Positions 1-64,000 of a stretch of DNA of 64,000 nucleotides are shown one piece after another. How positions within the stretch are numbered: the stretch's first letter is position 1; each line of letters starts with the position of its first letter. Made by a program: the position numbers and the translations under genes. The DNA comes from Actinomycetota bacterium (GTDB lineage Bacteria; Actinomycetota; Actinomycetes; S36-B12; UBA5976), in NCBI GenBank assembly GCA_009923495.1, contig RFTJ01000003.1, positions 65,236 to 129,235 on the forward strand. Direction: 5' to 3'. A model generated the notes under the pieces. That model was given only the letters and a program-made list of their open reading frames with translations. It had not been told where the DNA came from and ran no database searches.

Positions 1-1013
1 CCGGTCGCTAACGAACTTGGACCTGCTGAAGTAACCTGCTGTGGGAAATGGCAGGCCACCAGGTGGTCTGTGCCAATTTCTCGAAGTTGGGGTGTCTCTG
101 AAGCACAGATATCCTGAGCTTTCCAACACCGGGTGCGGAAAACGCAGCCACTCGGTGGATTGCTCGGGCTCGGCAAATCTCCGGTCAGAATAATACGCTC
201 ACGATTGCGCTCTTTGTCTGGATCGGGCACTGGAACTGCCGACATTAGTGCATGAGTGTATGGGTGTAGCGGCAAGCTGTACAAAGTCTCTTTGGTAGCG
301 ATTTCCATAATCTTGCCCAGATACATGACTGCCACGCGGTTTGAAATATGTCGCACTACCGAGAGATCGTGCGCGATAAAAATGTAAGCGATTCCATACT
401 CATTTTGGATATCTTCAAGCAAGTTCAATACTTGGGCCTGAATTGAAACATCGAGTGCCGAAACGGGTTCGTCACAGACGATAACTTTTGGATTTAGTGC
501 GATTGCTCTTGCAATACCAATCCGCTGACGCTGTCCGCCCGAGAACTCATTGGGATAGCGATTGAAGTGTTCTGGGTTAAGCCCGACGCGCTCCATCAAC
601 GCCTGAACCGTCTTCTTGACTCCGCCTACTGGAGTGATGCCTTGAATATCAAATGGCGAGCTGATTATCTGACCCACCGGTTTGCGCGGATTTAGAGATG
701 AAAATGGATCCTGAAAAATCATCTGCATTTGACGGCGGTAGGCATTCATCTGCTTGCGCTTTAGGCCGACAAGTTCTTGTCCATTAAATTTGATTGATCC
801 GCTGGTTGGCTCTAGCAGACGAAGGACGCTTCGACCAGTTGTGGATTTTCCACAGCCGGACTCTCCGACTAAGCCGAGGGTTTCTCCGGGATAAACATCA
901 AAGGAAACTCCGTCAACGGCTTTTACATGACCGACGGTACGGGTGATGAGTGCGCCACCTTGGATTGGGAACCACTTCTTTAAATCCCGTACTTCTAAAA
1001 CTGGATCAGACAT
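1..1013 (-). CDS. dppF: Dipeptide/oligopeptide ABC transporter ATP-binding protein (DppF/OppF type), 3' end cut by window
   Basis: Second ATPase of a peptide importer, acting on the inner face of the membrane with DppD. I translated the minus strand from an ATG at 1013; the frame stays open to the window edge for about 337 codons, so only the last few residues can be missing. Seen: Walker [10 protein letters not shown] near residues 50-58, signature FSGGQRQR, Walker B VIVCDEP, and a C-terminal region with four cysteines (GCVFRTRC, then two more) typical of the oligopeptide-transporter C-terminal domain. Its ATG follows directly on the stop codon of dppD, so the two are translationally coupled. 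The peptide substrate class is inferred from the whole operon. Confidence 0.9.
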
Positions 1014-2099
1014 TTATTTTCCAATCTTTCGATTGTTGCGGATGGTGCTACGTTGTTCGGCAGTTAAATGGCAGCGTGCGGCATGATTTGGACCAGTCTG
1101 GACAAAGGCAGGTCGTTCAGTTTCGCACCGATTGCCAGGGACTTGATGTGCAAAGACACATCTTGGCGCAAAGACACAGCCAGTGGGCAAATGGATTAAT
1201 GATGGTGGTGTTCCTGGAATGGGGTCTAGCTGACCTTCATCATCATCCTTTGGAATCGATGACAGCAGCCCCCAGGTGTAAGGCATTTCTGGTTGATAGA
1301 AAATTTCGCGAACAGGACCTTGTTCGGCTGCTGACCCACCGTACATAACGATGACATCATCAGCGACATCTGCTACGACTCCGAGGTCATGAGTGATTAG
1401 CACAATTGCGGTGCCGAACTCTTTCTGTAGGTCACGCAAAAGTTCAATGATTTGCGCCTGCACCGTGACGTCAAGCGCAGTTGTTGGCTCATCGGCGATT
1501 AGTAACTCTGGGTCATTAATAAGTGCCATAGCAATCATGACTCGCTGGCGCATACCACCTGATAGCTGATGTGGATAATCATCAATCCGTTTTTCTGCAG
1601 AAGGAATGCCGACTCGATTTAACATTTCAAGAGCGCGGGCTCGAGCTGCATCCTTTGAGACATCGTGATGGGCCTGGACTGCCTCAACTAGCTGTCGGCC
1701 AATCGTGTAATACGGATGAAGAGCACTGAGCGGATCTTGGAAAATCATGGCCATCTTAAGGCCACGCAATTTGCGAACGTCTTCTGGATTTGAGCCAATC
1801 AGCTCTTTCCCATCAAAATGCACTTCGCCCGAAATGTTTGCGCTGCCAGTGCCCAATAGGCCCATAACTGCCAAACTGGAGACTGACTTGCCTGATCCGG
1901 ATTCGCCCACGATCGCTAGGGTCTGGCCTCGCTTAACTTCATACGAAAGATGTGAAACAGCTTTAACCGCACCATCATCAGTACTAAATGTGACACTCAA
2001 GTCACGAACTGACAAAAGCACCTCTCCCGAGTGCGAGCTTGGCACTAGCAAAGAATGCTCGCTGGGATGCAGGTGGCTATCTTGAGTTAATTCGGTCAT
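1014..2099 (-). CDS. dppD: Dipeptide/oligopeptide ABC transporter ATP-binding protein (DppD/OppD type)
   Basis: First ATPase of the peptide importer, 361 residues, a little longer than usual because of a ~25-residue N-terminal extension. Visible motifs: Walker A GESGSGKS at about residues 65-72, signature LSGGMRQR, Walker B LLIADEPT, and the H-loop region LITHD. The C-terminus carries four cysteines (GCVFAPRC, then GNRC and ARCH), the oligopeptide-transporter C-terminal motif that has been reported to hold a 4Fe-4S cluster in related mycobacterial transporters. Its ATG overlaps the stop of dppB by four bases and its stop abuts the start of dppF, a tight dppB-D-F translational unit. Confidence 0.93.
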
Positions 2100-3085
2100 T
2101 TGATTCGCACCCTCGGGTCAATTACGGCGTACAGGATATCTACAACTAAGTTAGCCACGACAACAAATACCGCGCCTAGTAGCGTTACCGCCACCAGGAC
2201 AGGGAGATCTAGTTTGGCAACGGCAGTTAGTGCCACAGAACCCAGACCGTTAAGGCCGAAAATTTTCTCCGTGATAATCGCTCCGCCAAGCAAGCCCGCA
2301 AAGTCGAGTCCAGCTGAGGTAACGATTGGCGTCAAGCCGGCCCTGAACGCATGCTTGCGCACTACTACCTTCTCGGGCAAGCCTTTAGCACGAGCAGTGC
2401 GAATGAAATCCTCATTCATTGTGTCGAGCATCTGGGAGCGGGTTAGTCGTGTGTAATAAGCGGCGTACAGAATTGCCAGTGTGATCCACGGCAAAATCAA
2501 TGCGCCAATAAATTTTCCAAAATCTTCAGTTGGTGGTTTGTAATCAGGGTAAGGAACCAGCTGCCAGCGAACCACGACGAAAATCATGATCACCAGACCG
2601 ATGAAGAATGAAGGTAACGAGAATCCGACCAAAGTGGTGGCCATGACACTGCGGTCAAAAATTGAACCTTTGTATCGAGCGGCCAAAATACCCGTTAGGA
2701 CCCCGACTACCATCCATAGGATGAAGGCGCCAAGAGCCAAGTAAGCAGTAACCGGCATTACCCGCGCAATCATGATGAAGACCATCTCGTTGCGGTCGTT
2801 AGAAAACCCGAAACATGGAGCCGCACAATGGAGGGGAAATGGACCAACTGATATGTCTTTGCCAAAAAAGATTGCATGTAACCAATTGAGGTACTGCTGG
2901 TAAATAGGGAAGTCTAAACCGAGCTCAACTCGGTAGGCAGCTAGAGAATCTGGGGTGCAATGAGTACCACACATCAAACGTGCTGGATCCCTAGGTAAGG
3001 CATAAAAGAGCAGATAAGTGATGATACTTAATGCAAATAACATGCCTACTAGGACTATTAGTCGTCTGGCGATATAAGGAAGCAA
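2096..3085 (-). CDS. dppB: Peptide ABC transporter permease (DppB type)
   Basis: Membrane permease, 329 residues, close to family length. It starts MLPYIARRL, the usual DppB opening with a first membrane helix, and carries the EAA-type loop in the region TARAKGLPEKVV before the last helices. About six hydrophobic segments are visible. An extracellular stretch around residues 38-85 includes several cysteines (MCGTHC, HCAAPC), more than usual, which could pair outside the cell. It partners DppC (5209-6222), which lies on the other side of the binding-protein gene, an unusual split. The gene is 102 bp downstream of dppA, beyond a strong hairpin. Confidence 0.93.
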   Translation of the reverse strand: MLPYIARRLIVLVGMLFALSIITYLLFYALPRDPARLMCGTHCTPDSLAAYRVELGLDFPIYQQYLNWLHAIFFGKDISVGPFPLHCAAPCFGFSNDRNEMVFIMIARVMPVTAYLALGAFILWMVVGVLTGILAARYKGSIFDRSVMATTLVGFSLPSFFIGLVIMIFVVVRWQLVPYPDYKPPTEDFGKFIGALILPWITLAILYAAYYTRLTRSQMLDTMNEDFIRTARAKGLPEKVVVRKHAFRAGLTPIVTSAGLDFAGLLGGAIITEKIFGLNGLGSVALTAVAKLDLPVLVAVTLLGAVFVVVANLVVDILYAVIDPRVRIK

Positions 3086-3139
3086 GGCCCACCTTCTCTG
3101 CTGGTTTTAATTTACTGCCCCAACCAAAGGGTACAGGGC

Positions 3140-3177
3140 AAGTGTGTGGGCAGACACCGAAGTGCCTGCCCACACTT
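3140..3177 (-). other. UUCG-tetraloop hairpin between dppA and dppB
   Basis: On the transcribed minus strand, 11 bases after the dppA stop, there is a long G/C-rich stem closed by C-UUCG-G, one of the most stable RNA tetraloops. The stem runs over about 13-16 pairs with one G-U pair and a small bulge. No U-run follows, so it does not look like a simple intrinsic terminator. By analogy with other binding-protein operons it may protect the upstream dppA mRNA from 3' exonucleases or reduce read-through into dppB; that role is inferred. Confidence 0.7.
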
Positions 3178-3187
3178 TAGTTCGTTA

Positions 3188-5116
3188 TTACTGAACTGCT
3201 AGCTGGCCGTATGGGTATGAACCATATGGAGCCCAGATGTAAGCGTTCTTCACAAGCGAACCCTGTAGGCGCTGTACAGCAGAGAATAGTCCCGGCCTTA
3301 CGAGTGCCTGAGCGACAACTTCCTTGTTCAGGTCTTGCCAGCGCTTAGCCTGCAAGGCACGAGCAATTGTGGTCGACGCCGCAACAATCCGATCTTGGAA
3401 ATCTTGATCGGTGTAATGCGACAGGTCGAAACCGCCAGCCTCAGTGAACAACGGTGGAATAACCGTTGACGCATTTGACCAGTCAGGTCCCCAACCAGCA
3501 TTTGACAAGTCGCCCTGGGTGTCAGGAGTCAAGATGGTGTCGTAGTAATCACCAGCATCCTGAATACCATTTAGGGTTACTTCAAAGCCAGCACATTCCA
3601 AAGCCTGCTTCACAGCAGCTGCCGACTGGGCCGCTAGTGGGGTTCCACTGTCGTAGTAATCCCATGTCAACGAACCTGGATTTGTGTTGCCCAAGATTGC
3701 CTTAGCGATATCACAGTCTCCGTTGTCTGGAATTACATAACCAAGAGCGCCTGGATGTGGCGTTACCTGGATTACCGCTGCGGTTGCAGGAGTACATACG
3801 TAACCTAGTGAGCGCACTGTGGTTCCACAGTAATACTTTGTGCCAACTTTACGAGCCAAAACGGCTGGTCGAGCAGGAGTAATTACTCGTGAAGTGTTGT
3901 AACCCCAAATGTTGGTAGGACTGTAGTCCTGACCCATTGAAGGCTTGATAACACCGTCAGCATATGAACCAGCGTAATCACCGCCACCAATCTGGCGAGT
4001 GGTCTGGCGTGGCCAGGCAGCCAAAATCGCCTTGCGCTTTGCCAAGCTGGTGATGTGTGAAGTGTTGATGGCTGTGTATGAGACATACGGATCAAAGCCA
4101 GTGATCTTGCGTGAAGCATACTCTGATCCTGGTGCCATGACCTGAGACAAATACGTTGGGTAAATGCCGTCAGCTGATACTGCATACCTATCATTGCCTT
4201 GGTTTGCCATCAGACGCTCAGTGATAACCTGTGGATCAACATTGAAATCCATTTGGATTACGTCTGGGTAAGCTGGACGAGTTGGGTCAGTCGCCTGTGC
4301 CCAGTTTGGATTGCGAACCAAAATCAGATTGTCTGCATTGAGTTCGCTAATCTTGTAAGGGCCGTTTGACTGAACATCCTGGTCATAAAGTGAACCGGTG
4401 TCCTTTGACCTTTGAACTGCTGAGAACTCCTGAAGAGTTGTCGCACCATTAAAGTCTGGGACTGGCTGCTTTAGATTGAATGTGATGGTTTCGCCAGCAC
4501 TTGATGTTGGGCTACCGGTACATTTAACAGCCTTATCGAAAAGAGCTGTCTGAGCCGCAGTAGGTTCAATAATGTCACCAAACTCTGGGTGTGCAGCAGT
4601 TGCTGGGCGATCGTATACACCTGGGTAAGCCGAACCATATCCATAAGGACCTGATGGGATGTCCAAGTACTGAATTGAGTACGAAGGTCCACCAGTGATG
4701 CCTTTGCTGAATCGACGAGCAACACCGTACTTGAAGTCAGCACAGGTTACAGTCGAGCCATCTTGCCATTTGATGCCCTTGCGCAACTTGAATGCCCAAG
4801 TCTTTGCGCCATTTGATTTGGTACCAGTATTGATTGCAGCATCTGGAATAATCTTGTTAGCAGTAACAGGATTAGTGCTGTAGGTGTACTGGGTTAAGGT
4901 GCGGGTTAGGAATGCCTGAGTAAAGGCCATGTCCTCACCCGTGTAATTGCGCTGTGGATCAAGGTGCGCAATGTGATCAGAATTTGTGAGAATGTATAGC
5001 GTCCCACCTTGGCTGGCTGTTGCTGTACTGCTAGTTGCACCGCCGATGAGCGTACTCACGAGCATTGCAACTGAGGCAGTACCAACACCCAAGCGAATGA
5101 GTGATGATTTTTTCAT
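3188..5116 (-). CDS. dppA: Peptide ABC transporter substrate-binding protein (SBP family 5, DppA/OppA type)
   Basis: Extracytoplasmic peptide-binding protein, 642 residues, longer than the ~540 typical of the family. The start is fixed by a GGAGG ribosome site at 5124-5128. An N-terminal signal peptide is clear: MKKSS, a hydrophobic core, then a Thr/Ser/Ala-rich region ending near TATAS. There is no cysteine in the first ~100 residues, hence no lipobox, so it cannot be a classical Gram-positive lipoprotein. The SBP_bac_5 fold is supported by the LRKGIKWQDG segment near residue 110, the repeated YGxxYP stretches, and the PDNGDCDIAKAIL segment. It lies between the two permease genes and is flanked by RNA hairpins, as expected of the most highly expressed subunit. 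Confidence 0.92.
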   Translation of the reverse strand: MKKSSLIRLGVGTASVAMLVSTLIGGATSSTATASQGGTLYILTNSDHIAHLDPQRNYTGEDMAFTQAFLTRTLTQYTYSTNPVTANKIIPDAAINTGTKSNGAKTWAFKLRKGIKWQDGSTVTCADFKYGVARRFSKGITGGPSYSIQYLDIPSGPYGYGSAYPGVYDRPATAAHPEFGDIIEPTAAQTALFDKAVKCTGSPTSSAGETITFNLKQPVPDFNGATTLQEFSAVQRSKDTGSLYDQDVQSNGPYKISELNADNLILVRNPNWAQATDPTRPAYPDVIQMDFNVDPQVITERLMANQGNDRYAVSADGIYPTYLSQVMAPGSEYASRKITGFDPYVSYTAINTSHITSLAKRKAILAAWPRQTTRQIGGGDYAGSYADGVIKPSMGQDYSPTNIWGYNTSRVITPARPAVLARKVGTKYYCGTTVRSLGYVCTPATAAVIQVTPHPGALGYVIPDNGDCDIAKAILGNTNPGSLTWDYYDSGTPLAAQSAAAVKQALECAGFEVTLNGIQDAGDYYDTILTPDTQGDLSNAGWGPDWSNASTVIPPLFTEAGGFDLSHYTDQDFQDRIVAASTTIARALQAKRWQDLNKEVVAQALVRPGLFSAVQRLQGSLVKNAYIWAPYGSYPYGQLAVQ

Positions 5117-5136
5117 CAGTTTTCCTCCGTTTTCGA

Positions 5137-5202
5137 CAGATTCGAGAATCTGTTTTTTAACTCTTTCGAGTTAACTTCTGTGCGACACGGTGCCCCACAG
5201 AA
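5137..5202 (-). promoter_or_regulatory. Three consecutive hairpins in the dppC-dppA intergenic leader
   Basis: The 92-base gap between dppC and dppA can fold, on the minus strand, into three separate stems: 5176-5202 (TTCTGTG paired with CACAGAA, 13-base loop), 5157-5174 (TTAACTC-GAAA-GAGTTAA, a perfect GNRA-capped stem followed by an A-run on this strand), and 5137-5152 (CAGATTC/GAATCTG, a perfect dyad just before the ribosome site). The pairing is read from the sequence; a role in processing, stabilising or setting the level of dppA mRNA is inferred. Confidence 0.6.
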
Positions 5203-5208
5203 ACCTTT

Positions 5209-6222
5209 TTAGTTCCGCGCTGCCCGCGGATCAAGAGCGTCGCGAAGCGCATCGCCCAAGAGATTAAATGACAAAACCACTGCAATTAAGAGCGTTAGCG
5301 GAATTACAAAATATGTCGGGTCTTGAATAAAGTACGTTAGGGAATAGGTCAAAATCTTGCCCCATGAGGCATCAGGCTCTTGAACCGAAATACCCAGGTA
5401 GGCCAAACCCGCTTCGGCTGCAATTACGCCTGGGAAAGACAGGGTCGTAAAAACGATGATTGGCCCCAATAAGTTTGGCAACAATTCACGGAACAAAATT
5501 GTTCGGTTCGATGCACCTAATGAAATAGCTGCCTCGACAAATTCACGTTCGCGCAGTGATAACACCTGTCCCCGAATAATTCGCGCAAGGTAAGGCCAAC
5601 TAAATACGGAGAGCATCAGGATCAGCATGGTGACATTTGCCCAGTGATTAGTCGTATCGTTATCCCAATTAAATTGCCCAAAGAAGGTGCGCATTTCGCG
5701 ATTCAAGATTGGTGAAGTCGACAGGATTAGTAGAAGAACTGGGAATGCGAGCATCAAGTCGATGAAGCGGCTCATCAATGCATCAGCGCGGCCTCGCAAG
5801 TTGCCGGCAAAAACACCAATTACCACGCCCATAGAAATAGAGATTGTGGTTGCAACAGTAGCAATCAACAAAGAGGTGCGCGCGCCTGCTAATAAGCGGG
5901 CCATTACATCTCGACCAAAACCTGGTTCAATGCCTAATGGGTGATCCCAAGATGCGCCACCAAATCGACCCAGCGGAAGGCTGGAACCATTGGCTTCGAT
6001 GAGTTCTGGGTGACCCGTTACTGCGTCTACGCCAAAGAATGCACAGATTGGTCCAGCTAACAAAGCGACAATAACGATAAATAAAAGAATTGACATGCAA
6101 ATGCGTGCAACCCAGTCACGCTTGATACGCATCCAGGCAAGTTCGCGAAGAGTACGACCGACTACCGCTCCCTGTTCAGGAGCTTCAATCGTTGCGACAT
6201 TGCGACGCCTGCCTTTGGCCAC
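5209..6222 (-). CDS. dppC: Peptide ABC transporter permease (DppC type)
   Basis: Second permease of the peptide importer, 337 residues. The start is a GTG (6220-6222) with a GGAAGGA-like ribosome site; the ATG a few bases upstream is out of frame. The basic N-terminus (MAKGRRRNV) precedes the OppC-type first helix, and the C-terminal half holds the binding-protein-dependent transport domain with the EAA loop (AISLGASNRTILFRELLPN) and the closing segment FNLLGDALRDALDPR that is typical of DppC. It is the first gene of the operon, followed by dppA, which differs from the common A-B-C-D-F order. Confidence 0.93.
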   Translation of the reverse strand: MAKGRRRNVATIEAPEQGAVVGRTLRELAWMRIKRDWVARICMSILLFIVIVALLAGPICAFFGVDAVTGHPELIEANGSSLPLGRFGGASWDHPLGIEPGFGRDVMARLLAGARTSLLIATVATTISISMGVVIGVFAGNLRGRADALMSRFIDLMLAFPVLLLILSTSPILNREMRTFFGQFNWDNDTTNHWANVTMLILMLSVFSWPYLARIIRGQVLSLREREFVEAAISLGASNRTILFRELLPNLLGPIIVFTTLSFPGVIAAEAGLAYLGISVQEPDASWGKILTYSLTYFIQDPTYFVIPLTLLIAVVLSFNLLGDALRDALDPRAARN

Positions 6223-6480
6223 AGAGTTTCCTTCCCCATGTCACAGTCAAACCTCTACTGCAACAACAACATCTGCTTACACTTTTCTGATAGAGGTAGG
6301 TTACGCCTAAATCGCATCACTAGCACCACAAATAAGGAAAATTTTAAATTCGGGCACTTTAGTCACAAATTTTGGTGAAAACCGTTAGTTTTCAGGGTTT
6401 TGAGGGCTAACCTGCCCCGCTAGCACCCGAAATTCCCAGTATTATCTGGTTTTTCAGGCATTTAAATCCGAAAAATTGGA
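6223..6480. other. Intergenic region upstream of the dpp operon
   Basis: This 258-bp AT-rich stretch lies between the end of the MFS gene and the dppC start, both on the minus strand. It should hold the dpp promoter. I see no convincing -35/-10 pair, no clear operator dyad, no intrinsic terminator for the MFS gene and no small gene. Confidence 0.5.
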
Positions 6481-7668
6481 TTAAATTTGGGAATTTGGGG
6501 ACGCAGACACCCTAACTGGATTGAGCCCTACCGCAATAATTGCCACTGCCAAAGCAGTTGGCACGACCAGAAACGCCTTAGCAACCCCAACATGATCCGC
6601 CAACAAGCCAATTGAAAAAGGGGCAATGCCGCTGGAAATTGCGGTGGCAATAGCGATTCGAGTTGTTGCTCGATCAGCGCGACCTGCACTTACTTTAATT
6701 GCCCGTTCGATACCAAATGGGAAATGTAACGACAGGCCAAGACCGGTGAGAGCTAGTAGCGTGATCAATAGGCCAGGTTGAGTGCTCTGCCAGAAACCAA
6801 TGAAACCCAAGAGTGCCAAAACTAACGAGCCTAGGTAGAGATGCTCTGATGAGAAACGTCGAGTAACCAGCGAACCCAGAATTCTGCCTACTGCCATAGT
6901 CCCAACTACACAGCCAAGAGCAATTGCAGAAGCGCCTTTGGCAAAGCCGCCATTGGTGCGTAAAAAGTCGCTAGACCAAAGTAAAACTGCGTATTCAACT
7001 CCTGATGTGCAAATCATGGCAACAGCAGCCCACCAAAAAGCTCTAGGCAACGGGCCGGGTAAATCATGGCCGATTGATGACTCATCGTCAGCAAATGGCA
7101 ATCCGTAAACATCGGTGCTTCGACCTCTAACAATTTCAACAACTAGTGTTGCACCCGCTGCTAACGCCATGCCAATGCGCCAACCAAAACCATAGGTGAC
7201 GCACAAACCGATTATGACTGGCGAAAGCAAACCGAATCCCGCTGCAATTCCATGCAGCTCGGAAATTGCAGCCGAAGCGTATTTGCTTTGGTGATGACTT
7301 AAAAACGCCGCTGTGCTTTGCACAATAGTTACTCCGCCGAGAAAACAAAGCGTGAAACCAAGGATGGTTACCGGCACAACTCGCCCAATGGTAAAGAGTA
7401 AGATGCCACTTGCTAGAACCAAAGATGCCCAGCGAAGCAACCTGCCACGGCCAATTCTATGAATCAGTTTTTGAGCGCTTAGTCCAGCTAAAACACCACC
7501 AATAGACATGCCCAGACTGTGTACTGATGCCATTGCCCTTGTCAGTCCTAAATCATCACGCAGAAATATAATCGCTGGACCAGAGCCAAAAATTAGCCAG
7601 CCAAAACAGGATGCTTGGGCATAGGAAATTAATGTTGGCTTGTCGCGGACAAACTTTGTCTGAGTCAT
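6481..7668 (-). CDS. Major facilitator superfamily transporter
   Basis: Integral membrane secondary transporter of 395 residues with about 12 hydrophobic segments, the MFS norm. The loop between helices 2 and 3 has the weak MFS signature region (KLIHRIGRGRLLRWAS), and a similar repeat occurs after helix 8 (LVTRRFSSEHLYLGS). No residue pattern identifies a substrate; drug, sugar or metabolite efflux/uptake are all open. The gene is the last of a minus-strand run that starts at trpS or the CBS-domain gene, separated from the HAD phosphatase gene by only 12 bases. Confidence 0.8.
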   Translation of the reverse strand: MTQTKFVRDKPTLISYAQASCFGWLIFGSGPAIIFLRDDLGLTRAMASVHSLGMSIGGVLAGLSAQKLIHRIGRGRLLRWASLVLASGILLFTIGRVVPVTILGFTLCFLGGVTIVQSTAAFLSHHQSKYASAAISELHGIAAGFGLLSPVIIGLCVTYGFGWRIGMALAAGATLVVEIVRGRSTDVYGLPFADDESSIGHDLPGPLPRAFWWAAVAMICTSGVEYAVLLWSSDFLRTNGGFAKGASAIALGCVVGTMAVGRILGSLVTRRFSSEHLYLGSLVLALLGFIGFWQSTQPGLLITLLALTGLGLSLHFPFGIERAIKVSAGRADRATTRIAIATAISSGIAPFSIGLLADHVGVAKAFLVVPTALAVAIIAVGLNPVRVSASPNSQI

Positions 7669-7680
7669 ATATCAAGTCGC

Positions 7681-8334
7681 CTAGCCGAGTAGCAGTTCAG
7701 ACAACTCGTTAACATTGCTAACAATGTGAGTAGCGCCTGCCGAACTTAATTCGACTGCATCTCCGTAACCCCAGAGCACGCCAATACTTTCTATCTGATG
7801 TTCGTTTGCACCGTGGATATCATGTTCCCGGTCGCCAATCATTACTGCGGAATTCAGGTCAGTTACCCCTAGCTCTGTAATTGCATGAGCGATTACTTTG
7901 GCTTTGGTGCCCCGCAAGTGCCCGTGCTCATCAGCGCCTGCTATCACTTGGAAATGCTTTGACAATTCGAAATGCTCAAGGATGCTCTGGGCGGACTGAT
8001 CAAACTTAGAAGTTGCAACAGCTAGCTGTTTGCCCGCGTGCGTTAATTGGTTGAGTAATTGTGGAATATCTGCAAAAACCGAATTTTCAAATCGGCCAAT
8101 TTCACGGTAATAATCACGATAAATCTGAATTGCCCGATCCAAGTCAGCCCCACGTAGTCCTGCAAATTTTGCAAATGAATCACTTAGAGGTGGGCCCAAA
8201 TATTTGCGAATTTCTGATTCAGTTGGGATAGGGATATCAAATGCTTCAAATACTTTGATTAGCCCGTTTGTCACCCCAGGACCCGACTCAGTTAAAGTTC
8301 CGTCTAAATCAAATAGGACTATTTGCCATTTCAC
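7681..8334 (-). CDS. HAD superfamily phosphatase (phosphoglycolate phosphatase-like)
   Basis: Soluble haloacid-dehalogenase-fold phosphatase, 217 residues. Motif I DLDGTLT lies at residues 9-15 (nucleophile Asp9, acid/base Asp11), motif II at ATSKF near residue 110, and the Mg-binding motif [14 protein letters not shown] near residue 165. The cap between motifs I and II is helical (subclass IA), as in Gph/PGP and pyrophosphatases such as PpaX. The exact substrate cannot be read from sequence. Its ATG overlaps the stop of trpS by four bases. Confidence 0.82.
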
Positions 8335-9323
8335 GTTGAACTAAAACCGATTTTTTCATAAACCGCAGCCAAAGTTTGCGCTGATACTTCCCTAGCTTGC
8401 TGCGCACCATTTCGCATCAGTCGAATTAGTTCACCTTGATCAGCCAATAGCTCATTGACTCTTGCTTGAAATGGCTCAGTAAATGCCAATACAGCATCAG
8501 CGGTTTCCTTTTTCAAATCTCCATACATTCGTCCGGCAAAGCTAGTAACCAAATCATTGACGTCAGTATTGGTGTAGGCCGACAAAATTGTGAGCAAATT
8601 AGAAACGCCGGCTTTTTTTGCCGGATCAAAGGCAACGACTGAATCTGAGTCTGTAACCGCAGATTTGATTTTCTTCTCGGTGATCTTGAGCGGATCTAAT
8701 AAATTAATGCACCCAGTTGGCGCAGACTTGCTCATCTTTGCAGTTGGCTCTTGCAGGTCTTGTATTTTTGCCGTTGCCTTCACAATGTGAGGCTCAGGCA
8801 CGGTAAAAATTTGACCGTAGCGACTATTGAAGCGGATTGCTAAATCTCGAGTTAATTCAAGATGTTGCCGTTGGTCCTCGCCAACTGGAACTGCATCTGC
8901 TTGGTAAAGCAGGATGTCCGCAGACTGCAAGATTGGATAGGTCAGCAAGCCAACTGACGCAGAAGTGGATCCACCTTTAGCGACTTTGTCCTTGAATTGG
9001 GTCATTCGGTTTGCTTCGCCGATACCCGTTAAGCAGGACATCACCCACATCAGCTGGGCGTGCTCTGGAACTTGGCTTTGCACAAACAAAACTGACTTTT
9101 CCGGATCAACGCCTAGGGCAATCAATTGGGCGTACGCCTTTAGTGTTCGTTCGCGCAAGCGGTCCGGATCTTGATCAACTGTGATTGCATGTAAATCCGC
9201 AATGAAATAGAAGCAGTCGAACTCTGCTTGCATCTTTACCCAGTTTTGGAGCGCGCCTAAATGGTTGCCGATGTGAAAACTGTCTGAGGTTGGCTGAATA
9301 CCGGATAGGACGCGCTTACTCAT
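8331..9323 (-). CDS. trpS: Tryptophan--tRNA ligase
   Basis: Class I aminoacyl-tRNA synthetase that charges tRNA-Trp in the cytosol. 330 residues, the usual compact bacterial TrpRS length. Hallmarks: the N-terminal [14 protein letters not shown] segment (HIGH-type motif HIGN at about 17-20), [15 protein letters not shown] in the catalytic core, and AKMSKS (KMSKS loop) near residue 198. Its start overlaps the stop of the CBS-domain gene (ATGA), and the HAD phosphatase follows with the same overlap, so it sits in a compact operon. Confidence 0.97.
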
Positions 9324-10612
9324 TGTCCTATTGTGTCAGTTCGTAGCACTCGGATGCGCGATACCCGGCGGCCATCCATTTCGGTCACTGTCAGATTTGC
9401 ACCGGGAATCGAAATCTCGTCACCAACTTTCGGAATACGACCAAGTCCAGCTGCTATGAATCCACCGGCAGTTTCGTAGGGGCCATCAGGTAACTCAAGA
9501 TAAGTTTCGTCGGCAAAATCGGCAAGATTCAGCAGGCCATCGACAATTACCTCGTGACCAACAGGAATAACACCTTCAGATTCGTCGGTGTCATATTCAT
9601 CACGAATGTCGCCAATTAATTCTTCAACTAGGTCTTCAAGCGTGATGATTCCTGCGGTGCCACCATATTCATCAACGACTAGTGCCATGTGGGAACCAGT
9701 CGAGCGCATATCCGAAAGAGCCGGTATCACATGCTTACTTCCTGGCAATCTAGCAATGTTGCGCACTAACTCGCCCAGTCGCAATGAACGCTCGCGAACA
9801 TCCGGATTGAGAATGTCTCGCACATGAACAAAGCCAACTACATCATCATGAGAACTATCAAATACTGGGTATCTGGAGTGCGGCAAATCAGAAACGAGTT
9901 TGGCAGCTTTAAATACCGGTAAGTCTGCATCTAAAAATTCAACTTCAGTTCGCGGAATCATGATCTCGCGAATCTCCTTATCGCCAGCGTCAAAGACATC
10001 ATCAATCAATTCGCGTTCCGCTGTAGTTAGTTCTTCGTGTGAAGCAACCATTCCCCTGAGCTCTTCGCCGCTGATCTGCTCTTTACCAGCTCGCGGATCG
10101 CCACCAAAAATACGCACTAGAAAATTGGTGGAAATAGAAAGTAAGACTATGAACGGTCGGAAAATTTTGGCAATGAAATCAAGTGGTGCGGAAAGCAATA
10201 ATGAATAGCGCTCGGCATGTTGTAAAGCAAGCCGCTTAGGTGTCAGTTCGGCAACTACTAAGGCGATGTAGGCAACAAACACTGTGCAGCCAATGAATGC
10301 GACGATCTCGGAAGTTCCTTTGGATAGTCCCCAACGCTCAAGCACTGGAGTCAATAAGGGAGCGAACCGTTTTTCACCGTAAGCTGCAGCGAAGAAGCCA
10401 GTTAGGGTAATCGCAACTTGGCCAGCCGCTAAGAAGCGATTGGGGTTCTTGACCAGTCCCTCAAGACGCTTGCCTTTGCGCCCGTTGTTGGCACTGAGCT
10501 TTTTAACTTGACTTTCGCGAAGTGAGATCAGAGCAGTTTCGGCCGCGGCAAAAATCGCTCCGATTATCGAAAAGAGCAACACCATACCTAGTGGTGTTAG
10601 AAACTTGCTCAC
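9320..10612 (-). CDS. CNNM/CBS-domain membrane protein (HlyC/CorC family)
   Basis: 430 residues with three parts: an N-terminal DUF21/CNNM membrane domain (about 1-190, four hydrophobic segments with [14 protein letters not shown]-like and [12 protein letters not shown] motifs), a pair of CBS domains (about 205-335, including [12 protein letters not shown] and [21 protein letters not shown]), and a C-terminal CorC_HlyC domain (about 345-425, [15 protein letters not shown]). The family is linked to Mg2+/Co2+ export or homeostasis; the old name haemolysin C is misleading. It is the upstream partner of trpS, starting 10 bases after the exonuclease III gene. Confidence 0.9.
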
Positions 10613-10622
10613 ACTTCACACT

Positions 10623-11438
10623 CTACAAGTTAAATGTTGCGCACACCGGGGCATGATCGCTCCATCTGGAGTCATAATCTGGCGCGCGATGCACTGCAAC
10701 ATCAATACATTGTGCTGCAACTGGGCTAGTTGCCAAATGATAATCAATGCGCCAGCCGGCGTTGTTATCAAAAGCTTGTCCTCGCCAGGACCACCAAGTG
10801 TATGGCCCGACGACATCTCCAGCGTGGTTTCTCCCCAAATCTGTAATTCCAATTTTGTCGAACCACTTATCAAAGTAGGCTCGCTCTTGAGGCAGGAATC
10901 CAGCATTATTTAGGTTGCCCTTCCAATTCTTTAGGTCGGCTTCACGATGAGCGACATTTAAGTCACCACTGGCCAAGAACATCTCGCCAGATTTTTCCCA
11001 CTTTGCCAAGTGCTTGGTCATCGCATCAAGGAATCGGTACTTTTCCTGTTGGACTGGCTTTTCAGCATCGCCTGCATGTACGTACACCGAGGCAATTGTT
11101 AGCGGGCCCGAAGGGGTTTCGATTTGTCCTTGCACCCAGCGACCGGTGCCAGCAAATTCTTTTACGCCGATTCCCTGTTTGACATTACTTAGCGGGAAGG
11201 TGCTTAAAATCGCAACTCCAGCGTGGCCCAAGCGCAAACTTGAATCATGTGCGACAAATAAATCAGCCAAGCCTTCAGTATTTAGGACTTCATGTAACTG
11301 TTCTGTAGTTGCTCGCACTTCTTGCAGGCAAACTACATCAATTTCACCAGCTTGGACTCGTTTGCGTAGCCAGGCAAAACCACCTCGCTTAGCTGCGGCT
11401 CGGACACCATTGACATTTACTGTCAGTACCTTAAGCAT
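10623..11438 (-). CDS. xth: Exodeoxyribonuclease III (AP endonuclease family)
   Basis: DNA-repair nuclease of the exonuclease/endonuclease/phosphatase fold, 271 residues. Catalytic motifs seen: LTVNVNGVRAA at the N-terminus (metal-binding Asn), CLQEVRA (Glu), DLNVAHREADLKNWKGN (Asp/Asn and the AP-endonuclease helix), YTWWSWRG, and the C-terminal SDHAPV (Asp-His pair). These are the ExoA/XthA-type AP-endonuclease signature, acting at abasic sites and 3' blocked ends. Four bases separate its start from the icd stop, with which it may be co-transcribed. Confidence 0.94.
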   Translation of the reverse strand: MLKVLTVNVNGVRAAAKRGGFAWLRKRVQAGEIDVVCLQEVRATTEQLHEVLNTEGLADLFVAHDSSLRLGHAGVAILSTFPLSNVKQGIGVKEFAGTGRWVQGQIETPSGPLTIASVYVHAGDAEKPVQQEKYRFLDAMTKHLAKWEKSGEMFLASGDLNVAHREADLKNWKGNLNNAGFLPQERAYFDKWFDKIGITDLGRNHAGDVVGPYTWWSWRGQAFDNNAGWRIDYHLATSPVAAQCIDVAVHRAPDYDSRWSDHAPVCATFNL

Positions 11439-11441
11439 GAA

Positions 11442-12659
11442 TTACGCGTTCATTGCTTTCTGCAAGTTGTCATCGATTGCGACTAGAAATTCTTCAGTGG
11501 TCAACCAAGGTTGGTCGGGCGAAATGAGAATTGCAAGATCCTTTGTCATCTGGCCACTTTCAACAGTTTCGACACAAATGCGTTCAAGGGTTTGTGCGAA
11601 CTCAGTTACTTCTGGAGTGCCATCTAGTGTTCCTCGGTGTGCTAATCCTTGGGTCCAGGCAAATATTGAGGCGATTGGATTAGTGGAGGTTGGCTTACCC
11701 TGCTGATGTTGCCGGTAATGACGAGTTACAGTTCCATGCGCTGCTTCTGCTTCAACAGTGCGACCATCTGGTGACATTAGTACGCTGGTCATAAGTCCTA
11801 AAGAACCATAGCCCTGTGCAACCGTATCGCTTTGGACATCGCCATCGTAGTTCTTGCACGCCCACACATAACCGCCGTCCCAACGCAAAGCACAAGCCAC
11901 CATGTCGTCAATCAAACGGTGTTCGTATGTCAGACCAGCTTGATCAAATCGTGCCTTAAATTCAGCATCAAAAATTTCTTGGAAAATATCTTTGAAGCGA
12001 CCATCATAAGCTTTCAAAATCGTGTTCTTAGTTGACATGAACACTGGGAAGTTGCGCGACAACCCATACGAGAACGATGCTCGAGCAAAATCGCGAATTG
12101 ACTCGTCCAAGTTGTACATCGCCATGGCTACTCCACCACCAGGGAAATCAAAAACATTGATTTCCATCGGCTCGCTGCCATCTTTTGGTGTGTAAGTCAA
12201 GGTCAATGTTCCTTCACCAGGAATGACTAGGTCTGTTGCTCGATACTGATCCCCAAAAGCATGGCGGCCAATCACAATCGGCTTAGTCCAGTGTGGAACT
12301 AGGCGAGGTACATTACTAATGATGATTGGCTCGCGGAAAATAACTCCGCCAAGAATGTTGCGGATAGTCCCGTTTGGCGACTTCCACATCTTTTTCAGTC
12401 CAAATTCTTCAACCCGAGCTTCGTCCGGTGTAATGGTCGCACACTTAACTCCAACACCATGCTTCTTGATCGCATTGGCAGAATCAATGGTTACTTGGTC
12501 GTCGGTAGCATCTCGATTTTCAATTGATAAGTCGTAATACTCTAGGTCCACATCAAGGTACGGAAGGATTAATTGATCTTTTATGAACTGCCAAATGATG
12601 CGAGTCATTTCATCGCCATCGAGTTCAACAACTGTACCTTTGACTTTTATTTTCGCCAT
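11442..12659 (-). CDS. icd: NADP-dependent isocitrate dehydrogenase (eukaryotic-like homodimeric type)
   Basis: TCA-cycle enzyme oxidising isocitrate to 2-oxoglutarate. 405 residues with the subfamily-II opening [24 protein letters not shown] (substrate site), and the [16 protein letters not shown] segment with the conserved Arg, Asp and Tyr positions. This is the class related to mitochondrial/cytosolic NADP-IDH rather than the E. coli Icd class or the monomeric ~740-residue enzyme found in many actinobacteria. Located directly downstream of mdh (18 bases apart), so two TCA dehydrogenases share a transcription unit. Confidence 0.96.
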
Positions 12660-12677
12660 CTAAATTTCCTCGTTTTC

Positions 12678-13628
12678 TTAAAGATCTTTAACATCTGCTT
12701 GTTTTTCGCGAACTGCCAGGGCGGCCGCTTTCAAACTTTCCAATTCATCGGCAGTGAGTTCGGTTTCAACTACCCGCCGAACGCCAGTTTTACCGATTTC
12801 AGCCTCAACGCCCAAATAAACACCGCTAATGCCGTATTCGCCATCTACCCAAGCGCAAACGGGCAAAACTGCACCAGAATCTTCAATAACGGCTTTGGCC
12901 ATTCGCGCCGCAGCAGCAGAAGGTGCATAGTAAGCCGAACCGGTTTTTAGCAGCGCGACAACTTCCGCGCCACCGTTTCGAGTTCGCACTACAAGCTCGT
13001 CAATTTTTTCGGCCGGTAGCAACTTGCTAAGTGGTTGGCCGCCGACCGTGCACCGCGATGGGACTGGCACCATAGTGTCGCCATGCGAACCCAAGGTTAA
13101 GGTGCTAACCGAGGAAATTGGAACATTTAGTTCTTCAGCAACAAAATTTGTGAAGCGGGCCGTGTCAAGCATGCCAGCTTGTCCCATTACTCGATTCTTA
13201 GGAAATGCTGTAGCAATTTGTGCTAGCGCCGTCATCTCGTCAAGCGGATTAGAAACCACAATGACAACTGCTTCAGGAGCATGCTTTGCGACATTCTCTG
13301 CAACATTGCGGACAATTTTCGCATTTGTTTCAATTAAGTCCATTCGGCTCATGCCTGGCTTGCGCGGTAAACCTGCAGTGATAATTACAACATCGGATCC
13401 AGCAATGGCTTCGTAGCCTGCACCATCAACTGTTGTTGTTTGACCAATGATTTTTGTCTCAAAGCCTTCAATAGACCGAGATTGATTTAGATCAAGGGCT
13501 AAGCCTTCTGGCTTGCCATCAAGAATGTCAGTAAGTACGACCTCATCGACAAGGTTGTATTCAGCGATACGTTGTGCAGTGGTCGAACCATAAAAACCAG
13601 CACCGACTACAGTGACTTTGCTACCCAT
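12678..13628 (-). CDS. mdh: Malate dehydrogenase, LDH-like class
   Basis: NAD-dependent malate/oxaloacetate interconversion. 316 residues with the Rossmann opening VTVVGAGFYGS, an Asp after the second strand (VVLTDI) that favours NAD over NADP, GLPRKPGMSRMDL (substrate-binding loop with Arg), NPLDEM, and the catalytic histidine in GSHGDTMVPV. These motifs mark the lactate-dehydrogenase-like tetrameric MDH class seen in Chloroflexi and Firmicutes, not the class with GAAGQIGY near its start that most actinobacteria carry. The locus (next to a DUF3017-like gene and near purHN-sucCD) is otherwise the normal actinobacterial mdh site. Confidence 0.93.
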   Translation of the reverse strand: MGSKVTVVGAGFYGSTTAQRIAEYNLVDEVVLTDILDGKPEGLALDLNQSRSIEGFETKIIGQTTTVDGAGYEAIAGSDVVIITAGLPRKPGMSRMDLIETNAKIVRNVAENVAKHAPEAVVIVVSNPLDEMTALAQIATAFPKNRVMGQAGMLDTARFTNFVAEELNVPISSVSTLTLGSHGDTMVPVPSRCTVGGQPLSKLLPAEKIDELVVRTRNGGAEVVALLKTGSAYYAPSAAAARMAKAVIEDSGAVLPVCAWVDGEYGISGVYLGVEAEIGKTGVRRVVETELTADELESLKAAALAVREKQADVKDL

Positions 13629-13705
13629 AATTTGGACTCCGTAAAGTGTCTCGATATCAAGATACTTTTAGTCTACTGCGTTAAATTGGTACAGTTTTCG
13701 CCACC

Positions 13706-13978
13706 CTAAAGCTGATGTGCCGGCAAGGCTAGAGCCAATGTGAGCAAGGCAAACCCCAAGGTAGCCAAGACAACTAAGTCGATTCTGCGGCGTCGAACGC
13801 GTAGCCAACCAGCCGCGCTGTCGGTTAGCCGCCAGCGCAAAACCGCAGCGTAAAGAATGGTCAAGGAGAGCAGGGCTGCGCCAATTCGAAAGTTGACCCA
13901 ATTCAGGGCTAGGAGGCCAAGTGCGAATAGGGCGTAAACACTAAATAGTGGCCATTGTCGCTGCACTTGTGACTTCAT
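13706..13978 (-). CDS. Small membrane protein, DUF3017-like
   Basis: 90 residues with three hydrophobic segments (around residues 9-27, 30-45 and 66-86) and a basic loop (RVRRRR) between the second and third, so probably a three-helix inner membrane protein. Size, topology and position between mdh and purH match the DUF3017 family, of unknown function, which sits in the same place in other actinobacteria. Its ATG overlaps the stop of the next gene upstream (ATGA at 13975-13978). I infer family membership from context and pattern, not from an alignment. Confidence 0.65.
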   Translation of the reverse strand: MKSQVQRQWPLFSVYALFALGLLALNWVNFRIGAALLSLTILYAAVLRWRLTDSAAGWLRVRRRRIDLVVLATLGFALLTLALALPAHQL

Positions 13979-15015
13979 ACGCCGCTAGCTCTTTCTCGAG
14001 TTGGTAATGAGGCAACAATAACAGCCATCGCAGTTACCGCTACGCCTAAGACAATCTGGACACCAACTTGCGAACCAGGTGCAGGCCAAATTAGATCAAG
14101 CAATAATGCGCCGGTTAGGTTGCCAACCACCGAGACAAGTGCAAACACTAAAACACCTAAACTGCGTACAAGAATTGACGCCGAAACAATAAATATGATT
14201 CCAATGATTCCACCGCTATAAAGCCATGGGCTGGCCAAGGGTGACGGCGGAGTTTTAAACGAGCCAAATTGAAACAAGTGCATTATGAACAGCACAAGCA
14301 GTAGTAGAAAAGTCCCCATTGTGAAATTCAACAGCGTTGTGGCAAGCGGTTGGCTAGTTGCCACTGCAACTCGTCCATTCAGGGCATATTGCGCAGCCGT
14401 TACCAGGCCGGTTGCAAATGCGTACAGCACAAGCGGTAGCGAGAAATTTCCCGAATGATCACGGCCCGTGACCGAAATTGCAACTCCAGCAATAGCAATG
14501 ATTGCTGCCAATATTCGGATCCAAGTAATGGACTTAGGGCCAGCTGGTCCTAATCCATACTTGTCCACCAATAGCGAAGACGTGGTCTGTCCGGCTACTA
14601 CTGAAATTGTAAAGATGGCAACACCCACAACAGGAACAACTGACCCCTGTCCGATTACGTAGGTTGCACCTGCCATTCCCCCGATACACTGCCACCATTT
14701 CAGCTGGCCAGTTCGCACCAGTGTTGGAATTGCTAAAAAGGCTCGGCGCACAGCAGGCACAAGGACCGAAATCAAAATGAGAACTAGCCATCCTGAAGCA
14801 AAAGAACACAGCGCAGCAACTACTCCATTGCTTACGACATGACCTAGTTCGCCGTTAACTCGTGATTGCGTTGCATTAAAGCAGGCAATCACAAATCCGA
14901 TTAAGACATGCCAAAGGTTGATTTTGGGGGCAATTGATTCACTTGATGTATTAGTGGAAGAAATGGCGTGTTCCCGTAAAGTACATTGTGATCCCCGCAC
15001 TATTTGCCGCTGCAA
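13975..15015 (-). CDS. DMT-superfamily transporter (YdcZ/DUF606 type)
   Basis: Integral membrane protein of up to 346 residues with about ten hydrophobic segments arranged as two similar halves, as in fused DUF606/YdcZ proteins. Motifs include [13 protein letters not shown] in the first helix pair and [23 protein letters not shown]-like stretches at matching positions. Substrate unknown. The start is uncertain: the longest frame begins at a TTG (15015) inside purH with a weak GAAGAAG ribosome site; a GTG at 15000 is the next choice. Either gives a ~50-65 bp overlap with the end of purH. Confidence 0.7.
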
Positions 15016-16504
15016 TTACTTCTTCGTCGCGAACTGATCCGCCTGGTGCAACTACAGCCTTTACTCCGGCCTCGAGTAAAACTTGTAAGCCATCGGCAAA
15101 TGGGAAGAATGCGTCTGAGGCCGCAACACTACCTACTACTCGCTCTGCGGCACGAGATACTGCAAGTCTGGCAGAATCAACGCGATTAACTTGTCCCATG
15201 CCAATGCCAACCGCCGCCCCTGAACTTGCCAGCAGAATTGCATTTGACTTAACGCACCGAACTGCATGCCAAGCAAATACTAAGTCCGACAAAATATTAG
15301 CTTGCGCGGCCGGGCCAGCCACTAGTTGCCAGTTTTCTGGGTTGTCACCGTCAGCTTGAAAAACGTCTTTAGTTTGTCGCAAAAGGCCACCAGAAATCGG
15401 CCTAGTTTCAATTGCCTCTGACTGCGTTACCGGAGCGGTTTTCAAGAGCCGCAGATTTGGTTTAGTTTGCAAAATCACCAACGCCTCTTGATCAAAATCA
15501 GGAGCACAAATTACTTCGGTGAATATTTCTACTACCGATTCGGCCATCGCTTTGGTCACGGGCCGATTCGTCGCGATTACTCCACCAAAGGCAGAGGTGG
15601 GATCAGTAGCATGGGCGCGCTGATAAGCCTGTGCTATGTCTGAACCGATTGCAAGACCACATGGATTTGCGTGCTTAATAATTGCTACTGCTGGTTCGAG
15701 GAAATCATAAACGGCGCGACGAGCAGCATCCGCATCTACATAGTTGTTGTAAGACATCTCTTTGCCATGTAATTGTTCGGACTGTGCTATGCCTGCTGGC
15801 CCGGTAGTCGAACTGTAGAGCGCCGCCTTTTGATGCGGGTTTTCGCCGTATCGCAAGCTGGCAGTTTGTTCATAAATTGAGCCAACCCAGGCTGGGAAAC
15901 CACTGGCGCTATCCGAAAGCTCACTAAGCCAGGATGCAACGGCCACGTCATAGCTGGCCACATGTCGAAATGCTTGGGCTGCTAACTCTAGGCGCTGGGC
16001 ATGAGTAAAACCATCGGCCTTTGCCGCCGAGAGCACTTTTGAATAATTAGCGGGATCCACCACAATTGCGACATTTGCATGATTCTTGGCGCTTCCTCGA
16101 ACCATGGCGGGACCACCGATGTCGATTTGCTCAATACATTCTTCGATTGACGCACCCGAAGCAACGGTTTGGTTGAAGGGATAGAGATTGACGACGACCA
16201 ACTCGAAGGCAGCGATATTTAAATCCGTAAGTTGCTCTTGATGTGATGGGTCACGAAGATCTGCAAGGAGTCCCGCATGAATGTTTGGATGCAAAGTTTT
16301 GACCCGACCATCTAGGCACTCAGCAAATCCAGTCACTTCTTGCACTTGAGTGACTGGGATTCCAAGTCCGGAAATCGTGGCTGCCGTGCTTCCCGTTGAC
16401 ACAATGGCAACGCCTGATTGGTACAAGCCTTGCGCCAATTCAGCAAGACCTGTTTTGTCGTAAACACTTATTAGTGCTCGCTTAATTTTCCTGGTGTCAC
16501 TCAT
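14951..16504 (-). CDS. purH: Bifunctional AICAR formyltransferase / IMP cyclohydrolase
   Basis: Performs the last two steps of de novo IMP synthesis. 517 residues, normal length. The N-terminal IMP cyclohydrolase (MGS-like) domain shows [18 protein letters not shown] and the [12 protein letters not shown] motif near residue 65; the C-terminal transformylase domain shows [11 protein letters not shown] near residue 220 and the catalytic [10 protein letters not shown] (Lys-His) near 270. The gene overlaps purN by four bases (ATGA), a pairing conserved in actinobacteria. Confidence 0.98.
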
Positions 16505-17094
16505 GCGCGCACAACCTTCCCGGCAACTAATGAAATGTTTCCGCTTGCGATTTGTCTAACAGTTTCGACTAACAAAACTCGCTCAACTTGCTTAATCCGC
16601 TCATGTAATGTTTCTTCGTCATCGTTAGGTAGTATTTCAACCGCACACTGCGCAATCACCGGTCCAGTATCCACTCCACTGTCAATAAAGTGCACGGTTG
16701 ACCCAGTCTTAGATGCGCCAGCCGCTAATGCGTCGCGAACTGCATGTGTGCCAGGAAAATCTGGCAATAATGCCGGATGAATGTTGATTAGTCGCCCAGA
16801 AAATTTGTTCACCAATTCTGCTCCCAACACTCGCATGAATCCTGCCGAAACAATTAGGTCAGGATTCAGGTCAGTCAGGACGGACTGCATAACTCTGTCC
16901 CATTCAGCACGTTCGCTAAGCATGGGAACTTCGATCACACTAATTTCAGCGGCAATCGCCCGCTGAACCGCTAGAACGTCTTTATCTACCACCAGTGCGA
17001 TGAGCTCGATGCCTATTTCAGACTGCTGATCAATTAGTGCTTGAAAAAGCGTCCCAGAACCCGAGGCAAGGACAACAACTCGAGTTTTAGACAC
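16501..17094 (-). CDS. purN: Phosphoribosylglycinamide formyltransferase (GART)
   Basis: Transfers a formyl group from 10-formyl-THF to GAR, the third step of purine synthesis. 197 residues. Motifs: [13 protein letters not shown] at the phosphoribosyl-binding loop, ILAGFMRVL-like [10 protein letters not shown], the catalytic triad region [16 protein letters not shown] (Asn, His), and [17 protein letters not shown] (Asp). It is coupled to purH by a four-base overlap and starts nine bases after the DUF6350-like gene. Confidence 0.97.
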
Positions 17095-17103
17095 TCCTAT
17101 ATT

Positions 17104-18390
17104 CTATTTTGTAGATTCTTGAGTATTCACATTGCGGTGTTGCCACAGATACAGACTTGCTAACAGTAGCCGGGGAATGAGAATTAGCAGACCAACTGTG
17201 ATTGCCAAAATTCCTGTCAGGGCAACTGTCACTTCAAGTGGTTTTGGCCCAACAAATTTAAGCAACTCGTTTCCAAGTGATCCGCTAGCAGCAACGGTAG
17301 TGATGAAAGTGCAGGATGCCACTACCGATAGTGCAGCGCTGAGACTGATGAATTCTCGAGGACGAATAATTTGTCCAAATACCGATCGAGCTGTTTGGCC
17401 CGCTGTCTGCCACGGCTCTCTGGGCAGTAACAGGTACAGCAGGATGCCGACAACAACCGGTACCGCAATCAGAAAGTGTGCCCAAGTAGGTGCGGTATTG
17501 GGCAGTACAGAAAGTAAAGGGAAAGCTGGAAGTGCACCAGGATTTGTTTGATACATGGAAACTACGCCGGTTCCGCCAACTACAACGCCAGGGCCAGCAA
17601 GATAAGACATGGACCATACGGCTGCAGTTGGCACATAGCCAATGCCCAGTAGCAACAAGAAAAACGCATCAAATGATTGAGGCGCCATTACCTTGGCTAC
17701 TGCGGTCATCTCTTGGAAATGTGCAACTAAAGAAATCGTGCACAGAACTGCGCCACTTAAGATCATGGCCATAAAGCACACAAAGCCTGGCTTTACGCCA
17801 TCGCGAAATTTCTCTGGAAGTCGATCTATGAGAACTGTCTTGCTTGGGGCATAAGTTAAAACACAACTCACAGTAACCAGAAGAGCAAGCGAAAACGTCC
17901 TAACCAAAACGGTGATTGGATTCACTTGTAGGCCATCAGATGAAGCAAGTAGTCCTAGTAGTCCATTTATTACAGCGTAAGAACCGGAAAGCAGTGCAGC
18001 TACAGACCAATACTCACGCGCTGTTTTTGGATCAGCACTTTTTAGTGACCACTGGGTTGACCGCCACAATAAGTAAATGGCAAGTGCAATGAAACCCCAC
18101 GGTAATAAGCCGATGACTTGCCCACTGATAGCTACTGGGACAAGCTGAAGTCCAAGCCACGCGATCGCACTGGCAGCAGCCACTTGATTTACTGATTCGT
18201 CGCCATGAGCTGCAATTAGCCAAGCGGCCATAATCACCGAAAAGGTCGCGATTAATCCAAAGGCGATAGCAGCTACCGCGCCAATAGCCGATGCAACCGG
18301 CGCTGGATGTGACTTAATGTGATCCTCAATGACCGGCCGCCGCCATTGCCTAGTTTGCCTAGTTGGCGGTCTGGTCTGAGGATTGCTCAC
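17104..18390 (-). CDS. Multi-pass membrane protein, DUF6350-like
   Basis: 428 residues with roughly ten to twelve hydrophobic segments, a basic cytoplasmic N-terminus (residues 1-25, RPPTRQTRQWRRP) and no catalytic motif I can name. Position between sucD and purN and overall size match the DUF6350 family of actinobacteria, for which a function is not established (a link to cell division or envelope has been suggested for similar genes). Identification rests on synteny and topology. Confidence 0.6.
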   Translation of the reverse strand: MSNPQTRPPTRQTRQWRRPVIEDHIKSHPAPVASAIGAVAAIAFGLIATFSVIMAAWLIAAHGDESVNQVAAASAIAWLGLQLVPVAISGQVIGLLPWGFIALAIYLLWRSTQWSLKSADPKTAREYWSVAALLSGSYAVINGLLGLLASSDGLQVNPITVLVRTFSLALLVTVSCVLTYAPSKTVLIDRLPEKFRDGVKPGFVCFMAMILSGAVLCTISLVAHFQEMTAVAKVMAPQSFDAFFLLLLGIGYVPTAAVWSMSYLAGPGVVVGGTGVVSMYQTNPGALPAFPLLSVLPNTAPTWAHFLIAVPVVVGILLYLLLPREPWQTAGQTARSVFGQIIRPREFISLSAALSVVASCTFITTVAASGSLGNELLKFVGPKPLEVTVALTGILAITVGLLILIPRLLLASLYLWQHRNVNTQESTK

Positions 18391-18442
18391 AGTTAAGAAT
18401 CGTGGCAGGAATCTGAAGCGTTACCGAGCACCGACACGGTGA

Positions 18443-19315
18443 CTAGTTGCCCGCGAGCACATCACGAACTAAACGGGCAGTTTCGCTTGGAGTTTTTCCA
18501 ACCTGCACGCCGACTGCCTCTAGCGCCAACTGTTTTGCAGCTGCAGTGCCGCTTGAGCCGGAAACAATGGCGCCCGCATGACCCATTGTCTTACCTTCAG
18601 GCGCAGTGAAACCTGCAACATAACCAACTACTGGCTTTGTGACATTATCTCTGATGAAGGCTGCCGCTCGCTCTTCGGCATCGCCACCAATCTCGCCAAT
18701 CATCACAATTACGTCGGTTTCTGGATCGGCTTGAAATGCGGCTAAGCAATCAATGTGAGTTGTACCAATAATTGGATCGCCACCAATGCCAACGCAGGTT
18801 GAAAACCCGAGATCGCGTAACTCGAACATCATCTGGTAAGTCAGGGTTCCGGACTTGCTAACCAAACCAATGCGCCCCGCCTTGGTAATGTCACCGGGAA
18901 TAATTCCGGCATTGGACTGGCCAGGACTGATTACGCCTGGGCAGTTCGGACCGATAATTCGAGTAGTGCCTGAATTCTGGGCATACTGAAAAAACTCAGC
19001 GGTATCTTTTACAGGTACACCTTCAGTGATCACAACGCAAAGTGGAATCTGAGCATCAACGGCTTCAATTACTGCACCTTTGGTGAACTTCGGCGGCACG
19101 AAAACTACCGAAACATTTGCGCCTGTTGCGGCAATTGCTTCACTAACTGAATTGAATACTGGGATGCCGTCTACATCTTGCCCACCCTTGCCAGGGGTAA
19201 CGCCAGCGACGACTTTAGTTCCGCTAGCAATCATTCGACGAGTGTGTTTGGTTCCTTCGGCACCGGTCATGCCTTGGACTAGTACTTTGCTTTCGCTAGT
19301 TAAGAAAATTGACAT
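18443..19315 (-). CDS. sucD: Succinyl-CoA ligase, alpha subunit
   Basis: Substrate-level phosphorylation step of the TCA cycle, forming succinate and ATP/GTP from succinyl-CoA. 290 residues. CoA-binding Rossmann start [23 protein letters not shown], the [12 protein letters not shown] segment, and the phospho-histidine site [10 protein letters not shown] near residue 245. Lies seven bases after sucC, with which it forms the heterodimer/tetramer. Confidence 0.98.
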
Positions 19316-19322
19316 GGTGCTC

Positions 19323-20498
19323 CTACTTACCTGCTGCTAGTTGGGCAACCCGGCGGGCAGCTTCATCCATAGTCTCGACACGTTCGATAAGACTTATTCC
19401 TGATTCGTCCAAGATTCGTCGTCCTTCAATTGCGTTATTTCCATCTATGCGACACACGATTGGTTTTGTGATTGGCTCCCCGCGATCTGCCAACATCTGG
19501 ACCGCTTGCACGATTCCATTTGCCACAGCGTCACATGCTGTGATGCCACCGAATACATTCACAAATACTGAAGTCACGTCTGGGTCACCTAAAACGATGT
19601 CTAAACCATTTGCCATCACTTGCGCGCTGGCGCCACCGCCGATGTCCAAAAAGTTAGCTGGCTTAACGCCACCAAACTCTTCACCCGCATAAGCGACTAC
19701 ATCCAGAGTGGACATTACTAAGCCAGCACCATTGCCAATGATGCCCACTTGGCCTTGAAGTTTTACATAGTTCAAATCAAGTGACTTTGCCCGCAGTTCA
19801 ATCGGGTCGGCCGCTCCTTCATCAACAAATTCACCGTGCGCGTCATGGCGATAGGCAGCATTGTCATCCAGGGTTACTTTTCCATCTAGCGCAAGTACTT
19901 GGCCGTTGGCAATCTTGGCTAACGGATTCACTTCAACAAGAGTGGCGTCCTCTTTCATTAAGACCTGCCAAAGATCTTGCAGAATTGCAATCACTTGGGT
20001 GCGAACCTCGGCCGGGAATTTGGCTGCGTCGGCAATCTCAGCTGCCTTTTCGCTAGTGCAACCAATCAGAGCATCAACTGGAATTTTTGCCAAGGCTTCA
20101 GGCTTGGTGGCCGCCACTTCTTCAATATCCATGCCGCCCTCTACGCTGGCCATTGCCAGATACGTGCGATTGGACCGATCTAATAGAAATGAAACGTAAT
20201 ACTCTTCAACAATTTCTGCTGCTGCGGTTACTAAAACTTTCTCAACGATATGACCTTTGATGTCCAAGCCGAGAATTTCACTTGCTCGCTCGCCTGCTTC
20301 TGTTGCCGAGGCGGCTAGCTTGACGCCACCTGCTTTGCCACGCCCACCCGTTTTCACTTGGGCTTTAACAACTACTGTGTCGGCGATTGACTGTGCTGCT
20401 AACACTGCTTGTTCTGAAGTGGTGCAAACAACTCCTGGGACTACCGGCACATTGTGATTAGCAAATAATTCTTTGGCTTGATATTCGTACAAATCCAC
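19323..20498 (-). CDS. sucC: Succinyl-CoA ligase, beta subunit
   Basis: Nucleotide-binding subunit of succinyl-CoA synthetase. 391 residues. ATP-grasp N-terminus ([30 protein letters not shown]), metal site region LVEVNPLAK near residue 193, the [12 protein letters not shown] loop and [15 protein letters not shown] near 320 that contacts the CoA/phosphohistidine. It is the promoter-proximal gene of a run sucC-sucD-DUF6350-purN-purH-DMT-DUF3017. Confidence 0.98.
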
Positions 20499-20686
20499 GA
20501 AATTGGTCTCTTTCCAAAAGTCACTGGTGTTGCTCTAGTTTCCCATTACACCGGCAGCAAGACAAAGTCACCCCCGCTCTGGGAAAATCCAGGAATTCCC
20601 GCTATTTACTCAAAATTCGGGTCAGAATTTCTGGCTAGTCAATTCATCGGGCAGAATAGAGGGAGGAATTGTGGGAAGGATTTCTT
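20499..20686. other. Divergent intergenic region sucC / M23 peptidase
   Basis: 188 bp that must carry promoters for both directions. I see no confident hexamer pairs. An imperfect GGGAA...TTCCC dyad occurs near 20581-20601. Two ribosome-like sites (20661-20667 and 20673-20680) precede the peptidase start. No riboswitch fold typical of actinobacterial wall-peptidase leaders could be recognised by eye. Confidence 0.4.
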
Positions 20687-21700
20687 TTGAGTACAGCAAA
20701 GCGGGGTCGCAGAGTTACCCAGCGACATCATTCCGCTCGCGCTGCGCGCCGAAAGAACAACGGCCGCATTACCGCATTATTTGGTTTGGCTGGATTAAGC
20801 ACAACCGCAGTAACAGCCGGAAGCACAATTGCCAAGCCGCATGACACAGTTGCGGTAAACCTGGCCCAAGCAACGGCAAATGAAACGGTGCTTTCTCGAG
20901 CAGCCAAAATTCCAGTTCGGATCTCGGTTTTAAGCCGAGTACGCGCTGCTAGTCGAAGTGAAACTCGAGTGAGCGCAGATGCCAATGCCCTAAATGCCGC
21001 CGCTAACGAGCCGGATTTAACAGCATCTTCCAGCGGTGAGTTGACGACTTTAGATCGACAGACCCTGAAGGCTTTTGCCGCTGACAGCGATCAGTTGACG
21101 ACAATTGTTGATGACACCCAGCAAGAACTAGATAATCAGATTGCCGCCGCACAGGCTGCGCGTAAGGCTGCTGCCCTTGTTGCGGCTAAGAAAGCTAAAC
21201 AGAAACTCGAAAGTCAGTACAGCACATCTGGAAATCTAACTTATCCGCAAGAAGTTGGACAGCCAACGCGCAGTTACAACGCACCAATTCCTACTTCCGG
21301 CCAGATTGCCGATCGCATAAGCCCAGTTAAAGGTGGCTACGAACTAAGTGCTCGATTTGGTCAACGTGGTGGAATTTGGTCTACGGGCTGGCACACTGGT
21401 CTTGATTTCGTTGTGCCTAGCGGCACACCTGTCAGGGCAGCTGCTGGTGGCACAATCATAAATGCCGGTTGGGCTGGTGCCTATGGCAACCGCATCGAGG
21501 TTGATTGCGGAAATGGTTACATCGTTACATACAACCATTTATCACGAATTCAACGCAGTTCCGGCGTAGTTTCTGCTGGCGATGTCATTGGGCTTTCAGG
21601 CGCAACTGGGAACATTACTGGCCCTCACCTGCACTTTGAAGTTTTGTTCAACGGTCGCTTCGTTAATCCTGCTGTTTGGCTTTGGGGCGCTTCACGTTAA
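20687..21700 (+). CDS. Secreted/membrane-anchored M23 (LytM) family metallopeptidase
   Basis: Cell-wall peptidase that should cut peptidoglycan cross-bridges outside the membrane. I chose the TTG at 20687 (MSTAKRGRR, 337 residues) because GGGAAGGA lies seven bases upstream. A strongly basic N-terminus (residues 1-25) precedes one hydrophobic segment (about 28-43), a signal or anchor; then an Ala/Lys-rich coiled-coil-like linker (about 120-180); then the LytM domain (about 215-335) with the zinc ligands in GWHTGLDF (His, Asp) and GPHLHFE (HxH). It is divergent from sucC and converges on pcrA with a 12-base gap. Confidence 0.88.
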   Translation: MSTAKRGRRVTQRHHSARAARRKNNGRITALFGLAGLSTTAVTAGSTIAKPHDTVAVNLAQATANETVLSRAAKIPVRISVLSRVRAASRSETRVSADANALNAAANEPDLTASSSGELTTLDRQTLKAFAADSDQLTTIVDDTQQELDNQIAAAQAARKAAALVAAKKAKQKLESQYSTSGNLTYPQEVGQPTRSYNAPIPTSGQIADRISPVKGGYELSARFGQRGGIWSTGWHTGLDFVVPSGTPVRAAAGGTIINAGWAGAYGNRIEVDCGNGYIVTYNHLSRIQRSSGVVSAGDVIGLSGATGNITGPHLHFEVLFNGRFVNPAVWLWGASR

Positions 21701-21712
21701 ATGTTGCTTGCC

Positions 21713-23923
21713 CTAAATTTTCTCAACTGGAGCGTAGCGCAGCAGTAGTCGTTTTTCGCCAGCACTCTTGAAATCAATCGTGGCTTCAGACTTTTCATTT
21801 TCACCAGCAACGGCAACAACCGTGCCCATGCCGAATTTATCATGCAAGACCCGATCGCCAACGGCCAACTGCATAACAGGTTCGTCTCGTCGACTAGATC
21901 TTGCGGGACTATATCCTGACAAGCCAATGGGGGTTTGCTCGTCTCCTTCGCGAACAACTAAAGCCTGCGGTAACTCGGCCAAGAATCTTGATTCGGGATT
22001 GAACTGGGGTTGACCCCAGGTGGATCGGGCTACTGCCCGGGTTAGGTACAACCGTTTCATAGCTCGGGTCATTCCGACATAAGCAAGTCGTCTTTCTTCC
22101 TCGAGTTCCTTAGCAGAGCTGAGAGATCGAATATGCGGGAAAACACCGTCTTCCATTCCAGTTAAAAAGACCACTGGGAACTCAAGGCCCTTGGCGGTAT
22201 GCAAAGTCATTAAGGTTACGACCCCACCATGTTGTCCATCAGTGGGAATTTCATCGGCATCAGCTACTAACGAAATCTGCTCGAGGAAATCTGCCAGGGT
22301 GGCTTTCCGTGCTGGATTATTTTCATCTCGAAATTGCTCTTCAAACTCGCGAGCAACCGTTTCAAGTTCAGAAATATTCTCTACTCGAACTTCATCTTGC
22401 GGATCTCTACTTGCTGCCAGTTCAGTTAGATAACCAGATGATTCCATAGCAGCAGCCAAGATGTCAGCAGGACCCGCTCCTGACTCGTCTAAGGTGCGCA
22501 AGTTGCTCATTAAGTGGTCGAATCCCCGAATCGCATTTGCCGAACGAGCAGCAAGAGTATTGATTTCATCAATTCGATTAATTGCTTCGCTAAAGGAAAT
22601 TCGGTTCCGATAAGCAAAGTTGTCTACTGCATCTTCAGCTTTATCGCCGATCCCGCGTCGAGGAACATTTAAAATCCGGCGCATTGAGACATCATCGGAC
22701 GGATTTGCTACAGATTTCAGGTATGCAATCGCGTCTCGTACTTCCTTGCGCTCGTAGAAGCGAGTTCCACCTACTACCTTGTAAGGGATTCCCCTGCGCA
22801 TAAAGACTTCTTCAACACTTCGAGATTGATTGTTTGTGCGGTAAAAAACCGCTACATCTCGATAGGAAAAGTTTTGCTGATCAATCAAATCCGCAATTGA
22901 TCGAACAATGAAATCTGCTTCATGATGCTCATCGCTAGCAGAGTAGATTGTGATTTTTTCACCATCACCTGCTGCGCTCCATAAGCGCTTGGGTGGACGA
23001 CCCGCATTCTTCTCAATGATCGCATTCGCAGTAGAAAGGATATTCTGAGTTGACCGATAGTTCTGTTCCAGAATTACGGTATTAGCATCTGGATAGTCAC
23101 GTTCAAATTCGACGATGTTGCGAATTGTGGCACCACGAAACGCGTAAATACTTTGATCGGCGTCGCCAACAACACAAAGTTCTGCAGGAGGAACTCCATC
23201 TTTACCGTCGCCAACTAATTCACGGACCAACACATACTGGGCGTGATTCGTATCCTGATATTCATCGACCAAAACATGGCGAAATTTCCGATGGAAGTAT
23301 TCGGCTACTTCAGGAAATGATTGCAGTAGTGCGACGGTGTGATTAATTAAGTCATCGAAATCTACGGCACTGGCTTGCAGCAATCTACGCTGGTACTCGC
23401 GGTAGACCTGAGCGACAACTTCATCGAGTGGTTCTTGAGCTTTACGAGCAGCATCCTCGTAGTCAATTAATTCATTCTTCAGATTACTTACTTGGGAAAG
23501 CATGAACCTTGGGGTAAACATTTTGGGGTCGATGTTTAGGTCTTTGATCACAATGGCCATTAAACGCAAACTGTCTTGCGTATCGTAAATGCTGAACTGA
23601 GATCGCAGGCCTAGCCGATGACCTTCAGCCCGTAAAATGCGCACGCATGCTGAGTGGAATGTAGAAACCCACATTGCTCGTGCGGCTGGTCCAACAATGT
23701 GTGCCACGCGCTCGCGCATTTCGCCGGCGGCCTTATTAGTAAAAGTGATAGCAAGAATCTCGCCAGGCGAGACATTTCGCTGCGCCAATAGATAGGCAAT
23801 CCGTCGGGTGAGCACCCGAGTTTTCCCTGATCCAGCACCAGCTACAACAAGAAGCGCTGAGCCTGCATGCACAACTGCTTGGCGTTGTGGATCATTTAGA
23901 TCATCTAGAAGCTCGGCTGACAC
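21713..23923 (-). CDS. pcrA: ATP-dependent DNA helicase UvrD/PcrA
   Basis: SF1A 3'-5' helicase in repair and replication restart. 736 residues. Motifs in order: LNDPQRQAV (Q motif), GAGSGKTRVL (I, near residue 31), LAITFTNKAAGEMRERV (Ia), VDEYQDTN (II), VVGDADQSIYAFRGA (III), LEQNYRST (IV), TLHTAKGLEFPVVFLTGMEDGVFPH (V) and EERRLAYVGMTRA (VI). The C-terminus (LAVGDRVLHDKFGMGTVV) is the Tudor-like PcrA tail known to bind RNA polymerase. Convergent with the M23 gene. Confidence 0.97.
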   Translation of the reverse strand: MSAELLDDLNDPQRQAVVHAGSALLVVAGAGSGKTRVLTRRIAYLLAQRNVSPGEILAITFTNKAAGEMRERVAHIVGPAARAMWVSTFHSACVRILRAEGHRLGLRSQFSIYDTQDSLRLMAIVIKDLNIDPKMFTPRFMLSQVSNLKNELIDYEDAARKAQEPLDEVVAQVYREYQRRLLQASAVDFDDLINHTVALLQSFPEVAEYFHRKFRHVLVDEYQDTNHAQYVLVRELVGDGKDGVPPAELCVVGDADQSIYAFRGATIRNIVEFERDYPDANTVILEQNYRSTQNILSTANAIIEKNAGRPPKRLWSAAGDGEKITIYSASDEHHEADFIVRSIADLIDQQNFSYRDVAVFYRTNNQSRSVEEVFMRRGIPYKVVGGTRFYERKEVRDAIAYLKSVANPSDDVSMRRILNVPRRGIGDKAEDAVDNFAYRNRISFSEAINRIDEINTLAARSANAIRGFDHLMSNLRTLDESGAGPADILAAAMESSGYLTELAASRDPQDEVRVENISELETVAREFEEQFRDENNPARKATLADFLEQISLVADADEIPTDGQHGGVVTLMTLHTAKGLEFPVVFLTGMEDGVFPHIRSLSSAKELEEERRLAYVGMTRAMKRLYLTRAVARSTWGQPQFNPESRFLAELPQALVVREGDEQTPIGLSGYSPARSSRRDEPVMQLAVGDRVLHDKFGMGTVVAVAGENEKSEATIDFKSAGEKRLLLRYAPVEKI

Positions 23924-24009
23924 ATAGTCAGTCTAGAGATATGTGGTGACAGCATATGCGTCGCCAGTCACAATCTTAAAATCTACTCAGTTGCGGGGTT
24001 TGGAAAACT

Positions 24010-24369
24010 CTAACGATTTACCATTGTGGCAATAAAAATGTTTACCAGCGTTAATAGGCCAACGCTTGCCCACCATTTTGTTTTATCGCCTTCTACTTTC
24101 TTGCCCATAACACAGAGTGCCAATATTCCCAAAGAGATGGCAAACTTTACAAAAACAATGGAGTAGTTCAATGACTCTTCTTCTGTAATTAGATTCATAG
24201 CTCGAAGATCAACCATGATTAATCCAGTTGCCACCTGCAAACTTGCGCCGTGCAACATGCCTGGGTTGATACCGCGAGTACCTTTGTGCAATTCGATGAA
24301 GTAGCCAGTGAAAATTCCAATGATACCTACCATGTGCAATGCCCAAGCTATTTTGTAAACGATATCCAT
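24010..24369 (-). CDS. Small membrane protein of unknown function
   Basis: 119 residues from the ATG at 24369, chosen over an upstream TTG because GGGAG lies just ahead of it inside the end of guaA. Four hydrophobic segments are visible (about 4-22, 36-53, 72-90 and 98-116), with a basic stretch VMGKKVEGDKTKWW between the last two and short HKGTRG loop after the first. I do not recognise the family. Four bases after guaA, so presumably the last gene of the guaB-guaB3-guaA operon. Confidence 0.7.
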   Translation of the reverse strand: MDIVYKIAWALHMVGIIGIFTGYFIELHKGTRGINPGMLHGASLQVATGLIMVDLRAMNLITEEESLNYSIVFVKFAISLGILALCVMGKKVEGDKTKWWASVGLLTLVNIFIATMVNR

Positions 24370-24373
24370 TGGA

Positions 24374-25939
24374 TTACTCCCATTCAATTGTGCCCGGTGG
24401 CTTACTTGTAATGTCTAGCACAACTCGATTTACTTCACGCACTTCATTTGTGATTCGGGTAGATATCTTGGCCAGTAATTCGTAGGGCAATCGACTCCAA
24501 TCAGCTGTCATAGCATCTTCACTTGAAACTGGCCGAAGCACGATTGGATGTCCATAGGTTCGACCATCGCCCTGTACGCCAACACTTCTAACCTCAGCGA
24601 GTAACACGACAGGGAATTGCCAGATTGTGGAATCCAGACCCGCCGCGGTTACTTCTTCTCGCACGATTGCATCGGCAGCGCGCAAAATCTCTAGGCGTTC
24701 GAAATCAACGGCGCCGACAATGCGGATGCCTAGGCCTGGGCCAGGGAATGGATGACGCATAACCATTTCAGTTGGCAAACCTAGTTCTTTGCCCACAGCT
24801 CGAACTTCGTCTTTGAATAATTCGCGAAGTGGCTCAACAAGTTTGAAATTAAGGTCATCCGGCAGGCCGCCAACATTGTGATGGCTCTTGATAGTGGCTG
24901 CGCCTGTTCCGCCACCACTTTCAACCACATCTGGATACAAAGTTCCTTGCACCAGAAATTCAATTGGCTTGCCGTCTACGCCTGCCTGATTAACTAAATC
25001 GCGCTGCGCATCTTCGAATACTCTGATGAATAGTCGACCTATAGTTTTACGCTTTTCTTCAGGATCGGTTACCCCAGCCAACTCATTTAGAAATCTTTCT
25101 GCCGCATCAACTACGACAAGTTTGATTCCAGTTGCGGCAACATAGTCTCGTTCAACTTGCTCGCGCTCACCCGCACGCAATAAACCATGATCAACAAATA
25201 CACAGGTTAGGTTATCCCCTACTGCTTTGTGCACGAGCGCTGCTGCAACGGCAGAGTCAACTCCGCCAGAAAGACCACAGATAACTTGGGCATCGCCGAC
25301 TTGAGCCGATATTCGAGCAACTTGTTCTTCAACAATGCCGGCGGTTGTCCATTCGGGTGCAAGTCCAGCAATGTCGTAAAGGAATTGTCTGATTATGTCT
25401 TGGCCAAATTCGGTGTGACCAACTTCAGGATGAAATTGAACTCCAGCAAATTTTCGATCCAAGTTTTCAAAGGCTGCAACCGGCGCGCCAGCTGTGCTCG
25501 CAATTACTTGGAAGCCCGCTGGTGCGACTTGTACCGAATCACCATGACTCATCCAGACGCTCTGGGTTGTAGGCAATCCTGAAAGTAGGCAATTGGCGCT
25601 GGTGACTGCAAGTTCGGTAGCACCAAATTCCGATAAGCCGGTTTTTGCTACTTCGCCACCTAAGGCCTTTGCCATCGCCTGAAAGCCGTAGCAGATTCCA
25701 AAAATCGGTAAGCCTGTTTCAAAGAGTTTCGGATCGACTTGAGGCGCCCCAGATTCATAAACACTAGACGGGCCGCCGGACAAAATAATTGCCTGTGGGT
25801 TTCTTGCTAGTAGTTGGTCAACAGAGGCGGTACTGGGCACAACTTCCGAAAAAATGTGGGCTTCTCGAACTCGCCGTGCAATTAATTGGGCATACTGCGC
25901 ACCAAAATCAATTACCAATACTGGGCGGGCATCTGTCAC
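24374..25939 (-). CDS. guaA: GMP synthase (glutamine-hydrolysing)
   Basis: Converts XMP to GMP using glutamine ammonia and ATP. 521 residues. N-terminal class-I glutamine amidotransferase domain with the nucleophile in GICYGFQAM and the His/Glu pair in [12 protein letters not shown] pyrophosphatase domain with the P-loop [13 protein letters not shown] near residue 225; C-terminal dimerisation domain with [12 protein letters not shown] and the terminal KPPGTIEWE. Downstream of guaB and guaB3 on the same strand. Confidence 0.98.
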
Positions 25940-25983
25940 TGCTCTAGCCTATTGGACGTACGAAATGAAGGTTCGGTGACCAC

Positions 25984-27099
25984 TTAATGATTGGCAGTTA
26001 ACGAAATTTCGCAGCGCTGCAATTCTTTTAGATCGGAGTAACCACAAGTAGCCATCGATTTACGTAAAGCCCCAAGGATATTCATCGTGCCATTGGCTAC
26101 CTGTGAAGGGCCAGTGAGAATTTCTGACAGTGTGCCGACAGTGCCGAGGTCAACTAGCTCACCGCGTGGCAAGTCAGAATGAGTCGCTTCCAGACCCCAG
26201 TGTTTACCATTTCCTGGGCTATCGGTGGCTCGGGCAAAAACTGAGCCACACATCACAGCATCGGCACCCAAGGCAATTGCTTTGGCGAAATCACCACTGC
26301 GGCCAATCGAGCCATCTGCAATTACCGAAACATAGCGGCCACCTGACTCGTCTAGATAGTCCCTACGAGCTGCGGCCACATCAGCAACTGCACTTGCCAT
26401 AGACACTTGAACGCCCAGTACATCTGCAGTCGTATGTGCCGCACCGCCGCCAAAGCCAACTAGCACCCCGGCTGCCCCGGTGCGCATGAGGTGGAGTGCT
26501 GTTGTGTAGGTCGCACATCCACCTACGATGACGGGAACGTCCAATTCGTAAATGAACTCTTTGAGATTAAGTGCATCGCCTGTTTCTGAAACATGCTCGG
26601 CACTTACTGTTGTGCCACGAATTACAAAAATATCTACTCCAGCATCCACGACTGTCTTGGCAAATTTCACAGTCCGTTGTGGACTTAGTGATCCAGCAAC
26701 TGTTATTCCTGCTTCACGCATTTGCTTGATTCGGGCCGTAATTAGTTCTGGTTGAATTGGAGCCGCATAAATCTCTTGCAATTTTGCTATTGCGCCTTTT
26801 GGTTCCAACTTTGCAATTTCCTTGAGCGCTTTCGTTGGATCTTCGTAACGGGTCCACAGGCCTTCAAGATTTAGCACCGCAAGGCCACCATTTGCACCAA
26901 AAACTGATGCTGTCTCGGGTGAGACTACTGAATCCATCGGAGCAGCAATGACTGGATGATCAAACGAGTAAGCATCAATTTTCCAGGCAAGCGAAACGAG
27001 CGAAGTATCGCGAGTTCGACGACTTGGTACTAACGAAATGTCATCAAAGGAATATGAAACATGGGCACGCTTTTGTCCACCAATCTCCACGTCAGTCAT
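25984..27099 (-). CDS. guaB3: GuaB3 family IMP dehydrogenase-related protein
   Basis: 371 residues, a TIM-barrel protein related to IMP dehydrogenase but without CBS domains. It has the shared FDDISLVPS and PVIAAPMDSV segments, but at the catalytic-loop position the usual IMPDH cysteine (GSICTT) is replaced: the stretch here is GFGGGAAHTTADVLG. It also keeps ADGSIGRSGDFAKAIALGADAVMCGS. This subfamily accompanies guaB in actinobacteria; its biochemical role is less clear than GuaB's. Nine bases after guaB. Confidence 0.88.
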   Translation of the reverse strand: MTDVEIGGQKRAHVSYSFDDISLVPSRRTRDTSLVSLAWKIDAYSFDHPVIAAPMDSVVSPETASVFGANGGLAVLNLEGLWTRYEDPTKALKEIAKLEPKGAIAKLQEIYAAPIQPELITARIKQMREAGITVAGSLSPQRTVKFAKTVVDAGVDIFVIRGTTVSAEHVSETGDALNLKEFIYELDVPVIVGGCATYTTALHLMRTGAAGVLVGFGGGAAHTTADVLGVQVSMASAVADVAAARRDYLDESGGRYVSVIADGSIGRSGDFAKAIALGADAVMCGSVFARATDSPGNGKHWGLEATHSDLPRGELVDLGTVGTLSEILTGPSQVANGTMNILGALRKSMATCGYSDLKELQRCEISLTANH

Positions 27100-27107
27100 C
27101 GGATCTC

Positions 27108-28601
<1,494 letters not shown>

Positions 28602-28660
28602 TTACACCTCGCGATATTCTTAGCCTCAAGGTTACCCTGAACACCAGTGGCGACAAAAAA

Positions 28661-29602
28661 TTAGTGTCCAGATGACTGGGCAAGAGCAATTAAGGTTTCC
28701 GCCAGACTTGGGGTATTGATTACATCGCCGGGTAGGTCGGTTCCCCAGCCAGGCCCGACCGCAAGTTTCAATGGAACTGGTCGTTGTGGGTCAATGGCTT
28801 GCCAGATACTTAGGTCCGCAGTTCCCATGGATTGAGACCAAATCACTACAGCACTTGGACCTAATTTACGACAAGCTGAGGCAAGTGCGTCAGCTGGCAT
28901 TCGGCCACCCAAAATTCGACTTGCAATTTGATGCTCGGCCAAGGCTGCGCCGACTGCATAAAGTGGCAATGTGTGCAGTTCGTGTGGTGCTGCCGCAAGC
29001 AAGACTGGACGAGCATTCACCGGCTGATCTATTGACAGTGAGAGGCTTTGCAACTCGTTAACAACAACTTCGGAGAGCATGTGCTCAATTTCAATACCTT
29101 CACCGGTATTCGCCCAACGCTCACCGAATGCCACCAACACTGGCACTAGAACTTTGTCCCAAGTCCAGAGCACACCTTTGTCTTCAAGCAGTTTTGCAAT
29201 AAGCGCTTGGCATGCCGAGGCATCCAACATTCCTGCTGCTCGTGTTAATCCGCGACAGGCATTCTTTGGACTATATAGGTCAACAACTCCCTCAGCAGAT
29301 TCATCTTCGGTGACTAAGCGCAATCTAGGTCCCGTTCTTGGCAAGGAACTTAAATCAGAATTCTTAGCTACGCGAGCTGCTTCAGCTGGCATCACGCCAT
29401 CCATAACTAAGCGACGCATAATTTCGAGCCGAGCGATGTCCTCTGCGCTGTAGCGACGATGTTTGCCTGGCACGTGTTGACTTGGCCCCATCCCGTATCG
29501 TCGATCCCAGGTGCGCAAGGTATCGGGAGCTACACCAATCCGTCTTGCCACAGCTGCCACAGTTAGGCCGGCTTCTGGGCTTGGATTTGGCGGGTTTTCC
29601 AT
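28661..29602 (-). CDS. MerR-family regulator with B12-binding-like domain (CarH/LitR-like)
   Basis: 313 residues. The N-terminal winged helix (about 12-80) is MerR-like: LTVAAVARRIGVAPDTLRTWDRR and the wing KHRRYSAEDIARLE. The rest resembles the helical-bundle plus Rossmann cobalamin module of CarH: W163 followed after nine residues by E173-H174 (the W-x9-EH pattern that contacts adenosylcobalamin) and E208-L-H210 (ExH; His would be the lower cobalt ligand). The Gly of the usual ExHxxG is Pro213 here, so B12 binding is plausible, not certain. It is divergent from whiB and upstream of the gua operon. Known relatives are light-released repressors of carotenoid genes. Confidence 0.75.
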   Translation of the reverse strand: MENPPNPSPEAGLTVAAVARRIGVAPDTLRTWDRRYGMGPSQHVPGKHRRYSAEDIARLEIMRRLVMDGVMPAEAARVAKNSDLSSLPRTGPRLRLVTEDESAEGVVDLYSPKNACRGLTRAAGMLDASACQALIAKLLEDKGVLWTWDKVLVPVLVAFGERWANTGEGIEIEHMLSEVVVNELQSLSLSIDQPVNARPVLLAAAPHELHTLPLYAVGAALAEHQIASRILGGRMPADALASACRKLGPSAVVIWSQSMGTADLSIWQAIDPQRPVPLKLAVGPGWGTDLPGDVINTPSLAETLIALAQSSGH

Positions 29603-29628
29603 TTCTCAATTGTGAGGCTGAACACACG

Positions 29629-29650
29629 AAACCGCATTATTTAGCGGTTT
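29629..29650. repeat. Perfect inverted repeat near the MerR-gene start
   Basis: AAACCGC and GCGGTTT are separated by eight A/T bases, 27 bases upstream of the MerR-type start. The A/T centre reads TAAATAAT on the minus strand and could be its -10 region. A candidate autoregulatory operator, by position only. Confidence 0.5.
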
Positions 29651-29695
29651 TGATGGGTTTTTGGCCGACTCGGGTGAACAACTTTGGCAAAATGC

Positions 29696-29725
29696 TTGAC
29701 CAACCTATGAACCGATTTGTAGATT
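29696..29725 (+). promoter_or_regulatory. Probable whiB promoter
   Basis: TTGACC at 29696-29701 and TAGATT at 29720-29725 with an 18-base spacer, followed about 48 bases later by the whiB ATG. The same two hexamers form the groES promoter in this window, which supports both calls. Confidence 0.6.
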
Positions 29726-29729
29726 GGTC
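29698..29729. repeat. Inverted repeat GACCAA-N20-TTGGTC framing the whiB promoter
   Basis: A perfect six-base dyad whose left arm overlaps the -35 hexamer and whose right arm overlaps the -10 hexamer of the proposed whiB promoter. A further odd palindrome GAGAGACTCTC lies at 29733-29743 near the expected transcription start. Both could be operators; no protein is assigned. Confidence 0.5.
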
Positions 29730-29773
29730 TTTGAGAGACTCTCGGAACCACTCAAATGAATAGGACCCCCTAA

Positions 29774-30070
29774 ATGGCGGATCTAACTCGACTACCTGGC
29801 CCAAACGCAGATTTTTGGGACTGGCAACTAGACGCCCTTTGTCGCGGACTTGATTCTGCGGTCTTTTATCATCCCGATGGCGAACGCGGTCAAGCCCGTG
29901 AACGTCGCGTAGCCAATGCAAAAGCGGTTTGTGCCGCCTGTCCGGTTGCTCGACAGTGCCTAGAACACGCTCTTAATGTGCGTGAACCGTATGGCGTCTG
30001 GGGTGGGCTAAGCGAGGAAGAGCGCGAAATTCTTTATCGTCGCCTTGATCGCACCGTAAAAATTAGCTAA
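29774..30070 (+). CDS. whiB: WhiB-family iron-sulfur transcriptional regulator (WhiD/WhiB3-like)
   Basis: 98-residue redox/NO-sensitive regulator restricted to actinobacteria; it binds a 4Fe-4S cluster and partners the principal sigma factor. Cluster cysteines are C23, C53, C56 and C62 (CAACPVARQC spacing), followed by the GVWGGLS turn and a basic C-terminus (YRRLDRT). AGGA lies eight bases before the ATG. In Streptomyces and Mycobacterium the WhiD/WhiB3 gene lies between groEL and guaB, as here, so I place it in that clade by synteny. It ends before a bidirectional terminator shared with groEL. Confidence 0.95.
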   Translation: MADLTRLPGPNADFWDWQLDALCRGLDSAVFYHPDGERGQARERRVANAKAVCAACPVARQCLEHALNVREPYGVWGGLSEEEREILYRRLDRTVKIS

Positions 30071-30088
30071 ATCTTTAATTCGTAACCT

Positions 30089-30123
30089 AAAAAAGCCCCC
30101 CGATTACATCGGGGGGCTTTTCT
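30089..30123. terminator. Bidirectional intrinsic terminator between whiB and groEL
   Basis: A-run, then GCCCCCCGAT, a TAC loop, ATCGGGGGGC and a T-run: a ten-pair GC-rich stem with A/T tracts on both sides, so it can stop transcription from whiB (+) and from groEL (-). It is the strongest intrinsic terminator in the window. Confidence 0.93.
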
Positions 30124-30129
30124 TATTAA

Positions 30130-31761
<1,632 letters not shown>

Positions 31762-32061
31762 TTACTTCTCCACAATTGCCAAGATGTCGCGAGCGTTGAG
31801 TAGCAAGTACTCACTGCCGGCGTACTTAACTTCGGTGCCGCCGTACTTTGAGTAGATAACGACGTCGCCTACCTTGACATCTAGTGGGATTCGGGAGTTG
31901 CCAGATTCGTCAAAACGACCTGGACCTACTGCGATTACGGTTCCCTCTTGTGGCTTCTCTTTTGCAGTATCTGGGATAACCAACCCTGAAGCGGTGGTTT
32001 GCTCGGCTTCCAGTGACTGTACGAGGATGCGATCCTCAAGTGGCTTAATGTTGACCGACAC
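31762..32061 (-). CDS. groES: Co-chaperonin GroES
   Basis: 99 residues from the GTG at 32061, which has AGGAGAG just upstream and gives the normal GroES length; a longer reading frame starts at 32100 inside the CIRCE operator and is not used. Shows [12 protein letters not shown], the mobile loop around [33 protein letters not shown] and the closing [15 protein letters not shown]. Forms the lid for GroEL. Confidence 0.96.
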
Positions 32062-32093
32062 GGCCTCTCCTATTTGCTTGATAGTTCCTTGAA

Positions 32094-32120
32094 TTAGCAC
32101 TCGAAGGTCTCGGGTGCTAA
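32094..32120. promoter_or_regulatory. CIRCE operator 1 (HrcA site)
   Basis: TTAGCACTC, nine bases, GGGTGCTAA: one mismatch to the CIRCE consensus TTAGCACTC-N9-GAGTGCTAA. It covers the expected transcription start of groES. Confidence 0.92.
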
Positions 32121-32124
32121 TCCA

Positions 32125-32153
32125 AATCTAAAAGGGAATTGGCACTCGGTCAA
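32125..32153 (-). promoter_or_regulatory. groES-groEL promoter
   Basis: Minus strand: -35 TTGACC (32153-32148), a 17-base spacer and -10 TAGATT (32130-32125). The start point falls near 32118, giving a leader of about 57 bases. The -35 lies inside CIRCE 2 and the start inside CIRCE 1. Confidence 0.85.
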
Positions 32154-32165
32154 TTTGAGTGCCAG
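32139..32165. promoter_or_regulatory. CIRCE-like operator 2
   Basis: TTGGCACTC, nine bases, GAGTGCCAG: one and two mismatches in the half-sites relative to CIRCE. It is centred 45 bp upstream of the first operator and overlaps the -35 region. Confidence 0.8.
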
Positions 32166-32174
32166 AAATTGGCG

Positions 32175-32558
32175 TTAATCCGTCAAATCCAACACTGTTT
32201 GGAGTTCCGTTGGCCCGTACCAGGACAACTCGCCCGAAGCGTCAGCGACAAAAATAGCTGCGATTTGGCGCAGACTGATGTCTGCAGCAAGGCAAACCTG
32301 ACCGGGACTGTTAGGCACAGCTGAGACTACAGAATCAGAAACTTCGGCCACGAGAACAAAGCGGGCCTGATTCTGGGCGCTTGCTGTTTCGTGCAGAATC
32401 TGATCAGCCAATACTTCAGGGTCTTGCTCTGCTTGAGCGCTTAACCAGCCAGCAGTTTGGGCAAAAACTAAGAGGCCTTGAACACGCTCTAGCGATATTC
32501 GAGATTCATCTGCCAGTTGGCAAAGCAGCGATTCATCGATTGCAAAATAGATTCGCAT
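32175..32558 (-). CDS. Conserved hypothetical protein, DUF6912-like
   Basis: 127-residue soluble protein. It begins MRIYFAID, has an Ala/Gln-rich helical middle (about 25-65), a central strand pattern ARFVLVAEVSD, VCLAADISLRQIAAIFV, and ends ELSWYGPTELQTVLDL. These features match what I recall of the actinobacterial DUF6912 family, whose function is unknown. Four bases after the murB stop and just upstream of the groES promoter, so it is co-transcribed with murB. Confidence 0.65.
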   Translation of the reverse strand: MRIYFAIDESLLCQLADESRISLERVQGLLVFAQTAGWLSAQAEQDPEVLADQILHETASAQNQARFVLVAEVSDSVVSAVPNSPGQVCLAADISLRQIAAIFVADASGELSWYGPTELQTVLDLTD

Positions 32559-32562
32559 CCAG

Positions 32563-33561
32563 TTACCGAACTACTCGTGGTTCAATCTCTAACTGGATGC
32601 CAAACTTGGACACAACTTGGGACTGAATGTAATCTGCGAGCTCAAAAACATCAGAACTTGTTCCATTGCCCCGATTTGTGATGGCCAGTGAATGTTTAGT
32701 TGAGATCGTTACCCGCTGATTTAGTCCGAATCCTTTGCCAAGTCCAGACTGTTCGATTAACCACGCTGCACTGACTTTGAATTTGCCATTCGGAGCTGGC
32801 CAAACAGGCGCACCAGCTGGCGCAATTTCAACAACTGGGTTGGTGAAGTAAGAGCCTGTGCTCCAAGTATCGAAATCATCGGCTACTAGCACCATGCCCT
32901 TTTTACTTCGAAGTTTTAGAACTGCATCGCGAACCTGATTCAATGGCGCGCGTTCACCTAGTTGCACCGACAATTCATCGGCTAACTCTTGATAAGCAAT
33001 CGGTTGACTTAGTGTGCCCAGTGGTAATTGGAAGACCACACTTAAAATAACCCAATCGCTCTGGTGGTTTTTAAATATTGAATCTCGATAGTCAAACTGG
33101 CAATTTTTTACAAAAAGAGTCTGTACTGATTTTTGTTTTCGATTGTACGCGCGAACCTGTGCAATTGTGTCACTTACCTGCTGGCCGTAAGCACCGACAT
33201 TCTGAATCGGCGTAGCGCCTACTGTGCCCGGAATTCCAGAAAGAGACTCAATACCACACCAACCAGAGCTGACTGCCAAGGAAACAAAGTCATCCCAATT
33301 CTCACCTGCTTGAACGGTAACCCACGCTCCGGCACAGGCACTGGCATCATTTTCAATCCCTTTAGTTGCAATCATTAGAACGTCGCCAGCAAAGTCATCT
33401 GAGACGACCAGATTGCTGCCGCATCCCATGATTAGCAAGTCTTGGTTTTGGTCATCAGCCGATTGAACAGCGTCAATAATCTGCGATTCCGAGGTAGCGA
33501 TTGTAAGCGATTTGGGGGTGCCACCAATTCGCAAAGTTGTTAATTCAGCCAGAGAGGTCAT
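32563..33561 (-). CDS. murB: UDP-N-acetylenolpyruvoylglucosamine reductase
   Basis: FAD/NADPH enzyme completing UDP-MurNAc synthesis for peptidoglycan. 332 residues. FAD-binding motifs LRIGGTPK, MGCGSNLVVSDD and IESLSGIPGTVGATPIQNVGAYGQ; YRDS in the catalytic region (Arg), a Ser in GSYFTNP (proton donor position), and the closing SAAWLIEQSGLGKGF. Downstream of hadA-hadB as in other actinobacteria. Confidence 0.97.
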   Translation of the reverse strand: MTSLAELTTLRIGGTPKSLTIATSESQIIDAVQSADDQNQDLLIMGCGSNLVVSDDFAGDVLMIATKGIENDASACAGAWVTVQAGENWDDFVSLAVSSGWCGIESLSGIPGTVGATPIQNVGAYGQQVSDTIAQVRAYNRKQKSVQTLFVKNCQFDYRDSIFKNHQSDWVILSVVFQLPLGTLSQPIAYQELADELSVQLGERAPLNQVRDAVLKLRSKKGMVLVADDFDTWSTGSYFTNPVVEIAPAGAPVWPAPNGKFKVSAAWLIEQSGLGKGFGLNQRVTISTKHSLAITNRGNGTSSDVFELADYIQSQVVSKFGIQLEIEPRVVR

Positions 33562-33569
33562 GGTGCTTA

Positions 33570-33992
33570 CTATTGTGGCAGGCGGACAACGGCCTTGGCC
33601 TGACCGAGCACTGTTTGATCGGCAAAAACTGCCGACAAATCAACCCGAATGGTTCCGTCGCCATTAATAGCCCCGATTTTCCCACTGAATGTAACAGGTA
33701 CTCCAACTTCACCGGCCGGAACCACAACTGGCCGGGTCATTCGAACTGAATAATCCAAGACAGCAGTTGGATCGCCAATCCAATCGGTTACTACTTGGAT
33801 TGCACATCCCATCGTCAACATACCGTGCGCGATAACGTCTGGTAAGCCAACGGACTTAGCGATGCCCTCATCCTGATGGATCGGATTCATATCGCCTGAG
33901 GCAAGTGCGTAGGCAACTAGCTGCGACCGAGTGAATTGCTTTTGGATTACTGGCAGCTCTGATCCGATTTCCAAATTTGAAAAGTCGCTCAT
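33570..33992 (-). CDS. hadB: MaoC-like (R)-hydroxyacyl dehydratase, HadB-type subunit
   Basis: 140-residue hot-dog protein with the hydratase-2 motif GDMNPIHQDEGIAKSVGLPDVIAHGM (Asp and His catalytic; shown in two parts, GDMNPIHQDE and VIAHGM). In mycobacteria HadA/HadB dehydrate acyl-ACP in the FAS-II/mycolate system; in non-mycolate actinobacteria the role is less defined, probably fatty-acid related. Its start overlaps the hadA stop by four bases. Confidence 0.88.
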   Translation of the reverse strand: MSDFSNLEIGSELPVIQKQFTRSQLVAYALASGDMNPIHQDEGIAKSVGLPDVIAHGMLTMGCAIQVVTDWIGDPTAVLDYSVRMTRPVVVPAGEVGVPVTFSGKIGAINGDGTIRVDLSAVFADQTVLGQAKAVVRLPQ

Positions 33993-34435
33993 GAATCCGC
34001 ACCGCGAACCACTAGTTTGCTCCAGCCAGTTACCACTGGTTCACCTTTCGATGTGACCTCAGTACGAAAAGTTGCGATGTCGTTTGTCCCTAATGCCTTA
34101 ATTTCTTCAATTACTGTTACGACGACTAATTCGTCACCTACCCGTATAGGTCTGCGGTACTCAAAACGCTGATCACTGTGAACGATTCTCGAGTAGTCCA
34201 TGTTCAGTGCGGGATCGTGAAAAGATTTCTCCATTGCTGACATTGTTGCCACTATTGGAAAAGTTGGTGGTGCACAAACTGATGTGTGTCCCAATGACTT
34301 TGCATATTCTTCGTCGCGATAGATCGGATTATTGTCACCAATTGCGTCTGCGAACGCCTGGATTTTTGCAACTGTGACAAGGTATGGTTCAGACGCAGGG
34401 TACGCGTGACCAATCATCTCGTGGTTCATGCCCAC
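33989..34435 (-). CDS. hadA: MaoC N-terminal-like dehydratase, HadA-type subunit
   Basis: 148-residue hot-dog protein with DNNPIYRDEEYAKSLG, where the catalytic His of hydratase 2 is absent, as expected of the structural HadA partner. It also shows the HSDQRFEYRRPIRVGDEL strand pair. The GTG start at 34435 has GAGG seven bases upstream; an ATG two codons later is an alternative. Follows rpmG by 25 bases and precedes hadB. Confidence 0.87.
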   Translation of the reverse strand: MGMNHEMIGHAYPASEPYLVTVAKIQAFADAIGDNNPIYRDEEYAKSLGHTSVCAPPTFPIVATMSAMEKSFHDPALNMDYSRIVHSDQRFEYRRPIRVGDELVVVTVIEEIKALGTNDIATFRTEVTSKGEPVVTGWSKLVVRGADS

Positions 34436-34460
34436 GGGCTACACCTCTTCGCGTGAGAAA

Positions 34461-34625
34461 TTAGCGAGTTTCTTTGTGAACCGTGTGCTTGTTGCACTTA
34501 GGGCAATGCTTCTTGATTTCGAGCCGGTCAGGATCATTGCGACGGTTCTTACGTGAAATGTAATTGCGATCTTTGCAATCTTCGCAAGCCAATGTGATTT
34601 TTGGACGAATATCGTTACGAGCCAC
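34461..34625 (-). CDS. rpmG: 50S ribosomal protein L33
   Basis: 54-residue ribosomal protein, too short for many gene callers. The GTG start (34625) has GGAAAGG upstream. I read [17 protein letters not shown] at the N-terminus, [18 protein letters not shown] in the middle and [15 protein letters not shown] at the end. Two CxxC pairs (C14/C17 and C41/C44) make this the zinc-binding C+ form. In actinobacteria rpmG lies between tRNA-Met and hadA, as here. Confidence 0.95.
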
Positions 34626-34676
34626 TTTCGTGCCTTTCCGTTGCTGACTTAACGGGTGTTAAATCACTTCTTCTTT

Positions 34677-34753
34677 TGGTACCGAGGGCCGGACTTGAAC
34701 CGGCGACACAGCGATTATGAGCCGCTTGCTCTACCAGGCTGAGCTACCCCGGC
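34677..34753 (-). tRNA. tRNA-Met (CAT anticodon)
   Basis: 77-base cloverleaf with encoded CCA. Acceptor GCCGGGG pairs with CCTCGGT (two G-U pairs), D arm GCTCAG...GAGC, anticodon stem AGCGG/TCGCT around loop CTCATAA, T arm GCCGG-TTCAAGT-CCGGC. Elongator-type by context next to tRNA-Thr and rpmG; the first base pair is G-U rather than the initiator mismatch. Confidence 0.95.
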
Positions 34754-34782
34754 GTAAGTCCGCGATTTCTCACGTACTTTCG

Positions 34783-34854
34783 AGCCCCCTGTCAGAATCG
34801 AACTGACGACCTCTTCCTTACCAAGGAAGTGCGCTACCACTGTGCCAAGGGGGC
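34783..34854 (-). tRNA. tRNA-Thr (GGT anticodon)
   Basis: 72 bases, no encoded CCA. Acceptor GCCCCCT pairs fully with AGGGGGC; D arm GGCACAGTGGTAGCGC; anticodon stem CTTCC/GGAAG around loop TTGGTAA; T arm GTCAG-TTCGATT-CTGAC. Transcribed towards tRNA-Met and rpmG, the conserved actinobacterial order. Confidence 0.96.
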
Positions 34855-34911
34855 AATGTTTACGCTCAGATAGCGTACCGAATACCCATAGTTCTTGCGA
34901 AATTGAGGCAA

Positions 34912-34938
34912 AGAATTTGGCCCTATTAGCCAAATTCT
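34912..34938. repeat. Perfect 10-bp inverted repeat upstream of tRNA-Thr
   Basis: AGAATTTGGC, seven bases, GCCAAATTCT. It lies between the divergent tRNA-Thr and DUF4956 genes, so it is not a terminator of either. It may be an operator or upstream element; function unknown. Confidence 0.6.
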
Positions 34939-35017
34939 CTTCATGTAGATTGTCAGATAACAATTTGGTCTAACCGCATGTGACCCTTACTTTTAGGCAC
35001 AAAATGCAATAAAGTCA

Positions 35018-35623
35018 GTGGATAAACCGATTTGGCTAAGGAACCATCAATTGTCTGTATCAAGCGATCCAAATCTCAATCTGATAGTTCCCCGAATAGC
35101 TTTAGACCTAATCACAATTTCCTATCTGCTTTTCGGTCTCTTTTATCGAGTTAATCGTCGAGGCGATTTGGTCTTAGTTTATCTCGCGTGCAACATTGGC
35201 TTATTTTCTGTTCTGACAGTTCTATCCTTTAGCCCGCTTTCCACGGCGGTTGGTTTTGCGCTATTCGGCGTACTTTCGATTATCCGCTTACGCAGCTTTG
35301 AATACACTCACGAACAAATCGCCTACTTTTTCATATCCTTGTCAATCGCCCTGATTTGTGCGATAGACCTATCATCATTGGCTCTGCCGTCATTACTTGT
35401 TGGCATGCTGGTGATTGTTATGACTTTGGTTGAATCCAAATTCTTTAGAAATCGCACAGACACCTTAGATCTAACAATTGATCAGGTCATTGTCGACCAT
35501 GACGAATTAAAGCAGCATGTCGGTGAGATTTTGAATGCTCCCGTCATAAGTTGCAAAGTAAAGGTCATGAATGTTTTACAAGATACGATGACATTGCAGG
35601 TCACGTATCGGACAACCAAATGA
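35018..35623 (+). CDS. DUF4956-family membrane protein
   Basis: 201 residues. Four hydrophobic segments (about 22-45, 50-68, 72-90 and 100-140) are followed by a soluble C-terminal domain (about 145-200, ferredoxin-like by size, LKQHVGEILN...KVKVMNVLQDTM). The FALFGVLSIIRLRSFEYTHE segment with its conserved Arg is the DUF4956 signature. Function unknown; the family is regularly found beside VTC/polyphosphate-polymerase-like proteins, as here (ATGA overlap with the next gene). The GTG start has no ribosome site; a TTG at 35051 preceded by AAGGA is an alternative. Confidence 0.8.
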   Translation: MDKPIWLRNHQLSVSSDPNLNLIVPRIALDLITISYLLFGLFYRVNRRGDLVLVYLACNIGLFSVLTVLSFSPLSTAVGFALFGVLSIIRLRSFEYTHEQIAYFFISLSIALICAIDLSSLALPSLLVGMLVIVMTLVESKFFRNRTDTLDLTIDQVIVDHDELKQHVGEILNAPVISCKVKVMNVLQDTMTLQVTYRTTK

Positions 35624-36381
35624 GTGTTCTAGTCGAAGCCGCACTAGATTTTCAGCCGACGACTCTGGAGTCTATTGACCAAAGTTGGCTTGGCCAACGA
35701 AGATTCGATCGAAAATTTTTATTAACAACCCGGCAACTGCAGGATTTTTTTGTCGACAAAACTGAGGATTTTGCCATTTTGGAAATAACTGGTTCAACTG
35801 ACTTTGCTTACCAAACGGATTACTTTGATAACCCACACTTTGACTGTTATTTAGACCATGCCCAGGGCAAGCAACGAAGAGCAAAGATCAGATTTCGCCG
35901 TTACCTTGATTCAGGACATTCGCGACTAGAAGTCAAACTTCGACAGGGAAATCTGCAGTCAAGGAAAATTGCATTAGAAGACTCGTCAAATTATGGTGCG
36001 CAAGAAGTGCTATTTGTCGAAGATGTACTTACTGAATTTCTTCCAACTTCAAGGCTCGCACAGACAGTTTCATCTTTAACCTGCAGTGCAATTAACACTT
36101 ACTCTCGGTCAACTTTGGTGTATAAAAATCAAGCAGAGCGAATAACATTAGATAGTAACTTGAAAATTGTCATGGGCCAGGAGCAATTTCAACTTCAACC
36201 TGACTTGGTACTAGTCGAAGTAAAGTCGATGAAACGGAATGCAGTTACGGTTCGGAGTTTGATTCAGGCAGGGCATCGACCAGTTAGTTTCAGTAAATAC
36301 TGCGTTGGCTTAGATTTAGTCGCATCCGAACGACCACGAGTGCATACCCGAAAGTTCATTGCCAGCAACTTCCTCAGTTAA
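35620..36381 (+). CDS. VTC-domain (polyphosphate polymerase-like) protein
   Basis: 253 residues from the ATG at 35620 that overlaps the DUF4956 stop; the longer frame from 35551 is not needed. CYTH-like tunnel residues are visible: GQRRFDRKFLLT near 25-36, YFDNPHFDCYLDH and RRAKIRFRRY near 67-95, LEVKLRQ near 103, ERITLDSNLKI, LVEVKS near 203 and SFSKYCVG. In yeast Vtc4 this fold polymerises ATP into polyphosphate in a membrane-coupled complex; the DUF4956 partner could supply the channel. Polymerase activity is inferred. The stop meets the lamin-tail gene's stop with no gap. Confidence 0.82.
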   Translation: MSVLVEAALDFQPTTLESIDQSWLGQRRFDRKFLLTTRQLQDFFVDKTEDFAILEITGSTDFAYQTDYFDNPHFDCYLDHAQGKQRRAKIRFRRYLDSGHSRLEVKLRQGNLQSRKIALEDSSNYGAQEVLFVEDVLTEFLPTSRLAQTVSSLTCSAINTYSRSTLVYKNQAERITLDSNLKIVMGQEQFQLQPDLVLVEVKSMKRNAVTVRSLIQAGHRPVSFSKYCVGLDLVASERPRVHTRKFIASNFLS

Positions 36382-37110
36382 TTACTTGGTAGTAATTCGA
36401 AGTTTGACTGTTAGGCTACCGTAACTATTTGCAATGTTGACCAAATAACTCACCGACTTTAGTTTGCGAGCAGGAATTACCAAGACACCCGCTTTGGTAA
36501 TTGTTGCTCCAGTACTCTTGGTCAGAATGGTGAACTGCTTAACATTCAGAGTGTGCAATTTAATCCTGCAGACTCTGCCCGCTTTACAGACAACGGATTT
36601 TGGAGCTAAGAATTTCGGTAACGCAGATTGATTTTTCTTACCTTTGGTGGGAACGGTAAATTGCGCTGCGCCAGTTGCATCCGGGATTCGACCAAAAGAT
36701 GCTCCTGCAGGCGTAATTGGAACCAAAATTGAATCTACAAGAATCATTGAAGTTGGCGATATCGGCTGACCCAGTCGGACAATTCCACCTTTGGCACAGC
36801 TAATGCCAAATGGTAGTTGCAAGTTGCCAACTCCAGTTTGCTGAACAACTAAGCGCGCTCCTGCGGACAAAAGCGTGCCATCTGGAAATCGATAAATATG
36901 TACTGGATTTGTTACGGATAACTTTTTGTCCGTGAGCAGCCAATTTGAAATGTCGACTGAATTATTAGATTTGTTAAGCAGCTCAATCCAGTCATTGCCA
37001 TGACAATCTACTTCGTTGATCACAATAGACGGGACGGCCGCGGATGCTGGCGCTAGTGACCCGATGCCACTAAAAGTTAAACTTAGCGCAAGACAAACTC
37101 GGGTCGGCAT
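36382..37110 (-). CDS. Secreted lamin-tail-domain (LTD) protein
   Basis: 242 residues from the ATG at 37110, chosen because it gives a clean signal peptide (MPTRV, hydrophobic core, PASA cleavage). An upstream ATG at 37176 is possible, while the longest frame runs into tRNA-Tyr and is impossible. Residues about 25-140 form an LTD: SIVINEVDCHGNDWIELLN, VDISNWLLTDKK, and FPDGTLLSAGARLVV. The rest (about 155-242) looks like an Ig/cadherin-type beta domain with one Cys pair (VVCKAGRVCRIK). LTDs occur on exported bacterial proteins, often near CotH/VTC genes. Function unknown. Confidence 0.75.
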   Translation of the reverse strand: MPTRVCLALSLTFSGIGSLAPASAAVPSIVINEVDCHGNDWIELLNKSNNSVDISNWLLTDKKLSVTNPVHIYRFPDGTLLSAGARLVVQQTGVGNLQLPFGISCAKGGIVRLGQPISPTSMILVDSILVPITPAGASFGRIPDATGAAQFTVPTKGKKNQSALPKFLAPKSVVCKAGRVCRIKLHTLNVKQFTILTKSTGATITKAGVLVIPARKLKSVSYLVNIANSYGSLTVKLRITTK

Positions 37111-37237
37111 GGAAATCGCCAGACCTAGAATTTTCAGTAGAGCCAGCAGCGGTTGGCTTTGGTGGAAACTTAACATCCCTTTGAGCGTACCCGACAAAAC
37201 TATGCTGAGTGCAGCAGTGGCTAGCACTTGTTCGCCT

Positions 37238-37321
37238 TGGTGGCAGGTAGTGGATTTGAACCACTGAAGCTTACGCGACGGATTTACAGTCCGCTCCCAT
37301 TGGCCGCTCGGGCAACCTGCC
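37238..37321 (-). tRNA. tRNA-Tyr (GTA anticodon)
   Basis: 84-base class II tRNA with encoded CCA. Acceptor GGCAGGT pairs with ACCTGCC; anticodon loop CTGTAAA between GGA/TCC-type stems; long variable arm (CGTCGCGTAAGCTTC region); T arm GTGG-TTCAAAT-CCAC. The 14-base dyad TGCCAA-AA-TTGGCA lies just upstream at 37326-37339. Confidence 0.95.
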
Positions 37322-37347
37322 ACGCTGCCAAAATTGGCAACTCCACG

Positions 37348-37403
37348 AGAATACCGACTTCTGCACCCTTTCTGCCAATCGCCCCGGCATTCATCGGTAT
37401 TCT
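37348..37403. repeat. 10-bp inverted repeat in the divergent tRNA-Tyr / yajQ promoter region
   Basis: AGAATACCGA at 37348-37357 and TCGGTATTCT at 37394-37403, perfect, with a 36-base spacer. Each arm contains TATTCT in the outward direction, so both could be -10 boxes of divergent promoters for tRNA-Tyr and yajQ. No matching -35 is evident. Confidence 0.55.
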
Positions 37404-37436
37404 GGCACCTGACACTTAGTTACTAGTGAGGTAAAA

Positions 37437-37928
37437 ATGGCTGACTCCAGCTTTGACATTGTAAGCAAAGTCGATCGGCAAGAGGCTGATAACGCACTAA
37501 ATCAAGCGCAAAAAGAACTGGCTACGCGCTTTGATTTTAAAGGGACCGATACCACCATCGACTGGAAAGGTGAACTCTCGCTGGAAATTTCCTCTACTAC
37601 GGAAGAGAAAGTTAAGGCAGCACTTGAAGTTCTGCGAGACAAGCTAGTCAAGCGTGGTGTTAGTCTCAAATCCTTAAAAGCCACTGACCCAAGACTTTCG
37701 GGCAAAGAGTACAAAATTAATGGCGACTTTCTTGCAGGCATAAGCCAAGAGCAGGCCAAGAAAATTAGCAAGCTGATTCGTGACGAAGGTCCAAAAAGCG
37801 TAAAGACTCAGATTATGGGCGACGAATTGCGCGTCACTAGTAAAAGTCGAGATGACCTGCAGGAAGTTCAGGCTTTGCTAAAGGGTGCCGACCTAGATTT
37901 CGCCGTTCAGTTCACGAACTACCGCTAA
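37437..37928 (+). CDS. yajQ: YajQ-family nucleotide-binding protein
   Basis: 163 residues, the family's standard length. Opening [21 protein letters not shown], the [10 protein letters not shown] strand, and a second half [21 protein letters not shown] plus [16 protein letters not shown], i.e. the duplicated ferredoxin-like fold. Members bind nucleotides; a Xanthomonas homologue binds cyclic di-GMP. GAGG sits six bases before the ATG. The stop is only two bases from the stop of the convergent NuoI-like gene. Confidence 0.95.
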
Positions 37929-37930
37929 CG

Positions 37931-38332
37931 CTATTTTTTCCGCCGACCGCTTGGTGGCTCATCAATCTGCGGAGCGATGGTTCCATCAGCCCTTCTAGCT
38001 AATGGCAGGTTTTCGACCAAGCGTTCAATCGGATAGGCAAGTCCAGTGCGATCTTCATTTGGGTTCAGAGGCTGGGCCGACCAATGTAAGGCGTCAAAAG
38101 GGCAAACATTGATACAAATTCCGCACCACATACATTGACTGAAATCAATTGTGAATGAATCCAAAACATTCTTCATGGCTGGTCGACGAGCATTGCTGTA
38201 TTGCGCAGCATCAGGGTCTTGCTCTGAATGTGCCTCGATTTCAATGCACCAGTCTGGACATTCACGGACACAAAGCATGCAAGCAGTACAACTTTGTGGA
38301 TGTAGGGCAATTGATTCGTGCGGTCCGGTCAT
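37931..38332 (-). CDS. Second NuoI-like 2x[4Fe-4S] ferredoxin protein
   Basis: 133 residues, shorter than the main NuoI (179). Two cluster motifs: CTACMLCVRECP near residues 16-27 and CMWCGICINVCP near 67-78, the complex-I 23-kDa type. The N-terminal membrane-anchoring helix of NuoI is missing and the C-terminus is a charged tail (PPSGRRKK). It ends a three-gene set with NuoC-like and NuoB-like paralogues, linked by overlaps of four and eight bases. Likely part of a small ferredoxin/quinone-linked module; partners unknown. Confidence 0.82.
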   Translation of the reverse strand: MTGPHESIALHPQSCTACMLCVRECPDWCIEIEAHSEQDPDAAQYSNARRPAMKNVLDSFTIDFSQCMWCGICINVCPFDALHWSAQPLNPNEDRTGLAYPIERLVENLPLARRADGTIAPQIDEPPSGRRKK

Positions 38333-38814
38333 GAAACCCAGTCCTGATTCACTCCTGGGGGAAGGCGACGTTTAGTCGTTTTTTCGGGATCTACTTGCCC
38401 TGGCCACTCTTGGGTAACTCTGGGTTGTAAAGCAAAATCTCGGCGAAGTGGGTAGCCCGAAAATTCAAAGTTGATTGCAGGCGTATTATTGGTCAGCCCA
38501 GAGAAGCTCAGGCCAAGTAGTTGTCTAACTTCTCGCTCGTGGAAATCTAAATTTGGGTAAATAGAACTAAGGGAAGCGATTTCTGATTTAACTTCAGTTA
38601 GTAAAAAATATTTTTCAGTGCTTGTCTCATTGGCTACACACAGTACAACTAAGAATTGACTCTGGTCGAGGTGTGTTGCGGTTAACCATTCAGCACGCTT
38701 GAAGCCTTGCGAATTTAGCGTACTTGCTCCAGCCAGCCAGTTTTCTGGGGAAAGCCAAATCCAAATGTCCGCTCCCCGAACTTCTCGACGTATTTCTTCG
38801 GTAAAACTACTCAT
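38329..38814 (-). CDS. Second NuoC-like subunit
   Basis: 161 residues. The NuoC/30-kDa signature is visible in SIYPNLDFHEREVRQLLGLSF near residue 85-105 (given here in part as DFHEREV and LLGLSF), with the terminal YPLRRDFALQPR. It lacks the ~50 N-terminal residues of the main NuoC (54702-55397). Overlaps the NuoB-like stop by eight bases and the NuoI-like start by four. Confidence 0.8.
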   Translation of the reverse strand: MSSFTEEIRREVRGADIWIWLSPENWLAGASTLNSQGFKRAEWLTATHLDQSQFLVVLCVANETSTEKYFLLTEVKSEIASLSSIYPNLDFHEREVRQLLGLSFSGLTNNTPAINFEFSGYPLRRDFALQPRVTQEWPGQVDPEKTTKRRLPPGVNQDWVS

Positions 38815-39208
38815 TTGTGGCCTTGCTGATTGCTAAGTTCAATGCTCGAGCTAAATCTTCTGGTGCTGGCGGACACCCAGGCACCATGATGTCGACTGGG
38901 ATCAGTTTGTCGGTTCCCGGCACAACGCTGTATGAATCCCAGTAAGGTCCGCCGCTGATGGCACAAGCGCCAAATGCGACAACGACTTTAGGTTCTGCTA
39001 ACTGCTCGTACTGAGCTAGAACAGTAGGTACCAAAGCTTGGGTTACCGTTCCAGCAATAACCAGAATATGCTTTGCTAATTTAGCCAAGTCATTCGCACA
39101 AAATTGTGCTGTGGCCTCGTCTAGTAAATCTATTGCCGATGCCTCAACGGCACAGCAGGCAAGTCCCAACTCGGTAATTTGAATTGAGCCCTCTTTTGGG
39201 TTAACCAC
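38807..39208 (-). CDS. Second NuoB-like [4Fe-4S] subunit
   Basis: 133 residues against 184 for the main NuoB. All four N2-cluster cysteines are kept: the Cys pair in GLACCAVEAS, one in FGACAISGG and one in VPGCPPAPEDL. The N-terminus is shorter by about 40 residues. The GTG start at 39208 has no ribosome site, so the start is tentative. The group is reminiscent of group-4 hydrogenase-like or second complex-I modules, but no NuoD/large subunit lies nearby. Confidence 0.8.
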   Translation of the reverse strand: MVNPKEGSIQITELGLACCAVEASAIDLLDEATAQFCANDLAKLAKHILVIAGTVTQALVPTVLAQYEQLAEPKVVVAFGACAISGGPYWDSYSVVPGTDKLIPVDIMVPGCPPAPEDLARALNLAISKATNE

Positions 39209-39273
39209 ACTACGACTTTAGGCGATGTTTAAAACTCGCGGTTGGTCACACCCAAAAATAGTCGCGCAAAAGA

Positions 39274-39308
39274 AACTGGGACTCAAGAGTCGATCTCGAG
39301 TCCCAGTT
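39274..39308 (-). terminator. Intrinsic terminator of the secreted Lys/Cys-rich protein gene
   Basis: AACTGGGACTC pairs perfectly with GAGTCCCAGTT (11 pairs) 17 bases after the stop codon at 39325. A short T-rich tract (TTTCTTTT) follows on the minus strand. It separates this gene from the NuoB-like gene downstream. Confidence 0.85.
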
Positions 39309-39324
39309 AAAGAATTTTTCTAAA

Positions 39325-40251
39325 TTAACGCCGTTTGTGCTTCTTCTTGCCTTCTTTATGCTTTGACTGATTGTCATTTGACTCACTCGGCTCAGGCTGT
39401 GGGTAGTCTCTGCAGGTTACCCAGATTGGACCGCCATCTGCCACATACTGCTCGTAGGCCTTCTTCTGGATTAGGTTAAGTGCCTCTCCGGCATCCTCAT
39501 AGAGAGTTCGTAACTTAGCAGTTGCATCGGCGGTAGTTAGTCGATAGTTCTGGACTGCAGTTAGTACCTCAGCAAAAGTGGTTGCCGACGCAACCGCAGC
39601 ATCCCGAGTAGCCCGAGCATCGGCAGTCTGTGCTTCATATTCAGCCTGAGCAGCATTTACGACCGCATAGTAATCCTCGACAGCCTTGGTAATGGTGTCG
39701 TTGTAAATTTGCCACGCCTCAATCGCCGGCGAGGTCTCGTCTGGGGTTGGTTCTTCTGTTGGTGTCGGGTCAATGGTTGGTTCATCAGTTGGCTCGGGAT
39801 CAACAAAGATTTGACACCATTCATCAACTACTGGATCGCATGTTGGGTCCACAATCTCTTGGCACAATTTATCAATCATTGGATCGCATGTTGGGTCAAC
39901 AATTGGAGTTGGGAAAATCTCTGGTTCACAATAATCAACACTTGAATCACAAAATGGCGACTCTGCTGGAGTTGGCTCGACAGCCGGCGCGAAATTAGCG
40001 ACGCGCTTTTTATTGCTGGCTATTTTTTTTGCTTTGCCAAGCTTGGCAGCCTTTTTTGCCTTTTTAGCTTTCTTGGTCTTTTTTGCTTTCTTAGCTTTGG
40101 TGGACTTATTCTTTGAGGCTTTCTCGCCGGATTTCACCGAAATTGAAGTTCCAGGCTTGTTTGTTTGATCAGCTACTACTGGGCCGACGCTTGCGAAAAT
40201 CAAAGACGAAAATGCAAAACTGGCAATTACTAATTTGGTGAGCTTACGCAT
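39325..40251 (-). CDS. Secreted Lys-rich and Cys/Asp-repeat protein of unknown function
   Basis: 308 residues, no family recognised. AAGGAG precedes the ATG. Signal peptide at 1-28 (MRKLTKL, hydrophobic core, cut near VVAD). Residues 40-83 are dominated by Lys and Ala (KKAKKTKKAKKAKKAAK). Residues 100-150 hold three tandem units with paired cysteines and acids: C101-x6-C108, C122-x7-C130, C138-x7-C146 (CDPMIDKLC, CDPVVDEWC). Then a Pro/Glu/Thr linker (151-175), an Ala-rich helical, probably coiled-coil region (178-270), one more Cys (280) and a basic tail (KEGKKKHKRR). Own terminator downstream. It could be a wall-, polyanion- or metal-binding surface protein; this is a guess. Confidence 0.75.
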   Translation of the reverse strand: MRKLTKLVIASFAFSSLIFASVGPVVADQTNKPGTSISVKSGEKASKNKSTKAKKAKKTKKAKKAKKAAKLGKAKKIASNKKRVANFAPAVEPTPAESPFCDSSVDYCEPEIFPTPIVDPTCDPMIDKLCQEIVDPTCDPVVDEWCQIFVDPEPTDEPTIDPTPTEEPTPDETSPAIEAWQIYNDTITKAVEDYYAVVNAAQAEYEAQTADARATRDAAVASATTFAEVLTAVQNYRLTTADATAKLRTLYEDAGEALNLIQKKAYEQYVADGGPIWVTCRDYPQPEPSESNDNQSKHKEGKKKHKRR

Positions 40252-40376
40252 ACCTGCTCCTTGGCTGGTTTCTTATCGCTAACTCTGCCCGACTATGCCT
40301 TGGGAGACAAGCCCAAATGGCCAATTTTGCTAATTCTTCACCAAATCTTTACTAAGGTTAAAAAGCCTTGTAAATT

Positions 40377-41351
40377 CTAGGATTTTCGCTCAATAACACT
40401 GTCCACGAGGACTTTGAATGCGGCTCTGGCTGGCACATCTGGCAGGGTGGCAAGCTGCTTTTTAGCCTTATCGGCCCAATCGAGTAAAACAGTACGGGCT
40501 TGCCCCATCGCAGGATGTGCGCGAAGCAGCCTCAAAGCAAGTTCGTGCTCCGACTCAATCGGCAATGGCCTGGACAGTAAATCTCGCAACTCGTCAGTAG
40601 TTTCTGGATCTTGAAGCGCTAACAAGGCTGGCAAAGTTTTGATGCCTTCACGTAAGTCTGTGCCAGGTGTTTTGCCAGAAACTTCGGATTCGAGGTCCAG
40701 TAAATCGTCACTTAGTTGAAATACGACGCCGACACATTCCCCGAATTGAGCTATTGCATCAGTGATTTTAGGATCAACGCCACTCATCATTGCGCCATAA
40801 CGCCCAGCAGCGGCGATGAGCGAGCCGGTTTTGTCGGCAAGGACGCCGAGATGATGTTCGACGGGATCTTCACCTGGTTGCGGTCCGACACTTTCTCGCA
40901 ATTGCCCGATCACTAGGCGCTCGAATGTTTGTGCTTGCACCCGAACTGCTTCGGGCCCTAAGTCGGCCAGAATTTTAGATGACCTGGCAAATAGAAAATC
41001 TCCACTGAGAATCGCTACGGTATTACCCCAACGACTGTTTGCCGATGGTGCTCCTCGGCGAACCTGTGCCTCGTCCATCACATCATCGTGATACAACGTC
41101 GCTAGATGAGTTAGCTCAACAACAACGGCAGATGGGACAACACCAGGAGCATCAGGGTTACCGAATTGGGCAGCAAGCAGAACGAGCAATGGCCTAAATC
41201 GTTTTCCACCTGCCTCTACTAGGTGTCGAGCCGTTATATCCGCGAGCTCATACTCACTCGATATTTCCTCGCGCAACATTTCTTCAACCGAAAGGAGCCG
41301 AGCTGAGACATCTTTTTCCAGCTTGGCAAGTTTGGTGGGCAATAGGGTCAC
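40377..41351 (-). CDS. Polyprenyl diphosphate synthase (menaquinone side chain)
   Basis: Trans-prenyltransferase of 324 residues. It has GGKRFRPLLVLL, the first Asp-rich motif in LYHDDVMDEA near residue 92, and the second in QLSDDLLDLESE near 217. The short form of the first motif with bulky residues upstream fits a hepta- to nonaprenyl synthase, which would supply the menaquinone tail. It lies 26 bases after nuoN on the same strand, the usual actinobacterial position. Exact chain length cannot be read from sequence. Confidence 0.92.
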   Translation of the reverse strand: MTLLPTKLAKLEKDVSARLLSVEEMLREEISSEYELADITARHLVEAGGKRFRPLLVLLAAQFGNPDAPGVVPSAVVVELTHLATLYHDDVMDEAQVRRGAPSANSRWGNTVAILSGDFLFARSSKILADLGPEAVRVQAQTFERLVIGQLRESVGPQPGEDPVEHHLGVLADKTGSLIAAAGRYGAMMSGVDPKITDAIAQFGECVGVVFQLSDDLLDLESEVSGKTPGTDLREGIKTLPALLALQDPETTDELRDLLSRPLPIESEHELALRLLRAHPAMGQARTVLLDWADKAKKQLATLPDVPARAAFKVLVDSVIERKS

Positions 41352-41377
41352 TTAAAATCGTCGGCTAAAGCCAGTTC

Positions 41378-42940
41378 CTAACGGACAAACAGACCCGAGC
41401 GGGCTGCAATTTCTAATACTTGCTCGGGCAAAATGCCCAGCAATAAAGTGACTACTACGCTGGTCGCAACAGCAGTCTTGGTAAGGATACTTGGCACGAC
41501 AACTGCAACATCATTATCCGGAGCTTCCGAGAAAAACATCAAGACAATCACCCGAGCATAGAAGAAGGCTGCAATAGCACTTGAGATAACGCCAATAATC
41601 ACCAATGCGGTTGCTCCACCACCTACTGCTGAACTAAAAATTGCGAATTTAGCGGTGAATCCACTGGTTAATGGGATGCCGGCGAGCGAAAGTAAAAACA
41701 GTGTGAAAATACTTGCCACTACGGGCGACTTTTTGCCTAGTCCGGCCCAATTCGAAAGATGGGTGGCTTCACCTGCTGGATCACGGACCAGCGAAACTAT
41801 CGCAAAAGCTCCTAGTGTTGTAAATGCGTAAGCCAACAAGTAGAACAATGTCGTACCAATACCGGCCCGCGAAGTTGAAATCACACCTAATAACAAGAAG
41901 CCCGAATGAGCTACCGATGAATAAGCCAGCATGCGTTTGATGTCAGTTTGAGTTACCGCGAGAAGTGAACCAAGCAACATTGAAACAATAGCGATTGCCC
42001 ACATCATTGGTCGCCAATCCCAACGCAAGGTGCCAAAGGCTACGTAGAACAGTCGAAGTAATGCGCCAAAAGCTGCCACTTTCGTTGCCGCCGCCATAAA
42101 GGCCACAATTGGAGTTGGCGCGCCCTGATAAGCATCAGGAGTCCACTGATGAAATGGCGCCGCACCTACTTTAAAGAGTAAGCCCACTGCAATTAGTCCG
42201 ATGCCCGTAAGGACCACGCCGTCATGGGCTGAATTACCTAACGCGGTAAAAATCTCACCGAAAGTCATAGTCCCCGTTGCTGCATATATTAGGGCGGCAC
42301 CAAATAAGAAGAACGCACTAGAGAATGCACCGAGTACGAAGTACTTCAAAGCTGCTTCTTGGCTCAGGAGTCGACGGCGACGCGCCATACTTGCCAGCAA
42401 ATAAAGCGGCAATGAGAGGACTTCTAATGCGACAAACATGGTTAATAAATCGTTGGAAACAGGAAATAACAACATCCCACCAACCGCGAATAAAAATAGT
42501 GGCCAAATTTCTGTTTGTAGCCAACCCTGATTGGTGAATTGGCGTTCATCTTCACTGCCGGGTAGTGCCGAGGCTCGCGGTGCAAAGGCATCACCTTGCG
42601 GATCAATCCTGCGTTCGGCAATCAACAGCGCACCGACTAGAGCAACTAACAGAATGGTCATTTGTAGGAAAAGTCCGGGGCCATCGACAGCAACCGAACC
42701 AGCTGAAGCTAGTTGACGTAAGCCATTGAGTTGGGTGCTTTGGCCATCAACTGCAATTCTGAAGAAGGAATTCAGAATTGTGTAAAACAGCGCCAAGGCA
42801 AGTGAGCCAAATACCAGAAATAGCTGCACGGTACGACGAGCAGTCCGTGGAACGAATGCTTCAAGCAACGTTGAAATTACGCCTGCAAAAAGCAGAATGA
42901 CAATTGGAGCAAGAGCGCCATATTCGACTGATGGGGTCAC
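41378..42940 (-). CDS. nuoN: NADH-quinone oxidoreductase subunit N
   Basis: Proton-pumping antiporter-like subunit of complex I, 520 residues and about 14 membrane helices. Conserved pump elements: LEVLSLPLYLLA (Glu in TM5), KVGAAPFHQWTPDAYQGAPTP (Lys in TM7) and DIKRMLAYSSVAHSGF (TM9-10). Last gene of the nuo operon; one-base contact with nuoM. Confidence 0.97.
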   Translation of the reverse strand: MTPSVEYGALAPIVILLFAGVISTLLEAFVPRTARRTVQLFLVFGSLALALFYTILNSFFRIAVDGQSTQLNGLRQLASAGSVAVDGPGLFLQMTILLVALVGALLIAERRIDPQGDAFAPRASALPGSEDERQFTNQGWLQTEIWPLFLFAVGGMLLFPVSNDLLTMFVALEVLSLPLYLLASMARRRRLLSQEAALKYFVLGAFSSAFFLFGAALIYAATGTMTFGEIFTALGNSAHDGVVLTGIGLIAVGLLFKVGAAPFHQWTPDAYQGAPTPIVAFMAAATKVAAFGALLRLFYVAFGTLRWDWRPMMWAIAIVSMLLGSLLAVTQTDIKRMLAYSSVAHSGFLLLGVISTSRAGIGTTLFYLLAYAFTTLGAFAIVSLVRDPAGEATHLSNWAGLGKKSPVVASIFTLFLLSLAGIPLTSGFTAKFAIFSSAVGGGATALVIIGVISSAIAAFFYARVIVLMFFSEAPDNDVAVVVPSILTKTAVATSVVVTLLLGILPEQVLEIAARSGLFVR

Positions 42941-44457
42941 TATCCTTCACCTCCAAGGCTAGAAGTATCAGCTTGGATTTTCATCACCTGTTGCACTTGA
43001 TTGATCGCTGGATTGATTATGCGTAGGGCAGCCTGCGGATATACTCCAAGACCAATAATGATGGCGATGATTGGCACAATCGCCAGTAATTCACGCTTTG
43101 AAATTTCCGTTACTGTTTCGGTAACTTCTTGAGATGGCTCTCCAGTAATCACGCGCTGATACATCCACAAAATGTAGAAAGCAGCTAACACGATGCCGGT
43201 GGTTGCGATGACCGCAACCCATTGATAGGCGCTAAATGTACCTAGTAGCACTAGGAATTCCGAAACAAAGCTTGACATTCCTGGCAGGGCCAACGAAGAC
43301 AGACCAGCAAGTAGGAATACACCGGCTAGAACTGGGGCAGTTTTTGTTACCCCACCGAAATCTGAAATCAAGCTTGATCCCCTGCGGCTGGCTAGAAAAC
43401 CGACTACTAAGAAGAGCGCACCAGTCGAAAACCCGTGGTTGACCATGTAGAAGGTTGAACCCGAAAGTCCCTGTGCTGTGAAGACAAAAATGCCAAGCAC
43501 AATGAAGCCAAAGTGAGAGATGGATGAGAATGCGACTAGTCGCATCATGTCATTTTGTCCGATGGCTAACAACGCGCCATAGAAGATGCTAATCACGGCT
43601 AGGGTAATAATAACTGGCGCGTAAAACCTGCTGGCATCTGGGAAGATTGGTAACAAAAAGTGCAACATGCCGAAGGTGCCAACCTTATCTAGCACGCCCA
43701 CTAGCAAAGTTGCAGTACCAGGTGTTGATTCAGCAGCCGCGTCTGGCAGCCAGGTGTGAAATGGAACCATTGGCGCTTTAACCGCAAACGCAAAGAAAAA
43801 GCCAAGGAACAGCATCTTCTGCGTCGCTGGATCAATCTGGAGGCTAGCTAAAGTCTCAAAATCAAAACTTGGTCCGAATGGAGAAGTTCGTGCCGAAACA
43901 ATATAAAGCCCAATTAACGAAGCCAGCATGAACAAGCCACCCACGAGGGAGTAGAGCAAGAATTTCATTGCTGCATAAGCACGTTGTGGGCCACCAAACC
44001 TGCCAATCAGGAAGTAAACCGGAATCAGCATAGCTTCAAAGAAGACATAGAACAGGAATAGATCCGTAGCGGCGAACACGCCAATCATGAAAGTTTCCAG
44101 AATTAGAATTAGGCCGAAATAGCCTTTCACGCTGCCGCGACCAATGCGTTCGACATCGTTCCAGCTAGCAATGATTACCAGTGGCACCAAAATGGTGGCC
44201 ATCACGATAAGTACTGCAGCTACGCCATCAATACCCAGCGCCCAGTTGATACTAAACGTTGGAATCCATTCATGGCTTTCTTTAAACTGCAGACCCGTTG
44301 CGGACGGATCCATTGAAACCCCAAAGTACACCGCGCCGAATGTGGTAATCAGTGAGACGGCTAACGCAATTTGCTTTGCCAGTAGAGCGCGCGTTGCTGG
44401 TAGTGCCAGAACCGCCACCGCTCCAACAAGTGGAGTGAGCATGAGTGCAGTCAACAT
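42940..44457 (-). CDS. nuoM: NADH-quinone oxidoreductase subunit M
   Basis: Antiporter-like subunit, 505 residues. LFYVFFEAMLIPVYFLIG (Glu of TM5), KAPMVPFHTWLPDAAAESTP (Lys of TM7) and DMMRLVAFSSISHFGF are the diagnostic segments. Stop and start of the neighbouring genes touch (base 42940 shared with nuoN). Confidence 0.97.
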   Translation of the reverse strand: MLTALMLTPLVGAVAVLALPATRALLAKQIALAVSLITTFGAVYFGVSMDPSATGLQFKESHEWIPTFSINWALGIDGVAAVLIVMATILVPLVIIASWNDVERIGRGSVKGYFGLILILETFMIGVFAATDLFLFYVFFEAMLIPVYFLIGRFGGPQRAYAAMKFLLYSLVGGLFMLASLIGLYIVSARTSPFGPSFDFETLASLQIDPATQKMLFLGFFFAFAVKAPMVPFHTWLPDAAAESTPGTATLLVGVLDKVGTFGMLHFLLPIFPDASRFYAPVIITLAVISIFYGALLAIGQNDMMRLVAFSSISHFGFIVLGIFVFTAQGLSGSTFYMVNHGFSTGALFLVVGFLASRRGSSLISDFGGVTKTAPVLAGVFLLAGLSSLALPGMSSFVSEFLVLLGTFSAYQWVAVIATTGIVLAAFYILWMYQRVITGEPSQEVTETVTEISKRELLAIVPIIAIIIGLGVYPQAALRIINPAINQVQQVMKIQADTSSLGGEG

Positions 44458-44459
44458 AA

Positions 44460-46322
44460 CTAAAGCCTCACTAAGAGTAGAACGAGGGCAAGCAAAGCAG
44501 CGCCTCCAACCATGGTTAGGGCATAGGACCGAGCTAAGCCGTTTTGTGATCTACGCAGTCGAGCTGATAGTCCGCCAACAGCAGCACCAAGCCCGCCAAC
44601 CGTGCCGTCGACCGCCTTGGTATCAAACCAAACCAGAGCCCGAGTTAGGTATTGACCAGGGCGCATGAAAATTGCTTCATTTAATGCGTCCCCGTAAGCA
44701 TCGGCCCGAGCAGCTCGCGTGAGCAAGGAAACCTTGGCTGGCGCTACTGCAGGAACGGGCGTCTTTGCGTATTTCAGCCAGCCGTAACCCGCACCGGCTA
44801 GAACAACAAGTAAGGTGATTGGGATTAAAACGGTATTTGAGATTGCATGTGCCGGATCTGCGATACCAACAACTGGTTCAAGCCAAACCTCAATATCTCC
44901 CAAGAAGAGCAGTGCCATTCCACCGAATACTGAACCAATTGCTAACAGAATCATTGGCGCCGTCATGACAAGAGATGACTCGTGTGGATGAGCATCTTTT
45001 TCCCAGCGCGCCTCACCGTAAAAAGTCATTGCCATCATGCGAGTCATGTAGAACGCTGTAACTCCAGCACCCAAAAGAGTAGCTAGACCAATAATCAAGT
45101 TTTGCGAAAAGGCGGCGTGAATAATTTCGTCTTTACTCCAGAAACCGGCAAAAGGTGGGATGCCGATGATTGCCAAAAAGCCCAAACCGAAAGTTACATA
45201 AGTGATCTTCATCGCCCCGCGTAAAGCACCGTAATGACGCATGTTCACATCGTCATTCATGCCATGCATTACTGAACCTGCTCCTAGGAATAGGCCAGCT
45301 TTAAACATTCCATGAGTTAGTAGGTGGAAGATTGCAAAGGCATAGCCAACAGGACCAAGCCCCGCCGCCAAAACCATGTAGCCGATTTGGCTCATGGTTG
45401 AACCCGCCAACCCTTTCTTAATGTCATCCTTTGCCGTACCAATGAAGGCACCGAGCAGCAAAGTGATAGCGCCAATAACAACAACTGCTGTGCGCGCTGT
45501 TTCGGACAGATCAAAAATGGCGTGTGCGCGGGTGATGAGGTAGACACCAGCAGTGACCATGGTTGCGGCGTGAATCAACGCTGACACTGGGGTTGGGCCC
45601 TCCATCGCATCCAATAGCCAGGACTGCAATGGGAATTGGGCACTTTTCCCGCAGGCAGCGAGCAACAAAGCAAGTCCGATGAGTGTCAAATTGTGACCAG
45701 AGGCGTGGTGGGCATGCTCAGCCACTCCCTTGAAGGTGACATCTTTGAAGGTAACAAACATCAACATGATGGCAATAGATAAACCGACATCGCCAACTCG
45801 ATTTACGACAAAGGCTTTCTTGCCCGCAACTGCTGCCGATGGTTTGTGCTGATAAAAACTAATTAGTAAGTAGGAAGCCAAACCAACGCCTTCCCAACCA
45901 ACGTAGAGAAGTAGGTAATTATCAGCTAAGACCAATAACAGCATGGCCGCTACGAATAGATTTAAGTAGCCAAAGAACCGGCGCTTATTCTCGTCGTGTG
46001 CCATGTACCCGAGAGAATAAATGTGAATAAGTGAACCTACGCCAGTTATTAGTAATACGAAGACGAGCGACAACTGATCTAAGTGCAATCCGAATGGCAC
46101 TTGAAAATTTCCAACTGCAATCCAGTCAAAGAGGTGTTGCTGGAGATGCCGGTCTTCGGCAGGCTTTCCCAAAAGTGTAAAAAATTGGAACACACCTATG
46201 ACAAATGCCGATGAAGACATGGCAACGGCAAAGTACGGACCCCAAGCATTTGTGCGTCGGCCCCCGAGTAACAACAAGGCTGCCCCAATTAACGGCAAGC
46301 CAATAAGTGCAGAAATCATCAA
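44460..46322 (-). CDS. nuoL: NADH-quinone oxidoreductase subunit L
   Basis: Distal antiporter-like subunit with the long amphipathic lateral helix, 620 residues. Seen: [15 protein letters not shown] (TM5 Glu), [24 protein letters not shown] (given in part: [12 protein letters not shown]7 Lys), [20 protein letters not shown], and a C-terminal helix ([19 protein letters not shown]). Two bases before nuoM. Confidence 0.97.
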
Positions 46323-46329
46323 TACTCCC

Positions 46330-46629
46330 CTAGTACTTCAGCAGACTTGCTTCGTCAATAGAAGCGGAGCGACGGGTACGGAAAATGACGACAATAATGG
46401 CCAGGCCGACTACAACTTCGGCAGCAGCTACCACCATCACAAAGAACGCTGCTGCTTGTCCATCGAGCGTTCCGGTAATGTGCGAGGCGGCTACGAATGC
46501 CAGATTGGCTGCGTTAAGCATTAGCTCCACACTCATGAATACGATAATTGCATTTCGCCTTACCAATACTCCAAAGGCTCCAATGGTAAATAGGATGCCC
46601 GCGAGCACTAAATAGTTGTTCGGATTCAT
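46330..46629 (-). CDS. nuoK: NADH-quinone oxidoreductase subunit K
   Basis: 99-residue, three-helix membrane subunit (MnhC/MrpC-like). [18 protein letters not shown] carries the conserved Glu of TM2, and [16 protein letters not shown] the second. The start overlaps the nuoJ stop by four bases. Confidence 0.97.
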
Positions 46630-47351
46630 GACGTCACCTCATTATTCGAATCATGATCAGGTTGTCCTGTTGACTGAAAAATGCGTGGGAGTGACTCTTG
46701 TGAAATTGAGCCATCAGGCAAAAGTGCTGGCGTATCCACCGAGTTGTTCAGTGCCATCACACCAGGACTTGGCAAGGGGGTCGGATGTCCACCAAGAGTG
46801 CGTTCACGCTGCAATTGTGCCTGAGTTTTACGCGGCGCCCACCGCTCGTTATGTGCCAAGACCATCGCACCAAGGGCTGCGGTTATTAGCAGTGCCGATG
46901 TTACTTCGAAAGCTAAAAGGTATCGGCCAAAAATCAATTGCGCCAAAGCTTGAATGTTTCCGCCTTCTGCTCCATTTACTTCGGACAAGCCAGTTGCTGT
47001 TTTGAATCCGGTTGAAGTAATTGCTGAAGTAAGCAAAGCGCCAAAGGCGAGGGCCAAAATTGTACCTACGATTCGCTGACCTTTGATTGTTTCGATGAGC
47101 GAATCTGAAGAATCAACACCAACAATCATGAGTACGAAAAGGAACAGCATCATTACTGCCCCGGTATAAACCACTATTTGGGTTGTGCCTAAGAATGCGC
47201 CGCCCAAACTGAAATAAAGTATTGCCAAGTTGATCATGGTGAAAGCAACCCAAAGCGCACTGTGCACCGCTTTTCGGGAAATGACCATACCTACTGCACC
47301 AAATACCGAGAGGATGGCAGTAATCCAAAAAACAATGGCTTCGCCGGTCAT
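46626..47351 (-). CDS. nuoJ: NADH-quinone oxidoreductase subunit J
   Basis: 241 residues, five helices in the first ~170 residues ([31 protein letters not shown] in parts; [19 protein letters not shown] with the pi-bulge region of TM3). The hydrophilic C-terminal extension of ~65 residues ([18 protein letters not shown]...) is typical of actinobacterial NuoJ. Confidence 0.96.
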
Positions 47352-47890
47352 TATTCGGTCACCGCCTTGAGTTGGTTTAGCCCAGTTACTTTTCCTAGGT
47401 AGTAATCCTGTTCGGTTGCACCATCGGCCATGTCATGTGGCGCGGCCTGCATACCTGGCAGCAGTGGCGCTAATAAATCTGCTTTTTCGTAGATGAGCTT
47501 TTCACGAGAGTTATCCGCTAATTCATAGTCATTCGTCATAGTTAGTGCACGAGTGGGACATGCTTCAATGCAAAGTCCACAGAGGATGCAACGCAAGTAA
47601 TTGATTTGATAAACCCGACCATATCGCTCGCCCGGTGAGTAGCGCTCTTGCTCGGTATTGTCTGCGCCTTCTACCAAGATGGCATCTGCGGGACAAGCCC
47701 AAGCACACAATTCACAACCGACACACTTTTCTAAACCATCGGGATGTCGGTTTAGCTGATGGCGACCGTGGAATCTAGGCTTTGGCGGATAGACATCTCG
47801 CTCTTCGGGATACTGTTCAGTCGTAACTTTCTTGAACATTGAAAAGAATGTAACACTAAAGCCACGAATGACTTGTGGCAGTTTTGCCAT
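47351..47890 (-). CDS. nuoI: NADH-quinone oxidoreductase subunit I
   Basis: 179 residues; carries clusters N6a and N6b. [12 protein letters not shown] near residue 57 and [12 protein letters not shown] near 100, after an amphipathic N-terminus ([22 protein letters not shown]) and [18 protein letters not shown]. Touches nuoJ at base 47351. Confidence 0.97.
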
Positions 47891-47892
47891 GA

Positions 47893-49218
47893 TTAACCTT
47901 CCACTTCTGTTGCAGTTTCGGTTGCCGGCATTACCTGTAGTGTCTCGAGCCGAGATGGTTGAGCTACCTGACCAGGCATAGGGGGTACCGGAAAACCGCC
48001 TTCGAAAGGATCAAAGCCGCGTGCTTCACGCTCGCGCTGCTCTTGTTCAAGTATTTCCTTCTTCTTATTGGTCTGAATCTCCACCACATATGAGATTGCG
48101 ATTCCGATAAATAAGATTGCGCTGGCGGCAAAAAGTAGGGTGCGGGTATCCAAGTACTGAGCGTTACGCAGCGCACGAGCACTGGCCACTATCAAAATCC
48201 AAACCACAGAAACGGGTATCAGAACTTTCCAGCCAAATTTCATGAACTGGTCATAACGCATACGTGGAAGCGTTCCACGTAACCAGATGAAGACAAATAG
48301 GAAAGCGAAGATTTTGCCAAAGAACCAAAGCAATGGCCACCAACCTTCATTGGCACTGGACCACATTGAGATCGGCCACGGAGCACGCCATCCCCCCAGG
48401 AAGAGTGTGGTTGCCATTGCGGAAACAGTAACCATGTTTACATATTCTGCTAAGAAGAAAAGTGCAAACTTCAGTGATGAATATTCGGTGTGGAACCCAC
48501 CGACCAATTCACCTTCCGCTTCCGGTAGATCGAATGGGGCTCGGTTTGTTTCTCCGACCATGGCAATCGTATAAATGGCAAAGGACGGCAACAAGAGTAC
48601 GCAGTACCAAAGATTCTGTTGGCTATCGACGATAACCGAGGTAGACATTGAAGATGCATACAGGAATACCGCGACAAACGATAGGCCCATCGCGATTTCG
48701 TAACTGATCATTTGAGCGCTAGATCGTAAGCCGCCTAGTAGCGGATAAGTTGAGCCAGATGCCCAGCCAGCAAGAACAATGCCATAAATTCCGATTGAAG
48801 CAATTGCTAGCACATAAAGAACTGAGACTGGGAAGTCCGTCAGTTGCAGAGGTGTTTCATGCCCGAATATCGACACTGATGGACCAAGTGGTATCACAGC
48901 AAAAGTTAGGAAGGCAGTGGTAGCTGAAATAACTGGGGCAATACAGTAAACCGCCAGATGTGCGGTTTTAGGAATAATTTCTTCCTTAAGCGCTAGTTTT
49001 ATGCCGTCCATTAGGGACTGCAATAGTCCGAATGGGCCGACCCGGTTTGGACCGATGCGCATCTGCATTCGACCGACAACACGGCGTTCAGCCCAAATCG
49101 TGAACAGTGTCATCAGTACCATGATTACAAAGATGCCGACAACCTTGAGCAGAATAATCAGGATTGGATCCGTGCCAAAACCTGAAATCGGGTCGGCAAA
49201 ATTTACCAAATTTTTCAT
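47893..49218 (-). CDS. nuoH: NADH-quinone oxidoreductase subunit H
   Basis: Membrane subunit at the quinone-binding junction, 441 residues. [23 protein letters not shown], the acidic loop [24 protein letters not shown] (quoted in part: [10 protein letters not shown]), and [13 protein letters not shown] are diagnostic. The ~80-residue charged C-terminal extension ([17 protein letters not shown]) is longer than in E. coli but usual for actinobacteria. Confidence 0.97.
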
Positions 49219-51440
49219 GGTTTACCTCCAGTAGTAACACTGACCACATAGCCTGAAGGCAGATTTAGTGTTGCATCTTGACTGTTTGCTGGTAACCAGA
49301 CAACTCCATCAACCATTTCATTGGTGATGATTACTGGAGCCGTCGCAGTAACGCCTGCGCAATCCACTGTTGCATAATCTCCATCGGTCAATCCAAGTCG
49401 TGTTGCCGTATTTGCACTTACTCGAATGACTGCAACTCTTGATGTAGCTGCTAAATATGGTTCACCATCTTGCAAAGTGCCGTTGTCCAGAAGGTGGCGC
49501 CAAGAACTTAACTCAACCTGCCCATCTTCTAGTACTGGAGCAGCTACCGCGGTGCCGGAAAGCACCGGCTTGTTGGCGGTGTCCCAGAAATCTTCGGTGA
49601 GTTCTAGAGACGCAGACATAGCAGTTGCGATTTCTGCCAATACATCCGCGTCGCTTAATAGCCCCTGCTTTGGTGCTACCGCAGTGAAGCTCCGATCGCG
49701 CCCTTCCCAATTTCGGAATGTGCCAGACTTTTCGATGACTGTAGCCACAGGGAAAACGACATCAGCAATTGCCGTAACTTCGCTATGCCTGGTCTCTAGA
49801 GAAACTACAAAGTCAGCGCGTTCAATTGCACCTTCTAAATCTGCAACTAGATCGTGGGCTTCGACTCCAGCGATTACAAGGCCAGTGATGTCGCTACCTA
49901 CTGCGTCGATGATCTCTTCGGTATTGCGGCCGGTAACTGGAAGTAGGCCAGCATCCAATGCCCCGCGATCACCAGCACGGCGCGGAATCCAAGCAAGCTT
50001 TGCACCAGTTGCACTAGTTAATTGCGCAACTGCAGTGAGCAAGCCTGGAATTGTGGCAGCGCGTTCACCGACCAAGATGATACTTCCAGGTTCGGTAAGC
50101 AAGTTAGCGCTGTTTGCTACTGCTGTGGGCTCGGCGTGTGGAGCGGCCGGAATTAATGTTCCATTGACTTTGCCCAGTCCAGCTGTCGCATACGGAGCAA
50201 TCGAATAAACCTTTGTGCCATTCGTCCGAGCTGCCTTGCGTAACCGTAAGAACACAATTGGCGATTCGTCCTCTGGTTCAAAGCCAACCATGAGAACCGC
50301 TGGTGCAACTTCAAGGTCGGCATAGGTAACATCAAGGGTCTTACCTGCAACATAGCTGGCTAAGAATGCCGTCTCTTCATCACTGACTGCGCGTGCGCGG
50401 AAGTCAACGTCGCCGGTGCCTAAAACATTGCGAGCAAATGCCGCGTAAGCCTTTGCATCTTCATGGGTTAGTCGGCCGCCTGTTAACACTCCAGTTTTAG
50501 GTCCGGTCTGTGCCAGGCCAGCGGCGGCGGTTCGGATAGCCTCGGGCCATGAGGCTGGAACTAGGTTGCCGTCCGTATCACGAACAAGGGGTGATGTTAG
50601 TCGACCTTGTATGGCGTATGGAAAGGCAAAGCGACCTTTATCGCAGTTCCATTCTTCGTTAACTTCAGGTGCATCCCAGGCTAATCGGCGCATTACTTGA
50701 CCACGCCGCACATCAGTACGCAGGGCACAACCACTTGCACAGTGTTCGCATGCAGTAGGAGTGCTGACCAAATCAAATGGGCGTGAGCGGAATCGATACT
50801 TCGCACTTGTTAATGCCCCAACCGGGCAAATTTGAATTGTATTGCCAGAGAAGTACGAATCAAATGGCTGATCTTGCGAAATTCCAACCTGCTGCTTAGC
50901 ACCGCGCTCCAATAATTCAATGAACGGGTCGCCTGCAATCTGATCGGCAAAGCGGGTACAACGAGCACAGGAGACGCAGCGCTCACGATCTAATAGCACC
51001 TGAGCGCTGACATTAATTGGCTTGGGAAAGGTTCGTTTAACTCCAGTGAAGCGAGTGTCGCCACGACCACTAGTCATCGCCTGATTTTGCAAGGGACATT
51101 CGCCACCCTTGTCACAAACTGGACAATCAAGTGGATGGTTGATTAGCAGGAACTCCATAACGCCAGCTTGCGCTGCTGCTGCAACTTCACTGGTGTGCTG
51201 AGTTTTGATCACCATGCCTTCAGTCACTGGGACTGCGCAAGATGGTTGTGGTTTTGGTTGACCTTCAATTTCAACTAAGCACATGCGACAAGCAGCAACT
51301 GCGTCAAGTAGCGGATGGTCGCAAAAGCGTGGAATAGCAGTGCCAAGCATTTCGGCCACTCGAATAATTAGAGTTCCTGCTGGAACTTCAACTGTCACAC
51401 CATCTACGGTGCAGGTGACTGTGGATGTGGTGACGGTCAT
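49215..51440 (-). CDS. nuoG: NADH-quinone oxidoreductase subunit G
   Basis: Largest peripheral subunit, 741 residues. The N-terminal 2Fe-2S ferredoxin domain has [19 protein letters not shown] (quoted in part) and PQPSC, followed by the His-Cys3 cluster region [14 protein letters not shown], the [10 protein letters not shown] cluster and a further CEHCASGC cluster (N7-like). The remainder is molybdopterin-oxidoreductase-like, without a cofactor. Overlaps nuoF and nuoH by four bases each. Confidence 0.96.
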
Positions 51441-52738
51441 TTACTGGCTCCTGCGAAAACAGTGGCGGCAATCGGATCAAAAGATTCATTTGCCGGTGTG
51501 ATTGTTGCCTGAACAAATTCATCTCGGAAGTACTTGAGCGCAGCGGGGAATGGAGTCGCAGCCGCATCACCTAGTGCACAAAATGACCGACCAGCGATTT
51601 GCGCACACAGCTCAACCAAAGTGTCTAGGTCTGCTTCTGTACCCTGACCTTCTTCTAGTCGATGTAGGACATCGCTGATCCAGTAAGTTCCTTCGCGGCA
51701 GGGTGTGCACTTTCCACATGACTCATGCTTGTAGAACGCTAGCCATCCAGTAACGGCTCTGACTACTGAAGTCGTATCATCAAAAATCATTGGCGTACCG
51801 GTGCCCAGCATTGAACCAGCTGCTGCAATGTCTTCATAAGTAAGTGGGAGATCAAGATGTTCTGGCGTAAGCATTGGAACAGATGAGCCGCCAGGCAGCC
51901 AGAACTTTACACTTCTGCCGTCGCGCACTCCGCCAGCATGTTCAAGTAATTCACGCATGGTGATGCCAAGTGGTGCCTCATAAATTCCTGGCCGGTTCAC
52001 GTGACCAGATACTGCAAAAAGTTTGAAGCCAGGTGACTTTTCGGTACCGAAGGACTTGAACCAATCAACACCGTTATTAAAGATGTATGGAATGTTGGCA
52101 ATTGTCTCGACATTATTGACGCAAGAGGGAGAGGCATACAAACCCGCAACTGCTGGAAATGGCGGTTTAAGTCGGGGTTGTCCTCGTCGACCTTCGAGTG
52201 AATCAAGTAATGCTGTTTCTTCACCGCAAATGTACGCACCTGCTCCTGCGTGCAACACAACATCTAAGTCAAAACCAGATCCCATGATGTTCTTGCCCAA
52301 GTAGCCTGCAATGTACGCTTCGCGAATAGCTGCGTTAACTCGACGAAATACATGTGGCACTTCGCCACGTATGTAGATGAATGCATGATTTGCTCTAATG
52401 GCAAACGCCGAAATGATGATGCCTTCAATGAGTGAATGTGGGTTTGCCATCATTAATGGAATGTCTTTGCACGCACCTGGCTCAGATTCGTCCGCGTTAA
52501 TAACTAAGTAGTGCGGCTTCCCGTCGTTCTGCGGAACAAAACTCCATTTCAAACCAGTTGGGAATCCTGCACCACCACGACCGCGAAGTCCCGAATCCTT
52601 TACTAAAGAAATGATCGCATCCGGATCGGTGGCAAGTGCTTTCTTGAATGCCGTGTAGCCACCATGGCGCATGTAACCAGAAATTGTGTAGGAATCTGGT
52701 TCGTCCCAATGCGCTGAAAGAACAGGAGTCAATGTCAT
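51437..52738 (-). CDS. nuoF: NADH-quinone oxidoreductase subunit F
   Basis: FMN- and NADH-binding subunit, 433 residues. [16 protein letters not shown] (NADH site) near residue 48, [12 protein letters not shown] and [20 protein letters not shown] (FMN), and [11 protein letters not shown] near 340 for cluster N3. Overlaps nuoE by four bases. Confidence 0.98.
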
Positions 52739-53382
52739 GGCTTTACCTCCGGCGCACTTTGGCCAAGTTCTTTAGCGCGCTTTAAGCCAGCCAACATCAA
52801 TTCGTCTGCTTGAACACCTTCGTTCGTGAGACCATCATCGAAACCAGCCAGGAGCAGTTCGTTTTCCTTGAAAGTTGGAATTTTGGGACCACGAGTGCTT
52901 AGCACTTCTTGGCCAGTGCGAAGTTTCTCAACTACATCAACTGCGGTCTCTGGTGTCATATTGTCTAAGAATTCCCAGTTTGCAGTCATAACCGGAGCAT
53001 GAGTACAAGCAGCCTGACATTCAATGCGCTCAAGGGAAATCTTTCCGTCCTCCGTTACCTCATCATTGCCAATTCCGAGGCGCTGACAGAGTTTGTTCCA
53101 AATTTCGTCGCCACCCAAAATGCCACAGCCAGGATTAATACAAACACCAATGTGGTACTCGCCTACTGGTTTCTTGTGATACATCGTGTAAAAAGTTGCC
53201 ACTGCTGATACTTCTGCGGTGGTAAGAGCAAGCTCCTCGGCGCACAGTGCGATTCCATCTGCACTTACATAACCTTCTTCAGCTTGCACCAAATGCAACA
53301 TTGGCAGAAGTGCCGAACGAGCATGAGGGTAACGAGCAATGATTTCACGAGCTCTGCTACGAGTCAGTTCTGAAAGAGACAT
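52735..53382 (-). CDS. nuoE: NADH-quinone oxidoreductase subunit E
   Basis: 24-kDa thioredoxin-like ferredoxin, 215 residues. The 2Fe-2S ligands are in VCINPGC and ECQAACTHAP; ATFYTMYHKKPVGEYHI precedes them. The C-terminal ~40-residue extension (ELLLAGFDDGLTNEGV) is typical for actinobacteria. Confidence 0.96.
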   Translation of the reverse strand: MSLSELTRSRAREIIARYPHARSALLPMLHLVQAEEGYVSADGIALCAEELALTTAEVSAVATFYTMYHKKPVGEYHIGVCINPGCGILGGDEIWNKLCQRLGIGNDEVTEDGKISLERIECQAACTHAPVMTANWEFLDNMTPETAVDVVEKLRTGQEVLSTRGPKIPTFKENELLLAGFDDGLTNEGVQADELMLAGLKRAKELGQSAPEVKP

Positions 53383-54702
53383 TTAGCGGTCCACTCCCCC
53401 CATGACCGGGTCGATTGAAGCAACAGCAGCAATCACATCGGCAATCTGCGACCCTTCACACATCGCTGCCGTCGCCTGTAAGTTGGTGAATGACGGATCG
53501 CGATAGTGCACCCGATACGGCCGAGTTCCACCATCCGAAACTACGTGTACACCAAGTTCGCCACGTGGTGACTCAACCGCTGCGTAAGCCTGTCCAGCTG
53601 GAACATTAAAGCCTTCAGTAACAAGTTTGAAGTGGTGGATTAAGGCTTCCATACTCTCGCCCATGATGTGGCGGATGTGATCAAGTGAATTACCTTGACC
53701 GTCACTACCGATCGATAACTGTGCGGGCCATGCGATTTTTTTGTCCTCAACCATGACTGGTCCTGGCTGTAACCTATCCAAACATTGTTCAACGATGTTG
53801 AGTGACTGCTCCATCTCTTCTAACCGAATCAAGAACCGGCCATAGGCATCTGAAGTGTCTTTCGTAATTACCTCAAATTCGTAATTCTCATATCCGCAAT
53901 ACGGATCTGTCTTTCGAAGGTCTGCTGGCAAACCAGTGGCACGCAAGACTGGCCCAGTGACACCTAACGACATGCAGCCGGCAAGATCGAGGATGCCGAT
54001 TCCGGATGTGCGACCAAGCCAGATTGAATTGTCGACCAGCATGTCAGCTGTATCCTTCATTCGGCGCGGAAGAGCTTTAATTGTTTCACGAATTTTTTCT
54101 TCTGCCCCCGCCGGTAAATCTTGCGCAACACCGCCTGGCCTAATGTAAGCACTGTTCATTCGAAGTCCGGTCACCAGTTCAAACAAGTCAAGAATTGATT
54201 CGCGTTCCCGGAAGCCGAAAATCATTGCAGTCAAGGCACCTAATTCCATGCCGCCCGTTGCCAGAGCAACAAGATGCGAAGAAATGCGGTTTAACTCCAT
54301 CATCATTACTCGAATGACATTTGCCCGATCTGGAATTTGATCTGTTATCCCGAGTAACTTTTCGACCGCCAAACAATAAGCAGTCTCATTGAAGAACGGG
54401 CTCAGATAATCCATACGCGTGACAAAAGTTACACCTTGAGTCCAATGACGGAACTCCATGTTCTTTTCAATTCCCGTGTGTAAGTAACCGATTCCGCAGC
54501 GTGCTTCGGTTACCGTCTCCCCTTCAATTTCTAGGATGAGTCGCAGTACACCGTGTGTTGATGGATGTTGCGGACCCATGTTGACCACTATGCGCTCAGC
54601 TTCACCAGCTGCATTTCCGGTGATGGTGTCCCAGTCCTGACCAGTTACGGTGAATACCCGACCTTCAGTGGTTTCGTAAGAATCTGCATATGTGTCAGTC
54701 AT
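53383..54702 (-). CDS. nuoD: NADH-quinone oxidoreductase subunit D
   Basis: 49-kDa subunit that lines the quinone cavity, 439 residues. [14 protein letters not shown] holds the conserved His near the quinone headgroup; [31 protein letters not shown], and the terminal [12 protein letters not shown] are diagnostic. Directly follows nuoC (shared base 54702) and precedes nuoE with no gap. Confidence 0.98.
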
Positions 54703-55397
54703 TAGTTGTAGGACCTCCGCTGATCTGGAGCCGGCACAGTTGCACCTTTGTACTCAACTGGGATTCCACCTAATGGGTAATCTTTGCGTTGTGGGTGACC
54801 CTGCCAATCGTCCGGCATTTGGATTCGAGTTAAGTGCGGGTGTCCGTCAAACACAATCCCAAAGAAGTCAAAAGTTTCTCGCTCGTGCCAGTCGTTTGTT
54901 GGATAAACCGAAACGATTGACGGGATGTGAGGATGGGAATCAGAGGCAACTACTTCAAGACGAAGTCGGCGATTATGCGTAATAGAGCGCAAGTGGTAGA
55001 CAGCATGCAATTCAGCGCCTGTTTGATGCGGGTAATGAACACCACTGACACCAAGACACAACTCGAATCGCAGCCCTGGTTCGTCACGCAAAGTTTGTGC
55101 TACCGCTACTAATTGGGTGGGGTGAACATAGAGCGTCATTTCGTCATTGGCAATCACAACTTTGGCGATTGCTTTTTCGAACGAAGTTCCGAATTGCGGC
55201 AGGGCGGCAACTAATTCGGCATGAATAATGTCAAAGTAACTCCCGAATGGCGGTACACATGGTGCTGGTACCGGAACAACTGAGACTAGACCACCGAAGC
55301 CTGAAGTATCACCAGATCCACTTGCGCCAAACATGCCTTCGCGAACGGTAGTTACCTGCAGCAGCGGCTTACCAGCTTTAACTACATCATCGCTCAT
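54702..55397 (-). CDS. nuoC: NADH-quinone oxidoreductase subunit C
   Basis: 30-kDa subunit, 231 residues. The signature [26 protein letters not shown] appears near residue 160-185 (quoted in part: [12 protein letters not shown]), followed by [21 protein letters not shown]. The first ~55 residues are a low-similarity extension. Overlaps nuoB by four bases. Confidence 0.96.
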
Positions 55398-55948
55398 CGC
55401 ATTAACCCAATCTGGTCTGAAGTTGGAGTTGCCTGCAATGCTTCTGCTTCAAGATCTGCTAGCTGGCGTTTGCGATTTGAGCCCAACTTGGTATCAGAAA
55501 TCTGATCGTGTAATTTCAAAAGGGCATCGATCAACATCTCAGGGCGGGGAGGACAGCCTGGTAGATAAATATCGACGGGAACGATGTGATCGACGCCTTG
55601 GACAATTGCATAATTGTTGAACATGCCACCGGAGGATGCGCAAACACCCATAGCTAGGACCCACTTTGGCGCTGCCATTTGATCATAAATTTGTCGCACT
55701 ACGGGCGCCATTTTTTGGCTAACCCGCCCCGCCACAATCATCAGATCTGCTTGGCGCGGAGATGCGCGAAACACCTCCATGCCAAATCTGGCCAAGTCAT
55801 AACGACCTGCACCTGAGGCCATCATCTCAATGGCACAGCAAGCTAAACCAAAAGTAGCTGGCCAGAGTGAGTTTTTACGCGCATAACCAGCTAGTCCCTC
55901 AACTGTGGTTAAAAGTACGCCACTTGGTAATTTCTCTTCAACGCCCAT
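55394..55948 (-). CDS. nuoB: NADH-quinone oxidoreductase subunit B
   Basis: 20-kDa subunit holding cluster N2, 184 residues. Tandem cysteines in [22 protein letters not shown] and LPGCPPRPE supply the four ligands. The C-terminal ~20 residues are variable. Fifteen bases after nuoA. Confidence 0.97.
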
Positions 55949-55963
55949 CAGGAATTCCTCTAA

Positions 55964-56332
55964 CTAGTCCCACTCGAGTCCACCGCGACGCCAAACAAAT
56001 GCATAAGCAGCTAGGACAGTAAGAATAAAAGTAATCATCTCAGCTAACCCAAAGAGGCCAAGTTTGTCGGCAGCCACTGCCCACGGATACAAGAAAACGA
56101 TCTCAATGTCGAAAATAATGAACAACATTGCTGTCAAGTAATACTTAACAGGAAAGCGACCGCCACCCTCTGGTTGAGGTGTTGGTTGAATTCCACATTC
56201 GTATGCTTCAACTTTTGCTCGGTTGTAGCGCTTTGGTCCCGTGATAGTTGCAACAGCAACTGAGAATGCCGCGAAGCCGAAAGCTAATAGACCTAAGAAG
56301 AATATGGGTAAGTAAACAGCACCTTGGCCCAC
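55964..56332 (-). CDS. nuoA: NADH-quinone oxidoreductase subunit A
   Basis: Three-helix membrane subunit, 122 residues, first gene of nuoA-N. KVEAYECGIQPTPQ contains the conserved Glu/Cys of the quinone-site loop; FPVKYYLTAMLFIIFDIEIVFLYPWA (quoted in part: FDIEIVFLYPWA) is the TM2 signature. GTG start at 56332 with only a weak GGGTG ribosome site. Confidence 0.95.
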   Translation of the reverse strand: MGQGAVYLPIFFLGLLAFGFAAFSVAVATITGPKRYNRAKVEAYECGIQPTPQPEGGGRFPVKYYLTAMLFIIFDIEIVFLYPWAVAADKLGLFGLAEMITFILTVLAAYAFVWRRGGLEWD

Positions 56333-56419
56333 TTGATAGCACCCACTTTCGCGTTTAATTCACGCACGACTTCACTGTTGTTAGTCACAGCCAGTTCGAG
56401 ATGGAAATTTTTAACAAAG

Positions 56420-56433
56420 GCACAACTTTGTGC
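56420..56433. repeat. Palindrome GCACAACTTTGTGC upstream of nuoA
   Basis: Perfect 6-bp dyad with a two-base centre, two bases away from the Rex-like box and about 88 bp upstream of the nuoA start. It may be a second, degenerate operator or a separate site; function unknown. Confidence 0.5.
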
Positions 56434-56435
56434 AT

Positions 56436-56453
56436 TTGTGAAATTTTTCACTA
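56436..56453. promoter_or_regulatory. Rex-like operator upstream of nuoA
   Basis: TTGTGAA-ATTT-TTCACTA, six of seven positions symmetric, matching the redox-sensor Rex box form TTGTGAA-N4-TTCACAA at 12 of 14 half-site bases. Rex is known to repress nuoA-N in Streptomyces when NADH/NAD is high. It lies in the 180-bp gap between the methyltransferase gene and nuoA. The assignment is by motif match only. Confidence 0.6.
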
Positions 56454-56512
56454 GGTCGGTTTTCAGTTTACCGAACTGAGCGAACCTGCACCAATGCACC
56501 CTGGAGTGTCAC

Positions 56513-57223
56513 TTAGGCCACCTGGGTAGATTCTGGTTTCGTTGCTCTATGCAGCGCCACAATCCCACCGGTTAAATTCCGCCACTGGCAGTTACTCCAC
56601 CCTGCACTCAGGATTTGTTCACTAAGTTTCTGCTGATTTGGCCAAGCTCTAATGGATTCGGCAAGGTAAACATAGGCATCTGGATTACTTGAGACTTTGG
56701 TTGCAACAGCGGGCAATGCCTTCATCAGATATTCGAGGTATACCGTTCTAAGCGCTGACCAAGTAGGTTGACTAAATTCGCAAATTACCAAGCGACCACC
56801 TGGTTTGGTCACTCGGTACATCTCGCGTAGCGCAAGATTAACATCATTAACATTTCGCAGGCCGAAAGAAATTGTTGTGGCATCAAAAGTGTTATCTGGG
56901 AAAGGTAAGGCTAGGGCATCACCTTGGACAAAAGTCAGATTTGGAAACCTTTGTTGGCCAACTTCAATCATGCCCTGACTAAAATCACAGGCGATCGGGT
57001 CAGCACCTGCCGCATAAAAGGGTTGAGTACTAGTTCCAGTTCCAGCCGCCAAATCTAGAATCTTTTGGCCGGGTTTAGGGTCCACCGCAGCGACAACTGC
57101 CTTACGCCAACTTCGAGTTTGACCTAGTGACAGTAGGTCATTGGTGACATCATATTTTTTTGCCACCGCGTCAAACATCGCTGCAACTTCGTTGGGGTCT
57201 TTATTTAGGTGCGCTCGGGACAT
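56513..57223 (-). CDS. menG: Demethylmenaquinone methyltransferase
   Basis: SAM-dependent methyltransferase completing menaquinone (UbiE/MenG), 236 residues. SAM motif [12 protein letters not shown] near residue 58 and the UbiE signatures [17 protein letters not shown] and [20 protein letters not shown]. About 180 bp upstream of nuoA on the same strand, and divergent from menF, placing quinone synthesis next to the quinone reductase. Confidence 0.95.
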
Positions 57224-57260
57224 GGCTCTAGTCTGTCACTAATTTGCCCTTGCTAATAAC

Positions 57261-57288
57261 TTGGCAGTAACCGTGCTGATGCTAAGAA
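57261..57288 (+). promoter_or_regulatory. Possible menF promoter
   Basis: TTGGCA (57261-57266), a 16-base spacer and TAAGAA (57283-57288). The predicted start falls close to 57296, leaving a leader of about 15 bases before the ATG at 57311 with no ribosome site. Moderate match only. Confidence 0.4.
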
Positions 57289-57310
57289 TGAAAGTTGCGT
57301 TTACGCTTAG

Positions 57311-58582
57311 ATGGCTATGACAACTTTGGCGCTTGTCCCCGATTCTGGTCTGCACGTCAGAACTATTGACATCCCACATATCCAAAATCTATTACAACTG
57401 CTTCCTGCCGATGGCGGTCTTGCTTGGGTTCAAGGTGAGCCTGGTAACCAGGATGGCGCCGTGGGCTGGGGATGTATTGACCGAGTTGAATTCGATGGTC
57501 CAGAACGCTTTAGTCGAGCCCAAAAGTGGTGGAGTACCTGGTGCGAGCAAAGTTTCGGTGACTCGGCAATCGCATTTGCCTCCTTTGCTTTCGCTAGTGA
57601 ACCTGGGCAGTCAGTACTTGTCGTACCTGAGGTAATTGTTCGAAATAGCGCAGGAAAATCAGCTCTTACGGTAATTGCACCAAAAAACGAGATTGAGTAC
57701 CTGGTTGATCAAGCGCTGTCGCAAATTCAGAACGCACAAAAACGCGAGAGAGACATAGGGACTGTTACCTGGCACGAGGGCTCTATTCCAGTTTCTAATT
57801 GGCAAGCAAATGTGGATAAAGCCGTTGTTCGGATTAATCGTGGCGAACTGGACAAAGTTGTATTGGCCCGAGACATCTTTGCGAATTTGAGCCGCTCACT
57901 TGATGTTGGGGAGCTGTTAGTTCGACTCAATAACCGGTTTCCAGACTGTTGGACTTTTGCTGTTGATGGCCTAGTGGGCGCCACTCCAGAGCTGTTAGTC
58001 AGGCGCGCAGGTGAAAGTGTGACTAGCCGAATCTTGGCAGGAACAGTCAGGCGGAGCTCTAATCTGCACCGAGATGATGCATTAGCGGCTTCTCTTTTAG
58101 ATTCAGATAAAGATCAAGCTGAGCACGAGTACGCAGTTCAGTCCGTTCAAGCAGCTCTGGCACCTCACTGCACTGATTTAACCGTTCCAACAGAACCTTT
58201 CATCTTGCAATTGGCAAATGTGCAGCACTTAGCCACTGACATCACCGGCCAACTTGCGGATAATGTGTCGGCGCTGGTTTTGGCAGCCTCCTTGCATCCA
58301 ACGGCTGCCGTCTGTGGCACGCCAACCGAGCGGGCAAGTGCCTTGATTACTGAGTTAGAGGGCATGTCAAGAAATCGATATGCTGGTCCCGTCGGCTGGA
58401 TTACTACCAATGGTGATGGCGAATTGGGAATCGCACTTCGGTGCGCAAACATCGAAGATCGGGAGCAGAAAACTCTCCGCCTGTTCGCTGGCTGTGGAAT
58501 TGTCTCTGGCTCAACTGGCGTATTGGAAGTTGCGGAATCAAATGCAAAATTCAGTGCAATGCGGGATGCCCTGACTCAATAA
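57311..58582 (+). CDS. menF: Isochorismate synthase (menaquinone-specific)
   Basis: First committed step of menaquinone synthesis, chorismate to isochorismate. 423 residues with a C-terminal chorismate-binding domain: LDKVVLARDIF with the catalytic Lys, RILAGTVRR, DKDQAEHEYAV, LHPTAAVCGTP, and MSRNRYAGPVGW with the acidic Mg site region. It could be a salicylate or siderophore synthase in other settings; the flanking ubiE/menG and downstream menDCB favour MenF. Its TAA abuts the convergent neighbour's TAA. Confidence 0.93.
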   Translation: MAMTTLALVPDSGLHVRTIDIPHIQNLLQLLPADGGLAWVQGEPGNQDGAVGWGCIDRVEFDGPERFSRAQKWWSTWCEQSFGDSAIAFASFAFASEPGQSVLVVPEVIVRNSAGKSALTVIAPKNEIEYLVDQALSQIQNAQKRERDIGTVTWHEGSIPVSNWQANVDKAVVRINRGELDKVVLARDIFANLSRSLDVGELLVRLNNRFPDCWTFAVDGLVGATPELLVRRAGESVTSRILAGTVRRSSNLHRDDALAASLLDSDKDQAEHEYAVQSVQAALAPHCTDLTVPTEPFILQLANVQHLATDITGQLADNVSALVLAASLHPTAAVCGTPTERASALITELEGMSRNRYAGPVGWITTNGDGELGIALRCANIEDREQKTLRLFAGCGIVSGSTGVLEVAESNAKFSAMRDALTQ

Positions 58583-58990
58583 TTATTTTTCTTCTTCCAA
58601 GATTCCGATGCTCTTAATAGGCAGCGTAATTACATACAGAATTGCAAAAAGTGTTCCAATAATCACAAAAAGTAATCTGCCTTTGGTTAATTCACCTGGA
58701 GCAACGTATGTCAAGTAAGCCAAACTGAGTGAGACTGCAACCATTACGATCGCCGCCCGACGAAAAGGTTCATCTGGTACCTGTCGTGAAGTTGCCGACA
58801 TGTGAACTGAAAGCGCTACCAAAATCACGCCAAGCATGCGAAATGCCCACTCATTAGTCTCGCTTGATTCCAGAGCGATGAACTCAGCGAAACCTTTTGG
58901 TGAGATCAGGAGCCAAAGAGAATTGATGCCGAATGTAATTGCACCAAAAATCATGACCAAGCGAGAGTATCGATATCTGGAGTTACGCAT
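58583..58990 (-). CDS. Small four-helix membrane protein of unknown function
   Basis: 135 residues from the ATG at 58990 (a TTG two codons upstream is possible). Basic N-terminus (MRNSRYRYSRL), four hydrophobic segments (about 11-28, 46-62, 78-94, 106-124) and an acidic tail (GILEEEK). No ribosome site and no family I recognise. It converges on menF with zero gap. Confidence 0.65.
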   Translation of the reverse strand: MRNSRYRYSRLVMIFGAITFGINSLWLLISPKGFAEFIALESSETNEWAFRMLGVILVALSVHMSATSRQVPDEPFRRAAIVMVAVSLSLAYLTYVAPGELTKGRLLFVIIGTLFAILYVITLPIKSIGILEEEK

Positions 58991-59020
58991 AGCCAAAGTT
59001 TACCGTTGGGCTACCTGGAT

Positions 59021-59896
59021 TTAACCTAAGCCACTTGCTTTCTCGCGCCGAGTTAAACCGAGTTTGATCAAAGCGTTATCGCTCTCGATTGTTCCTGGTT
59101 TAGCAGCATCAGCACGAACTGCGGGACAAGCTGCCTCGAAAGGACAGTATTCACATAATTTTCCAGTTCGAGCTTCCCAGGCACTAGCAGCCAATGCTGT
59201 TTCACTTTCACCACGCATTTTTGCTAGAGATTCACCCATTTGCTCAGCGATAGTGAAATCTACTGGACGGTTTTCAATGTGCTTTGCGTTAAGAAAAATC
59301 AGTTCGACTTGGTCGATGTCGATATCATGTTGAATTTTGAAAGCCAAGGCATATAAATAAGGTTGCTTTAACTTGTCATCCATAAAGCGTCCTGGGTTCT
59401 TTCCAGTCTTATAGTCGGTGACTCGATTAACCCCATCTACGGTGAATCGGTCGACCTTGCCAAAAAACTTGACACCATTTATGTCAACTTCGAGCTCCAT
59501 TTCAAGGTGCTCAGGTTGAACCACTAATTCGGCTGGGCTTTCTAGCGCGAAGAGATTCTCGATTGCTTCCTTTACGCTTGCTTTCATCGAATTGTCATTC
59601 GCAAATTTTGCATAGTCTGGTAGGCGCAGTAACCGCGGTCCATGCTCACGAAGTAACTCAAGAGCTTTCTCTACAGTTCGCTCTTCACTTGGCAAGCGAT
59701 ATAGATGCTCAATAACTTCATGCGCAATTGAACCACCTACAAGTGCTGAAGTCTGTGGTTCGCTCCAACCGCCTAAATAGCTGAAGTAATAGCGCAGTCC
59801 ACACTGATTAAATTTTGCTAACTGCGAATAGGAAACTCGTGGTGGCAACTGCGCACCATCTGATTGGATTACTTCAACACGCATCGATTTAGTCAC
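59021..59896 (-). CDS. RecB-family PD-(D/E)XK nuclease with likely 4Fe-4S cysteines
   Basis: 291 residues. The nuclease core shows GGSIAHEVIEHLY (motif I His), KVDRF (Asp), VTDYKTGK (D-x-K active site) near residue 170, and QPYLYAL (QxxxY). Cys32 (FNQCGLRYYF) plus the C-terminal CEYCPFEAAC give the C...CxxCx5C pattern of AddB/Cas4-type iron-sulfur nucleases. There is no helicase or CRISPR gene nearby, so it is a stand-alone RecB-like exonuclease, a type common in actinobacteria. GTG start at 59896; the in-frame ATG at 59884 is an alternative. Confidence 0.85.
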   Translation of the reverse strand: MTKSMRVEVIQSDGAQLPPRVSYSQLAKFNQCGLRYYFSYLGGWSEPQTSALVGGSIAHEVIEHLYRLPSEERTVEKALELLREHGPRLLRLPDYAKFANDNSMKASVKEAIENLFALESPAELVVQPEHLEMELEVDINGVKFFGKVDRFTVDGVNRVTDYKTGKNPGRFMDDKLKQPYLYALAFKIQHDIDIDQVELIFLNAKHIENRPVDFTIAEQMGESLAKMRGESETALAASAWEARTGKLCEYCPFEAACPAVRADAAKPGTIESDNALIKLGLTRREKASGLG

Positions 59897-59973
59897 AGGA
59901 TTCTCAGTTCTATTGTGGTGCTACCACGGTACACCGCGAGTGGGACAATCGTGCGTAAGTTTGCAGTTTCTGA

Positions 59974-60201
59974 TTACTCTTGGGATCTTTGCTCAGTAGG
60001 GTAACAACCTGAGTCAGTAAAGCCAGCTGCTCGATGAGCACCATCACAAAATGGTTTATTTTCTGAATGACCACAACGGCACAGAAAGACTGCTTCTTCG
60101 TTGCTGATAACCACCCCGTCGGCACCGACGATAGTTGCACCACGAACCTGTAGCGAACCGTTGGCCTTGATGGTAATCGTTGCTTTTTCTTGCTTTGTCA
60201 T
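59974..60201 (-). CDS. CDGSH iron-sulfur domain protein
   Basis: 75 residues from the ATG at 60201 (GAAGGGA just upstream). The C-terminal half is the 2Fe-2S CDGSH motif FLCRCGHSENKPFCDGAH, with three Cys and one His ligand. The N-terminal half (ATITIKANGSLQVRG) is a short beta region. A small soluble redox or Fe-S protein; electron partner unknown. Lies between the nuclease and menD, about 65 bp from menD. Confidence 0.93.
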   Translation of the reverse strand: MTKQEKATITIKANGSLQVRGATIVGADGVVISNEEAVFLCRCGHSENKPFCDGAHRAAGFTDSGCYPTEQRSQE

Positions 60202-60266
60202 AATTGTCCCTTCGTCAAGTCTGCCAAATTGCGCAGACAAGGCTGACTTTACGACAGATTTCCTAG

Positions 60267-61919
60267 CTACGCAGAAGTTGCAAGAGCAGCGGTAATCTCA
60301 GCCTGAATTTTTGTTATCAGGTAATTTTCCAAGTTGCGATTTCCAGTTAAACAAACAATTATGTGCACACCCGGAATATTTTTCGTACGCGTGATCGCGC
60401 CATCTAATTCCAGTTGAGTTGTCACCCGAGAACTGGCAAAACCAAAACTCTCAGCAATCTGCCAAAGGTCTTTGCCGTGCGGGGTTGCGAATGCTTTCTC
60501 GAAATAACGTGAATAGTCGCTCCCCCCTTGTTCGAGTTGGCTAAAGATTCCACCACCATCGTTATCAAGCACGACAATAGTTAAGTTTGGTTCGTCGCTG
60601 CCCATTGGAACTGCGAGTGCACCAATGTTATGTAAGAACGCAACATCACCAATCAACAAGTAAGTGCGCCCACTTCCACCCAGAGCAAGACCCCAAGCTG
60701 TGGAGATTAGACCATCAATGCCATTTGCACCGCGATTACCAAAAACGCGTAAACCTGATCGAGCCTTCGCATAGCTTTCAATGTGCCGCACTGGCCAGGA
60801 CGCAGCAACCATAAGTTGGTCTTGATCTTCTGCCACATGCCAAATTCGGCTGGCCGCCGCTGGTCCCGTAAGTGTCTGTGCCGACAACTGATTCGCAATG
60901 ATTTGATGTGCTAATGAATCTGCTTTTTGCCAGGTCGCCAACCATCCCGAATCTACAGTGTTGTCCGCACTTGGAATTGCAGCTAAGACTCGACTCACAG
61001 TTTGCACTGGATCGGGAGTGTCTGGACCGTTACCTGCAAGATGAATTGCGATGTGCTCTGGAACTTGACCCAGTAAGTGCAGTATCGGGCGCGATAAGCC
61101 GACTGTGCCAACTGTGATTATGCAGTCGGGTTTAGGCAATTGGCCTGATGCAACTAACAGAACGCCGTGCGCTATCGCATTTTTCGAAGCATGAAGATTT
61201 GCGGATGGCTCGTGGATAATTGGCCAACCTAGTTGCTCGGATAATCCGGCGACTTGCGCCACTGCACCGGAATCGGAAATGTCCCCGGCAATGATCAGGC
61301 CACGACTTGGCAATTGGATTTGTTCTCGCTGAACAACCGGTGCAGCAGGTTTGGCTTTGACCACAGCAGATGGTGTCCACTCCAAGTTGTCACCACTTGG
61401 AACTAGCGGTAATTCAAATTGCAGATTTAGCTGAACTGGACCGTTATGTACTGCCTGGGCTAAGTCAAGAATCTCTTGAAACCGACTCTCAGAGAAATCG
61501 GCGCTAGAAGTGTCATAGTTAGCTTTTACATACGAGCCAAAAATATTAGATTGATCAATTGTTTGTGGAGCGCTTTTTCCTCGAGCAGAAATCGGTCGAT
61601 CTGCACTGAGAACCACAATTGGAATACCAGACTGAAATGCTTCAACTATTGCAGGAAGTAGATTCGCAACTGCGCTTCCAGATGTGACCAAAACTGGAAC
61701 TAAGTTTTTGGTAACTTTAGCCAAGCCTAAAGCTAGAAACCCAGCATCTCGCTCATCGATCCGAACGTGCACCTTGATTAAACCAGCATTCTCTGCCTGT
61801 AATAACGCAATTGCTAGTGGTGCGCTACGTGAGCCTGGCGCGAGCACGGCATGTTCTACGCCACTTGCCAATAATTTTTGTACAACTGCTCGTGCCGTTG
61901 CTGTTGATTTATCTAACAT
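60267..61919 (-). CDS. menD: SEPHCHC synthase (MenD)
   Basis: ThDP-dependent enzyme joining isochorismate and 2-oxoglutarate in menaquinone synthesis, 550 residues. VLAPGSRSAPLAIAL and RIDERDAGFLALGLAK in the N-terminal ThDP domain (conserved Glu in DERDA), GNRGANGIDGLIST, and the ThDP/Mg motif GDVAFLHNIGAL...NDGGGIFS. Overlaps menC by seven bases. Confidence 0.96.
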   Translation of the reverse strand: MLDKSTATARAVVQKLLASGVEHAVLAPGSRSAPLAIALLQAENAGLIKVHVRIDERDAGFLALGLAKVTKNLVPVLVTSGSAVANLLPAIVEAFQSGIPIVVLSADRPISARGKSAPQTIDQSNIFGSYVKANYDTSSADFSESRFQEILDLAQAVHNGPVQLNLQFELPLVPSGDNLEWTPSAVVKAKPAAPVVQREQIQLPSRGLIIAGDISDSGAVAQVAGLSEQLGWPIIHEPSANLHASKNAIAHGVLLVASGQLPKPDCIITVGTVGLSRPILHLLGQVPEHIAIHLAGNGPDTPDPVQTVSRVLAAIPSADNTVDSGWLATWQKADSLAHQIIANQLSAQTLTGPAAASRIWHVAEDQDQLMVAASWPVRHIESYAKARSGLRVFGNRGANGIDGLISTAWGLALGGSGRTYLLIGDVAFLHNIGALAVPMGSDEPNLTIVVLDNDGGGIFSQLEQGGSDYSRYFEKAFATPHGKDLWQIAESFGFASSRVTTQLELDGAITRTKNIPGVHIIVCLTGNRNLENYLITKIQAEITAALATSA

Positions 61920-62953
61920 GACAGAACCGCATGTTTAACTTCTGGCGCTACTAGATGTTGGGCGCTGGCATACCAGGCTCGGACTATTCGCTCACGCCAG
62001 ACTTCTCTGGTTTCCTCGCTTGTCAATGCGTGCGCGACCGCCAAACAATCAGGTTCAGGTGGCGTGCGGACTACGGACATAGCTCCATTCTCGGGCAACT
62101 CTGTAATGTGCACTAAATCAAGAGCAAGAAGCGTACCGGTACCCACACCGCAAGCGCCGTAAAGTTCAGTAGCGCTGCCGGCCAAAAACAGTGAACTAGC
62201 TAAGCCAACAGAGGTATCCATACTTCCACTTACGACCACCGGTAAATCAATTCGGTCGATCAACCGAAGGCTCTGCACTACCCCACCTAGCGGTAAAGAC
62301 TTTACGATGATCAAATCTGCTGCATCTCGAATCGCCAACAAATCAAGGTCGCTGGAAAGCCGTAAGCCTTCGTCAATTGCAATTGGAATATCAATCACTT
62401 TGCGTAATTCGGTTAACTCAGCAAGGGTGGTACATGGTTGCTCCACATATTCCAATCCGTTCGCAGCATCGACAAGTAGTCGCAGATCATGAATTGCCTG
62501 ATCGGTAGTCCAAGCGCCGTTTACATCGAGCCGAATTTTTCCATTGGCGATTTGGTTCGCGGAAAGTGCACTTCGAACTGCTCGAACCCGAGCAATGTCA
62601 TCTGCCAGGTTTTGACCCGCTTGGGCAACCTTAACTTTTATTGTCGAAATTCCGCTGCGCTTAACAGCTTTTTCAACCAGCTCATATGCGGTCATCTCAT
62701 CAGTTGCCGGGATGATTGCATTAACTGGAACTTCGGTTCGCTGGAGCTTGGGTAGCGTACCAAAAGCTAGCTCGAGTGCGCCAGCTAGCCATCGGCCAGC
62801 AATCTCATCGTCATAATCCAGAAACGGTGCGAACTCGCCCCAACCATTCGGTCCCTTGATAAGAGCGCCTTGTCGATTCTGAAGTGAACGAAACTGGATA
62901 CTTAGGGGCACGGAAAAAGCCACGGCATCGTTGGCTAAGGACTCAATGGACAC
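61913..62953 (-). CDS. menC: o-Succinylbenzoate synthase
   Basis: Enolase-superfamily dehydratase making o-succinylbenzoate, 346 residues. Lys of the KVKVAQAG strand, metal ligands in RLDVNGAW (Asp), VEQPC (Glu) and AIDEGL (Asp), and the second Lys in IVKSLPLGG form the canonical active site. Seventeen bases after menB; overlaps menD by seven bases. Confidence 0.93.
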   Translation of the reverse strand: MSIESLANDAVAFSVPLSIQFRSLQNRQGALIKGPNGWGEFAPFLDYDDEIAGRWLAGALELAFGTLPKLQRTEVPVNAIIPATDEMTAYELVEKAVKRSGISTIKVKVAQAGQNLADDIARVRAVRSALSANQIANGKIRLDVNGAWTTDQAIHDLRLLVDAANGLEYVEQPCTTLAELTELRKVIDIPIAIDEGLRLSSDLDLLAIRDAADLIIVKSLPLGGVVQSLRLIDRIDLPVVVSGSMDTSVGLASSLFLAGSATELYGACGVGTGTLLALDLVHITELPENGAMSVVRTPPEPDCLAVAHALTSEETREVWRERIVRAWYASAQHLVAPEVKHAVLSC

Positions 62954-62969
62954 TTACTGAACCTAAATA

Positions 62970-63902
62970 TCAAGGACGTTTTGGAAAACGATCGAAATCT
63001 GGTTTGCGCTTTTCTTTGTAGGCGTTGCGGCCTTCTTGTGCTTCTTCGGTCATGTAAAACAAAAGTGTGGCATCGCCAGCAAGTTGTTGCACCCCGGCTA
63101 AACCATCATCAACCGCGTTGTGACTTGCCTTCAACATCCGAAGTGCAAGTGGGGACATATCTAAAATTTCGCGACACCACTTGATGGTTTCCAGTTCCAG
63201 ATCTTCGACTGGGACTACCTGATTAACTAGTCCCCAGTCGTAGGCTTGCTCAGCTCCGTACTGTCGACACAAGTACCAAACTTCACGCGAACGCTTTTGG
63301 CCGATGTGTTTAGCTAACAATCCAGAGCCGTAGCCACCATCGAACGATCCAACTTTTGGTCCAGTCTGACCAAAGCGGGCATTGCTAGCTGCAATTGATA
63401 GATCACAAACGACATGTAAAACATGTCCGCCACCAATTGCATAGCCGGCCACCATCGCGATTACGGGCTTTGGAATTCGGCGAATTGCAATCTGCAAATC
63501 CAGGACATTAAGTCGCCCTACACCCGCTTGGGCTACCGCATCGTCTCCGATGTAGCCATCGTCGCCACGGATGCTTTGGTCGCCACCGCTGCAGAAAGCC
63601 AAGTCGCCTTGGCCAGTTAAAATCACGACGCCAATTTTTGGGTCATCACGAACAATTTCAAAAGCGTGAATTAACTCAGTTACTGTCTGGGGTCGGAAAG
63701 CATTTCGCTTGCCCGGACGATTGATTGTGATTTTTGCAATACCTGCATCAGATCCAGTGGAGGCTTCTAATTTGATGTCCGAGTATTCACCGATGTTTTC
63801 CCAGTCACAGGCAGGTTTCGTAGATGAGTGTGCTGGATTGACCAATGCAGGACTATCTGGTGGTGCAATCGGTGGTAATGGGTATTTGTTGCGAGTATCC
63901 AT
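62970..63902 (-). CDS. menB: 1,4-Dihydroxy-2-naphthoyl-CoA synthase
   Basis: Crotonase-fold ring-closing enzyme of menaquinone synthesis, 310 residues. [14 protein letters not shown], the oxyanion-hole segments FCSGGDQ and [24 protein letters not shown] with the bicarbonate/Asp region, and the C-terminal [15 protein letters not shown] closing motif. The ~35-residue N-terminal extension is common in actinobacterial MenB. AAGG sits seven bases before the ATG. Confidence 0.97.
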
Positions 63903-63950
63903 GGCATACCTTGAATTTTTTTAGTTGCTTCTCGCTCTAGGCTAGTCTCA

Positions 63951-64000
63951 ATGACAACTTCTGACACATTCAGCAATAGCCCTAGCTATTCCACACTGGA
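63951..64000 (+). CDS. Possible start of a plus-strand gene running off the window
   Basis: An ATG at 63951 opens a frame with no stop over the last 50 bases (MTTSDTFSNSPS...). It is divergent from menB with a 48-bp gap, as expected if another gene starts here. No ribosome site is visible. Too short to identify. Confidence 0.25.
   Translation, partial: MTTSDTFSNSPSYSTL

Follow-up and report, generated by a model that had tools for sequence, protein, structure and literature searches.

The window, by which we mean the whole 64,000-nucleotide stretch of DNA analysed here, encodes a genuine and conserved LitR/CarH-type MerR regulator facing a whiB gene, and a CarH-style operator in the whiB promoter, conserved in 92 of 93 loci, is new here. 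The sequences moderately favour a reading in which this LitR-type, CarH-related factor is dedicated to the divergent whiB3/whiD-type gene, acting as a corrinoid-bound repressor that would be released by light or by a lack of adenosylcobalamin (AdoCbl). No description of this regulator at whiB was found in the literature searched, which included few subscription papers.

The regulator and its predicted pocket

The features discussed below are listed in Table 1. An earlier note on this DNA had proposed a CarH-like photoreceptor, and the open reading frame, its strand, and residues W163, E173-H174, E208/H210 and P213 are all as given there. The protein has an N-terminal MerR DNA-binding domain and a two-part C-terminal B12-binding domain, as in the broad LitR/CarH family of class I (AdoB12 type), a layout recovered by Pfam, by the structural model and by Foldseek. 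Pfam matches are to MerR_1 (2.6e-14) and B12-binding_2 (5.5e-6, above the cut-off), together with a weak match to the Rossmann-type B12-binding domain (0.0026, below the cut-off). The best full-length NCBIfam model is the CarH equivalog NF052513 (2.2e-21), with a score of 76.3 bits that does not reach the curated cut-off of 400 bits. A PDB search with the family profile returns Thermus thermophilus CarH as its first match (2.9e-30). The AlphaFold2 model, built from an alignment of 71 orthologs, has a pLDDT of 91.6, and its best Foldseek matches are all CarH chains (E 1.1e-16), with a TM-score of 0.83-0.84 (by target length) and an rmsd of 2.6 for the isolated CarH cobalamin domain. Whole-chain rmsd values are large (9-17), as expected where a flexible linker joins the two domains. 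The comparison with CarH that the earlier note had suggested therefore yields a CarH-like predicted fold and pocket, and both the profile and Foldseek rank CarH first among PDB relatives.

Table 1. Features of the merR-whiB region, in window coordinates (domain limits in residues).
Feature	Coordinates	Strand	Basis or remark
LitR/CarH-type MerR regulator (merR), 313 aa	28661..29602	-	Pfam, profile, model
Regulator domains			DNA-binding ~12-81; linker ~82-111; four-helix bundle 112-188; Rossmann-type 200-310
R30-T-W-D-R-R-Y36 codons	29495..29515	-	CarH/CarA-type recognition-helix motif RxW(E/D)RRY
W163-x9-E173-H174 codons	29081..29116	-	Adenosyl-group cap in CarH
E208-L-H210-T-L-P213 codons	28964..28981	-	Lower-axial-ligand motif D/ExHx2G/P
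W255 codon	28838..28840	-	Aligns with the dimethylbenzimidazole-contacting Ser of SxT/V in other B12 domains
whiB, WhiB3/WhiD type, proposed target	29774..30070	+	Pfam Whib 1.5e-25
whiB promoter	29696..29725	+	-35 TTGACC 29696-29701; 18-bp spacer; -10-like TAGATT 29720-29725
Operator core, tandem 11-bp half-sites	29697..29718	+	TGACCAACCTA 29697-29707; TGAACCGATTT 29708-29718
Possible further half-site TGAACAACTTT	29675..29685	+	Predicted; in phase, 22 bp upstream of core
guaB (IMP dehydrogenase)	27108..28601	-	Downstream neighbour, not thought part of the switch

Conservation was counted over 93 non-redundant whiB-linked orthologs. W163 is Trp in 89 of these and Phe in four; E173, H174 and H210 are present in all 93, as is Glu or Asp at position 208; and G160, G232 and P236 are kept in 91, 89 and 92, respectively. 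The recognition-helix motif, which is that of CarH and CarA (PMC9304148), is near-invariant. Such near-invariance across 93 orthologs excludes chance as the source of the B12-pocket residue pattern, and it is probable that the window protein binds a corrinoid in a B12-type pocket. Pro213, which occupies the Gly position of ExHxxG and had been regarded as a departure, proves to be the norm in this family (80/93) and is allowed by the lower-ligand motif as published, D/ExHx2G/P (PMC9304148).

The whiB locus and its promoter

The WhiB protein has M. tuberculosis WhiB3 as its best PDB match (1.6e-37, versus 2.3e-17 for WhiB1), placing it in the WhiB3/WhiD group. As noted earlier, merR faces whiB, with a gap of 171 bp between them, and is followed on its own strand by guaB, guaB3 and guaA. 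Matches to the regulator are found in 92 of 99 related genomes, most being clear orthologs, and a scan of species genomes yields at least 562 relatives, the best 80 of which come from Nanopelagicales, Frankiales, Pseudonocardia, Actinocrispum, Motilibacter and others. Judged by its relatives, the host, with an assembly of 1.45 Mb, is probably a Nanopelagicales-type actinobacterium. The two genes are divergent in all 110 loci examined, including one (L060) where they lie 3.8 kb apart, and the usual neighbours are groEL beyond whiB and, where the contig is long enough, guaB/guaB3 downstream of merR. The merR family is old and syntenic in actinomycetes. In several other related genomes, some of them incomplete, neither merR nor a close whiB ortholog was found.

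A regulatory tie to the gua genes was rejected because the merR-guaB adjacency varies among lineages: elsewhere sigma-factor or response-regulator genes stand between the two, namely a SigD-like sigma gene in Actinocrispum and a BldM-like response-regulator gene in one Mycobacteriales metagenome-assembled genome. Since the BldM-like and/or SigD-like gene is absent here, the contact between merR and guaB seen in the window appears to have arisen through gene loss. Elsewhere in the window, a gene for a DUF4956 membrane protein overlaps one for a VTC-domain protein (35018-36381, + strand).

Alignment of the whiB-merR gaps reveals a single strong footprint, located in the whiB promoter (29696-29721), which takes in the -35 TTGACC, conserved spacer sequence and a TAnnnT -10. 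The site, matched in at least 17 of its 25 positions, is present in 92 of the 93 loci compared with 87 of 1860 shuffled gaps, the consensus and the count being drawn from the same loci and the shuffled gaps serving as the control. Across these 92 loci there are 85 matches to a TAnnnT -10 sequence with a spacer of 17 or 18 bp. The conserved block is most similar to itself when offset by 11 bp (0.188 per column, the next best offset giving 0.075), and 11 bp is the spacing of CarH half-sites (PMC8156234, PMC9304148). The layout is thus CarH-style: 11-bp direct repeats stand in tandem across the -35 and the spacer. At the place of the possible third half-site, the close relative L002 carries TGCCCAACTTA. 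Classical MerR activators use stretched spacers of 19-20 bp, and the normal 17-18 bp spacer found here suggests repression rather than MerR-type spacer activation.

An operator dyad put forward previously, GACCAACCTA/TAGATTGGTC, is not conserved as a dyad, and the direct repeat at lag 11 accounts better for the conservation. Two operator cores in tandem, about 26 bp apart, are present in the whiB promoters of L082, L092, L099 and related acI-type loci.

The operator is nearly private to the merR-whiB locus. In 395 genomes of the class there are 37 exact matches, 35 of which lie just upstream of merR; the other two are at a contig end beside whiB (G017) and before a fasciclin-domain lipoprotein gene (G161). 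Only four of the 193 genomes without merR have any match at one mismatch, G017 among them, and in the host genome there is just one match, at whiB, even when up to three mismatches are allowed. A looser pattern gives only scattered matches in the host genome, similar to the reversed control, and hence no regulon. The idea that carotenoid or rhodopsin genes might share the operator was not supported, as only the whiB promoter matches in the host genome, and no whiB-type operator was found at the host rhodopsin gene (PF01036, G000:C1:157176-157832). From these sequence patterns, it is very probable that the window regulator acts on whiB, and the role with most support is that it controls this whiB3/whiD gene locally, probably by repression, through a CarH-style operator.

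Three f10 genomes have extra sites at an MFS transporter; these overlap with coding sequence and were left out of the count. The G161 site (L205, G161:C96, 2300-2318, - strand), which precedes the fasciclin-domain gene at 1655-2263 on the same strand, is the only exact match clearly away from whiB-merR. Fasciclin genes also occur near the LitR-type gene of two other loci, directly beside it in L222 and some 8 kb away in L231.

Signals and competing explanations

From the pocket and the promoter we infer operator binding by the window protein, AdoCbl as its ligand, light as its signal and repression as its sign. In the mechanism we propose, a corrinoid, probably AdoCbl, would be gripped by W163, E173 and H174 of the four-helix bundle on one side and by the Rossmann domain on the other, with H210 as the lower cobalt ligand. 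The corrinoid-bound regulator would sit on the tandem half-sites and block RNA polymerase, and photolysis of the Co-C bond, or a lack of AdoCbl, would alter its assembly such that repression is released or reversed. TtCarH Gly192, which we take to be a dimer-dimer (tetramer) interface residue, aligns with Q225, and Gly160 with D192; because these tetramer-interface glycines are missing, dimers are presumably likelier than tetramers.

A light response is plausible from the family context, and the chances that the window regulator responds to light are about even. Of the published light signature, GxxW, EH, GxxH and GxxxP (PMC11796333), the protein keeps GxxW (G160), EH (E173-H174) and GxxxP (G232/P236) and has HxxH for GxxH, the first Gly of which is kept in only 11 of the 93 orthologs. 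At the position of CarH His132 the window protein has A164, and 91 of 93 orthologs have one of Glu, Ala, Ser, Gln, Arg and Asn; because this position is almost never His we predict no bis-His light state. This bears on the foremost alternative, in which the regulator is B12-dependent without being light-driven, and signals the availability of AdoCbl or a cobamide to whiB with light incidental. The missing His132 equivalent agrees with such a role in that TtCarH H132A binds AdoCbl and photolyses but mostly remains tetrameric, failing to disassemble in light (PMC10442372), and small genomes of this type are likely to rely on outside corrinoids, the host having corrinoid methyltransferase genes. 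We nevertheless think it unlikely, since CtMerR (with Arg at this position and still an AdoCbl photoreceptor), SasPcob and AbDPcob are all light-responsive without that His, and since relatives in the subfamily lie beside carotenoid and photolyase genes.

These relatives are members that are not linked to whiB and that have both W255 and the GPGW loop. Three (L218-L220) adjoin genes for a polyprenyl synthase, a phytoene-desaturase-like protein and phytoene synthase (crtE/crtI/crtB), two (L227 and L228) adjoin photolyase genes, and L215 adjoins an ECF sigma gene. A Streptomyces atratus relative, 86.5% identical to L215, is flanked by a sigma gene on one side and a full carotenoid cluster on the other, an arrangement of the crt-litR-litS type. 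Seven of the eight non-whiB members nest among the whiB-linked ones with moderate support (92/82) in a tree whose outgroup branch is very long and whose root is unsettled. By W255, GPGW, the LitR/CarH pocket and this clustering, the window protein is placed by sequence in the Streptomyces-type LitR subfamily. The position of subfamily relatives in carotenoid and photolyase clusters, including an evident Streptomyces LitR, gives independent support to the idea of light or B12 as the signal.

The subfamily is not uniform, because L218, L219 and L220 have His or Gln in place of the Trp cap while keeping EH and the lower-ligand His, and they may differ in ligand or in light chemistry. Upstream of Streptomyces LitR-type genes lie tandem 11-bp TGCGTCGTTTG/TGCGTCGTA repeats (at about 11909-11930 in L229, and upstream of merR in L215), which are a candidate LitR operator.

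The host encodes a PduO-type adenosyltransferase (G000:C6:29984). The enzyme was rejected as a marker for merR because it is near-universal, being present in 77 of 78 genomes with or without merR, and so does not discriminate. Genes for a corrinoid protein, a methyltransferase and a ferredoxin/activator-type protein lie side by side in the host (L213, 724-4202; G000:C1, about 136.7-140.2 kb) and form a B12-dependent methyl-transfer system. Since the host has an adenosyltransferase, a corrinoid methyltransferase system and a rhodopsin, AdoCbl and light are both plausible inputs. Within the order, rhodopsin is present in 26 of 33 genomes with merR versus one of nine without, a co-occurrence to which we give no weight because related genomes share both. 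Nor does any of these three host functions separate genomes with merR from those without it once relatedness is taken into account.

Less probable is an arrangement in which the whiB promoter element is read by some other factor, such as WhiB3/WhiD with SigA or another regulator, merR being a mere neighbour. At the -35 region, Wbl proteins act together with the principal sigma factor, WhiD-HrdB being an example (PMC7363131), and a few genomes with merR (G045 and G050) have a weak or absent site. This explanation has to contend with the 11-bp repeat, which resembles that of CarH operators, and with the tandem TGCGTCGTTTG/TGCGTCGTA repeats that LitR-type relatives away from whiB carry upstream of their own genes. 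There is also one case, G046, a near-complete genome in about ten contigs, where whiB and groEL are kept, an unrelated gene replaces merR, and the site is lost together with it.

The pocket might instead take another tetrapyrrole, such as heme in the manner of SCHIC domains, or an unusual cobamide, making the regulator a redox or NO sensor for whiB. Compared with the LitR/CarH motif D/ExHx2G/P-x41-SxT/V-x22-27-GG, the window protein keeps ExHx2P and exactly x41, with W255 for the Ser and VG for GG, the latter being kept in 59 of 93 orthologs. W255 is Trp in all 93 whiB-linked orthologs and also in Streptomyces LitR-type proteins, and W286 of the GPGW loop (283-286) is likewise present in 93/93. 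In SAerR the residue equivalent to W255 is a Thr in contact with dimethylbenzimidazole, and MetH and CarH have Ser or Ala there (PMC9144470). A changed dimethylbenzimidazole site, together with the nature of WhiB3/WhiD as Fe-S redox regulators, is what speaks for this proposal. In the AppA SCHIC domain, however, the Trp cap is lost and the His displaced by two residues (PMC9144470), whereas both are in cobalamin-type places in the window protein, and W255-bearing LitR-type relatives include a published type of B12 sensor; we regard the proposal as quite improbable. Least probable of all is a degenerate, ligand-free CarA-like repressor, for although CarA and class II LitR show that B12 dependence can be lost in the family, CarA is without the Trp of Wx9EH, and in the present family strong constraint acts on W, EH and the lower-ligand His.

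We therefore return to a LitR-type, corrinoid-dependent repressor of whiB as the preferred explanation. With a LitR-like gene back to back with whiB3/whiD and a CarH-style promoter site, light or B12 may reach a central regulator of stress and development. In actinobacteria, WhiB3/WhiD-type proteins tie development to redox state and NO, and how their genes are turned on is of wide interest. If true, B12 photoreception would reach past genes for pigments and repair and take in a core regulator. A regulator with a B12 pocket and a private operator at whiB3/whiD can be tested in culturable Pseudonocardia, Actinocrispum and Motilibacter, and also in the abundant freshwater acI-type bacteria, whose light effects on growth have no known receptor. 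A bolder view, which we hold only tentatively, is that a LitR-type AdoCbl photoreceptor has stood over whiB3/whiD since the early actinomycetes, conveying light, B12 and oxygen (by cobalt oxidation) to a Wbl Fe-S regulator, and that the carotenoid LitR of Streptomyces is a later branch.

Comparison with characterised systems

Heme-binding SCHIC domains, which have no Trp cap and a lower His shifted by two, differ from the window protein in both respects. Myxococcus xanthus CarA and class II LitR are alike in combining a MerR domain with remnants of B12 domains, but either the full Wx9EH or the Rossmann part is missing from them, and the window family keeps both. CtMerR of Chloracidobacterium thermophilum (8jbs) shares a non-His residue at the His132 position, but keeps GxxH, has Ser where the window protein has Trp255, and is encoded at an unrelated locus. 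T. thermophilus CarH matches in domain order, fold, Wx9EH, ExH, the recognition-helix motif and a tandem 11-bp operator overlapping the -35; it differs in that identity is about 25%, in that the window protein lacks His132 and the tetramer glycines and has Trp255 for the Ser of SxT, and in its target, which is crt rather than whiB.

The closest characterised kind is Streptomyces LitR. That of S. coelicolor is a coenzyme-B12 MerR photosensor regulating litS, a repressor in the dark and an activator in light, with added B12 strengthening both (PMC12705666). The Streptomyces protein compared here is the MerR of the S. atratus crt cluster, whose equation with S. coelicolor LitR rests on that cluster, and it is 38-39% identical to the window protein over nearly the full length. 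The two have W163, EH, H210, P213, W255 and GPGW in common, and this sharing of W255 along with the key pocket residues weakens the objection that W255 raises. Unlike the window protein, LitR carries one additional residue within Wx9EH and a Gly at 207, and it lies in a carotenoid cluster opposite litS, an ECF sigma gene, whereas the window protein faces whiB.
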